From an uncultured Bacteroidales bacterium (GTDB taxonomy: Bacteria; Bacteroidota; Bacteroidia; Bacteroidales; Bacteroidaceae), in assembly GCA_902788275.1 (NCBI GenBank), contig CADAJV010000005.1, positions 1 to 40,608 on the forward strand: a stretch of 40,608 bases of DNA. Reading direction: 5' to 3'. Below the pieces are notes generated by a model. It made no database searches. It was given only the letters and a program-made list of their open reading frames with translations, and was not told the DNA's origin. The position numbers were made by a program, and so were the translations under genes. Numbering within the stretch: the first letter of the stretch is position 1; each line of letters opens with the position of its first letter. This document shows, in pieces, positions 1-40,608 of the stretch.

Positions 1-96
1 CAGCGGGGTCCCACCTCTTCCCATCCCGAACAGAGAAGTTAAGCCCGCCCGCGCCGATGGTACTGCATTCGCGGGAGAGTAGGTATCCGCCATCTT
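1..96 (+). rRNA. rrf: 5S ribosomal RNA, 3' portion (5' end outside window)
   Basis: The sequence contains the conserved 5S core: the CCCATCCCGAACAG loop, the GAAGTTAAGCCC segment, GATGGTACTGC and GGGAGAGTAGGT. About 15 to 20 bases of the 5' end lie before the window. The 3' end is placed near base 96 by recall of Bacteroidetes 5S genes and could be off by a few bases. It implies that an rRNA operon lies immediately upstream on the plus strand. Confidence 0.93.
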
Positions 97-101
97 GGAA
101 C

Positions 102-209
102 GGCTCCGCAGCATCACGCTGCGGAGCCTTTTTTTGTTTGTTCCGGGGCATGAAGCTGCGGAGCCTTTTTTTGTTTGTTCCGGGGCATGAAGCTGCGGAG
201 CTTTTTTTT
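102..209 (+). terminator. rRNA operon terminator with one left arm and three tandem right arms
   Basis: A left arm GGCTCCGCAGC (102-112) pairs with GCTGCGGAGCC (118-128), which is followed by seven T. The right arm and its T-tract then recur twice (155-172 and 192-209) as part of a 37-bp tandem duplication (141-177 and 178-214). The first hairpin is a classical intrinsic terminator of the rRNA operon. The extra copies could pair with the same left arm as alternative terminators. Confidence 0.85.
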
Positions 210-282
210 GTTTATCTTGAAGCTTTTGGGTATAATTGTATATTGTTTCCTGCTTTTTTCTTTCATTATAAAAAAATATATG

Positions 283-290
283 TAAATTTG
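283..290 (+). promoter_or_regulatory. -7 promoter box of the FGE-array gene
   Basis: TAAATTTG fits the Bacteroidetes -7 consensus TAnnTTTG. A TTTC at 261-264 is a weak -33 candidate at about 18 bp. Transcription would start near 294, giving a leader of about 45 nt before the start codon at 339. Confidence 0.5.
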
Positions 291-338
291 CATGGAAGTT
301 TGGCAAATAGTGCGCATACAAGAGAAAAAATATATTAT

Positions 339-3300
339 ATGAAAAAGCATTTACTTTTTTTGTTCGCAGTAATGCTAACTGCGACCACCGCATGGGCACA
401 GAATCCCAGTCGCGCGAATGTTAACGGTGATGACAATGTCAACACCGCCGATGTTGTAGCTATTTACAGCTACATTGAGAAGGGCGATGCCAGCGGTATC
501 ACCCGTGAGGCCGCCGATGTGAACGGCGACGATGACGTAAACACCGCTGATGTGGTTATGGTATATGATATCATCATCAACGGCGATCCTCTCAAGACAT
601 ACACCGCCAATGGCGTGAAGTTTAACATGATTGACGTGGCCGGCGGCACTTTCCAGATGGGCAAGAGTGCAATGGGTAGCAATATTGAGCCTGTACACAA
701 TGTGACGCTGAGCCCTTACTCCATCGGCCAGACCGAGGTGACGCAGGAGCTATGGGAGGCTGTGATGGGCAGCAATCCCAGCGAGCACCAGGGCAACAAT
801 CTGCCTGTTACCAATGTCAGCTGGAAAGAATGTAAGCAGTTTGCAAGTAGTCTGACCGCCCTGCTCGCCGACCAGCTTGGCGGCAAGGAGTTCCGCCTGC
901 CCACCGAGGCAGAATGGGAGTATGCAGCCAAGGGTGGCGACAAGACCAAGGGCTATCTCTATAGCGGCAGCGACTATGCTGACGATGTGGCATGGTATTA
1001 TCTGCCTTATGATGACTCGCCATGTGCCGTGGCCACCAAGCAAGCCAACGAACTCGGTATCTACGATATGAGCGGCAATGTCGCTGAGTGGTGCTTTGAC
1101 TGGTCGGATGCGTATAGTGCCGAGGACCAGACAGATCCCATAGGCCCTGCCACGGGAGATGCCCGTGTGATTCGTGGCGGCTACTACAGTGGTGATAATT
1201 ATGGCATCCGCACCACCTATCGCTTGAGGGCTACTTCTCCCGATGTAACTATCGGTTTGCGCCTCGCTCTTGGCGACAAGGTGAACAGTGCTCCCGAAGC
1301 AGTTTCCTTCACTGTCAACGGCGCGGAGTTTAAGATGGTGGCCGTGGATGGCGGCACGTTCACCATGGGCAACGATAACGGCGAGGAAAATGAGCAACCT
1401 GCCCACGAGGTAACCCTCGACGACTACCTTATCGGCCAGACCGAGGTGACCGACGATCTCTGGGAAGCAGTAATGGACTGCTCTCCCTCTGGTTACAATA
1501 CTCCTAAGGGTTATGTCAGCTGGGACGACTGCCAGCGGTTCGTCAGCAGGCTCAACACCCTGCTCGCCTCCCAGCTCGACGGCAAGGTCTTCCGCCTGCC
1601 CACCGAGGCAGAGTGGGAGTTTGCTGCCCGCGGCGGCAACGACGGCAAGGGCTACACCTACAGCGGCAGCAACAATCTCGATGACGTGGCACACTACGGT
1701 GAGGAATATTCTGAGTTCAGCCACCCCGTGCCCTATGACGTGGCAACCCTTCAGCCCAACGAGCTCGGTATCTATGACATGAGTGGCAACGTGGAAGAAT
1801 GGTGCTACGACATGTTTGGAGAATATGAAAAAGAGCCACAGACCAACCCCACCGGCGTGGTGATAGGCGAATACCACGTAGTCCGCGGAGGCAGCGTTAT
1901 CAGCAACGAATACGGATGCCGCATATCAACTCGTGGAAGTGGCGTATATACAGACCAAAATCTGGGCTTCCGCCTTGTGCTAGGAGCCGAATATAGCTTG
2001 CCTTCCTACGCTTACACTGAATATGAGGCCAACGGCGTCAAGTTTGATATGGTGTATGTAGATAACGGCACCTTCTATATGGGCAACGACAATGGCAGCG
2101 GCAACGAGAATCCCGCCCACCAGGTAACCCTCAGCGAATACTATATCGGCAAGACCGAGGTAACCCAGCAGCTCTGGCAGGCAGTCATGGGCAGCAACCC
2201 CAGCCGCTATGTGGGTGAGCAGAACCCCGTGGAGGAAGTCAGCTGGAACGATTGCCAAACATTTATCGGCAAGCTCAACATATTGCTCGCTGACCAGCTG
2301 GATGGCAAGGAGTTCCGCCTGCCCACCGAGGCCGAATGGGAGTTTGCTGCACGTGGCGGTAAGAAGAGCAAAGGCTACAAGTACAGTGGCTATGACGAAC
2401 TAGATTATGTTGCTTGGTATCGTTCAGGCTCCAGCTCAATAGAAACTAAACCCGTGGCCTCGAAGTACCCCAACGAGCTCGGCATCTACGACATGACCGG
2501 CAACGTCTGCGAGTGGTGCCTCGACTGGTATGGGGCATACTCCGCCGACCCGATTAAAGACCCCACCGGTCCTGCTACCGGCACCCAGCGCGTTCGTCGA
2601 GGCGGCGACGCCTTCTCCTATTACGACGAATGCGGCGTCACCTACCGCGAGAGCTCAGTGCCAACCAGCGTGAGCAACAACTTCGGCTTACGTCTCGCTC
2701 TCGTGGGCAAGGGAAATATGCCTGAGGTTAAATATAAGGAACTGCAATATGGAGATGTAAAATTCAATATGGTACCTGTGGAGGGTGGCACCTTCGAGAT
2801 GGGTACCGCCACTAGCGGAAACGATGTGAAGCATGAGGTTACCGTTAACGACTATTCTATAAGTAGCACCGAGGTAACACAAGCTTTATGGGAAGCAGTA
2901 GTGGGCACCAACCCCAGCGAGGTCAAGGGCCCCGATCTGCCAGTGACCAATGTCAGCTGGGAGGAGTGTCAGACATTCCTTAAGGAACTCAACAGAGGAT
3001 ATGTTGACTTACCTGCCGGCAAAGTGTTCCGTCTGCCCACCGAGGCAGAGTGGGAATATGCAGCCAAGGGTGGCAAAAAGAGTAGGGACTACACCTACAG
3101 CGGTGGCGATATTCAAAGCAGCGTGGCGTGGGATGCCTTCAACTCAGACTCAGAGCCCCACTCCGTGGCCACCAAGCTGCCCAACGAACTCGGCATCTAC
3201 GACATGAGCGGCAACGTCAACGAGTGGTGCTATGATTGGTACTATGCATACAAAGCTGATGCGCAGTACAATCCCATTGGTCCCAAGACAGCTCCCGGCA

Positions 3301-5618
3301 TGAGCAGCAGCCAGCGTGTGGTGCGAGGCGGCAGCTATGCAAGCCAAGGTTCGCAATTGAAACCGACAGCCAGGACCAATAACCTGCCGACAAGCAAAAG
3401 CAAATATACTGGCTTGCGCCTCGTATTAGGAGATTACATTTCGCAGTATAAGCGTTTCAATGCCGATGGCATAACATTCTATATGGTTGATGTTGAGGGC
3501 GGCACCTTCGAGATGGGCAACGAGCATGGTGCTCCGGATGAGATGCCCACCAATGAGGTAACCCTAAGTGACTACTCCATCAGCGAGACTGAGGTGACGG
3601 TAAATCTGTTTAGGGTTATTAACGGACAAGAGCCTTACACTGGAAGCGGACAAATCGGCAATTTGCCCATAACAGAAGATTGGCCGTCAAAAATGAATGC
3701 TCTTCAAAATTTCATTCAGAAACTCAACAAGAAATATGCCTCTATGCTCAATGGCAAGGTCTTCCGCTTGGCCACCGAGGCAGAGTGGGAGTTCGCAGCC
3801 CGTGGTGGCCTCTACAGCAAAGGCTATACCTACAGCGGCAGCAACAATCTGGATGAAGTGGCATGGTACAAAATGGAAGATGACTGGCAGTTGAGAGACG
3901 TGGCCCAACTGAAGCCCAACGAGCTCGGTATCTACGACATGACCGGCAATGCCTGCGAAATATGTTCTGATTGGTATGATGAATATAACGGTGAGGTAAT
4001 AACCAATCCTACCGGTCCGGCAACGGGAGACAAATACGTGGTACGCGGTGGCGACTTCTGGGGCGCATTTACCAATACACAGCGTGACTCCGTCGGGGTG
4101 TATTCACATAGGCATGCCCTTGGTCTCCGTCTCGTCATCGGCGAAAATAATGCTATGCCTACACCCGATTTGACCACCTACACAGCGAATGGCGTAGCGT
4201 TTAATATGGTAGCCGTAGAAGGAGGCACATTCACTATGGGTAGTAATGCCGGAGAAAGTAACGTACGTCCTGCCCACCAAGTGACTCTGAGCAGCTACGC
4301 CATCGGTCAGACCGAGGTAACGCAGAAGCTATGGAAAGCAGTGATGGGCGAAAATCCCTCAACTGTTACAGGAGACAACTTGCCTGTGGTACATGTAAAT
4401 TGGGACGATTGCCAGGAGTTTGTTGCCAAGCTAAATGAGCAACTCGCTTCCCAACTAGGTGACAAAGTATTCCGTCTGCCTACCGAGGCCGAGTGGGAAT
4501 ATGCTGCCAAAGGTGGCAACAAAAGTGTAGGATGCTTGTATAGCGGCAGAAACTACATAGACGATGTGGCTTGGTACAAAAACAATACCGATGGAAACCC
4601 ACGCCCTGTGGCAACCAAGCTGCCCAACGAACTCGGCATCTACGACATGAGCGGCAACGTGGAAGAATGGTGCTACGACTGGTACGGAGCATACAGTGGC
4701 AAAAGTCAGACCGATCCTGTCTGCTATACCATTATTGATGGCGATGCCGGACATGCAGTTCGTGGTGGCAGTTGCTGGTCGCATCTGGCCTCTGATTGTA
4801 CTACGACAGCAAGATATGGCTGTGGACCTAGTGTCTATGGAGACAGCAGAGGTTTGCGTCTTGTCCTCGGCAACAAGATAATAGATCCGACGGAACAAAC
4901 ATTCTCCGTTGCGGGAGTGCAGTTCAATATGACGATCGTGAAGGGCGGCACTTTCACTATGGGTAGCGATACCGGAGGAAGTGACGCAAGGCCTGCCCAC
5001 CAAGTGACTCTGAGCAGCTACGCCATCGGTCAGACCGAGGTAACACAGAAGCTCTGGAAAGCAGTGATGGGCGAAAATCCCAATGAAGAAGATGATGGGG
5101 ATGTGGGCGACAAATTACCCGTTACCTGTGTCAGCTGGAACGACTGCCAAACATTTATCAGCAAGCTCAATTTATTGTTAAGCAGCCAGCTTGGCGACAA
5201 GGAGTTCCGTCTGCCTACCGAGGCGCAATGGGAGTTTGCAGCACGTGGCGGCAATAAAAGCAAGGGCTACACCTACAGCGGCAGCAACAATGTGGGTAAT
5301 GTGGCATGGTACAAGGGCAATAGCAATGTCCTGCAGCCTGTCGCAACCAAGCTGTCCAACGAGCTAGGTATCTACGACATGAGCGGCAATGCCTTCGAGT
5401 GGTGCTCTGACTGGTACGATCAGCACTACCCCTCAGGTCCGCAAACCGATCCTACGGGGCCGGCCCAGGCTGTTGTAATTGACAATAAATTTTCCTATAA
5501 GGTGATTCGCGGTGGCAGTGTGGAGAATTCAGAGACATTTTGTAATGTTACGGAAAGAGTTGGTTGGGATAAAAAAACGACTAAAGATGATATTGGTCTC
5601 CGCCTCGCTCTAAAGTAA
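339..5618 (+). CDS. Secreted dockerin-containing protein with seven tandem FGE/SUMF1-like domains
   Basis: The product has 1759 residues from the ATG at 339. The frame stays open further upstream, but that part runs through the rRNA terminator, so 339 is chosen: it begins a clear signal peptide (MKKHLLFLFAVML, cleavage after AWA near residue 20). Residues 25-84 hold two EF-hand-like dockerin repeats (DVNGDDDVNTADVV type). Seven sulfatase-modifying-factor domains of about 230 residues follow (roughly 86-314, 320-550, 560-790, 800-1031, 1035-1269, 1279-1510, 1520-1759). Each carries GGTFxMG, TEVT, FRLPTEAEWE (FRLATEAEWE in domain 5, TEAQWE in domain 7), NELGIYDM, RGG and a closing GLRL or GFRL. 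The paired cysteines that follow RGG in aerobic formylglycine-generating enzymes are missing from most domains, so a structural, ligand-binding or other enzymatic role is more likely than sulfatase activation. It stands alone, with a hairpin after it. Family assignment is firm; function is unknown. Confidence 0.9.
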   Translation: MKKHLLFLFAVMLTATTAWAQNPSRANVNGDDNVNTADVVAIYSYIEKGDASGITREAADVNGDDDVNTADVVMVYDIIINGDPLKTYTANGVKFNMIDVAGGTFQMGKSAMGSNIEPVHNVTLSPYSIGQTEVTQELWEAVMGSNPSEHQGNNLPVTNVSWKECKQFASSLTALLADQLGGKEFRLPTEAEWEYAAKGGDKTKGYLYSGSDYADDVAWYYLPYDDSPCAVATKQANELGIYDMSGNVAEWCFDWSDAYSAEDQTDPIGPATGDARVIRGGYYSGDNYGIRTTYRLRATSPDVTIGLRLALGDKVNSAPEAVSFTVNGAEFKMVAVDGGTFTMGNDNGEENEQPAHEVTLDDYLIGQTEVTDDLWEAVMDCSPSGYNTPKGYVSWDDCQRFVSRLNTLLASQLDGKVFRLPTEAEWEFAARGGNDGKGYTYSGSNNLDDVAHYGEEYSEFSHPVPYDVATLQPNELGIYDMSGNVEEWCYDMFGEYEKEPQTNPTGVVIGEYHVVRGGSVISNEYGCRISTRGSGVYTDQNLGFRLVLGAEYSLPSYAYTEYEANGVKFDMVYVDNGTFYMGNDNGSGNENPAHQVTLSEYYIGKTEVTQQLWQAVMGSNPSRYVGEQNPVEEVSWNDCQTFIGKLNILLADQLDGKEFRLPTEAEWEFAARGGKKSKGYKYSGYDELDYVAWYRSGSSSIETKPVASKYPNELGIYDMTGNVCEWCLDWYGAYSADPIKDPTGPATGTQRVRRGGDAFSYYDECGVTYRESSVPTSVSNNFGLRLALVGKGNMPEVKYKELQYGDVKFNMVPVEGGTFEMGTATSGNDVKHEVTVNDYSISSTEVTQALWEAVVGTNPSEVKGPDLPVTNVSWEECQTFLKELNRGYVDLPAGKVFRLPTEAEWEYAAKGGKKSRDYTYSGGDIQSSVAWDAFNSDSEPHSVATKLPNELGIYDMSGNVNEWCYDWYYAYKADAQYNPIGPKTAPGMSSSQRVVRGGSYASQGSQLKPTARTNNLPTSKSKYTGLRLVLGDYISQYKRFNADGITFYMVDVEGGTFEMGNEHGAPDEMPTNEVTLSDYSISETEVTVNLFRVINGQEPYTGSGQIGNLPITEDWPSKMNALQNFIQKLNKKYASMLNGKVFRLATEAEWEFAARGGLYSKGYTYSGSNNLDEVAWYKMEDDWQLRDVAQLKPNELGIYDMTGNACEICSDWYDEYNGEVITNPTGPATGDKYVVRGGDFWGAFTNTQRDSVGVYSHRHALGLRLVIGENNAMPTPDLTTYTANGVAFNMVAVEGGTFTMGSNAGESNVRPAHQVTLSSYAIGQTEVTQKLWKAVMGENPSTVTGDNLPVVHVNWDDCQEFVAKLNEQLASQLGDKVFRLPTEAEWEYAAKGGNKSVGCLYSGRNYIDDVAWYKNNTDGNPRPVATKLPNELGIYDMSGNVEEWCYDWYGAYSGKSQTDPVCYTIIDGDAGHAVRGGSCWSHLASDCTTTARYGCGPSVYGDSRGLRLVLGNKIIDPTEQTFSVAGVQFNMTIVKGGTFTMGSDTGGSDARPAHQVTLSSYAIGQTEVTQKLWKAVMGENPNEEDDGDVGDKLPVTCVSWNDCQTFISKLNLLLSSQLGDKEFRLPTEAQWEFAARGGNKSKGYTYSGSNNVGNVAWYKGNSNVLQPVATKLSNELGIYDMSGNAFEWCSDWYDQHYPSGPQTDPTGPAQAVVIDNKFSYKVIRGGSVENSETFCNVTERVGWDKKTTKDDIGLRLALK
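4269..4358 (+). repeat. 90-bp direct repeat inside the FGE array, copy 1 (copy 2 at 4992-5081)
   Basis: The 90 bases from CCTGCCCACC to AAAATCCC in domain 6 recur at 4992-5081 in domain 7 with only two mismatches by eye, while surrounding domain sequence is much more diverged. This points to recent duplication or gene conversion between the last two domains. Confidence 0.85.
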
Positions 5619-5659
5619 CAGTTTATTTATCCTCACTAACGCTGACCGCGTAGAATGCA

Positions 5660-5694
5660 GTGAACCCCGAAAGTTTTTGGCTTTCGGGGTTCAC
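5660..5694. terminator. Strong hairpin after the FGE-array gene
   Basis: GTGAACCCCGAAAG pairs perfectly with CTTTCGGGGTTCAC around a 7-nt loop, 42 bp after the stop codon at 5618. There is no clear T-run on the plus strand, so termination is inferred from position and stem strength only. Confidence 0.55.
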
Positions 5695-5762
5695 GTTAGG
5701 TGGGCCTCTCCTTACATAATCCTCTCCTTTCAAACGTACAGATTTTGTTCGGCAACAATAAA

Positions 5763-5940
5763 GCAGTTGGCACAGATTACAGTCTCTGCGAAATAGTCAT
5801 GCTCTCTCTGTGCCGACATCTATATCATTACCTTTTGTTCTCTGGAGACTTTGCCTGTTATTCTTTTATTGCTGTCCGGGGAAGGTTAGTATCATACGCC
5901 CTCCCCCCTTCGGGGTACTCCCTCTATCTTAGAGGGAGAG
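5763..5940 (+). repeat. Intergenic repeat, partial relative of the MITE-like element near 9.5 kb
   Basis: This gene-free stretch (5695-5986) holds GCAGTTGGCAC, ATTACA and CTGCGAAATAGTCAT (5763-5800), then CATACGCCCTCCCCCCTTCG and a CCCTCT/AGAGGG hairpin (5893-5940). The same words occur in the palindromic element at 9364-9729: CTGCGAAATAGTCAT on the minus strand there and CATACGCCCTCCCC on the plus strand. Only one end plus the central hairpin is recognisable here, so it looks like a half element. No gene is supported in this spacer. Confidence 0.6.
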
Positions 5941-5986
5941 TCAAGTCAGTCATACCTATTTGTCTCATGTCCAACGGCTTGCATCT

Positions 5987-7885
5987 TTAGGAGTTTATGG
6001 ACCTGACGAATTCTTCGTTGTTTATGGTGCGCTCCATGCGATCCTTGATAAATGTCATTGCCTCCATGGCTGTCATTTCGGCTATGTGGTTGCGGAGCAC
6101 CCACATTCGGTTGAGTGTGCCTTCGTCTTGCAGCAGGTCGTCGCGACGGGTGGAGGAGGCTACGCAGTTGACGGCGGGGAAGATGCGCTTATTGCTGAGG
6201 GTGCGGTCGAGCTGCAGCTCCATGTTGCCAGTGCCTTTGAATTCCTCGAAGATTACCTCGTCCATCTTGCTGCCGGTGTCGATGAGGGCTGTGGCAATGA
6301 TGGTGAGTGAACCGCCGCCTTCTATGTTGCGTGCTGCGCCGAAGAAGCGCTTGGGTTTCTGCAGGGCGTTGGCATCAACACCGCCGGTGAGTATCTTGCC
6401 GCTGGCGGGGGCTACGGTGTTGTAGGCGCGGGCCAGTCGGGTGATGGAGTCAAGGAAGATGACTACATCGTGGCCGCACTCAACCATTCGCTTGGCTTTT
6501 TCCAGCACGATGCCTGCTATGCGCACATGGTTGCTGGCGGGCTCGTCGAAGGTGGAGGCTATCACCTCGGCATTGACTGTGCGGGCCATGTCGGTTACCT
6601 CCTCGGGGCGCTCGTCGATGAGCAGCATCATGAGGTATGCCTCGGGATGGTTGGCGGCGATGGCGTTGGCTATGCTCTTCATGAGCATTGTCTTACCGGT
6701 CTTGGGCTGTGCCACGAGCAGTGCGCGCTGTCCCTTTCCGATGGGGGCGAAGAGGTCCACCACTCGGGCAGAGAGGGAGTCGGAGCCATCGCCCTTGCAA
6801 AGTTTGAATTTCTTATCGGGGAAGAGTGGCGTGAGGTGCTCAAATGAGAGGCGGTCTCTTACCTTGTCGGGGGAAAGGCCGTTTATCTTGTTGACCTTGA
6901 GAAGGGTGAACACTTTTTCGTTTTCACGCGGTACGCGCACCGGGCCTTCTACCACATCGCCCATCTTGAGGCCGTAGAGCTTAATCTGCTGCGGCGAGAC
7001 AAATATGTCGTCGGGGGAGTTGAGGTAGTTATAGTCTGCTGAACGCAGGTAGCCCTGTCCCTCGGGAGTGATTTCCAATACTCCTGTGCTTATGATTGCT
7101 TCGCCAAAGTCGTAGGTCTGGCTGGCGTTGCGCGACATGGTGAAGGAGTTTTTGCGTTCGGTCTTGCCATTGGGCTGCGCGTCAGGCTGCGCTGTGGCAG
7201 CGGAAGGTGTAGTCTCGTTTTCTGTCTGAGGCTCGTCGGGTGCTTTCAGTCCTAGGGCTACCTCTGGCGAGGGAATGTCCTGCAGTATGATAAAGTCGGC
7301 TTCCTCAGTGGCAGTGGTCTTCACGGGTTGCGGCTCGGCCATGGCGGGCTTTGCGTCAGGTTCGTTGTCAAAGAGTGTGGCCATTGGGGCGGCAGCCTTT
7401 TCCTTATTGTCGTCGGCCTTGAGGGCAGTGGGCTCCGTGTTGGCGTCAGCGTTCTTGCGAGGCCTTCCGCGTCGCTTGGGCTCCGGCTTGGTCTCGGGCT
7501 CAGCTGTGGCGGCTGCCGTAGTATCCTTTTCCTCCTTCTTGGCGGGTTGCGGCTCGTTTTTCTCCGTGTTGGCATCAGCGTTCTTGCGTGGCCTTCCGCG
7601 TCGCTTGGGCTCAGGCTTTGCCTCTTGTTCTGTAGTGGCTTGTGTGGGGGCCTGGCCGGCATTCTTACGGCTTGAGGATTTCTTGTCAGAATCACCTGTG
7701 TGTCGCTTGCCGCGATGTGATTCGCTTGTGTTCTGTGCTAATTGGATAGCATCTTCGTCAATAATCATATAGGCAATATCTCGCGGCAAGTCGGTTTGCC
7801 TTGTCTTGATACCCAGTGACTGGGCGATGGAACGTAACTCATCTTCAGATTTTTTGAGAAGTTCCTCTAACTTGAAAGTTGGCAT
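5987..7885 (-). CDS. rho: Transcription termination factor Rho with large N-terminal insertion
   Basis: The product has 632 residues, against about 420 for E. coli Rho. Rho is a hexameric RNA-dependent ATPase that ends transcription of untranslated RNA. Residues 1-45 are the Rho N-terminal helical domain ([19 protein letters not shown]). Residues about 65-260 form a low-complexity insertion rich in K, P, A, E and T, with two AT-hook-like [15 protein letters not shown] motifs. The RNA-binding cold-shock domain ([15 protein letters not shown]) and the ATPase follow, with Walker A (AQPKTGKT), the DERPEEV segment and the Q- and R-loop region ([25 protein letters not shown]). Long Rho insertions are known in Bacteroidetes. 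A long leader of about 165 nt precedes it. Confidence 0.97.
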
Positions 7886-8055
7886 AGAAAAACGGTTTGA
7901 AAACTCGCTCCACGGTCAATGGTGCCGTGGTAACGGTTTTGTTTTCGTCAATAAATATATATATGTATCAGGAATAATTCCAAGCGTGCTTACTTATATA
8001 TAATAATGTACGCGCGAGGGCAGGCAGTCCTGCCGTAGTCGCTTGAAATCGGGTG

Positions 8056-8063
8056 CAAAGGTA
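8056..8063 (-). promoter_or_regulatory. -7 promoter box of rho
   Basis: On the minus strand the box reads TACCTTTG. Transcription from here would give rho a leader of roughly 165 nt containing a small CCACGG/CCGTGG hairpin (7910-7930). A long leader would allow autogenous control, as known for rho in other bacteria, but this is inference. Confidence 0.5.
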
Positions 8064-8120
8064 GGCACTTCCCTTGAAATGACCAAATTTTCCGTCGCGT
8101 TTTTTCTATTCTGCGGTGTG

Positions 8121-9353
8121 TCAGGGCTGTGTCAGCCGTTTGCTGATATAGCGGACGGGATACCATGAGACGAGGAATGAGACGGCAACGACGGTGACGA
8201 AGACTATGACTATATCCCATGGGTTGATGATGACGGGGTAGGCCTCCACTATGAAGGCTCCGGTCTTGTCGCCGAGCTTGAGGAAGCCGTACTGCTGCTG
8301 CATGATGCACAGAGCTATGCCTGCGATGATGCCGAGCAGGGCTCCGGAGAGGCTGATGATGCGCCCCTCAAGGAGAAATATCTTCTGTATCTGGCTGCTG
8401 TTGGCTCCGAGGTTGCGGAGTGTGGCTATGTCTTTTTTCTTCTCGATGATGAGCATGCTGAGCGAGCCGACAATATTAAAGCTGGCGATGAAGAGGATGA
8501 ACGTCAGGAATATGTAGGCGAGATATTTTTCTACCTTCATGATGCGGAAGACGTCCTCCTGCTGCTCATAGCGGTCAACGACCCGCAAGTCTTTGCCCAG
8601 AGCCTGCTGAATCTGGCTCTTGGCATCGCTGACGGCGGTGCCGTAACGCAGCTTAATCTCAAGCGACGAGGCCTCGCCGTCTTTGTCGAACATACGCTGC
8701 GCAAAGCCGAGTGAGCAGAGCAGGTAGTCCTGGTCGTATTTCTTCTGCCCCACGGAGAAGACTACGCCCGGTGAGTTGAGCTCGTCCATGTTGAAATTCT
8801 CATCGGGGGCCATGAGGTTGACTCTGGCGCCGGCGGCAGGCGTGTATATCTGCAGCGGGTCGATAAAGTCGGCATCCATGCCCAGTGCGGCGGCCAGGCG
8901 CAGCCCCGGTATGCCGAACTCCATGACGTCGGCATGCAGCATAAAGCGGCCTGGGCCATAGAGTATCTGGCTGATTTCGGTGGTATGCGAATAGTTGTCG
9001 TCAACGCCCTTGAGGGTAACCATGGCCTGACGCCCGTTGTAGCGTGCTAGGGCGCGCTGCTCCAGCGAGGCTGACACTGCCTCCACGCAGCTGAGCGTCT
9101 TTATCTTCCCTAATTCTGGCTTGTCCAGGCTGAATGTCTTGCCTTCTGCGGGTATAATCTTAAGCTCGGGGTCGAAGGCTGTGAAGAGCGATGCCACCAG
9201 CCCATGGAAGCCATTGAAGATGGAGAGCACGCACACCATGGCCATGGTGGCCACTGCCACACCCAGCACCGACACGATGGATATGATGTTGATGGCGTGG
9301 TGGCTCTTGCGGGCGAAGAGGTAGCGGCGCGCTATGTAGAAGGGGAAAGCCAT
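8121..9353 (-). CDS. LolC/LolE-type ABC transporter permease (FtsX family)
   Basis: The product has 410 residues with the LolC/E layout: an N-terminal segment IARRYLFARKSHHAINIIS leading into TM1 (about 20-45), a large periplasmic domain (about 50-270) and three C-terminal membrane segments (about 278-300, 325-350, 375-400) with the FtsX signature KKDIATLRNLGANSSQIQKIF. Such permeases work with a LolD-type ATPase to move lipoproteins or other envelope cargo from the inner membrane. No ATPase gene is adjacent, so the partner must be encoded elsewhere. The gene lies downstream of rbfA but is separated from it by 420 bp holding a palindromic repeat. Confidence 0.88.
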   Translation of the reverse strand: MAFPFYIARRYLFARKSHHAINIISIVSVLGVAVATMAMVCVLSIFNGFHGLVASLFTAFDPELKIIPAEGKTFSLDKPELGKIKTLSCVEAVSASLEQRALARYNGRQAMVTLKGVDDNYSHTTEISQILYGPGRFMLHADVMEFGIPGLRLAAALGMDADFIDPLQIYTPAAGARVNLMAPDENFNMDELNSPGVVFSVGQKKYDQDYLLCSLGFAQRMFDKDGEASSLEIKLRYGTAVSDAKSQIQQALGKDLRVVDRYEQQEDVFRIMKVEKYLAYIFLTFILFIASFNIVGSLSMLIIEKKKDIATLRNLGANSSQIQKIFLLEGRIISLSGALLGIIAGIALCIMQQQYGFLKLGDKTGAFIVEAYPVIINPWDIVIVFVTVVAVSFLVSWYPVRYISKRLTQP

Positions 9354-9363
9354 GGGATTGGAC

Positions 9364-9729
9364 GATTTACAATTTATAAGGCGATGATATAGCAGTTGGC
9401 ATTAATCTGGCAATAGCTGTCATTTCATGCGACCCCATCGGTCATAGTTACTTTCATACGCCCTCCCCCCTTCGGGGTACTCCCTCGCTTTGCGAGGAAA
9501 TCCATTTCTAATTCCCCCAGAGGGGCCCCCGCTTAGAGGGGGAGCTTGCAAGCCGTTCTACCGCAAGCCGTTCTGCTTTTGATGGCAAGGAGACGGCTCC
9601 CCCTCTAAGATAGAGGGGGTGGCAGCTTGCTGCCGGGGGCGTATACAGTAACAGGTGCGTATGACTATTTCGCAGGAAGTGTAATTTGTGTCAACATCTA
9701 CATTGCTGTAATTTACAATTTGGTAAATC
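9364..9729. mobile_element. MITE-like palindromic intergenic element
   Basis: The 420-bp spacer between the permease and rbfA holds no gene. Inner terminal inverted repeats are clear: GTTACTTTCATACGCCC from 9447 matches the complement of GGGCGTATACAGTAAC ending at 9652. Weaker inverted similarity extends outward to about 9364 and 9729 (GATTTAC ends, GTTGNCA, TNTCATNCG). The centre has CCCCCTCTAAG and AGAGGGGG blocks that can fold. A half copy lies at 5763-5940. There is no transposase, so if mobile it would need one in trans; it could also be a non-mobile extragenic palindrome. Confidence 0.55.
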
Positions 9730-9773
9730 AGCGGACGATAAGATAACTCTTTGTTAACTTGTCAACTCGTCAA

Positions 9774-10109
9774 CTATTTTTTCAGCAGCTCATCGATGCG
9801 CTCCATCTGGTCAATGGTGTCGTCAACAAAGAAGCGCAGTTCGGGAATGATGCGCAGCTGATAGCGCAGGCGCTGGCCGAGGTCGTAGCGCACGGTGCGA
9901 ATGTTGGTTGTCACGTTGTTGACTATCTCCTGCGCCTTGGCAGAGGGGAAGACGCTGAGATAGACGTTGCAGTAGCTGAGGTCTGGCGACACGCGGCAGC
10001 CGCTAACGGTTACCATCACGCCGTGCAGTCCCTTGGCCTGGACGAGAAACATCTCGCCGAGCTCCTTTTGTATCAGGCGGTTTATTTTCAGTTGTCGGGT
10101 GGAGTCCAT
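9774..10109 (-). CDS. rbfA: Ribosome-binding factor A
   Basis: The product has 111 residues, the usual size. RbfA binds the pre-30S subunit and assists 16S rRNA 5'-end maturation. The KH-like fold is recognisable from the start (RQLKINRLIQKELGEMF), the VTVSGCRVSPDLSYCNVYLSVF strand region, and the closing LGQRLRYQLRIIPELRFFVDD segment, which is the most conserved part of the family. It sits 47 bp downstream of metG on the same strand and is probably cotranscribed with it. Confidence 0.95.
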   Translation of the reverse strand: MDSTRQLKINRLIQKELGEMFLVQAKGLHGVMVTVSGCRVSPDLSYCNVYLSVFPSAKAQEIVNNVTTNIRTVRYDLGQRLRYQLRIIPELRFFVDDTIDQMERIDELLKK

Positions 10110-10156
10110 GTTGTGTCAGGAGTTATGTGCGGCGCAGTCAGGCTGCGCCTTGGTGA

Positions 10157-12214
10157 TTAGCTTATCTGGCTGCCAGGCTTGACATCGCTGAGGGTGGTGG
10201 TGACCACGGCCGAGCCGTCCCAGTTGGTGGCGGAGAGTATCATACCCTCGCTCACCAGTCCGTTCTTAAACTCGCGTGGTGCAAGGTTGGCCACAAAGAG
10301 CACCTGCTTGCCTTTGAGCTGCTCAGGCTCATACCACTGGGCAATGCCGCTGACGATGGTGCGCTTCTGCATGCCGTCGTCAATGAGGAATTTGAGCAGT
10401 TTCTTCATCTTTGGCACACGCTCGCATTCCAGCACGGTGCCCACCCGGACGTCAAGCTTGAGGAAGTCGTCAAAGGCGATGTTGTCCTTCACGGGCTCCA
10501 CCTTGTACTCGGCTTCCATGTTGGCCTTGAGGGTGTCCTCCAGTTTCTTGGTCTGAGCGGCAATGACATCGTCCTCAATCTTGCTGAACAGCAGGCTGGG
10601 CTTGCCCAGCTGCTTGCCGGCGGGCAGCAGGTCGGTGCTGCCCAGCTGTTCCCAACTGAAGGTGTCCATCTGCAGCATCTCCCTGAGCCTGCGGCTGCTG
10701 AAGGGCAGGAAGGGCTCGAAGGCTATGGCCAGGTTGGCAGTGAGCTGCAGCGAGATGTTGATGATGGTCTTTACGCGCTCGGGGTCGGTCTTGATGACTT
10801 TCCAGGGCTCGCTGTCGGCAATATATTTGTTGCCTATGCGTGCCAGGTTCATGGCCTCCTTCTGCGCATCGCGGAACTTAAAGTTGTCGAGCAGGGCCTC
10901 CAGGCGGCTCTTGATGCCGTCAAACTCGCTGAGCGTCTCGCGGTCGAAGTCGTTGAGCTCGCCGCAGGGCGGCACCTGGCCGTCGTAGTATTTCTGGGTG
11001 AGCTGCAGGGCGCGGTTTACGAAGTTGCCGTACACGGCCACCAGCTCATTGTTGCATCGTGCCTGGAAGTCTGCCCAGGTAAAGTCGTTGTCCTTAGTCT
11101 CGGGGGCGTTGGCGGTGAGCACGTAGCGCAGCTCGTCCTGACGGCCGGGCAGCTCGTCCAGGTATTCGTTGAGCCATACGGCATAGTTCTTGCTGGTGGA
11201 AATCTTGTTGCCCTCCAGATTGAGAAATTCGTTGGCCGGCACATTGTCGGGCAGGATGTAGTCGCCGTGCATCTTGAGCATGGTGGGAAACACTATGCAG
11301 TGGAACACAATGTTGTCCTTGCCAATGAAGTGTACGAGGCGTGTCTCCGGATCCTTCCACCACTTCTCCCAGCTGCCCAGCTCGGGGCGCTGCTGGCAGA
11401 GTTCCACGGTGTTGGATATGTAGCCGATGGGTGCGTCAAACCATACGTAGAGCACCTTGCCCTCGGCGCCCTCCAGCGGCACGGGAATTCCCCACTCCAG
11501 GTCGCGGGTCACGGCGCGGGGCTTGAGGCCGCCGTCGAGCCATGACTTGCACTGCCCATAGACATTGGGCCTCCACTCCTTGTGCTCATTGAGAATCCAC
11601 TGCTCCAGCCAGGGCTGAGCCTTATCCAGCGGCAGATACCAGTGCTTGGTTTTGCGCTTGACCAGCGGGTTGCCCGTCTCGGCGTTGTAGGGATTGATGA
11701 GCTCCTCGGGCGAGAGGGTGGCGCCGCACTTCTCGCACTGGTCGCCGTAGGCATCGGTGTTATGGCATCGGGGGCACTCGCCCTTGATGTTGCGGTCGGT
11801 CAGGAAGTGGCCCGTCTGCTCGTCGTAGAACTGCTCGGAGGTCTGCTCCACCAGCTTGCCCTCGCTGTAGAGCTTGCTGAAGAAGTCGCTGGCCACCTTG
11901 TGGTGCGTGGCGCTGGTGGTGCGGCTATAGACGTCAAAACTGATGCCGAAGCGCTCAAACGAGTCCTTGATGAGTTTGTGATAGCGGTCCACCACCTGCT
12001 GGGTGGTGATGCCCTCCTTGCGTGCGCGGATGGTAACGGGCACTCCGTGCTCATCGCTGCCGCCCACAAAGATAACGTCCTCGCCCCTCAGACGGAGGTA
12101 GCGGGCATAGATATCCGCCGGCACATACACCCCTGCCAGATGGCCGATATGCACAGGGCCGTTGGCGTAGGGCAGGGCCGAAGTAATGGTTGTTCTCTTG
12201 AATTTGTCTGCCAT
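10157..12214 (-). CDS. metG: Methionyl-tRNA synthetase
   Basis: The product has 685 residues and charges tRNA-Met with methionine. The class I HIGH motif is exact at residues 22-25 ([11 protein letters not shown]) and the KMSKS loop is KISTS near residue 335. A zinc knuckle with two CxxC pairs (CPRC, CEKC) lies near residues 143-162. The C-terminal part from about 575 is the EMAP-II/Trbp111-like tRNA-binding domain ([18 protein letters not shown]), which makes this the long dimeric MetRS form. The start is 28 nt after its -7 box with a purine-rich AAAGGA just upstream. Confidence 0.98.
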
Positions 12215-12242
12215 ATTTTCCTTTGTAAGATATATTTAGCTG

Positions 12243-12250
12243 CAAAGGTA
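12243..12250 (-). promoter_or_regulatory. -7 promoter box of metG
   Basis: TACCTTTG on the minus strand fits TAnnTTTG and predicts a leader of about 25 nt. I see no good -33 box. Confidence 0.55.
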
Positions 12251-12262
12251 CACAAAAGTTGG

Positions 12263-12549
12263 GAGTTAAGAGTTAGGAGACAGGAAAATTTGAAAAACTT
12301 CAAAAAACTAACTATGGAGATATAAGGAGAAAAAAGGAGTTATAAGGAGAAAAAGGACGACAGTCATTCCGGACTTGGCTAAACCTCCAACCTCCAACCT
12401 CAAATCCCAAATAATACTTGTTTTCGTTCTTTTAGTCTTTTTGTTTTCTTTTCGGAATCACCAAAATTTCTGATAGATTTCTGATAATTTCTTTCAGTGC
12501 CACCTCCGAACTTGGTAAAAATTTCAATTTTCAATTTTCAATTTTCAAA
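12263..12549. repeat. Repeat-rich spacer between metG and the acyltransferase gene
   Basis: The spacer has no gene. It contains heptanucleotide runs of different sequence: GAGTTAA/GAGTTAG (12263-12283), AACCTCC (12382-12401) and TCAATTT (12522-12549), a roughly 20-bp repeat ATAAGGAGAAAAAAGGAGTT near 12322-12356, and one copy of the dispersed word CCGGACTTGG (12369-12378). Confidence 0.7.
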
Positions 12550-12567
12550 TATTTATCAGTTTATGCG

Positions 12568-12575
12568 TAATTTTG
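12568..12575 (+). promoter_or_regulatory. -7 promoter box of the acyltransferase gene
   Basis: TAATTTTG fits TAnnTTTG. It ends only 10 nt before the start codon, predicting a leader of about 4 to 7 nt. Confidence 0.5.
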
Positions 12576-12585
12576 CGGCGCAAAT

Positions 12586-13593
12586 ATGAAGAAGCGCAAT
12601 CATACGTTCGATTTTCTGTGCGGCCTGTGCATCGTGAGGATGGTGATGCTCCACACGTTTCAGTACACCGGATTTACCGTACAGCCCTGGTGGAAGGAGC
12701 TCATGGACTGGAGCTTCTACCTTATGTGCTTCTTCTTCTTCAAGGCCGGCTATTTCAACCGCACCACGTCGGGCCCCACGCTGCCCTACCTGTGGGACCG
12801 CACCAAGCGCCTGCTCATTCCCTACATCACCTGCGGCCTCATAGGCAACGTGCTCTTCTGGCTCTTCATGTGGCTGCTGGAGGGCGAGTACACGCGCAAC
12901 CCCATCCGCTTCCTCTGGATACACGTCTATAAGGTGAGCGACTTCTATGGCAATGCTGCCATGTGGTTTCTCTTCTCCTTTTATATAATGTATATAGCCG
13001 TCCACTTCATAGGCAGGGTGAGGTGGCTAAAATGGCTGTCGCTGGCCTTCCCCTTCCTCAGCTACTGGCTGTGGCGCGAGGGCAACCCGCTGTGGATGAA
13101 CCTCAACAATGTGCTCATGGGCACCTTCTTCTTCTACCTCGGCCACTGGTGGCGCCTGCTCACGGCCCGCACCGGACGGCGCACCGAGTTCGTCATCTCA
13201 GTGGTGATGCTCGCCCTCTTTGCCGTAGGCAACGTAGAGTGGCACGGAGTCTATACCATGCACTCCAACCTCTTTACCGGCAATCCCTGGGGCGCAGTCA
13301 TCAACACCGTGCTCGTGGTGTGCGGACTGAGCGGCCTCTTCCTTTCCGTCAGGCTGCCACGCGTACCACTGATAGGATACATTGGCGAGCACTCCATGGT
13401 CTATTTCGTGCTCCACTTCCCGGTGCTCTACGCCTACCGCAACATAGCGCTGCTCAACCATATCTCCGTTCGCGGCAGCTGGGCCGACGCAGTGCTGATG
13501 CTCCTCATAGTGTTTGCCTTCTGCACCCTTGTTGTGCCGTGGTTTGAGCGAGTGCCGCTGCTCAGTGGGCGATGGCCCAAGGCACCCAGATAG
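12586..13593 (+). CDS. Acyltransferase family 3 integral membrane protein
   Basis: The product has 335 residues and about ten hydrophobic segments. It opens with the family pattern: a short basic N-terminus, FDFLCGLCIVRMVMLHTF with the aspartate and the histidine expected for acyltransferase-3 enzymes, then FYLMCFFFFKAGYF and TKRLLIPYITCG. Family members transfer acetyl or succinyl groups to glycans, lipids or peptidoglycan at the membrane. The substrate here cannot be told. It stands alone between repeat-rich spacers, so context gives no help. The start is supported by the conserved N-terminal motif immediately following it. Confidence 0.8.
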   Translation: MKKRNHTFDFLCGLCIVRMVMLHTFQYTGFTVQPWWKELMDWSFYLMCFFFFKAGYFNRTTSGPTLPYLWDRTKRLLIPYITCGLIGNVLFWLFMWLLEGEYTRNPIRFLWIHVYKVSDFYGNAAMWFLFSFYIMYIAVHFIGRVRWLKWLSLAFPFLSYWLWREGNPLWMNLNNVLMGTFFFYLGHWWRLLTARTGRRTEFVISVVMLALFAVGNVEWHGVYTMHSNLFTGNPWGAVINTVLVVCGLSGLFLSVRLPRVPLIGYIGEHSMVYFVLHFPVLYAYRNIALLNHISVRGSWADAVLMLLIVFAFCTLVVPWFERVPLLSGRWPKAPR

Positions 13594-13691
13594 GGGCAGG
13601 AGCGTTAAATGGCGAAAAATAGGCTTTTAAGGCTTTTTTTTGGCCAAAAACGGAAAAAAGTATGAAAAAAGTTGAAATTTCCTATAAAATA

Positions 13692-13723
13692 TTTGGAGGT
13701 AATAATTGATATTGCGATATTTG
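13692..13723 (+). promoter_or_regulatory. Promoter of the HU gene
   Basis: A -33 box TTTG (13692-13695) and a -7 box GATATTTG (13716-13723, one mismatch to TAnnTTTG) are spaced by 20 bp. The predicted leader is about 65 nt. Confidence 0.5.
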
Positions 13724-13792
13724 CATAAGTTTATTGACGTAATAACGGAAAAACATACTATTAACCAACCATTAAAATCTTAATTAAACACT

Positions 13793-14056
13793 ATGACAAA
13801 GACAGAATTGATCGCAGCAATCGCTGCAGGCGCAGGCATCTCTAAGGCTGCTGCAAAGAAGGCTCTTGACACCACCACCGCCACCATCGCAGGTGCTGTT
13901 AAGAAGGGTGACAAGGTTGCTCTCGTTGGTTTCGGCACATTCAGCACCACCGTGCGTAAGGGCCGCACTGGCGTTAACCCCGCCACCGGTGCCAAGATTA
14001 AGATTGCCGCCAAGAAGGTGGTTAAGTTCAAGGCTTCTGCCGCTATCCTCGGCTAA
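13793..14056 (+). CDS. hup: HU family DNA-binding protein
   Basis: The product has 87 residues, close to the 90 usual for HU. It bends and compacts DNA as a dimer. The helical dimerisation half (TKTELIAAIAAGAGISKAAAKKALD) is followed by the VALVGFGTFSTTVRKGRTGVNPATGAKIKI region, which includes the DNA-embracing beta arm with its proline. It is monocistronic, with its own promoter and terminator. Codon use is strongly biased (GCT, AAG, ACC), as for a highly expressed gene. Confidence 0.97.
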   Translation: MTKTELIAAIAAGAGISKAAAKKALDTTTATIAGAVKKGDKVALVGFGTFSTTVRKGRTGVNPATGAKIKIAAKKVVKFKASAAILG

Positions 14057-14088
14057 TCCCTGACAGAGATCTTTCAAGTCTGATAACA

Positions 14089-14126
14089 GCCCCCACGAAG
14101 TTCCGTGCTTCGCGGGGACTTTTTTT
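14089..14126 (+). terminator. Intrinsic terminator of the HU gene
   Basis: CCCCCACGAAG pairs with CTTCGCGGGG with one mismatch, and seven T follow. It lies 33 bp after the stop codon. Confidence 0.85.
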
Positions 14127-14144
14127 GTAACATCGAGAGCGCAC

Positions 14145-14534
14145 AGTTTACAGTTTACGGTTTACGGTTTACAGTTTACGGTTTACGGTTTACAGTTTAC
14201 GGTTTACGGTTTACCGGACTTGGCGTCTATAACCACTAACCTATAACCTATAACCATTCATTCAATAGTCATGACTAACGGCTTAACTTCTTAACTACTT
14301 AACTTCTTAACTACTAAAACGTTTACAGTTTACAGTTTACGGTTTACCGGACTTGGTGTCTATAACCACTAGCCTATAACCTATAACCAGTTGATAATTG
14401 AAAGTTGATAATTGAGAATTAGGTTTCCGGACTTGGCTTCTATAACCTATAACCAATAACCTATAACCTTTTATCTATAACCAATAACCAATAACCTATA
14501 ACCTTTTATTTATAACCTATAACCTTTCATTCTA
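14145..14534. repeat. Heptanucleotide repeat spacer with three CCGGACTTGG words
   Basis: This gene-free stretch is built from 7-bp units: CGGTTTA/CAGTTTA (14145-14213), CTATAAC with variants CACTAAC, CAATAAC and CTTTTAT (14229-14256 and 14440-14534), and GTTGATA/ATTGAAA. An 8-bp TTAACTAC run lies at 14283-14316. CCGGACTTGG occurs at 14214, 14347 and 14427, each time leading a CTATAAC run. Confidence 0.85.
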
Positions 14535-14550
14535 ATCCCAAGGAAACGAG

Positions 14551-14703
14551 AACTAAGAGCCTTGAAACCAAATCTAAGAGCCTTGAAACGCAATCTAAAA
14601 GCCTTGAAAATGACGGCTCGAGGCTCTTAGATTTTTTTTCCACGGAGTTAGTTTCTTTTTCCACGGAGTTAAAATTTTTTTCAAGGCTCTCAGATAAAAA
14701 TTT
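14551..14703. terminator. Terminator-like array with three left arms and two right arms
   Basis: Three tandem copies of CTAAGAGCCTTG or CTAAAAGCCTTG (14553-14606) are followed by the inverse GAGGCTCTTAGAT with eight T (14619-14639), two CCACGGAGTTA units with T-rich tails (14640-14677), and a second inverse CAAGGCTCTCAGAT (14682-14695). No gene ends here on the plus strand other than the distant HU gene, so its role is unclear. Confidence 0.6.
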
Positions 14704-14726
14704 AAGAATAACGTTACGTTTTTAGG

Positions 14727-14945
14727 TGTAACAAATGTAACAAATGTAACAAATGTAACATATGTAACAGGTAACATTATAAAAAGAAATATTTTCCCTA
14801 AATTAAAATTTTTATCTCCTTGAAAATCAAAGAGATACCTTTGTTTCAAATTATATATTAATAATATATAATTCTATAGGATAGCCTACGGCAATTATAA
14901 GGATATGTAACATTTTTAGGTGTTACATTTGTTACATTTGTTACA
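14727..14945. repeat. Two 9-bp tandem arrays in inverted orientation
   Basis: GTAACAAAT repeats about four times at 14727-14770, and the inverse GTTACATTT repeats at 14921-14945. Both arrays are preceded by a directly repeated TTTTTAGGTGT word. Together they could form a long hairpin around an AT-rich 150-bp centre. No gene is supported between 14127 and 15096. Confidence 0.75.
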
Positions 14946-15096
14946 CTTTTTACTCTGCATCGTCGGGTTGGTCGCCCTTGGGGTTGATGAGTAACTTTTA
15001 GCTGGGAGCAAAAAAATGGAGTATTGCAACGAGCAATCCTCCATAGTGTTTTTCTGTGTAGGGTGGTGTTTCCTGCTTTCAGTTGCGGCAGGTGAT

Positions 15097-16143
15097 TCAT
15101 TTGCCGAAGCTCTCGCGGCGCAGGGGATAGTTGCCGCGCTGTGCCTCGAAGGTGTCGGGGTTTGCCTTGAGGCGCGCCGTGTCGAGCAGTGGGTCGTAAA
15201 GGGTGAGGGCATCCCTGACGGCATCGCCGCTGGGCTGCACGTCGGCAGGCAGCGACGGTGGTGCGGTGAGGGCGAGAAACTTCTCCTCGTCGTCTATGGC
15301 GATGCCGAAGTGGCGGCAGACGGCCCTCAGTGCCATGCGGGTGGCGTTGCTCTTGCCGTCGGCGGAGTATCCGGCTATGTGCGGCGTGGCTATGAATGCC
15401 TTGCTCAGCAGCTCCTGGTTGATGCGGGGCTCGCCCTCCCAGGTGTCGATGACCATCTGGCTCACCAGCCCTTCGCTGTAGGCGCGCAGCAGTGCCTGCT
15501 CGTCCACCACTCCGCCCCGTGCGGCATTGATGATGAGGGGCTTGCGCCTGAGCGAGGCGAAGAAGGCCTGATTGGCCAGGTGCATGGTTGGGTGGGGCCC
15601 CTCGGCTGTCAGCGGGGTGTGGAAGGTGATGATGTCGCACTGCTTGGCAATCTCCTGCAACGAGACAAAAGTCTCTCCCGGGATGGGGCTGGTTTCCTCC
15701 AGCGGCGGGTCGTTGAGCAGCACGCGGCAGCCAATGGCCTCCACGGCCTGGCGCACGGCCTTGCCCACGTGGCCGTAGCCGACTATGCCGACGGTGGGTG
15801 CCGGGGCGGTGTCGGGGGCTTGCAGTATTGCGTTCCTCACATACTGCGCCACGGAGGTGGCGTTGCAGCCCGGACAGTTGGTCCACGCTATGCCGCGACG
15901 CTGCAGGCAGTCCGTGTCGAGGTGGTCGTAGCCGATGGTGGCCGTGGCAATAAACTTGACGCGGCTGTCGGCGCCCGGCAGGGCTTCGTTGCAACGGGTG
16001 CGGGTGCGGATGATGAGGGCGTCGGCTTCGGCCAGCTGCCTGCTGCCGGCAAAGGCGTTGCCGGGCAGGTAATCCACATGGCCCAGCAACCACTCGGCGG
16101 CAGCCTTTATGTAGGGAATCTTGTCGTCAATCAGCACTTTCAT
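15097..16143 (-). CDS. pdxB: 4-phosphoerythronate dehydrogenase (PdxB)
   Basis: The product has 348 residues. It oxidises 4-phosphoerythronate in the DXP-dependent pathway to pyridoxal phosphate. The N-terminus MKVLIDDKIPYIKAAAEWL and the TATIGYDHLD and NCPGCNATSVAQYV motifs are PdxB-specific within the D-2-hydroxyacid dehydrogenases. The NAD Rossmann motif is GIVGYGHVGKAV (about 118-129), and the catalytic Arg, Glu and His are visible in NAARGGVVDE, TWEGEPRIN and TPHIAGYS. The C-terminal dimerisation domain is present (ALTLYDPLLDT). The start lies 4 nt after a -7 box, suggesting a leaderless message. It is divergent from the DUF4254 gene. Confidence 0.95.
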   Translation of the reverse strand: MKVLIDDKIPYIKAAAEWLLGHVDYLPGNAFAGSRQLAEADALIIRTRTRCNEALPGADSRVKFIATATIGYDHLDTDCLQRRGIAWTNCPGCNATSVAQYVRNAILQAPDTAPAPTVGIVGYGHVGKAVRQAVEAIGCRVLLNDPPLEETSPIPGETFVSLQEIAKQCDIITFHTPLTAEGPHPTMHLANQAFFASLRRKPLIINAARGGVVDEQALLRAYSEGLVSQMVIDTWEGEPRINQELLSKAFIATPHIAGYSADGKSNATRMALRAVCRHFGIAIDDEEKFLALTAPPSLPADVQPSGDAVRDALTLYDPLLDTARLKANPDTFEAQRGNYPLRRESFGK

Positions 16144-16147
16144 GCCG

Positions 16148-16155
16148 CAAAAGTA
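16148..16155 (-). promoter_or_regulatory. -7 promoter box of pdxB, adjacent to the start codon
   Basis: TACTTTTG on the minus strand is followed by only four bases before the ATG at 16143. If used, transcription would start at or within one base of the start codon. Confidence 0.5.
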
Positions 16156-16198
16156 ATAAAATAAGGAGTAAGGAGTAAGGAGAAAGGAGAAAAAGTCT

Positions 16199-16206
16199 TA
16201 TATTTG
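16199..16206 (+). promoter_or_regulatory. -7 promoter box of the DUF4254 gene
   Basis: TATATTTG fits TAnnTTTG and lies 21 nt before the ATG at 16228. The DNA between this box and the divergent pdxB box contains four heptads of AAGGAGT/AAGGAGA and no TTTG -33 box. Confidence 0.5.
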
Positions 16207-16227
16207 CCGAATAAAATCAGAAAAACT

Positions 16228-16833
16228 ATGGAATTTGTAAAGCTCTGCCAGCCCATCTTCGAGGCTGCCATCCGCGACTACCACGTCACCGACAATGTTG
16301 ACACCCCCATCAGCAATCCCTATCCCCAGGGGCAGATAGAGCATGACCTCTACCTGAAATGCTGGATTGACACCGTGCAGTGGCATTTCGAGGACATCAT
16401 CCGTGACCCCGCCATCGACCCCGCCGCAGCTCTGGTGCTCAAGCGCCGCATCGACAAGAGCAATCAGGACCGCACAGACCTGGTGGAGCGCATCGACAGC
16501 TATTTCCTCACCGTCTATCGCGACGTGAAGCCGGCACCCGATGCCACCATCAACACAGAGTCGCCGGCATGGGCCATCGACCGCCTGAGCATCCTTGCAC
16601 TTAAGATCTACCACATGCGCCTGGAGGCTGAGCGCTCCGATGCCTCCGATGAGCACCGCGAGAAATGCGGCGCCAAGCTGAGGGTGCTGCTGGAGCAGCA
16701 GCGCGACCTCTCGCAGGCCATCACCCAGCTGCTGGACGACATCGCCGCAGGCCGCAAGTATATGAAGGTGTATAAGCAGATGAAGATGTATAACGACACC
16801 GACACCAACCCCGTGCTCTACGCGAAAAAGTAA
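16228..16833 (+). CDS. DUF4254 family protein
   Basis: The product has 201 residues from the ATG at 16228. An ATG at 16204 is in frame but overlaps the -7 box, so 16228 is preferred, beginning MEFVKLCQPIFEAAIRDYH. The motifs NPYPQGQIEHDLYLKCWIDT, VQWHFEDIIRDPAIDP, LKRRIDKSNQDRTDLVE and IDSYFL are typical of DUF4254, a Bacteroidetes-rich family of unknown function that I recall near lipopolysaccharide glycosyltransferase genes. The protein is mostly helical with no signal peptide. No sugar-related gene is adjacent here. Confidence 0.88.
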   Translation: MEFVKLCQPIFEAAIRDYHVTDNVDTPISNPYPQGQIEHDLYLKCWIDTVQWHFEDIIRDPAIDPAAALVLKRRIDKSNQDRTDLVERIDSYFLTVYRDVKPAPDATINTESPAWAIDRLSILALKIYHMRLEAERSDASDEHREKCGAKLRVLLEQQRDLSQAITQLLDDIAAGRKYMKVYKQMKMYNDTDTNPVLYAKK

Positions 16834-16835
16834 AT

Positions 16836-17350
16836 TAATTAGAATTGAAGAACTAAATTAGAATTGAAGAATTTAAGGATTGAAGAACTGAAAATATCCA
16901 TTAGAACTGAAGAATTTAAGAACTGAAGAATTGAAGTTCTTCTTCCATTTTTCAATCTTTTGACTGTTTACGAGTAATTATAGCATACAATCGCAGAGCC
17001 CAGTCACCTCGGCTGGGCTCTGCTTCTGTCTATTGCTTTCATGATAAAAGAATGTCCAAGAAACTACGAATTAAACGAATTATAAAATATCTGTGTGATC
17101 TGCACTCATCTGCGAAATCTGCGTGCCGCGAGGCAGCAAACTTCAAATTTCAAATAATAATAAGTCTATTCGTATGATTCGTGAGATTCGTGTTCAAAAA
17201 AATACTACTAATTATACGAAAACATCTGTGTGATCTGTGAAATCTGTGTGACCTTTGTTCAGTCAAGAGTCAGGGCGGCGTCCTACACCTTATTTATATA
17301 TATTATAGCGGTTCGCCATTGGGAGGTAGGCCTCCTTCTGGCGGAACGCT
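16836..17350. repeat. Gene-free spacer with GAATTGAAGAA repeats and two hairpins
   Basis: Imperfect ATTAGAATTGAAGAA units occupy 16836-16940. A perfect hairpin GCAGAGCCCAG/CTGGGCTCTGC (16993-17023), followed by a T-rich stretch, may terminate the DUF4254 transcript. AAATCTGCGTGCCGCGAGGC at 17115-17134 recurs exactly at 23203-23222. A second, longer imperfect hairpin spans 17307-17350 (GCGGTTCGCCA against TGGCGGAACGC, with an inner GGAGG/CCTCC stem). Confidence 0.65.
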
Positions 17351-17370
17351 TAAACTCTCATCTCACACAG

Positions 17371-17595
17371 ATGACACACACAATATCCGCTCTATCCGAA
17401 TAATCTGTGGTTAAAAAAAACGCGGATCTAACGGATTAACACGGATATGATATGACACACACAATATCCGTTCTATCCGAATAATCCGTGGTTAAAAAAC
17501 ACGGATCTAACGGATTAACACGGATATGACATGACACACACAATATCTGTTCTATCCGAATAATCCGTGGTTAAATAACCAAGATCTAACGGATT
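17371..17595. repeat. Three tandem units of about 80 bp
   Basis: Units start at 17371, 17452 and 17531 and are about 81, 79 and 65 bp long. Each begins ATGACACACACAATATC, contains TCTATCCGAATAATC and GTGGTTAAA, and ends near GATCTAACGGATT. Within each unit ATCCGTGGTTAAAAAACACGG resembles an interrupted palindrome. The words CACGGAT and ACGGATT also appear near 26571-26640. Confidence 0.85.
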
Positions 17596-17781
17596 CAATT
17601 TTCAAACAATTAGGAGTCAAGCCCCCTGGCGCCAGTGTTCTCCCCTTGAGGGGGAGTCAGAGGGGGCTCGGGTTTCATTGTTTGCCAAAAAGGAATCCCG
17701 CTTGCTGGCTTTTTTGCCACATTTACATAGCATTATTTTGTCCTTGTCGGATTTATTGCTAATTTTTTTTATATGATAATC

Positions 17782-17812
17782 CTTGTTACATTGCGGAGAT
17801 TTCTTAATTTTG
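17782..17812 (+). promoter_or_regulatory. Promoter of the repetitive surface protein gene
   Basis: A -33-like CTTG (17782-17785) and a -7 box TAATTTTG (17805-17812) are spaced by 19 bp. The predicted leader is about 105 nt and contains a possible 12-codon reading frame beginning GTG at 17854 and ending at 17892, after GAGGAGAA. Confidence 0.6.
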
Positions 17813-17921
17813 CACCGCTTTATATCCCCCTTGCGCACACGCGAGGAGAATACGTGAAGAAGCAAAAACGCAAAAATTCAAAGATAAACTAATTATTAAC
17901 CAATTTCATTGTTTTAAAAGC

Positions 17922-20900
17922 ATGAAAAAAATCTACAAAATGTTATGGCTATTGGCATTGCTGGCAGTGATGCCCGTAGCGAATGTAGTGGCACAGGTTG
18001 CCAAGATTGGTAGCACGGAGTACGCCACTCTTGAGGCTGCTTTTGCTGCTGCTACTGATGGTGAGACCGTTACTCTGCTTGCTGACTGCGCCGGCAACGG
18101 TATCAAGGTTCCGCAGGGCAAGTACAACACCAAAGGCCTGACGGTTGACTTCGGCGGCTTCACCTACACTGTGAATGGTAACCTGGTTGGTTCCACTGGT
18201 ACTGAGAGTCAGGCTTTCCAGCTCTTGAAGGACAACACCATTACCTTCAAGAATGGTACTATCTATTCCGAGAAGGCTCTGTTCCTTGTTCAGAACTACA
18301 GCAATCTTACTCTTGATAACATGACGCTGACTCTGAATAATCCGAACTATGCTTCTGCCTACACCCTCTCCAACAACAATGGTAATGTAGTTATTGACGG
18401 TACCACCATCAATGCTAATCCTGCAGGTGGCTTCGCATTCGACGTTTGCCGCTACGCTAGCTATCCTTCTGTAAGCGTTACCGTTCAGGGTAATAGCACT
18501 ATCAATGGTAATGTTGAGGTTTCTGCTTCTGGCAATAGTGCCAGCGAGGGCCTAAATTTGACCCTTACCAGCGGTGAAATCAATGGTGCTATCGTTGTTG
18601 ACCCAAGCGCTACTGCTGCTATGGCAGCTGCTCCCGAAAAGGCCAGCATCAACAAGAGTGCCGAGTTCAAGGTTAACGTAGCTCAGATTGGTACTGACAA
18701 GTACGAGACTCTGCAGGCTGCTGTTGATGCAGCAAGCGCAGGTGACGTTATTGAACTGTTACAGGACATTGATCTTACAACAGTTACCACTACTCCTAAT
18801 AATAAATATAATGTCAATGTTAATAAGAGTGTTACTATTGACGGCAAGGGATACAAGATTACAAGCTCTGAAGGCAAACGTGCTCTGGCTCTTACAGGAG
18901 AAGGCAATGATATAACGCTTAAGAATCTGACTGTAGTAAACAACAAGGCAGATTGGTGTATGGGTATCCTGAACGCTCTTACATGCACCCTTGACGCAGT
19001 AACTTTGAACGGAACCAACGGTAAGACATATAACCAGCCTCTGACTATTGGCTCTATTAGCGAGAACGGTCGTGTAACTCTCAATGTTACCAATGGAAGT
19101 GTTATCAAGACCAATGATGCAGGTTCTGCTCATTATGCAATCCTTGTTGCGCATCCTGCTGACATCACTGTGACAAACTCATCTCTGATTGGCTGGGCAA
19201 ATGTTTATCTTAAACCCGATGCTGCAGGTTCTAAGGTGAATATCAGCAATAGTACTCTGAAGAGCCAGGGTATTGCGGGACCTACTAATAACTTCTCTAT
19301 GTTCACTACCGAGTGTGGTAACAACACAATTACCCTGACGGACAACAATATCAGCCTTACTCCTGCTGCTGATACATATATGACGCTCGTCACCCTTAAC
19401 GGCACAGCAAACAACACGGTTAAAGTAGAAGGCGACAAGACCACCTTTACTACCACTGATGTAACCCGTGGCGGTATCTCTTATAGAAAGGGTGATTTTG
19501 ATGGCAATACTGTTACCTTCGACGAAGATGCCCATACTGCATTTGCCGAAGCAATCGATGTGCTGAAGAACGAAGGTGTTTCTGATACAGAAGCCGAAGG
19601 CGTTTATACGTTGGGCTATGTTACTGAAGTATATTACTATTGGTATGTTAATGACGTAGAAGCTGGTGGTAACCATGACTTTGCCGAGCCGTTCAAGAAA
19701 GGTTGGCTTAGCAATGGCGAATTCATTCGTCTGAAGAAGGATGTAACTCTTACAGAGAATCTTACTTGGGCAAATGAGAATGCTTCCTTTACTCTTACTC
19801 TTGGTGAGTACAGTGTTACTAAGGGTGAGTTCAGTGTTGCTTTGAAGAAGGGCGTTACCGTAAACACCGACAAGCAGACTGACATCTTCACTGCTGCTAA
19901 TTCTGCTTATACCGTAAAGGAGACCGCCGTTGAGGGTGGCTACACCTATGCAGTAGTAGAGCGTTCCTTCGTTGCACAGATTGGCGAGACCAAGTATGAG
20001 ACCCTTGAGGCAGCCTTTGCTGCTGCTACTGATGGCGCAACCATCACTCTGCTTGCAGACTGCTCCGGCAACGGTATCGTTGCTCCGCAGGGCAAGTTTG
20101 CTAATGGTCTGACTGTTGACTTTGCTAAACACACCTACACTGTTGACGGCGAGACCGTAGGTTCCACTGGTACTGAGACCAATGGCTTCCAGCTCCTGAA
20201 GGACAACAAGATTACCTTCAAGAACGGTACTATCACCTCTGAGAAGGCAAAGATCCTTGTTCAGAACTATAGCGACCTGACCCTCGAGGGTATGACCTTG
20301 ACTCTGAACAATGCAAACTATACTTCTGCTTACACCCTCTCCAACAACAATGGTAATGTAGTTATTGACGGTACAACCATCACTGCCAACCCCGCTGGTG
20401 GTTTCGCATTCGATGTTTGCCGCTATAGCAGCTATTCTTCTGTTAATGTTGAGGTAAAGGGCTCCAGCGTTATCAACGGTAATGTTGAGATTTCTGCCAC
20501 TGGCAGCGATGCTAAGGACGGCTTCGGTCTGAAGTTGACCAGCGGTACACTGAACGGCAACATCGTTGTTGATGCAAGTGCAGCTGCCGCTATGAAGGCT
20601 ACTCCCGAGAAGGCTACTGTGACCAAGGCCGAAGGTTTTGATCAGGCCGCTCCCGAGGGCTATGAGTGGAAAGATAATGGTAATGGCACTAGCACCATGG
20701 TAGAGAAGACCAGCTACACCTTCACTGATGGCACTGATACTTACACTATCACAACTGAAAAGAAGAACGTAAGCGCTACTTACAAGCGCGACTTCACTGA
20801 TCGCACTAACAAGTTCCAGGGCTGGCTCGTTCCGTTTGACTACACCATCACGGATACCGATATCGAGAAATTCGAGTTCCGCGAGATTAGTAAAGTTGAG

Positions 20901-21458
20901 TTCGCCGACGAGAATAAGACCAAGATGCAGATGCGCCTCGGCCAACCTCTGGCAGCAGGCACCACTCTGGAGGCCAACAAGCCTTATGTATTCGTGCCGA
21001 CGACAGACGTAGCAGTTTATGAGTTCACTGCCACCAGCACTACTCTGAAAGTAGCCGATGCTGATGCAGTACGCGCCACCTTCACCGTGGATGACAACAC
21101 CGTAGTTAGCTTCTATGGCGTATACACCAGCGCTCACTCTGACGGCAACAGCTACATATACTACATGGGCAAGAGCGGCAACATTGGCTACAGCAAGAAG
21201 ACTGGTCTGACAGTTGGCTCCTTCCGCTGGATCTTCAAGATCGCTGATGGCGTAGGCAACAGCCCCAGCTTCGCTTACACCTTCGGCGTAGCAGAAGACA
21301 ACAATGATGATGTAACCGCAGTTAGCAGCGCAGCCGTAGAGGCAGAAGGCGAGGTTGTCGGTTACTACACTCTCAGCGGCCAGAAGGTTAGCGAGCCTAC
21401 CAAGGGCGTATATGTAGTGAAGTATGCAAACGGCACTTCCAAGAAAGTTGTTTTCTAA
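17922..21458 (+). CDS. Repetitive secreted surface protein with internal duplication and C-terminal sorting-like tail
   Basis: The product has 1178 residues. A signal peptide (KKIYKMLWLLALLAVMPVANVVAQ) is followed by repeating modules that open with VAxIGxxxYxTLEAAFAAATDG and continue with short strand-rich, asparagine- and threonine-rich segments suggestive of a right-handed beta-helix. The first module (about 25-245) is nearly repeated at about 685-905, with a more diverged module starting near 250. A different domain follows (about 910-1130), and the end reads GYYTLSGQKVSEPTKGVYVV then a basic stretch, the short C-terminal pattern common on exported Prevotella proteins and similar to type IX sorting tails. 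It is probably exported and surface-attached or released. Ligand or enzymatic activity is unknown. Confidence 0.85.
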   Translation: MKKIYKMLWLLALLAVMPVANVVAQVAKIGSTEYATLEAAFAAATDGETVTLLADCAGNGIKVPQGKYNTKGLTVDFGGFTYTVNGNLVGSTGTESQAFQLLKDNTITFKNGTIYSEKALFLVQNYSNLTLDNMTLTLNNPNYASAYTLSNNNGNVVIDGTTINANPAGGFAFDVCRYASYPSVSVTVQGNSTINGNVEVSASGNSASEGLNLTLTSGEINGAIVVDPSATAAMAAAPEKASINKSAEFKVNVAQIGTDKYETLQAAVDAASAGDVIELLQDIDLTTVTTTPNNKYNVNVNKSVTIDGKGYKITSSEGKRALALTGEGNDITLKNLTVVNNKADWCMGILNALTCTLDAVTLNGTNGKTYNQPLTIGSISENGRVTLNVTNGSVIKTNDAGSAHYAILVAHPADITVTNSSLIGWANVYLKPDAAGSKVNISNSTLKSQGIAGPTNNFSMFTTECGNNTITLTDNNISLTPAADTYMTLVTLNGTANNTVKVEGDKTTFTTTDVTRGGISYRKGDFDGNTVTFDEDAHTAFAEAIDVLKNEGVSDTEAEGVYTLGYVTEVYYYWYVNDVEAGGNHDFAEPFKKGWLSNGEFIRLKKDVTLTENLTWANENASFTLTLGEYSVTKGEFSVALKKGVTVNTDKQTDIFTAANSAYTVKETAVEGGYTYAVVERSFVAQIGETKYETLEAAFAAATDGATITLLADCSGNGIVAPQGKFANGLTVDFAKHTYTVDGETVGSTGTETNGFQLLKDNKITFKNGTITSEKAKILVQNYSDLTLEGMTLTLNNANYTSAYTLSNNNGNVVIDGTTITANPAGGFAFDVCRYSSYSSVNVEVKGSSVINGNVEISATGSDAKDGFGLKLTSGTLNGNIVVDASAAAAMKATPEKATVTKAEGFDQAAPEGYEWKDNGNGTSTMVEKTSYTFTDGTDTYTITTEKKNVSATYKRDFTDRTNKFQGWLVPFDYTITDTDIEKFEFREISKVEFADENKTKMQMRLGQPLAAGTTLEANKPYVFVPTTDVAVYEFTATSTTLKVADADAVRATFTVDDNTVVSFYGVYTSAHSDGNSYIYYMGKSGNIGYSKKTGLTVGSFRWIFKIADGVGNSPSFAYTFGVAEDNNDDVTAVSSAAVEAEGEVVGYYTLSGQKVSEPTKGVYVVKYANGTSKKVVF
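18361..20374 (+). repeat. Internal DNA duplication within the surface protein gene
   Basis: The region from about 18002 to 18620 is repeated with substitutions at about 19975 to 20600. The longest exact block I saw is about 43 bp, ACACCCTCTCCAACAACAAT and onward, at 18361-18403 and 20332-20374. Confidence 0.8.
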
Positions 21459-21488
21459 AATTCCATTAACGATTAAAATTCAGAAAAC

Positions 21489-21656
21489 ATGAAAAAGACA
21501 TATTTTGAGGCTCCTGCGCTGGAGCTCGTGAAAGTGCAGAGTATGCAGATGTTGGCCGAGTCTACTATCGTAACCCCTGGCACTGAAGACGAACCTGTTG
21601 GCTCCCGCGGATACAGCGGCTTTGCTTTGGAAGACGACACCGAAGAAGAGGAGTAG
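21489..21656 (+). CDS. 55-residue small acidic protein, MKKxYxxP type
   Basis: The product begins MKKTYFEAPALELVKVQSMQ, continues MLAEST, and ends in an acidic tail EDDTEEEE. It starts 30 bp after the stop of the large surface protein gene and lies before a strong terminator, so the two are very likely cotranscribed. I recognise the pattern (MKK-aromatic-xxP, then V-rich segment, then LA[GE]S and an acidic end) as a small-protein type abundant in Bacteroidales, with no function known to me. It has no classical signal peptide or membrane segment. Confidence 0.75.
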   Translation: MKKTYFEAPALELVKVQSMQMLAESTIVTPGTEDEPVGSRGYSGFALEDDTEEEE

Positions 21657-21696
21657 TCTTGCCTGACATACTCTGAAACATAAAACACTCTCTTTT

Positions 21697-21731
21697 CCCC
21701 GCCCTGCGCATCATCTGTGCACAGGGCGGGG
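21697..21731 (+). terminator. Terminator after the surface protein and small peptide genes
   Basis: CCCCGCCCTG (21697-21706) pairs perfectly with CAGGGCGGGG (21722-21731), followed by ATTTCTTCT. It lies 40 bp after the peptide stop codon. Confidence 0.8.
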
Positions 21732-21839
21732 ATTTCTTCTGCTGAAGCGTATGCCATGTTATGCGCGTGTAAATGTCGATAGATGAAATAAAACATAAGG
21801 TTTTTCCCTATTCGTAGGGTGTGGTTTCCGAAAAAGTAG

Positions 21840-21847
21840 TAATTTTG
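21840..21847 (+). promoter_or_regulatory. -7 promoter box of cysE
   Basis: TAATTTTG fits TAnnTTTG and lies 15 nt before the chosen start at 21863. This excludes the upstream in-frame ATG at 21821. Confidence 0.5.
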
Positions 21848-21862
21848 CAGACCTCTAATGTT

Positions 21863-22738
21863 ATGACCCAAATGGATTATCAAGATAAAGAGGCTGTTCT
21901 TGCCAGGGTGGCAGAGCAGTTGTCCGACTACTCTTTCCTGGAGTCTAAGGGCGTGCTGCACGAGTATAGTGACAGCAGCCTGATTCCCTCGGCCAAGGCG
22001 CTGAGGGAGTTGGTGGAGCTTTGTCGTGCGGTGTTTTTTCCGGGATTCTACGATGGCGATGGCTCGCTGGGCCGCATTCATGAGCTGATGGCGGGGCAGA
22101 TTGCTGCGGGGCTGTATATGGACGAGCGGCCTAAGCACGGCGAGGCCTGTAAGGACACGGTGCGCGCCGAGGCTGATGCCATTGCTACTCTGGTGGTGGA
22201 GCGGCTGCCGGAGGTCAAGGCTCTGCTGGAAACGGACGTGGAGGCTGCCTATAGGGGCGACCCTGCGGCCTCTACCTACAGCGAGGTAGTGAGTTGCTAT
22301 CCGACCATAAGGGCGCTGTCTATATACAGGTTGGCCCATGTGATGCACACGGAGGGTGTGCCGCTCATTCCGCGCATCCTGACGGAGATGGCTCACAGCG
22401 AGACGGGCATCGACATTCACCCCGCGGCGCAGATTGGCAGCCATTTTACTATTGACCACGGCACGGGCGTGGTGATTGGCGCCACCACTATCATCGGCAA
22501 CAACGTGAAGCTCTATCAGGGTGTCACGCTGGGCGCCAAGAGTTTCCCGCTGGGCAAGGACGGTGTGCCTATCAAGGGCATTCTGCGCCACCCCATTCTG
22601 AAGGATAACGTGATTGTCTATTCCAATGCCACCATCCTGGGCCGCGTAACGGTGGGCGAGGGTGCGGTGATTGGCGGCAACATGTGGATTACGGACGATG
22701 TGCCGGCGGGGGCTAAGTTGACGCTGCAGTGCAGGTGA
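21863..22738 (+). CDS. cysE: Serine O-acetyltransferase
   Basis: The product has 291 residues from the ATG at 21863 (MTQMDYQDKEAVL). It acetylates serine with acetyl-CoA as the first step of cysteine synthesis. An N-terminal helical domain (about 1-180) includes DVEAAYRGDPAASTYSEVV, then YPTIRALSIYRLAHVM. The left-handed beta-helix of hexapeptide repeats follows (IDIHPAAQIGSHFTIDHGTG, VVIGATTIIGNNVKLYQGVT, LGAKSF, HPILKDNVIVYSNATILGRV, IGGNMWIT). HPAAQIG and the DHGTGVVIG histidine region match the catalytic site. The C-terminus is short (LTLQCR). The gene is monocistronic. Confidence 0.93.
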   Translation: MTQMDYQDKEAVLARVAEQLSDYSFLESKGVLHEYSDSSLIPSAKALRELVELCRAVFFPGFYDGDGSLGRIHELMAGQIAAGLYMDERPKHGEACKDTVRAEADAIATLVVERLPEVKALLETDVEAAYRGDPAASTYSEVVSCYPTIRALSIYRLAHVMHTEGVPLIPRILTEMAHSETGIDIHPAAQIGSHFTIDHGTGVVIGATTIIGNNVKLYQGVTLGAKSFPLGKDGVPIKGILRHPILKDNVIVYSNATILGRVTVGEGAVIGGNMWITDDVPAGAKLTLQCR

Positions 22739-22740
22739 GG

Positions 22741-23222
22741 ATGAATGGTTATAGGTTATAAATAAAAGGTTATAGGTTATTGGTTATAGAAGCCAAGTCC
22801 GGGGGCGGGTACTGAAAGAAATTATCAGAAATATATCAGAAATTTCTAATTGCCGCTTCGCTCTCAGGCCTTCGCGATGCCGCTGGCATTCAATTATCAA
22901 CTATCAACTATCAACTATCAACTATCAACTCTTGACTCTCGACTCTTAACTCTTGACTGAACAAAGTTTACGCAGATTTTTTGTATAATTAGTATAATTC
23001 GTAGTTTTCTTAAACATGAATTCTCTAATTCTTGATAAAATATAATTCGTAGTTCTTACCGTCCGCCTCCGGACTTGGCTAAATTTGCCGCTTCGCTCTC
23101 AAAGGCTCCTGCAAGTTTCGCTCCGGCTTCGCTGACTGCGAAAGAGCCTTTTCGCGATGCCTACGGCATTCAAAATTCAAACTTCAAATTTCAACTAATA
23201 GTAAATCTGCGTGCCGCGAGGC
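22741..23222. repeat. Repeat-rich spacer between cysE and the methyltransferase gene
   Basis: No gene is seen between 22739 and 23285. 22741-22802 is an inverted, shortened copy of the CTATAAC heptad block at 14427-14530, including its CCGGACTTGG word (minus strand, 22793-22802). TATCAAC heptads then TCTTGAC/TCTCGAC/TCTTAAC heptads run through 22891-22957. A unit TGCCGCTTCGCTCTCA...CGATGCC occurs at 22850-22890 and 23088-23172. CCGGACTTGG recurs at 23069-23078 and AAATCTGCGTGCCGCGAGGC at 23203-23222. Confidence 0.8.
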
Positions 23223-23285
23223 GGCTCGAAAACATCTGTGAAATCGTGAAATAGAAAAGTCCCGTTAAATTGTGAAATAAAGTAT

Positions 23286-24821
23286 ATGGATAAATTTAAG
23301 ATGGTTGCCAAGACGCTGCAGGGCCTGGAGGAGGTGCTTGCCAGCGAACTGACTGCCCTGGGTGCCGAGGATGTGCAGCAGGGCTGCAGGGTGGTGAGCT
23401 TTACCGGCGACTTGGCCATGATGTACAGGGCTAATTTCTGCCTGCGCACGGCGCTGAGAGTGCTCAAACCGATCAAGGTGTTTGAGGCGCACAGTGCCGA
23501 CGAGGTCTATGAGGCTGTGCATGACATTGACTGGAGCCAGTATCTGACTCTCAAGACGTCCTTCTCTGTTGACTCGGTGGTTTATTCCGATGACTTCAGG
23601 CACTCTAAGTTTGTGGCCTACAAGGTGAAGGATGCTATCGTCGATTTCTTCCGCGAACAGACCGGTCAGCGCCCTAATATCAGCGTGAGCAACCCTGACA
23701 TACGCCTCAATATCCATATCAATGGCACGGACTGCACGCTGTCGCTCGACTCCTCGGGTGAGAGCCTGCACAAACGCGGCTACCGCGTGGCTACGGTGGA
23801 GAGTCCCATCAACGAGGTGCTGGCGGCGGGCATGCTGATGATGACGGGGTGGCAAGGCGAGTGTGACCTGATTGACCCTATGTGCGGCTCGGGCACTATT
23901 GCCATCGAGGCTGCACTGCTGGCCCGCAATATATGGCCGGGTGTGTTTCACACGGAGAAATATGCTTTTGAGAACTGGGCCGACTTTGACCCCGACCTGC
24001 TGCAGGAGATATATAACGACGATTCCCATGAGCGACCTTTTGAGCATAAGATTTATGCCCGCGACATTGACCCCGCGGCCATCAATGCGGCTACTGCCAA
24101 TGCCCGCTCGGCTGGCGTGGCTGACTGCATGGTGATAGAGGTGCAGCCGTTCCAGCAGTTTAGGCAGCCCACGGAGCGGGCGGTGATGGTGATGAATCCT
24201 CCCTACGGCGAGCGTATATCGTCGCCCAACTTGCTGGGGCTCTACCGCTCTATCGGCGAGAAGCTGAAGCATCAGTTCGTGGGTAACGATGCCTGGGTGA
24301 TTAGCTACCGCCAGGAGGCTTTTGAGAGTATAGGTCTGCGGCCGAGCCTTAGGATTCCGCTTTTTAACGGTGCCCTGGAGTGCGAGTTCCGCAAGTATCA
24401 GACTTTTGACGGAAAGTTTAAGGAGTTTCGCACTGAGGGCGGCGAGATTAAGTCTGACGATGACCGCCGCCGTATGCGCGAGATGCGACCGCTGCGCCAT
24501 TTTGCCCGCAGGGATGAGTCTGACAACGAGGACGTGATTCCCGAATATCTGCGTATGCGCCATCGCCATTATATGGCTGCACAGCGCAGGAAGGAGGGTG
24601 CCGAGGGCGGTTCTGAAGCGCAGCGCTCTGACTCTCCCTCAGAGAGGAGGGCTTTCCCCCGCAGGAACACGGGCAGAAGGCCTTTCAGGGATGACCGGGG
24701 ACCTGGCGATGGTTCGCCCCGACGCTTCGACGATCGCAAGAAATCCTTCGACGACCGCGACAGGCGTCCCTCAAAGCCCCGTTCGCGCTCGCCCTGGGCA
24801 AAAGACAACGAGAAAAACTGA
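23286..24821 (+). CDS. rlmL: THUMP-domain rRNA guanine/adenine methyltransferase (RlmL N-terminal type)
   Basis: The product has 511 residues. Residues 1-165 contain the ferredoxin-like and THUMP RNA-binding region (KTLQGLEEVLASEL, VYEAVHDIDWSQYL, ISVSNPDIRLNIHI). The methyltransferase domain follows with the SAM motif LIDPMCGSGTIAIEAALLA (about 195-213), DIDPAAINAATANA and the catalytic MNPPYGER (about 301-308). This resembles the RlmL half of RlmKL, which makes m2G2445 in 23S rRNA. RlmK is absent. Residues from about 400 form an unusual tail rich in R, D, S and P that is probably disordered and RNA-binding. The exact target base is inferred. Confidence 0.88.
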   Translation: MDKFKMVAKTLQGLEEVLASELTALGAEDVQQGCRVVSFTGDLAMMYRANFCLRTALRVLKPIKVFEAHSADEVYEAVHDIDWSQYLTLKTSFSVDSVVYSDDFRHSKFVAYKVKDAIVDFFREQTGQRPNISVSNPDIRLNIHINGTDCTLSLDSSGESLHKRGYRVATVESPINEVLAAGMLMMTGWQGECDLIDPMCGSGTIAIEAALLARNIWPGVFHTEKYAFENWADFDPDLLQEIYNDDSHERPFEHKIYARDIDPAAINAATANARSAGVADCMVIEVQPFQQFRQPTERAVMVMNPPYGERISSPNLLGLYRSIGEKLKHQFVGNDAWVISYRQEAFESIGLRPSLRIPLFNGALECEFRKYQTFDGKFKEFRTEGGEIKSDDDRRRMREMRPLRHFARRDESDNEDVIPEYLRMRHRHYMAAQRRKEGAEGGSEAQRSDSPSERRAFPRRNTGRRPFRDDRGPGDGSPRRFDDRKKSFDDRDRRPSKPRSRSPWAKDNEKN

Positions 24822-24825
24822 AAGT

Positions 24826-24986
24826 AAAAATGGGAGTAAAAATGGGAGTTGAAATGGGAGTTAAGATGGGAGTTAAGCGCTACGCGCTGGATGATAGCTG
24901 TTCTGCTTCCGGACTTGGCGTCTATAACCACTAACCTATAACTTTTGACTAAAATATCTATAACCACTAACCTATAACCTATAACC
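24826..24986. repeat. 12-bp and heptanucleotide repeats before purD
   Basis: GTAAAAATGGGA and variants repeat with a 12-bp period at about 24826-24880. CCGGACTTGG (24909-24918) then leads CTATAAC/CACTAAC heptads through 24986, ending with the same CATTCAT seen at 14258. Confidence 0.8.
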
Positions 24987-25031
24987 ATTCATTTGATAAT
25001 CTATAAACAACATTCAATTATACAAACAGAT

Positions 25032-26300
25032 ATGAACATCCTATTACTTGGCAGCGGCGGCCGCGAGCACGCCTTAGCATGGAAGATAGCACAGAGCCCA
25101 AGGCTCACTAAGTTGTATATTGCCCCCGGCAATGCCGGCACTGCGCTGGTGGGCGAGAATGTGGCTCTGAAGGAGACAGACTTTGACGGCATTGCTGCCT
25201 TTGCCCGGGAGCATGCCATTGATATGCTGGTGGTTGGCCCCGAGGTGCCGCTGGTGGAGGGCATAGCTGACTATTTCAAAGCCCGTCCTGAACTGAGCGG
25301 CATAAGGGTTATCGGTCCATCCAAGGCTGGCGCGCAGCTGGAGGGCAGCAAGGATTTTGCAAAGGCCTTTATGATGCGCCACTGCATTCCCACTGCGGCC
25401 TACAAGACTTTCAACGGTACTATGCTGGCCGAGGCCGAGGCTTTCCTCGAGACTCTGCAGCCGCCATATGTGCTGAAGGCCGACGGCCTGTGTGCCGGCA
25501 AGGGTGTGCTGATTGTGCCTAACTTAAAGAATGCCAAGGAGCAGCTTCGCGAGATGCTGGGCGGCAAGTTTGGTACTGCTTCTGCCCAAGTGGTGATAGA
25601 GGAGTTTCTCAATGGCATAGAGTGTTCGGTCTTTGCCCTGACTGACGGCAAGCACTACCAGATTCTCCCCGAGGCTAAGGACTATAAGCGCATCGGCGAG
25701 TATGATACCGGTCTCAACACCGGCGGAATGGGCAGCGTGTCGCCAGTGCCCTTTGCCACCAAGGAGTGGATGCAGAAGGTGGAGGACCAGATTGTGCGCC
25801 CTACTGTTGAGGGACTTGCCGAGGAGGGGCTGGACTATAAGGGCTTTATCTTCTTCGGCCTCATCAACTGCGATGGACAGCCTAAGGTGATAGAGTATAA
25901 CTGCCGCATGGGCGATCCTGAAACGGAGACGGTGATGCCGCGACTGAAAACTGACATTGTGGAGCTCTTTGAGGCTGTGGCCAACGGCACCCTCGACCAG
26001 TGTGCCGTGGAGCAGGATGAGCGTGCTGCCGTGTGTGTGATGCTTGTGAGTGGCGGCTATCCGCTGGAGTACAAGAAAGGATTTCCTATTGAGGGCACTG
26101 ATGGGCTGGCCGACACTATAGTCTTCCATGCCGGCACTGCCGTGAAGGACGGACAGCTGGTGACCAACGGCGGTCGCGTGATAGCCCTGACCTCCTATGG
26201 CGCCGATAAGGCTGAGGCTCTGGCTAAGTCGATGGAGGCTGCGCAGAAGGTAAACTTCACAGACAAGTATTATCGCCGCGACATCGGTAAGGACTTGTAG
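25032..26300 (+). CDS. purD: Phosphoribosylamine-glycine ligase (GARS)
   Basis: The product has 422 residues from the ATG at 25032, chosen because [20 protein letters not shown] is the conserved PurD N-terminus. An upstream in-frame ATG at 24993 adds 13 residues without similarity. The enzyme joins glycine to 5-phosphoribosylamine in purine synthesis with ATP. ATP-grasp features are visible: [59 protein letters not shown], and [17 protein letters not shown]. Length matches the family. No other pur genes adjoin. Confidence 0.97.
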
Positions 26301-26382
26301 CTAGGCTACAGATAATAGATATCAGATAAAAGAGAACAGATATCCGCAGATGGGGAAGCGCGAGCCGTTCTGCCATCACGGT

Positions 26383-26515
26383 ATCGCGTAGAGACAAAAT
26401 CTAATCGCGCGGAAGTCAAATCTAATCGCGCCGAAACCAAATTTAATCGCGCAGAGACTGACCATCTCTGCGCGATTAAAATTTTTCCTTACGCGATTAG
26501 AATTTTTCTTCTCGC
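26383..26515. terminator. Terminator-like array with three left arms and two right arms after purD
   Basis: AATCTAATCGCGC or its variant occurs three times (26399-26410, 26419-26431, 26440-26457). The last copy pairs with TCTCTGCGCGATTAAAATTT (26465-26484). A second right arm, ACGCGATTAGAATTTTT, follows (26491-26507). Both right arms end in T-tracts. It lies about 100 bp after purD and may terminate it. The layout matches the array at 14551-14703 with different arm sequence. The rest of the spacer (26301-26651) has CACGGAT words and no gene. Confidence 0.65.
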
Positions 26516-26651
26516 TTTAAGTTTGCGTTATCTTATCAAGAATTAGAGAAAAAATGTAGTTTTTTGAACACGGATCTCACGGATGTCACGGATAATAATA
26601 GCTTTCGCGAAATTCATAGTCTTTCTCACACGGATTTCACGGAATTCTTTT

Positions 26652-27869
26652 TTACGACGGTATTTGGAAGTGTTGTGCCAGTCCGCCCTCGGCTGTTTCC
26701 TTATATACAGAGGGCAGGTCGTGGCCGGTTTCCTTCATGACCTGTACCACCTTGTCGAAGCTGACGGAGTGGCGCCCATCGGTGAGGGCGGAGTAGAGAC
26801 AGGAGTCCATGGCCCTGACGGCGGCGTAGGCGTTGCGCTCGATGCAGGGTATCTGCACCAGTCCGCATACGGGGTCGCAGGTCATGCCCAGATGGTGTTC
26901 CAGACCCATCTCGGCAGCATACTCAATCTGGGCTATGCTGCCGCCAAAGAGCTGGTTGGCAGCGGCGGCGGCCATGGCACAGGCTACGCCCACCTCGCCC
27001 TGGCAACCCACCTCGGCGCCTGAGATGGAGGCGTTTTCCTTCACCACATTGCCGAAGAGTCCGCCAGTGGCCAGGGCGCGGGTGATCTGAGCATCGGTAA
27101 AGTGGTGGCGTTCCACTATCTGGTAGAGCACTGCCGGCATCACGCCGCACGAGCCGCAGGTGGGGGCGGTGACAATGGTGCCGCCTGAGGCATTGACCTC
27201 GGCTACTGCCAGCGCATAGGCAAAGGTGACGCCCTTGGCCTGCAGCGAGGGAGTCATGCTGTTGGCGCGGACATAGAACTTGGCGGCCTTGCGCTTGAGA
27301 TGTAGCACTCCGGGTAGCACCTCCTCATCGGCCAGACCCTGCTGGATGGCGGCGCACATGGTGTGCCACACCTCAAGGAGGTAGTCCCATACGTCGGGCT
27401 GCTCACGCTCCTTGACATACTCCCAGAAGTTCATGCCCTGACGGTCGCAGTAGTTGAGGATGTCGGTCATGGTGGTGAGGTCGTAGATGTCGGCAGACTC
27501 ATCGTGCAGATACTTAGGCTTATCTTCTTTGAGTGCTCCGCCTCCCACGCTGTAAGCTGTCCAGTCGTCCAGAATCCGGCCCTCGCTGTCAAGGGCCTCA
27601 AACTTTACGGCGTTAGGGTGAAAGGGCAGAAATTGCTTGGGTTGCCATATTACCTCCACGTTTTTGTTGGCCTGATTGAAGGTCTCGTTGATGGCAACAT
27701 CGGTGAGGTGGCCTTTGCCTGTGGCTGCCAGGCTGCCGTAGAGTGTGGCGCGGTAGGACTGGCAGTCAGGATTGTGTTGTATGAATATCTCGGTGGCTTT
27801 GGCGGGCCCCATGGTGTGAGACGAACTGGGGCCGTGGCCTATACGATAGATTTCCTTGATTGATTTCAT
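26652..27869 (-). CDS. sdaA: L-serine ammonia-lyase, iron-sulfur type, single chain
   Basis: The product has 405 residues and deaminates L-serine to pyruvate and ammonia using a [4Fe-4S] cluster. The N-terminal beta domain opens with IKEIYRIGHGPSSSHTMGPA, the family hallmark. The alpha domain holds the cluster cysteines, seen in TAPTCGSCGVMPAV (about 235-245) and MTCDPVCGLVQIPCIERNA (about 328-346), and the GSIAQIEYAAEMGLEHHLG segment. Both domains are in one chain, as in SdaA and SdaB. It is monocistronic and convergent with purD. Confidence 0.95.
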   Translation of the reverse strand: MKSIKEIYRIGHGPSSSHTMGPAKATEIFIQHNPDCQSYRATLYGSLAATGKGHLTDVAINETFNQANKNVEVIWQPKQFLPFHPNAVKFEALDSEGRILDDWTAYSVGGGALKEDKPKYLHDESADIYDLTTMTDILNYCDRQGMNFWEYVKEREQPDVWDYLLEVWHTMCAAIQQGLADEEVLPGVLHLKRKAAKFYVRANSMTPSLQAKGVTFAYALAVAEVNASGGTIVTAPTCGSCGVMPAVLYQIVERHHFTDAQITRALATGGLFGNVVKENASISGAEVGCQGEVGVACAMAAAAANQLFGGSIAQIEYAAEMGLEHHLGMTCDPVCGLVQIPCIERNAYAAVRAMDSCLYSALTDGRHSVSFDKVVQVMKETGHDLPSVYKETAEGGLAQHFQIPS

Positions 27870-27956
27870 GGCGATTAATGGGTGGTGTTGTCAGGGTATT
27901 GAATATTTCGTGCTGCGAAGTTAGTAAAAAACGCAAAGAAAATGAAAAAGTTTTAT

Positions 27957-27964
27957 TATTTTTG
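27957..27964 (+). promoter_or_regulatory. -7 promoter box of sbcD
   Basis: TATTTTTG fits TAnnTTTG. The leader would be about 45 nt and ends with TAGGAGTAG before the start codon, an unusually good Shine-Dalgarno for this group. Confidence 0.55.
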
Positions 27965-28013
27965 CATACCAAATAGCGACATGTGCATATAGAAATATAT
28001 AATAGGAGTAGAA

Positions 28014-29243
28014 ATGAAAATAATCCATACTGCCGACTGGCATCTGGGCGACAACTTTCACGGCTACGACCGCACTGCTGAGCATGAGCATTTCCTCCAC
28101 TGGCTGGAGGGCGTGATTGCCGACGAGCGGCCCGATGCCTTGCTTTTAGCTGGTGATGTGTTTGACAATGCCAACCCCTCGGCGCAGGCTGAGGAGATGT
28201 TTTACCGGTTTCTGGCTAAGGCCACGGCACTGCACCCCGGCATGCGCATAATCATCACTGCCGGCAATCATGACTCAGGCCGCCGGCTGCAGGCTCCCTC
28301 TGAGGCACTGCGCTCGCTGGGTGTGGAGATTCGCGGTGTGGTGGAGCATGATGAGAAGAATCAGCCTCTCGCCGACAATCTGATTATCCCCGTGGGGGCC
28401 GTAGGCAGTCGTGAGGTGCAGGCTGTGGTGATAGCCTTGCCTTACCTGCGCACTGGCGACATAGAATTTCGCGACAATCTCAGCCGCAGCGTGAGAGAGT
28501 TTGTGCAGAAGCTGGTAGGCAATGTGCGCAAGGTGTATGGCAGGGAGATGCCCATTGTGCTGATGGCCCATCTGTATGCCGCCGGCGCAGAGATTGCCCA
28601 AATGGAGCATTCAGAGCGCTTGGTGGTGGGCGGCGAGGACTGCATTGACGCACGCGGCATCGATACGGGTGTGGACTATGTGGCCCTGGGTCATATACAC
28701 AAGGCCCAGCAGGTGGGTGGCGACGACAAGATGATGTTCTATGCCGGCAGTCCCATGCCAATGAGCTTCAGCGAGAAGGGCTATTCCCACGGAGTGAATA
28801 TGCTTACCATCGGTGCCAAGGGTGGTGCCGTGGTTGAAAGGCTGGAGTATAAGCCGCTGCGCTCTGTTCTGTCTCTGCCGGCCAAGGGCGCTGCTCCGCT
28901 GAACGAAATACTGACCCTTATAAAGGCGCTGCCCAAGGCTGACAAGGTGGACCCTGCGGAGTGGCCCTATGTGGAGATTCGCCTAAAGGAGAGCGAGGCC
29001 ACCCCCAATGCTCAGAGTGAGATAGTGGCGGCCATGCAAGACCATGCCGCTACGCTGTGCCGTCTGGTAAGGGAGGTGCCGCAGGTTGAGAATGATAATC
29101 GCCAGCGCAAGATGCAGTCGCTTGATCAACTGCGCAATATCAGTCCGCTTGATATAGCCCTGGATACATACCTTACGGAAACGGGGCGCGAGATGAGCGA
29201 TGAATTGATCAAGCGGTTTAAGCAGGCGGCGGAGGAGGTTTGA
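28014..29243 (+). CDS. sbcD: SbcD, nuclease subunit of the SbcCD (Mre11-Rad50-like) complex
   Basis: The product has 409 residues. With SbcC it forms an ATP-regulated nuclease that cuts hairpins and DNA ends. All phosphoesterase motifs are present: HTADWHLGDNFHG (about 5-17), LLAGDVFDNANPS (about 45-57), ITAGNHDSGRRLQAP (about 81-95), VLMAHLYAAG (about 182-191) and ALGHIHKAQQ (about 224-233). The C-terminal cap domain ends at 409. The next gene is sbcC, 129 bp downstream, with a heptad repeat run between them. Confidence 0.96.
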   Translation: MKIIHTADWHLGDNFHGYDRTAEHEHFLHWLEGVIADERPDALLLAGDVFDNANPSAQAEEMFYRFLAKATALHPGMRIIITAGNHDSGRRLQAPSEALRSLGVEIRGVVEHDEKNQPLADNLIIPVGAVGSREVQAVVIALPYLRTGDIEFRDNLSRSVREFVQKLVGNVRKVYGREMPIVLMAHLYAAGAEIAQMEHSERLVVGGEDCIDARGIDTGVDYVALGHIHKAQQVGGDDKMMFYAGSPMPMSFSEKGYSHGVNMLTIGAKGGAVVERLEYKPLRSVLSLPAKGAAPLNEILTLIKALPKADKVDPAEWPYVEIRLKESEATPNAQSEIVAAMQDHAATLCRLVREVPQVENDNRQRKMQSLDQLRNISPLDIALDTYLTETGREMSDELIKRFKQAAEEV

Positions 29244-29366
29244 GTTAGGAGTTAGGAGTTAAGAGTTAGGAGTTAGGAGTTAGGAGTTAGGAGTTAAGCC
29301 GTTAGTCTTTCTTCTTTCGAACTTTTCAAACCGTAAACCGTAAACTGTAAACCGTAAACCGTTTTA
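29242..29366. repeat. Eight GAGTTAG/GAGTTAA heptads and left copy of an inverted repeat flanking sbcC
   Basis: Eight consecutive heptads (GAGTTAG or GAGTTAA) occupy 29242-29297. A 40-bp segment at 29293-29332 (ending CTTTCGAACTTTTCAAAC) is the inverse of 33156-33195 with one mismatch. CCGTAAA heptads follow to about 29362, the inverse of those at 33135-33160. Confidence 0.85.
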
Positions 29367-29372
29367 GGAGTT

Positions 29373-32300
29373 ATGAGGATAGACAAGATAGAGATATGCA
29401 ACCTCGCCTCCATAGAGGGTGAGCAGCAGATAGATTTTACCAAGGAGCCGCTGAAGTCGGCGGGCCTCTTTGCCATTACCGGCAGGACAGGGGCAGGCAA
29501 GAGCACCGTGCTCGATGCCGTATGCCTGGCTCTGTACAACGAGGCTCCGCGTCTGGGCAACAGGGAGAGAGGTGCCCAGGCAACCGATGACGATGCGCCC
29601 AGCATCAGCATATATAACACATGTAATATGCTACGCCGCGGCACCACTCAGGGTTACAGTCATGTAACATTTTCGCTTAACGACGGGTCGCAGTATCTGG
29701 CCAAGTGGGAGGTGAGCGTCAATCGCAACGGCAAGTTTCGCCCCATACAGCGTGAGCTGGAGCAGCTAAGGCCCAAGCATACCGTCCTGGCTGACAAGAA
29801 CACCGAGGTGCAGAACCTCATTATGCAGATTGTGAGGCTGGACTACAGCCAGTTTACCCGTACCGTTATCCTGGCACAGAATAGCTTTGCCAATTTCCTC
29901 TCAGCCAAGAAGGGCGAGAAGTCGCAGTTGTTGGAGAAGATTACCGGCACCGAGATATATGCCAAGATATCACGCAATATATATGAGGAGACCAAGTCTG
30001 CCGAAAAGGAATACAGCATAGCCCGTCAGCACATGGAGACCCTGTCGGCCAGGGCAATGACCCCGGAAGACCTGCAGCAGACAGAGGAGAGCCTGCGTCT
30101 GCATGCCAGCCAGTTGGGCAAGGCTAAGGAGGACCTGGCACTGGTGCAGCGGCAGATGGAGTGGATGGTGCAGCATGGTCAGGCCATGACCGAGTTGGAG
30201 CAGGTGAAGGAGAAACTGCATGACGCCCGTCAGCAGTATAGCCAGCTATACGACCGTCAGCGTGAGTTGGAGCGCTATGACAAGCTGCAGCCTTTTGCCA
30301 AAACCTACTCTAATATCAAGCAGACGGAGGAGACTATTGCCAAGCTGAAGGAGGAAACCACGGCTAAGGAAGCCGAGGCAGAACAATTCAGGCGTGACGC
30401 AGAGATATGTCATGGCAGATACAGCGAAGCCAACGATCGCCTGCTGACAGCCAGACAGACCCAGAGCTACCAGCAGCCCAATATCAACAGAGGCCGCCTT
30501 ATCAACGGCCGCCTTACGGCATTAAAGGATGACCTGAAGACGCTGCAGGGCGACATGGCCCGCAGTGATGATGACCTGCGGCAGCGTACGGAAAGCCGCA
30601 ATAGCAAGGAGGCCGAGTATAATGATACCCGCAAACGCCTGGATGAGGCACGCCTGACTATGCAGACTATGCGCCAACACCAGGCCATGGTTGACCAGAT
30701 GGAGTATGTGCGCACACACCTGCAGACGATAAATGATCTCAGGCACGACATCAAGCGTACGGAGAATGACCTCATCTCTTTCAACAAGAGAATCAGTGTC
30801 GGCAAAGAGGTGGCCGCTACCGAGGAGAAGAACAATCATAAGCTGCAGGAAACCGTCAGCCGCCTGAAAGGCGAGCTGATGCTGCACGAGCAGGCCAATA
30901 AGGGACTTACCTCCCATGACATACAGAGCAGACTGACCCGGCTGTCGGAAACAGCCATGCGTTCTGGCAATGCCATAAGACTGTGGCAAAGTATTGCCCG
31001 TCGCTATGACGAGATCAACGATAAGGCCGACGAACTGCGCCGACGCCACACCCTGCACCAGCAGCAGGCCGAGGACGTGACAACGGCCAAGATAGCGGTG
31101 GAGAAAAGCTCCCATGACTATGAAAATATACATCAGATATATACACTAAATCAAAGCAAGGACGTGGCCAGCATGCGTCAGTCGCTGAAGGAGGGCACCC
31201 CCTGTCCGCTCTGCGGCTCTACCCACCATCCATACCACCCCGATTCGGTTCAGCAGCTTGATGAGTTTTTGGGCAATCTTATTGAGATGCACCAGCGTGA
31301 ATATGATAATTTGCAGGCTGCCAAGCAGAACCTGGTAGAAAAGCAGCAGGCCTATGATACCGAGCATGGACAACTGCAAGTGGAGGAGGAGGGACTCAAA
31401 CGGATGAGAGAAGAGCAGGCCGAGAATGAAAAGGCCTGGGCTCAGTACGCCGATCTCGACAGAAGCTTTGCGCAGTGTGATGAGAATGTCAATCGCGACA
31501 ACCGCCGCATCATCCTCATACAGATATACGAATCCTCATGCAAGGAAAGAGATGCCGCCAAAGCCAGGCAGGAAGAGTTTACCAGACATCAGGACGAAAT
31601 CAACAAGCTCAATGCCGAGATAAAGGATGTGCAGCAGCAGATAACCGAGAGTTCACGCAAGCAGACCCAGATAAATGCCGATATACAGATTCTGGAGAAC
31701 AAAATGGCTGCATGCCAAGGCAATATAGAGAAATATAAACACACCCTTGCCGAGGAAATATCGCGGATGGAGCCCATTATGACCATCACCGGCTGGAAAG
31801 AACGGTTAGTTGACGCCTACGAAGCCTTCGACCGCGAGCTGGCGGAGATAAAGAGCAAATGGGACACAGCCCACGAGGTGCTGCAGCAGGAGGAAGACAA
31901 CAGTTTCCGCTTGCAGCAAGAACTTAAAACCCTTGACAAGGCTATGGAAGACCTGCAGCGACTGCGTCGTGACCAGAAAGGCAAGCAAGACGTCAAGCTA
32001 CAGGAAATAAACAGATACGAGACCGACCTGCGTACACTCTTTGGCGACAGCACACCCGACGAGGAGGCCCATCGCCTGGATGCCGCCGTGGCAGCCGCCG
32101 AGGAAGATGCTCAGAAAGCCACAGCCAAATATAACGAAGTGCGCAAGAGCCTCGACGGGGTGGAGGGCGAGATCAAGAGCCTGCGCCAGCAGAGCGCAGC
32201 ACAGGAGAAGATTCTCCGCGAGATGCGCACCAACCTCGACATCGAGATATCGCGCTTCAATACCGGACAGGAAGATACCCTGCAGTATTTTGAGCTGGAC

Positions 32301-33122
32301 CGTTACTTCAGTAATCCGCAGAGCTGGAGCGAACTGCGCGAGACGATAGACGAGCATAAGCGGCGGGTAGCAGCAGAGAACGTAAAGATGGAAGCTGCCC
32401 AGCAGGCAGTGTCAAAACTGGAAGCTTCACCCAACAGGCCGGCCGAGCAGGAGGAGAACCAAGCCCTTCTGGCAGACCGTCATGACCAGTTGACACTGCA
32501 GATAGAGAGCAACGAGAAGGAGCGCAGCCAACTGGAGTATGCCGTCAAGCTGCACCATGACTGCACAAAAGACATGAATTTCTACCGCCCCACACTGGAG
32601 AAAGCCGAAAAGAACTGGGCCGCATGGAAAGAGCTGTGCGACGTGCTCGGCAGTTCCGATGGAAACGCCTTCCGTGAGAAAGCCCAGCGCTACACCTTTG
32701 AGTTCCTGGTGAACTTTGCCAATGAGCAGCTGGCTGACCTCACCTCGCGCTACAGGCTCCAGGTAGGCCGAGGTACACTGCAGCTTGAGGTCATCGACCG
32801 CTATATGCTCGATCAGGTGCGAGCCGTCAACTCCCTCTCAGGCGGCGAGACATTTATCATCAGCTTAGCATTGGCACTGGGACTGTCGTCGCTCTCCAGC
32901 AACAATCTGGAGATAGGCAGCCTCTTTATTGACGAAGGCTTCGGCAACCTGGACAGCCAGAATCTCAACATGGTAATAGACGCACTGAGCAACCTGCCCA
33001 ACACACAGCACCGCCAGGTGGGAGTCATCAGCCATACCGAGCTCATAAAGGCGCGCATCTCACCCAAGATAAATCTCGTGCCAGAGCCGGGAGGGCGCAG
33101 CAGAATAGAAGTGAGAAGTTGA
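29373..33122 (+). CDS. sbcC: SbcC, Rad50-like ATPase subunit of SbcCD
   Basis: The product has 1249 residues, in the range of long SbcC proteins. The N-terminal ATPase half has Walker A GRTGAGKST (about 37-45) and the Q-loop region. Two long coiled-coil arms (about 180-600 and 640-1080) meet at a zinc hook, CPLCGSTHHP (about 611-620). The C-terminal half has the ABC signature LSGGETF (about 1155-1161), then Walker B SLFIDEGFGNLD (about 1184-1195) and a closing VISHTELIKARI. It holds and unwinds DNA ends for SbcD. The start at 29373 follows TAGGAGTT and begins MRIDKIEICNLASIEGEQ, as expected. Confidence 0.96.
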   Translation: MRIDKIEICNLASIEGEQQIDFTKEPLKSAGLFAITGRTGAGKSTVLDAVCLALYNEAPRLGNRERGAQATDDDAPSISIYNTCNMLRRGTTQGYSHVTFSLNDGSQYLAKWEVSVNRNGKFRPIQRELEQLRPKHTVLADKNTEVQNLIMQIVRLDYSQFTRTVILAQNSFANFLSAKKGEKSQLLEKITGTEIYAKISRNIYEETKSAEKEYSIARQHMETLSARAMTPEDLQQTEESLRLHASQLGKAKEDLALVQRQMEWMVQHGQAMTELEQVKEKLHDARQQYSQLYDRQRELERYDKLQPFAKTYSNIKQTEETIAKLKEETTAKEAEAEQFRRDAEICHGRYSEANDRLLTARQTQSYQQPNINRGRLINGRLTALKDDLKTLQGDMARSDDDLRQRTESRNSKEAEYNDTRKRLDEARLTMQTMRQHQAMVDQMEYVRTHLQTINDLRHDIKRTENDLISFNKRISVGKEVAATEEKNNHKLQETVSRLKGELMLHEQANKGLTSHDIQSRLTRLSETAMRSGNAIRLWQSIARRYDEINDKADELRRRHTLHQQQAEDVTTAKIAVEKSSHDYENIHQIYTLNQSKDVASMRQSLKEGTPCPLCGSTHHPYHPDSVQQLDEFLGNLIEMHQREYDNLQAAKQNLVEKQQAYDTEHGQLQVEEEGLKRMREEQAENEKAWAQYADLDRSFAQCDENVNRDNRRIILIQIYESSCKERDAAKARQEEFTRHQDEINKLNAEIKDVQQQITESSRKQTQINADIQILENKMAACQGNIEKYKHTLAEEISRMEPIMTITGWKERLVDAYEAFDRELAEIKSKWDTAHEVLQQEEDNSFRLQQELKTLDKAMEDLQRLRRDQKGKQDVKLQEINRYETDLRTLFGDSTPDEEAHRLDAAVAAAEEDAQKATAKYNEVRKSLDGVEGEIKSLRQQSAAQEKILREMRTNLDIEISRFNTGQEDTLQYFELDRYFSNPQSWSELRETIDEHKRRVAAENVKMEAAQQAVSKLEASPNRPAEQEENQALLADRHDQLTLQIESNEKERSQLEYAVKLHHDCTKDMNFYRPTLEKAEKNWAAWKELCDVLGSSDGNAFREKAQRYTFEFLVNFANEQLADLTSRYRLQVGRGTLQLEVIDRYMLDQVRAVNSLSGGETFIISLALALGLSSLSSNNLEIGSLFIDEGFGNLDSQNLNMVIDALSNLPNTQHRQVGVISHTELIKARISPKINLVPEPGGRSRIEVRS

Positions 33123-33134
33123 ACATTGAAATAT

Positions 33135-33226
33135 GTTTACGGTTTACAGTTTACAGTTTGAAAAATTCGAAAGAAGAAAGACTAACGGCTTAACTACTTA
33201 ACTACTTAACTTCTTAACTACTAAAA
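33135..33226. repeat. Right copy of the inverted repeat flanking sbcC, with TTAACTAC run
   Basis: GGTTTAC/AGTTTAC heptads (33135-33160) lead into 33156-33195, which is inverse to 29293-29332. The GACTAACGGCTTAACT word and following TTAACTAC units (33180-33226) also match 14273-14319 in direct orientation. Confidence 0.85.
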
Positions 33227-33229
33227 AAG

Positions 33230-33799
33230 ATGATAGAGTACAAGATTCGCCGCTACTTGCAAAGAATGCGTCAGCCGTTTGGCAGCAGGAGTGTCCAGTC
33301 GCCCGGCGTGTACACCTTCATCAGCGAAGTCATAAGCAACCGCCAGCCCTACTACGCCTATGCCGACCTGGCCGCCCACCTCAAAAGCATGAGTCGGCAC
33401 GACCGCAAGGTGGCCAAGCTGCTCTTGCGGCTGTCCAACTACATAAGACCAGCCGTAGCCCTGCTGCCGCAGGACAGCCGGTACTTCGCCCCCCTCGTGG
33501 AGCACGGGTGCAGGCAAACAGCCATAACCCTCTATGCAGCGCACCCCGACATCAACCCCCACACAGGCGCCCCGCTGCTAATACACATAGACGCCACCAG
33601 GGCGCAGCCGCCCTGCAGCCCCCCGCCCGGGCAGTCAGCCATAGTAGTGCATCACATCTATCACAGCCGCACCGCATTACAGACATGGCGCAGACTCGCC
33701 GCCACACCGTGGGCCACCATCACCATAGACCTCGGCATAGCCGGAGTAATATACACCAATACCAAATATTCCAAACAACACTACATAATAAACATTTAA
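33230..33799 (+). CDS. Methyltransferase-like conserved protein, shortened
   Basis: The product has 189 residues. Its start, RRYLQRMRQPFGSRSVQSPGVYTFISEVI followed by PYYAYADLAAHL, and its end, IVVHHIYHSRTALQTWRRLAATP then ATITIDLGIAGVIY, match my memory of a Bacteroidetes class I SAM-methyltransferase-like family of about 240 residues. The middle is short and I see no glycine-rich SAM motif (ExGxGxG), and the usual VDDIHW is VHHIYH here. It may be a catalytically dead or eroding member. It is followed 12 bp later by the adenosyltransferase gene and is likely cotranscribed with it. Confidence 0.65.
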   Translation: MIEYKIRRYLQRMRQPFGSRSVQSPGVYTFISEVISNRQPYYAYADLAAHLKSMSRHDRKVAKLLLRLSNYIRPAVALLPQDSRYFAPLVEHGCRQTAITLYAAHPDINPHTGAPLLIHIDATRAQPPCSPPPGQSAIVVHHIYHSRTALQTWRRLAATPWATITIDLGIAGVIYTNTKYSKQHYIINI

Positions 33800-33811
33800 T
33801 TTACAGGACCC

Positions 33812-34345
33812 ATGAAAATATATACCCGCACAGGCGACAGCGGCCAGACATCCCTAGTAGGAGGCAAGCGAGTGTCCAAGACCCATCCGCGCCTTGAGGC
33901 CTACGGCACCGTTGACGAGCTGTCCAGTCATCTTGGCCTCCTCGCATCGCTGCTAACCGACCATCATCACCGCCAGACCATCCTCACCATACAGCAGACC
34001 CTCTTCAGCCTCTCAGCCATCCTCGCCACAGAGCCAGAGTCCAAATGGCAGCCCGAGCCCCTGTCCCCATCACACACAGAGAAACTCGAGGTAGAGATAG
34101 ACCACCTTCAGCAGCAGCTACCCGCCCTGCATTCCTTCATAATCCCCGGCGGCAGTCAGGCCGCCAGCCAGGCCCATGTGTGCCGCACCGTGTGCCGTCG
34201 TGCCGAGCGCTGCATCCTTGCCCTGACCGAAGAGATAGAAGTTAGCGCCGATGTGCTGCGCTATGTCAATCGTCTATCCGATTACCTGTTCGTCTTGGCC
34301 CGCCATCTCAATGTCAGTAAGGGAATACAGGAAATCACCCATTGA
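33812..34345 (+). CDS. PduO-type cob(I)alamin adenosyltransferase
   Basis: The product has 177 residues and transfers the adenosyl group of ATP to cob(I)alamin to make coenzyme B12. The N-terminal ATP-binding motif YTRTGDSGQTSLVGGKRVSK, then YGTVDELSSHLGLL, and the C-terminal CRTVCRRAERCILAL and VNRLSDYLFVLARHLN are diagnostic of this family. No cobalamin synthesis gene or B12 riboswitch is seen nearby. It is probably cotranscribed with the preceding methyltransferase-like gene. Confidence 0.95.
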   Translation: MKIYTRTGDSGQTSLVGGKRVSKTHPRLEAYGTVDELSSHLGLLASLLTDHHHRQTILTIQQTLFSLSAILATEPESKWQPEPLSPSHTEKLEVEIDHLQQQLPALHSFIIPGGSQAASQAHVCRTVCRRAERCILALTEEIEVSADVLRYVNRLSDYLFVLARHLNVSKGIQEITH

Positions 34346-34416
34346 AAAATAACAATCATTAACATAGTGCCAGTATATTTTTATCGGAAAAATTAGTGGG
34401 TAATAAAAAAATAGAT

Positions 34417-34424
34417 TACTTTTG
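34417..34424 (+). promoter_or_regulatory. -7 promoter box of the split small gene
   Basis: TACTTTTG fits TAnnTTTG, with a TTAG near -33. It serves the small gene starting at 34471, with a leader of about 42 nt. Confidence 0.55.
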
Positions 34425-34470
34425 CACGCCGTTAGGAAATAATTAAGTTCAAACTTTAAATTTCTAAAAA

Positions 34471-34620
34471 ATGTATTGGACACTTGAATTAGCATCAAAA
34501 CTTGAGGATGCCCCCTGGCCTGCAACAAAGGATGAGCTCATAGACTACGCCCTGCGCTCCGGCGCCCCCATGGAGGTAGTGGAGAACCTGCAGGAAATAG
34601 AGGACGAAGGCGAGAGATAA
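34471..34620 (+). pseudogene. 5' part of a conserved small protein gene (DUF2795-like), cut by an insertion
   Basis: It encodes 49 residues, MYWTLELASKLEDAPWPATK through EIEDEGER, then stops. I recall intact Bacteroidetes members as about 70 residues ending in FFFNEDEY. Here the frame leaves the family sequence right after EDEGE, where the ATPase cassette begins. The family ending, DFFFNEDEY and its stop, survives at 36195-36224 on the far side of the cassette. A shortened 49-residue protein could still be made, since promoter and start are intact. Function of the family is unknown to me. Confidence 0.8.
34516..34615 (+). repeat. 100-bp perfect direct repeat, left copy (right copy 36097-36196)
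   Basis: The 100 bases from TGGCCTGCAACAAAGG to GAAGGCGAGA within the small gene are identical at 36097-36196. Flanking bases differ on both sides. The repeats bracket the ATPase cassette exactly. Confidence 0.97.
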
Positions 34621-34724
34621 ACAAGGACTGTTTGTCTCGCTGGTGCTTTATGGTTTAGAAACTTGTGTAAAAAATGCACAGGTTCACGATGAGGGAGGGG
34701 GAATGTCTTATATTGTAAGATTAG

Positions 34725-34749
34725 ACTGAAAAATCGTCACTTGTGCCAT
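34725..34749 (+). promoter_or_regulatory. Palindromic box, upstream copy
   Basis: ACTGAAAAATCGTCACTTGTGCCAT matches the downstream copy at 34799-34823 in 21 of 25 positions. It lies just upstream of the -33 box of the ATPase promoter. Confidence 0.55.
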
Positions 34750-34766
34750 TTTTTTAGCCAAAAGAT

Positions 34767-34797
34767 TTTGCGAATTTAGAAATAATAGCTATATTTG
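34767..34797 (+). promoter_or_regulatory. Promoter of the cassette ATPase
   Basis: A perfect -33 TTTG (34767-34770) and -7 TATATTTG (34790-34797) are spaced by 19 bp, the best promoter in the window. The leader would be about 35 nt. Confidence 0.75.
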
Positions 34798-34798
34798 C

Positions 34799-34823
34799 AC
34801 TGAAAAATTGGCACAGGTGCCAT
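34799..34823 (+). promoter_or_regulatory. Palindromic box, downstream copy at the transcription start
   Basis: The core GGCACAGGTGCC (34810-34821) has perfectly inverted GGCAC/GTGCC arms, immediately after the -7 box. Together with the upstream copy it brackets the promoter, as expected for a repressor operator pair. The binding protein is unknown. Confidence 0.55.
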
Positions 34824-34837
34824 AATTTCATTGCAAT

Positions 34838-36091
34838 ATGGAAATAAAAAGGGACGTATATCTGCACAAGCTGATTAATGCACGGCAAAATGGGTTTATT
34901 AAAGTCATAACCGGACCTCGCAGGTGCGGTAAGTCTTACTTGTTGACGACATTGTTCCATAACCATCTGCTTTCAGAAGGAGTTGATGAAAATCATATTA
35001 TAGAGGTGGAATTTGAGGATAGGACCAATATAGAGTTGAGAAATCCCGATGTCTTGCTTGCTTATGTGAAATCGCGGATAGTTGATCGTCAACTATATTA
35101 TGTCATTCTTGATGAAGTTCAGAAAGTTGATGAATTTGTTGATGTACTCAACAGCCTGCTGCATATTAAGAATGCTGATGTGTATGTGACAGGCAGCAAC
35201 TCCCATTTCCTCTCAACTGATATTGCAACAGAATTCAGGGGGCGCGACCATCAGATAAGGATTTATCCCTTGACTTTCTCAGAATACTATTCCGCTGTAG
35301 GCGGAGATAAGAGTGATGCCTGGAAAGACTATTTTACCTTTGGCGGCCTTCCGCTGGTGCTGTCCTTTGCAACTGATGCAGAGAGGGCAGACTATCTGCG
35401 GAAACTGTTTCAGACTGTATATATGGCAGACATCCTGGAGAGATACAAGATTAAGAATGACAAGGAACTGCGTGAACTGGTCAACGTCATGGCATCTTCA
35501 ATTGGCTCTCCCAGCAATCCCACTAAGATTGCTAACACCTTCAGGAGTGTAGAGAACTCAAACATCACAAGCCAGACTATTGATAAGTATTTATCCTATC
35601 TTCAAGACGCTTTTATAATAAGGAAAGCAGAACGTTATGATGTAAAAGGAAGAAAGTATATAGGAACGCTGTCGAAGTACTATTTTGAGGATTTGGGTAT
35701 CCGAAACGCGCTGCTAAACTTCCGACAGCAGGAAGAGAACCATATCATGGAGAATGTGATTTACAATGAACTTTGTATGAGGGGCTATCAAGTTGATGTC
35801 GGGCAGTTAGAGATAAGAAAGCGAACGGATGATGGCAAACAAGAAAGAATACGCCTTGAGGTGGACTTCGTTGTCAATCATGCAAGCCAGCGCTATTATA
35901 TACAGTCGGCATTTGCAATCCTAAACAAGGAAAAAGAAGAGCAGGAGTTGCAGTCTCTTGTCAATATAAACGACTCTTTCAAAAAGATAGTCGTTGCTAA
36001 TGGCAACATTAAACCGTGGCGCAACGAGAAAGGAATTCTTTTCATCGGCTTGATGGATTTTCTACTGGACAAGAAAAGCCTTGAGTACTGA
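34838..36091 (+). CDS. AAA_14/DUF4143 family ATPase
   Basis: The product has 417 residues. The AAA domain has Walker A GPRRCGKS (about 26-33), Walker B YVILDEVQ (about 88-95) and a sensor-like VTGSNS (about 119-124), then FRGRDHQIRIYPLTFSEYY. The DUF4143 half (about 200-417) includes a winged-helix-like stretch (SSIGSPSNPTKIANTFRSV, TIDKYLSYLQDAFII) and a restriction-endonuclease-like core, RLEVDFVV followed by YYIQSAFA, in which the usual ExK is changed to QSA. The family is common and patchily spread in Bacteroidetes and Archaea, with no settled function. It is the only gene of the inserted cassette and ends 5 bp before the right direct repeat. Confidence 0.93.
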   Translation: MEIKRDVYLHKLINARQNGFIKVITGPRRCGKSYLLTTLFHNHLLSEGVDENHIIEVEFEDRTNIELRNPDVLLAYVKSRIVDRQLYYVILDEVQKVDEFVDVLNSLLHIKNADVYVTGSNSHFLSTDIATEFRGRDHQIRIYPLTFSEYYSAVGGDKSDAWKDYFTFGGLPLVLSFATDAERADYLRKLFQTVYMADILERYKIKNDKELRELVNVMASSIGSPSNPTKIANTFRSVENSNITSQTIDKYLSYLQDAFIIRKAERYDVKGRKYIGTLSKYYFEDLGIRNALLNFRQQEENHIMENVIYNELCMRGYQVDVGQLEIRKRTDDGKQERIRLEVDFVVNHASQRYYIQSAFAILNKEKEEQELQSLVNINDSFKKIVVANGNIKPWRNEKGILFIGLMDFLLDKKSLEY

Positions 36092-36096
36092 ATTGA

Positions 36097-36224
36097 TGGC
36101 CTGCAACAAAGGATGAGCTCATAGACTACGCCCTGCGCTCCGGCGCCCCCATGGAGGTAGTGGAGAACCTGCAGGAAATAGAGGACGAAGGCGAGACTTC
36201 TTCTTCAACGAGGACGAGTATTAG
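36097..36224 (+). pseudogene. 3' remnant of the split small gene
   Basis: The right copy of the 100-bp repeat (36097-36196) runs on into GAC TTC TTC TTC AAC GAG GAC GAG TAT TAG (36195-36224), which encodes the family ending DFFFNEDEY. The repeat part and this ending are in different frames, and the segment I expect between EDEGE and DFFFNEDEY (about 16 residues) is missing, so there was also a deletion of roughly 50 bp. There is no start codon for the family frame. Confidence 0.8.
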
Positions 36225-36230
36225 GAAAGA

Positions 36231-36260
36231 AAAAAAGTGGCACGAAAATGCCACTTTTTT
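36231..36260. terminator. Bidirectional terminator between the split gene and the outer-membrane gene
   Basis: AAAAAAGTGGCA pairs perfectly with TGCCACTTTTTT around CGAAAA, giving a T-tract on either strand. It can end transcripts from the cassette side and from the minus-strand outer-membrane gene. Confidence 0.9.
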
Positions 36261-36268
36261 ATTTGTCC

Positions 36269-38284
36269 TCATTTGCTTTGTAAAATACCTGTTTCAGTAT
36301 CATGATGGTTCATGCTACGCTGAATGTCACGATATTTGCGACCAGAAGACAAGTTCCACGTAAGGTTGAGTGTGAGCATATTACCCAAATCGCGGCTATG
36401 CTGCGAAACTTCTTTATGGATATATTGGTTAAGCACTTCTGTCTTATGTCTAAGTGGAATTGCGCAGAAAGGATGCTGGGCATAGAGGGATATGGTGATA
36501 TCCTTCATTCGGTATGAAGCTGTGAGATACCAGGCGGATGCCTGATGGCCTCGATGTTCGCCTTCCATGAAGTTCCACCCGTTATCCGCGTAAGCAGTCA
36601 GTGTCCATCGGCCGAGATAGGCAGCAAGGCTGGCACCGCCGTTGAATGCCGTATAAGTGTGGCGATAGTCGTCGGTAAAGTTAAAGAAGCGGTAGATACC
36701 TCCATAGAGGGTAACGGAGAGATGTTCTGGTATGGCCTCCCATCGGTTATAACTCTGGATGAAGAAGAAACTGCACTCATTGCCGGCATTTGTCTGTGTC
36801 TGAAAGAAGAAGTTGTCCTTTCGGGTATAATTTTCCATATTGCAGTTGGCGTTCAGTCGCCAGTAGCCTTGTAATTCGGTAATAGCTCTTGGTGTGGAGT
36901 AGGTCAGACGAAGGTCGTGCGAAGTCACACGATTGGGAGTTATCTCGGGATTACCCACCAGTGTTTCCATTGCATTCTGCTTGATAGAGACATCACTGAC
37001 GAGTGCAATCTGCGATACGTGCTGCGATACTTCGAAATCATATTTTATCTTAAAATTCTTAGCAAGCGGATAGGCAAGCGTCATTTTTGGACGGAAAAGC
37101 AAAAAACGATCATTCCATTTACCCTGTCGATAGTAACGGGTGCTCACACCTAAGCCTCCCATATAGCCGAGTTTGCCAAGACGACCTTTCAGCTGTCCGA
37201 AGAAATATAGCATTGATGAATGCATAGCGTTGGAGGCATTTGCATCACCTGCATACACATTATTTATATATTTTTGGCCATATTGAGTGCCCAAAGATAG
37301 TGTGAACGGTTTCATACGGTTTTCGTAGATGGCTTCTGTCCAAAGCGAATACGTCTTTCCTGTCACGTTATAGGTATAGTTCCCGCCTTCGTTGTGCTCA
37401 GAGTAGCTATTGGTCTTTATATATGTTCCAACGGTATTGGCTGTCAGCGACTGATGATGTTTAAAGTCGCGATGGAAATAAAGGTCAACTGCTGGCGATG
37501 AGCTGCGTGACAAAGAATGGTCTTCGTAAGAAGCAAACTTAGCCCATGACCTATCGGGCTGAATATTGCGTAGGGCTGAGAGTTTCGATTGGAACACATA
37601 GTCTGAGTCACTTAGACTATAGGTGAGTTGGAAATTGTGGTCGAGACTCTTGTCTTGTCCATCTAATTGTTTGCGCAAAAAGTTTTGCTTCTCACCCGAC
37701 TCCAGTTGGTAAGATGCATTTTCTTCGTATTCCGTTCCTTTGAAATTATGATAGCCCAGCGAGTAGGTCACGCCAAACTCGCTCTTGCCAAAATTATGTT
37801 TCCCATATATAGTCTCGTTACCATTAACGGCAGTTAGAGTGTTCGTCAGGTCTGCACCTACATCATAGCCACTAATGGGGTGCTTCACTATGATATTGAC
37901 CACGTATGCTATTCCCTCACCATATCTTACTCCAGGATTGTCGATATAGTCGATATGTTTCACAGCTTTCATATCAAGCGAGAGCAAATCTTCTTTCGAT
38001 GCTACGATGTCATTGATGCGCACCTGTACATTACCAAGATTAGAAAGTGCCGTAACGGTGTGCATCGCTGGGTCTACGCGCAGATGAGGTAGCGCCAGTT
38101 TAGACAACAGCGAATAACCATTAGTGGAACCTTCTAATTGTTGGCGTGTGGGATAGATGGTTTGCCCATCAACTCTTTGTACAACTCTGGATGCTTTGAC
38201 GGTTATTTCCTGTAATTCTACGTCCTTTTGAGCCGAAACTGCGAGTGATGCTATAAGCATACCCCAAATAAAAAGTCTCTTCAT
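36269..38284 (-). CDS. Outer-membrane beta-barrel protein, TonB-dependent-receptor-like
   Basis: The product has 671 residues from the ATG at 38284. An upstream in-frame ATG overlaps the promoter. A signal peptide (MKRLFIWGMLIASLAVSAQ) is followed by VELQEITVKASRVVQRVDGQ and a plug-like domain (about 25-135; VRINDIVASKEDLLSLDMKA, IDYIDNPGVRYGEG, VVNIIVK), then a large beta-barrel of alternating aromatic strands. The N-terminal carboxypeptidase-like domain common in Bacteroidetes receptors is missing. The usual closing aromatic residue is not seen; the end is DTETGILQSK. No SusD-like partner is nearby. Substrate is unknown. The membrane regulator gene lies directly upstream. Confidence 0.85.
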   Translation of the reverse strand: MKRLFIWGMLIASLAVSAQKDVELQEITVKASRVVQRVDGQTIYPTRQQLEGSTNGYSLLSKLALPHLRVDPAMHTVTALSNLGNVQVRINDIVASKEDLLSLDMKAVKHIDYIDNPGVRYGEGIAYVVNIIVKHPISGYDVGADLTNTLTAVNGNETIYGKHNFGKSEFGVTYSLGYHNFKGTEYEENASYQLESGEKQNFLRKQLDGQDKSLDHNFQLTYSLSDSDYVFQSKLSALRNIQPDRSWAKFASYEDHSLSRSSSPAVDLYFHRDFKHHQSLTANTVGTYIKTNSYSEHNEGGNYTYNVTGKTYSLWTEAIYENRMKPFTLSLGTQYGQKYINNVYAGDANASNAMHSSMLYFFGQLKGRLGKLGYMGGLGVSTRYYRQGKWNDRFLLFRPKMTLAYPLAKNFKIKYDFEVSQHVSQIALVSDVSIKQNAMETLVGNPEITPNRVTSHDLRLTYSTPRAITELQGYWRLNANCNMENYTRKDNFFFQTQTNAGNECSFFFIQSYNRWEAIPEHLSVTLYGGIYRFFNFTDDYRHTYTAFNGGASLAAYLGRWTLTAYADNGWNFMEGEHRGHQASAWYLTASYRMKDITISLYAQHPFCAIPLRHKTEVLNQYIHKEVSQHSRDLGNMLTLNLTWNLSSGRKYRDIQRSMNHHDTETGILQSK

Positions 38285-38301
38285 ACGATTGCTTTTTTGT
38301 G

Positions 38302-38333
38302 CAAAGGTATGAAGAGGGTAATATGTTACCAAA
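38302..38333 (-). promoter_or_regulatory. Promoter of the outer-membrane protein gene
   Basis: On the minus strand a -33 TTTG (38333-38330) and a -7 TACCTTTG (38309-38302) are spaced by 20 bp. The leader is about 13 nt. Confidence 0.7.
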
Positions 38334-38341
38334 AATAATGC

Positions 38342-38374
38342 CTGACATTTGTCTGACATTTTGCTGACATTTGC
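38342..38374 (-). promoter_or_regulatory. Three tandem 11-bp repeats, candidate regulator binding sites
   Basis: On the plus strand CTGACATTTGT, CTGACATTTTG and CTGACATTTGC follow each other with an 11-bp period (38342-38352, 38353-38363, 38364-38374). They begin 8 bp upstream of the -33 box of the outer-membrane gene. OmpR-type winged-helix proteins usually bind tandem sites of 10 to 11 bp in this position. A related CTGACAAAT lies at 39089-39097, near the regulator's own promoter. Confidence 0.6.
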
Positions 38375-38378
38375 CGAA

Positions 38379-39044
38379 CTATCTTATAGTCAGGCCGTAA
38401 GATTTACCTCTATCTGATTCTATTTTGAGGTTAGAATGTTCTTCTATGATGGGTTTCATCCGTCGGATAAGTGTGTATAATGTCTCGCTTGCATCCTCTT
38501 TCTTGGGCCAGAGCGCATCGCAAATCTCGGTTTTCGACAATTTGTGCGAGGGTGATTGCCACAGCATTTCCATCAGTTTTTGCTGCATAGGGGTAAATTT
38601 AATCTCGCAGCCTTTTGCATTGACGAATCGTCCATCCTGCAGTGCCAAACCGCCAAAAAGACCTAATGCTGCTTGTCGCCTATGCAGATGCAGGCAGAAC
38701 AGGCTCCATATTAATACCAACGACCAAAGAATCATTGACGGACGCTGATCGGAAAGAGAAAAGATTGTAGCTGCTGATACTTGCGGTCGTGGACGGAATC
38801 CTTTCTTGGAATCTACTACTAAAACAGCATGTCCTCTTAATCCCTCTATTTGCAGATGACTATTAAACATCAGTATTGTGTCCGCACTTATCACATCAGA
38901 CTGCTGTTCTTCCAGAGTCTTGGCCAGTGCCTGATTCATGTCTTCGGTCACCAGTTCCTCTGTTACCTTATAGCAGTTCAGCCCCACCATGTTTGAAGCT
39001 ATTATCAATGCAAAGAGCACTACCACTGCATATCTTTGTTTCAT
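38379..39044 (-). CDS. Membrane-anchored winged-helix transcriptional regulator
   Basis: The product has 221 residues. A first membrane segment (about 6-22, VVVLFALIIASNMVGL), a periplasmic stretch (about 23-103) and a second membrane segment (about 104-121, MILWSLVLIWSLFCLHL) precede a cytoplasmic C-terminal winged helix (about 136-221; FTPMQQKLMEMLWQSP, LSKTEICDALWP, LYTLIRRMKPII, KSYGLTIR) of the OmpR type. There is no receiver or kinase domain. It is thus a one-component sensor, similar in logic to ToxR or CadC but with the DNA-binding domain at the other end. Its likely target is the adjacent outer-membrane gene. Confidence 0.85.
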   Translation of the reverse strand: MKQRYAVVVLFALIIASNMVGLNCYKVTEELVTEDMNQALAKTLEEQQSDVISADTILMFNSHLQIEGLRGHAVLVVDSKKGFRPRPQVSAATIFSLSDQRPSMILWSLVLIWSLFCLHLHRRQAALGLFGGLALQDGRFVNAKGCEIKFTPMQQKLMEMLWQSPSHKLSKTEICDALWPKKEDASETLYTLIRRMKPIIEEHSNLKIESDRGKSYGLTIR

Positions 39045-39070
39045 AGTTGTCGTTTTCGTTATTTATTTGG

Positions 39071-39078
39071 CAAAGTTA
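39071..39078 (-). promoter_or_regulatory. -7 promoter box of the membrane regulator gene
   Basis: TAACTTTG on the minus strand fits TAnnTTTG and lies 26 nt before the start codon. CTGACAAAT at 39089-39097, upstream of it, resembles the 11-bp repeats of the neighbouring gene. Confidence 0.55.
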
Positions 39079-39154
39079 CGATAAATAGCTGACAAATAAT
39101 AGAGGAGCAAAATATATTTTAATCAAAATCGTGCAGATATTCAAAAGGAACATG

Positions 39155-39162
39155 TAACTTTG
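39155..39162 (+). promoter_or_regulatory. Plus-strand -7 box with no gene behind it
   Basis: TAACTTTG fits TAnnTTTG, but no plus-strand gene follows. GGTTATA-type heptads (39181-39212) and a hairpin (39266-39310) come next. It may be chance or the start of a small or antisense RNA. Confidence 0.25.
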
Positions 39163-39265
39163 CGCGTTGATAAAAGGCAAAGGTTATAGGTTAGTGGTTA
39201 TGGGTTATAGAACTTAAGACCTTACAAACCGAAAATTGTATAAAATTCAATTGTAAGCGATGCAG

Positions 39266-39310
39266 ACGCCGTCGGGGCCAAGGCCTATGCGGCTAAGGTC
39301 CCGACGGCGT
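39266..39310. terminator. Strong hairpin downstream of the winged-helix gene
   Basis: ACGCCGTCGGG pairs perfectly with CCCGACGGCGT around a 23-nt loop that itself contains GCC/GGC arms. It lies 10 bp after the stop of the minus-strand gene and probably terminates it, although no T-run follows. Confidence 0.55.
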
Positions 39311-39319
39311 TAGAGTGCG

Positions 39320-39610
39320 TTACTTTTCCAGGTAGCTCTTGAGCGCATCGATGTATTCCTCGAAAGCCTTCAGCCCTGTGGGTGTGATACGGCAGAGGGT
39401 GCAGGGGCGCTTGCCCTTGAAGGTCTTCTCGACCTCGATGTAGCCCGCCGCCGAGAGCTTGTCAATCTGTACACTCAGGTTGCCGGCCGTAGCCCCCGTC
39501 TGTTCCTTGATGTAGGGGAACTCGGCTTCCTCGGTGCTGATGAGGAGCGACATCACCGCCAGGCGCAGCTCCGAGTGCAGCAGTGGATCTAATGGCTTGA
39601 ACATAGGCAT
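39320..39610 (-). CDS. Small winged-helix transcriptional regulator (HTH_34 type)
   Basis: The product has 96 residues; an alternative start two codons later (39604, MFKPLDPLLHS) is equally likely. LDPLLHSELRLAVMSLLIST, YIKEQTGATAGNLSVQIDKL, AAGYIEVEKTFKGKRP and CRITPTGLKAFEEYIDAL match the stand-alone winged-helix family related to MarR and PadR. It probably binds DNA as a dimer. It starts 6 bp after the stop of the membrane protein gene and is cotranscribed with it. Such pairs usually mean the regulator controls its own operon. Confidence 0.9.
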   Translation of the reverse strand: MPMFKPLDPLLHSELRLAVMSLLISTEEAEFPYIKEQTGATAGNLSVQIDKLSAAGYIEVEKTFKGKRPCTLCRITPTGLKAFEEYIDALKSYLEK

Positions 39611-39616
39611 AGAGCT

Positions 39617-40243
39617 TTATTTCTTGTTTCGCAGATAGACGGCCACGCCTGGCAGAATCAATCCCACCAAGGCCACGGCGGCCATGACATAGAGTTGCTC
39701 AACGCCCGGCAGTAGCAGAGCGACAAAGAATCCACCAAGTCCCGCAATCAAGCCGCAAATCTGCATGAAGGCATTCTTGAGAATAGCACCCGTCGTGGTC
39801 GAGGCGATGCCGAAGCAGAGCGAGATGATGCTGGTAAGGTTGATGTAGAGGTGTCCGTGGGGTAGGGTGAAGTCCACAGACAGCAGACCGAGGCCGTTAA
39901 GGCAGAAGAAGAGGCCGATTGCGCCGATGAAGATGCCGAATATGGCCCATACCTGGCCGACCGTCTTGCCTACGAAGGAGGGGCCGACGGGTTCCTTGTG
40001 TTTGCTGATGAGCCACTCGCCCAGGCAGCCGAAGAGCCACATGGCGCCCCAAAGGATATTCCATACAGGGCCGCCGCAGTTTTTCCACAGATAGGCGATG
40101 AGCAGGGCAAAGACAAACACGCATACGCCCCAGCAGATGAGCGACTTAGACGAATTTTGGGTAATCGTACGGCGACTCCGTTCTATCTGCTCAGTAATGA
40201 TCTCCAGACTGCGCTCAGCAGTCAGATTCTTATTTTCTTCCAT
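39617..40243 (-). CDS. Multi-pass membrane protein of unknown function
   Basis: The product has 208 residues. A charged N-terminus (MEENKNLTAERSLEIITEQIERSRRTI) precedes six hydrophobic segments (about 35-52, 60-78, 95-117, 128-150, 153-172, 185-203). I recognise it only as a Bacteroidetes conserved membrane protein that often pairs with an HTH_34 regulator. It is the first gene of a two-gene operon with its own promoter at 40351-40382 and a leader of about 100 nt. Confidence 0.75.
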   Translation of the reverse strand: MEENKNLTAERSLEIITEQIERSRRTITQNSSKSLICWGVCVFVFALLIAYLWKNCGGPVWNILWGAMWLFGCLGEWLISKHKEPVGPSFVGKTVGQVWAIFGIFIGAIGLFFCLNGLGLLSVDFTLPHGHLYINLTSIISLCFGIASTTTGAILKNAFMQICGLIAGLGGFFVALLLPGVEQLYVMAAVALVGLILPGVAVYLRNKK

Positions 40244-40350
40244 TGTTGTTTCATTTTTTCTAATCTTTTACTGTTGTTTGCTAATCTCATGGCCTCCTCC
40301 GAGCTCCTGCAGAAAGCCCGAAACAGGCCAGTTGTGTCCGGTTCACGGTG

Positions 40351-40382
40351 CAAAAGTAAATAAGTTTAGAATATAAACCAAA
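40351..40382 (-). promoter_or_regulatory. Promoter of the membrane protein and winged-helix operon
   Basis: On the minus strand a -33 TTTG (40382-40379) and a -7 TACTTTTG (40358-40351) are spaced by 20 bp. Confidence 0.7.
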
Positions 40383-40436
40383 TTATTTCGCAAATATTTT
40401 GCAAAAAAATTGCTTCTTTTCTGCGGAGAGCTTGCG

Positions 40437-40455
40437 AACCGCCCAAAGGGCGGTT
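40437..40455. terminator. Short hairpin in the last spacer
   Basis: AACCGCCC pairs with GGGCGGTT around AAA. It lies between two divergent promoters in a gene-free 356-bp spacer (40244-40599), so it may insulate them or be a regulatory structure rather than a terminator. Confidence 0.35.
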
Positions 40456-40557
40456 GCGCCGGAGAAAAAAATTGAGAGGGGAGAGAATTCAGTGGTCATT
40501 TTCTTGTAAAAACACCTAAAAAAGGGGTGGGATTATTAGGCAGAATAAAAATAATAG

Positions 40558-40565
40558 TATATTTG
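40558..40565 (+). promoter_or_regulatory. -7 promoter box of the gene starting at the window edge
   Basis: TATATTTG fits TAnnTTTG. A leader of about 30 nt leads to the ATG at 40600. Confidence 0.55.
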
Positions 40566-40599
40566 CAAGCCGAAAACAAACTACTAAATAACTAATACT

Positions 40600-40608
40600 A
40601 TGATTATC
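40600..40608 (+). CDS. First three codons of a gene running off the window
   Basis: ATG ATT ATC follows a good -7 box and an A-rich leader (ACTACTAAATAACTAATACT). Only MII is visible, so no function can be given. Confidence 0.4.

Follow-up and report, generated by a model that had tools for sequence, protein, structure and literature searches.

About 1.5 kb of DNA, closely similar to a locus of an uncultured Prevotellaceae bacterium (L038), interrupts a small DUF2795 gene in an uncultured Bacteroidales bacterium, and was probably captured there by repair, in a single event, at a staggered break within that gene. The starting points of this account are a donor-like locus, empty sites in two relatives, a duplication of the target, a deletion beside it, a single target base shared by the two breakpoints, and microhomologies at the junctions. 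The window analysed here is the whole stretch of 40,608 nucleotides (contig CADAJV010000005.1, positions 1 to 40,608), and all features given below are on its plus strand.

The interrupted gene and the inserted cassette

An exact 100-bp direct repeat occupies window positions 34516–34615 and 36097–36196, and the 1481 bp between the two copies hold one AAA_14/DUF4143 gene; the repeat and its coordinates had been given in an initial annotation made from the sequence alone, and were exact on recheck. No further copy was found in the draft genome (2.48 Mb, 93 contigs). The GC content is 40.6% in the insert, 59.0% in the repeat and 51.3% in the window. The split gene is a DUF2795 gene by Pfam match. 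Its 5′ part (34471–34620), recognised from the ORFs, the Pfam match and the 73-residue match in relatives, is now a 49-codon ORF with a stop codon supplied by the insert. Its 3′ tail (36197–36224), placed by the sequence and by alignment with the empty sites, is now out of frame. The native DUF2795 terminator hairpin follows at 36236–36260 and resembles, in alignment, those of the relatives L015 and L012.

A DUF2795 search of 19 genomes of the genus gave a match in 17, one of them the window's own, and none in two. All 16 matched relatives align over residues 1–73, and the natural length of the gene is 73 codons; the alternative that the small gene is naturally 49 residues long is thus dismissed.

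The ATPase gene (34838–36091) encodes 417 amino acids and was identified by ORF, Pfam and PADLOC searches. The protein passes the Pfam cut-offs for both AAA_14 and DUF4143, and matches the PADLOC model PDC-S01 (PDLC04787) over residues 3–412 (E 3.1e-119). A 5-bp spacer (36092–36096), also present in L038, separates its stop codon from the right repeat copy, as the initial annotation had described. No transposase or recombinase gene was found in the cassette: there is no second ORF of more than 79 codons in 34616–36096, and Pfam detects AAA_14 and DUF4143 only. Likewise, no inverted pair of at least 20 bp is present at the ends, and a local comparison of the first 60 bp with the last 60 bp scores 8 at best.

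Upstream of the ATPase gene, a palindrome-like element is present twice, as R1 (34725–34754), about where the homology to several related copies starts, and as R2 (34799–34828), directly before the start codon. A lineage-specific palindrome is doubled before the start codon in several ATPases (window, L039, L172 and L177), and a copy is also found 3′ of the stop codon in L070, L080, L090 and L180. A scripted statistic for the palindrome is weak (17/162 loci at a chosen cut, against 0 in one shuffle each). The host DUF2795 terminator at 36236–36260 (AGTGGCA...TGCCACT) resembles the palindrome core (TGGCAC...GTGCCA), possibly by chance.

Empty sites in relatives

Two relatives carry the site without the ATPase gene. 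The left and right flanks in the window are matched at 87% and 91% identity, respectively, by L015 (genome G016), and at 67–69% and 88% by L012 (genome G008); in each relative, the repeat segment is present once and the DUF2795 gene is intact (73 codons). These sites bear out the proposal that the ATPase gene splits a small gene that is intact in relatives, and neither shows the repeat pair without an ATPase gene that would have refuted it.

In alignments with L015 and L012, the left and right copies both leave the DUF2795 gene after GGCGAG. After the GGCGAG of the right copy, 49 bp are missing before ACTTCTTC relative to either relative, with AG at both ends of the lost segment; the deletion site lies at 36196–36197, at the same target base as the end of the left copy. 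The repeat search and the empty-site alignment thus resolve the left copy (34516–34615) into target sequence of at most 99 bp plus one coincident base, because comparison with L015 and L012 places the 100th identical base (A) outside the target sequence. The first 7 bp of the right copy (36097–36196), TGGCCTG, also occur 3′ of the ATPase gene in L038, and if these are derived from the donor, the duplicated target would be 92 bp long. As both copies stop at the same target base, a single break would account for duplication and deletion, whereas two separate events would need a coincidence. The initial annotation had supposed that the insertion duplicates, or recombines through, about 100 bp of target, with loss of roughly 50 bp of the host gene; duplication and loss are both borne out, at no more than 99 bp and at 49 bp, respectively.

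A donor-like locus

Window positions 34614–36103 are 98.1% identical to positions 2777–4266 of L038 (contig CAMJQA010000081.1, uncultured Prevotellaceae), a contig that ends 158 bp after the match. The matching segment starts within the terminator behind an intact DUF2795 gene belonging to L038 itself; that gene and the DUF2795 gene of the window are 76.5% identical over 149 bp. This starting point indicates that about 105 bp of donor-type flank (34616–34720), consisting of the distal part of a DUF2795 terminator like those of L038, L013, L004 and L177 and the sequence after it, was carried along with the gene. On the right side, L038 matches the 7 bp TGGCCTG of the right copy and then diverges, which amounts to a 7-bp microhomology; at the left junction, the microhomology with L038 is only about 1 bp. 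The left 105 bp or so of the cassette thus match donor flank, so that it lacks the fixed ends of a minimal unit, and the 'minimal cassette' of the initial annotation is not supported in this respect.

A second insertion with an empty site

In L172 (G135) and L206 (G148), a direct repeat of about 80 bp encloses an insert of about 1470 bp that carries the ATPase gene, and L211 (G148) and L212 (G226) represent the same locus without the insert, with the 80-bp segment present once each. In L172 and L206, the two repeat copies differ by 6–10%, so that this insertion is older than that in the window. The repeat overlaps neither a DUF2795 gene nor any ORF of at least 60 codons. Two insertions combine a duplication with an observed empty site: the window and L172/L206. 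The G148 assembly apparently holds both a filled site (L206, contig C20) and an empty one (L211, contig C49), possibly reflecting a strain mixture.

Direct repeats around other ATPase genes

From the loci fetched, 164 distinct ATPases of at least 330 residues were collected by script, 162 of them with enough flanking sequence. Direct repeats of at least 50 bp and at least 80% identity flank 18 of these 162 ATPases, compared with 3 of 123 neighbour genes (Fisher p 0.004). By the same measure, inverted repeats were found at 0/162 ATPases and repeats in 0/600 mispaired flanks; the latter result excludes chance as the source of the window repeat. An earlier, looser survey had given 16/152 ATPases at a score of at least 50 against 3/123 neighbour genes, and a still earlier, looser one took in 78 loci.

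L172 and L206, counted separately among the 18, represent a single insertion, and L049 contributes two genes. Further repeat-flanked ATPases among the 18 are L043, L069, L076, L160 and L178; a repeat similar to that of L069 is found in L075, apparently at the same site. Several others were rejected as target duplications. The L139 repeat is a member of a local multi-copy repeat, the right-hand gene at L193 belongs to a multi-copy family, the L209 repeat recurs on a different contig of its genome, and those of L022, L154 and L202 look by eye like dispersed repeats. In L070 and L064, the repeat is the ATPase's own palindrome. Several of the 18 are thus repeats of other kinds.

Of 26 ATPase copies checked, 25 with edges determined by pairwise comparison of loci and L172 with edges of its own, a duplication at the edge was seen in the window and L172 and in 0/24 others, the 24 being a hand-picked, partly non-independent portion of the pairs. 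Target duplication is thus not obligatory, and its use as a general signature of ATPase insertion is not supported.

The ATPase gene alone at unrelated sites

At DNA identities of at least 84%, 86 pairs of ATPase loci were compared. Fourteen pairs share more than 300 bp past the gene on one side and represent the same locus or a larger block. In the other 72, the common part extends at most 300 bp upstream and at most 150 bp downstream, and in 71 of these the sequence past both ends stays unaligned for at least 100 bp. Among the 71, the common part runs in 39 pairs from 100–260 bp before the ATPase start to between −30 and +150 of the stop, and in 26 pairs it begins less than 100 bp upstream of the start. 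Fifteen of the 71 pairs are at least 95% identical, for example window/L038 (−224, +12) and L039/L041 (−182, +2). In L173, two ATPase copies with a common part of (−112, +127) and at least 95% identity lie 3 kb apart in one genome. L042 and L044 are 98.7% identical over the 1491 bp that they have in common, the right flank of L042 being short.

These comparisons indicate that the ATPase gene moves by itself, that its ends are loose, and that target duplication occurs only in some cases. Spread of the gene on its own, as first proposed for this locus, is supported by the lone gene at unrelated sites (71/86 pairs). Its distribution is patchy: at E<=1e-110, it is present in 70 of 301 genomes of the family, in 17 of 30 genera.

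DUF2795 genes as neighbours

A scripted search found DUF2795 directly upstream in 4 of the 162 ATPase loci (window, L038, L049 and L177), of which the window and L038 are not independent. Between the DUF2795 stop and the ATPase start lie about 260 bp in L038, 245 bp in L177 and some 400 bp in L049, and no common core was identified. DUF2795 as a general target was rejected: a comparison by eye gave no further such neighbours among the matches listed, and the script gave the four of 162 only, of which L177 lay outside the matches listed. Around DUF2795 within the genus (among L004–L019), the 3′ side is similar in 1 of 78 pairs (13 loci) and the 5′ side in 92 of 120 (16 loci), suggesting that the downstream side is a variable spot in general.

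At L049 (418–4408), two different ATPase genes stand in tandem 3′ of DUF2795, and after each of them comes another DUF2795 tail. The locus holds three such tails and did not resolve into simple events; L290 represents the same site without the ATPase genes, at 71–75% identity.

Structure models of the ATPase

For the full-length model (pLDDT 88), Foldseek ranks the archaeal AAA+ ATPase SSO1545 (PDB 2fna) first, with an E value of 1e-8 and a TM-score of 0.48 by query length, but with 14% identity over the alignment. A search of the PDB by sequence with the ATPase gave no match. For a model of the C-terminal domain (pLDDT 86), the four Foldseek matches at E<=0.001 are all chains of the Bax1 endonuclease; weaker matches are the R2 retrotransposon protein, AF1548, McrBC, R.BspD6I, Can2 and Holliday junction resolvases, and the fold matches of this domain are modest (TM-scores about 0.3–0.5). 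All these proteins, Bax1 included, presumably have the PD-(D/E)XK fold. In nucleases of that fold, the third catalytic position is usually lysine. Across 31 ATPase sequences, E305, E311, D343 and Q356 are invariant, and the canonical catalytic D...(D/E)xK is absent, its (D/E)xK part being replaced by Q-[SV]-A, or by Q-S-S in L096. The ATPase, with its weakly nuclease-like C-terminal domain in these models, is a candidate cutter of the target and no more.

Proposed capture at a break and alternative explanations

The simplest account is a staggered break followed by fill-in and end capture. The DNA fragment, with one AAA_14/DUF4143 gene and little else, would have come from an L038-like bacterium. 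The target strands would most likely have been cut up to 99 bp apart within DUF2795, and the fragment would have been joined by its left end to the left arm, which stops at GGCGAG. At its right end, the seven bases TGGCCTG would have paired with the strand laid bare on the right arm; filling-in of the overhang would then have produced the second copy, as far as the same cut position, and rejoining of the right arm would have followed the loss of 49 bp, with 2 bp of microhomology. The variable ends, the carried flank and the microhomologies (about 1, 7 and 2 bp) argue for repair rather than for a precise transposase. The account is also favoured by the identity to L038 of the insert (98.1%) as opposed to that of the host gene (76.5%), the low GC content of the insert, the lone gene at unrelated sites, the L172/L206 case and the weak nuclease matches of the C-terminal domain. 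Against it stand the exact copies in a draft assembly, the 0/24 other copies with a duplication, the number of no more than two insertions that have a duplication as well as an empty site, a left microhomology of about 1 bp, and a C-terminal domain with modest fold matches and no lysine at the third catalytic position.

Two alternatives overlap with capture at a break, so that the likelihoods given to the three are not mutually exclusive. The ATPase gene might be a selfish, transposase-free element of one gene, whose product makes the staggered cut into which its own gene is inserted. The occurrence of the gene alone at unrelated sites, its patchy presence (70/301 family genomes, 17/30 genera), the two long target duplications with empty sites and the weak nuclease-like fold matches of the C-terminal domain are in favour of this reading, but neither the ends nor the duplication length is fixed, none of the 24 other copies is duplicated at its edges, donor-type flank was brought along and the canonical catalytic lysine is missing; overall, it appears unlikely. 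A broader form, in which PDC-S01 genes are autonomous, the ATPase nicking its target about 80–150 bp apart and host repair installing the gene, such that their abundance would partly reflect selfish spread, is a similarly tentative proposal. Alternatively, the ATPase may have been passive, the donor DUF2795 gene having paired with the resident one and illegitimate end joins having left the ATPase gene behind. This fits the position of the ATPase gene directly 3′ of DUF2795 in L038, and of DUF2795 just upstream in 4/162 loci. However, both repeat copies are recipient sequence, 75.5–76.5% identical to the L038 gene and neither of donor type, and the L172/L206 repeat touches no DUF2795 gene and no ORF of at least 60 codons; such homology-assisted transfer is a possible but doubtful explanation.

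An assembly chimera of two bacteria co-occurring in the metagenome is suggested by the draft state (93 contigs) and by the exact 100-bp repeat, a length near usual k-mer lengths. It is quite improbable, as it would need three chimeric junctions with homologies of at most 7 bp, the insert differs by 2% from L038, and the same architecture was assembled in G135 and G148 with copies 6–10% apart. The cassette is very unlikely to be what remains of a conventional transposon or integrative element after loss of the recombinase. The direct repeats that flank it and the recurrence of DUF2795 upstream, at 245–260 bp (L038, L177) and about 400 bp (L049), might point to such an element, but the cassette contains no recombinase or transposase ORF and no notable terminal inverted repeats. 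Also, target duplications of insertion sequences are typically much shorter than about 100 bp, whereas those seen here are variable and far longer.

Relation to known systems

Insertion with long target duplication was reportedly treated for restriction-modification genes by Furuta et al. in 2010, and the proposal is said to have arisen from a comparison of two Helicobacter pylori strains by Nobusato et al. in 2000. In the portions of the literature available here, such insertion is proposed for restriction-modification genes in several reports (PMC3031569, PMC1643837, PMC3154945, PMC4978471). The initial annotation knew of no described mechanism of spread for these ATPases, but judging from the available text of two of those reports, a fitting mode exists (PMC3031569, PMC1643837). 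The likeness lies in the contrast of gene and empty site with a long, variable, direct target duplication, found in the window and in L172/L206, and in an inserted gene that acts on DNA or is defence-like. Unlike the restriction-modification insertions, the window insert consists of one AAA_14/DUF4143 gene with no methyltransferase, belongs to another bacterial group, and has donor-type flank and microhomology at two junctions. By analogy, the event in the window would work like a restriction-modification insertion but is not one, the gene family being another.

Transposed genes of Arabidopsis offer a second likeness: according to the accessible part of the report, they are single genes at new sites with flanking direct repeats, five of which are present at the orthologous empty site, and formation of a circle with homologous recombination between the repeats is proposed (PMC2869330). 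They differ in being plant nuclear genes, on the same partial text (PMC2869330).

The window protein matches the model of PDC-S01, a PADLOC candidate phage defence, together with both Pfam domains. As given in the text available for these surveys, PDC-S01 is the fourth commonest defence across prokaryotes (PMC12988326), and in a survey of the rumen no other individual locus was more frequent (PMC13356809); in that text, abundance and transfer are treated, and neither a tested function nor the mode of insertion is given (PMC12988326, PMC13356809). A full-text literature search (DUF4143, AAA_14, PDC-S01, long target duplications) gave, in the text accessible to it, no insertion mode for the AAA_14/DUF4143 family. 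Insertion of a lone ATPase gene with long target duplication, as judged against empty sites, provides a concrete and testable route of spread for PDC-S01, and suggests how a candidate virus-defence gene that is very common can spread in the absence of a known jumping enzyme. The mobility proposed for restriction-modification genes may thus reach other DNA-acting, defence-like genes, raising the question of whether the abundance of PDC-S01 stems from benefit to the host or from mobility of the gene.

Relatives in phages and plasmids

Relatives of the ATPase were found at four loci in viral contigs (strict patterns), in 19 of 50,697 phage records and in 254 of 72,556 plasmid records. In Acinetobacter plasmids, a unit of about 1.8 kb with a distant relative (34% amino acid identity) recurs (L250 3595–5409, L288 and L289). 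Among the 40 of 208 matches listed for this unit, 27 end at query position 2707/2710, and 13 of these start at 896. A simple pattern revealed no pdif-like core at the unit ends, and the Acinetobacter ATPase DNA had no match among E. coli genomes.

In Prevotella nigrescens, a circular 'plasmid' of 2630 bp (L245, NZ_CP133466.1) has two annotated genes, for a related ATPase and a specificity-domain protein. In another strain (L246, NZ_CP082843.1 384227–393468), the same ATPase protein is encoded between two Eco57I-type genes, near an invertase of the Mpi family. The 2630-bp circle may be an excision product.
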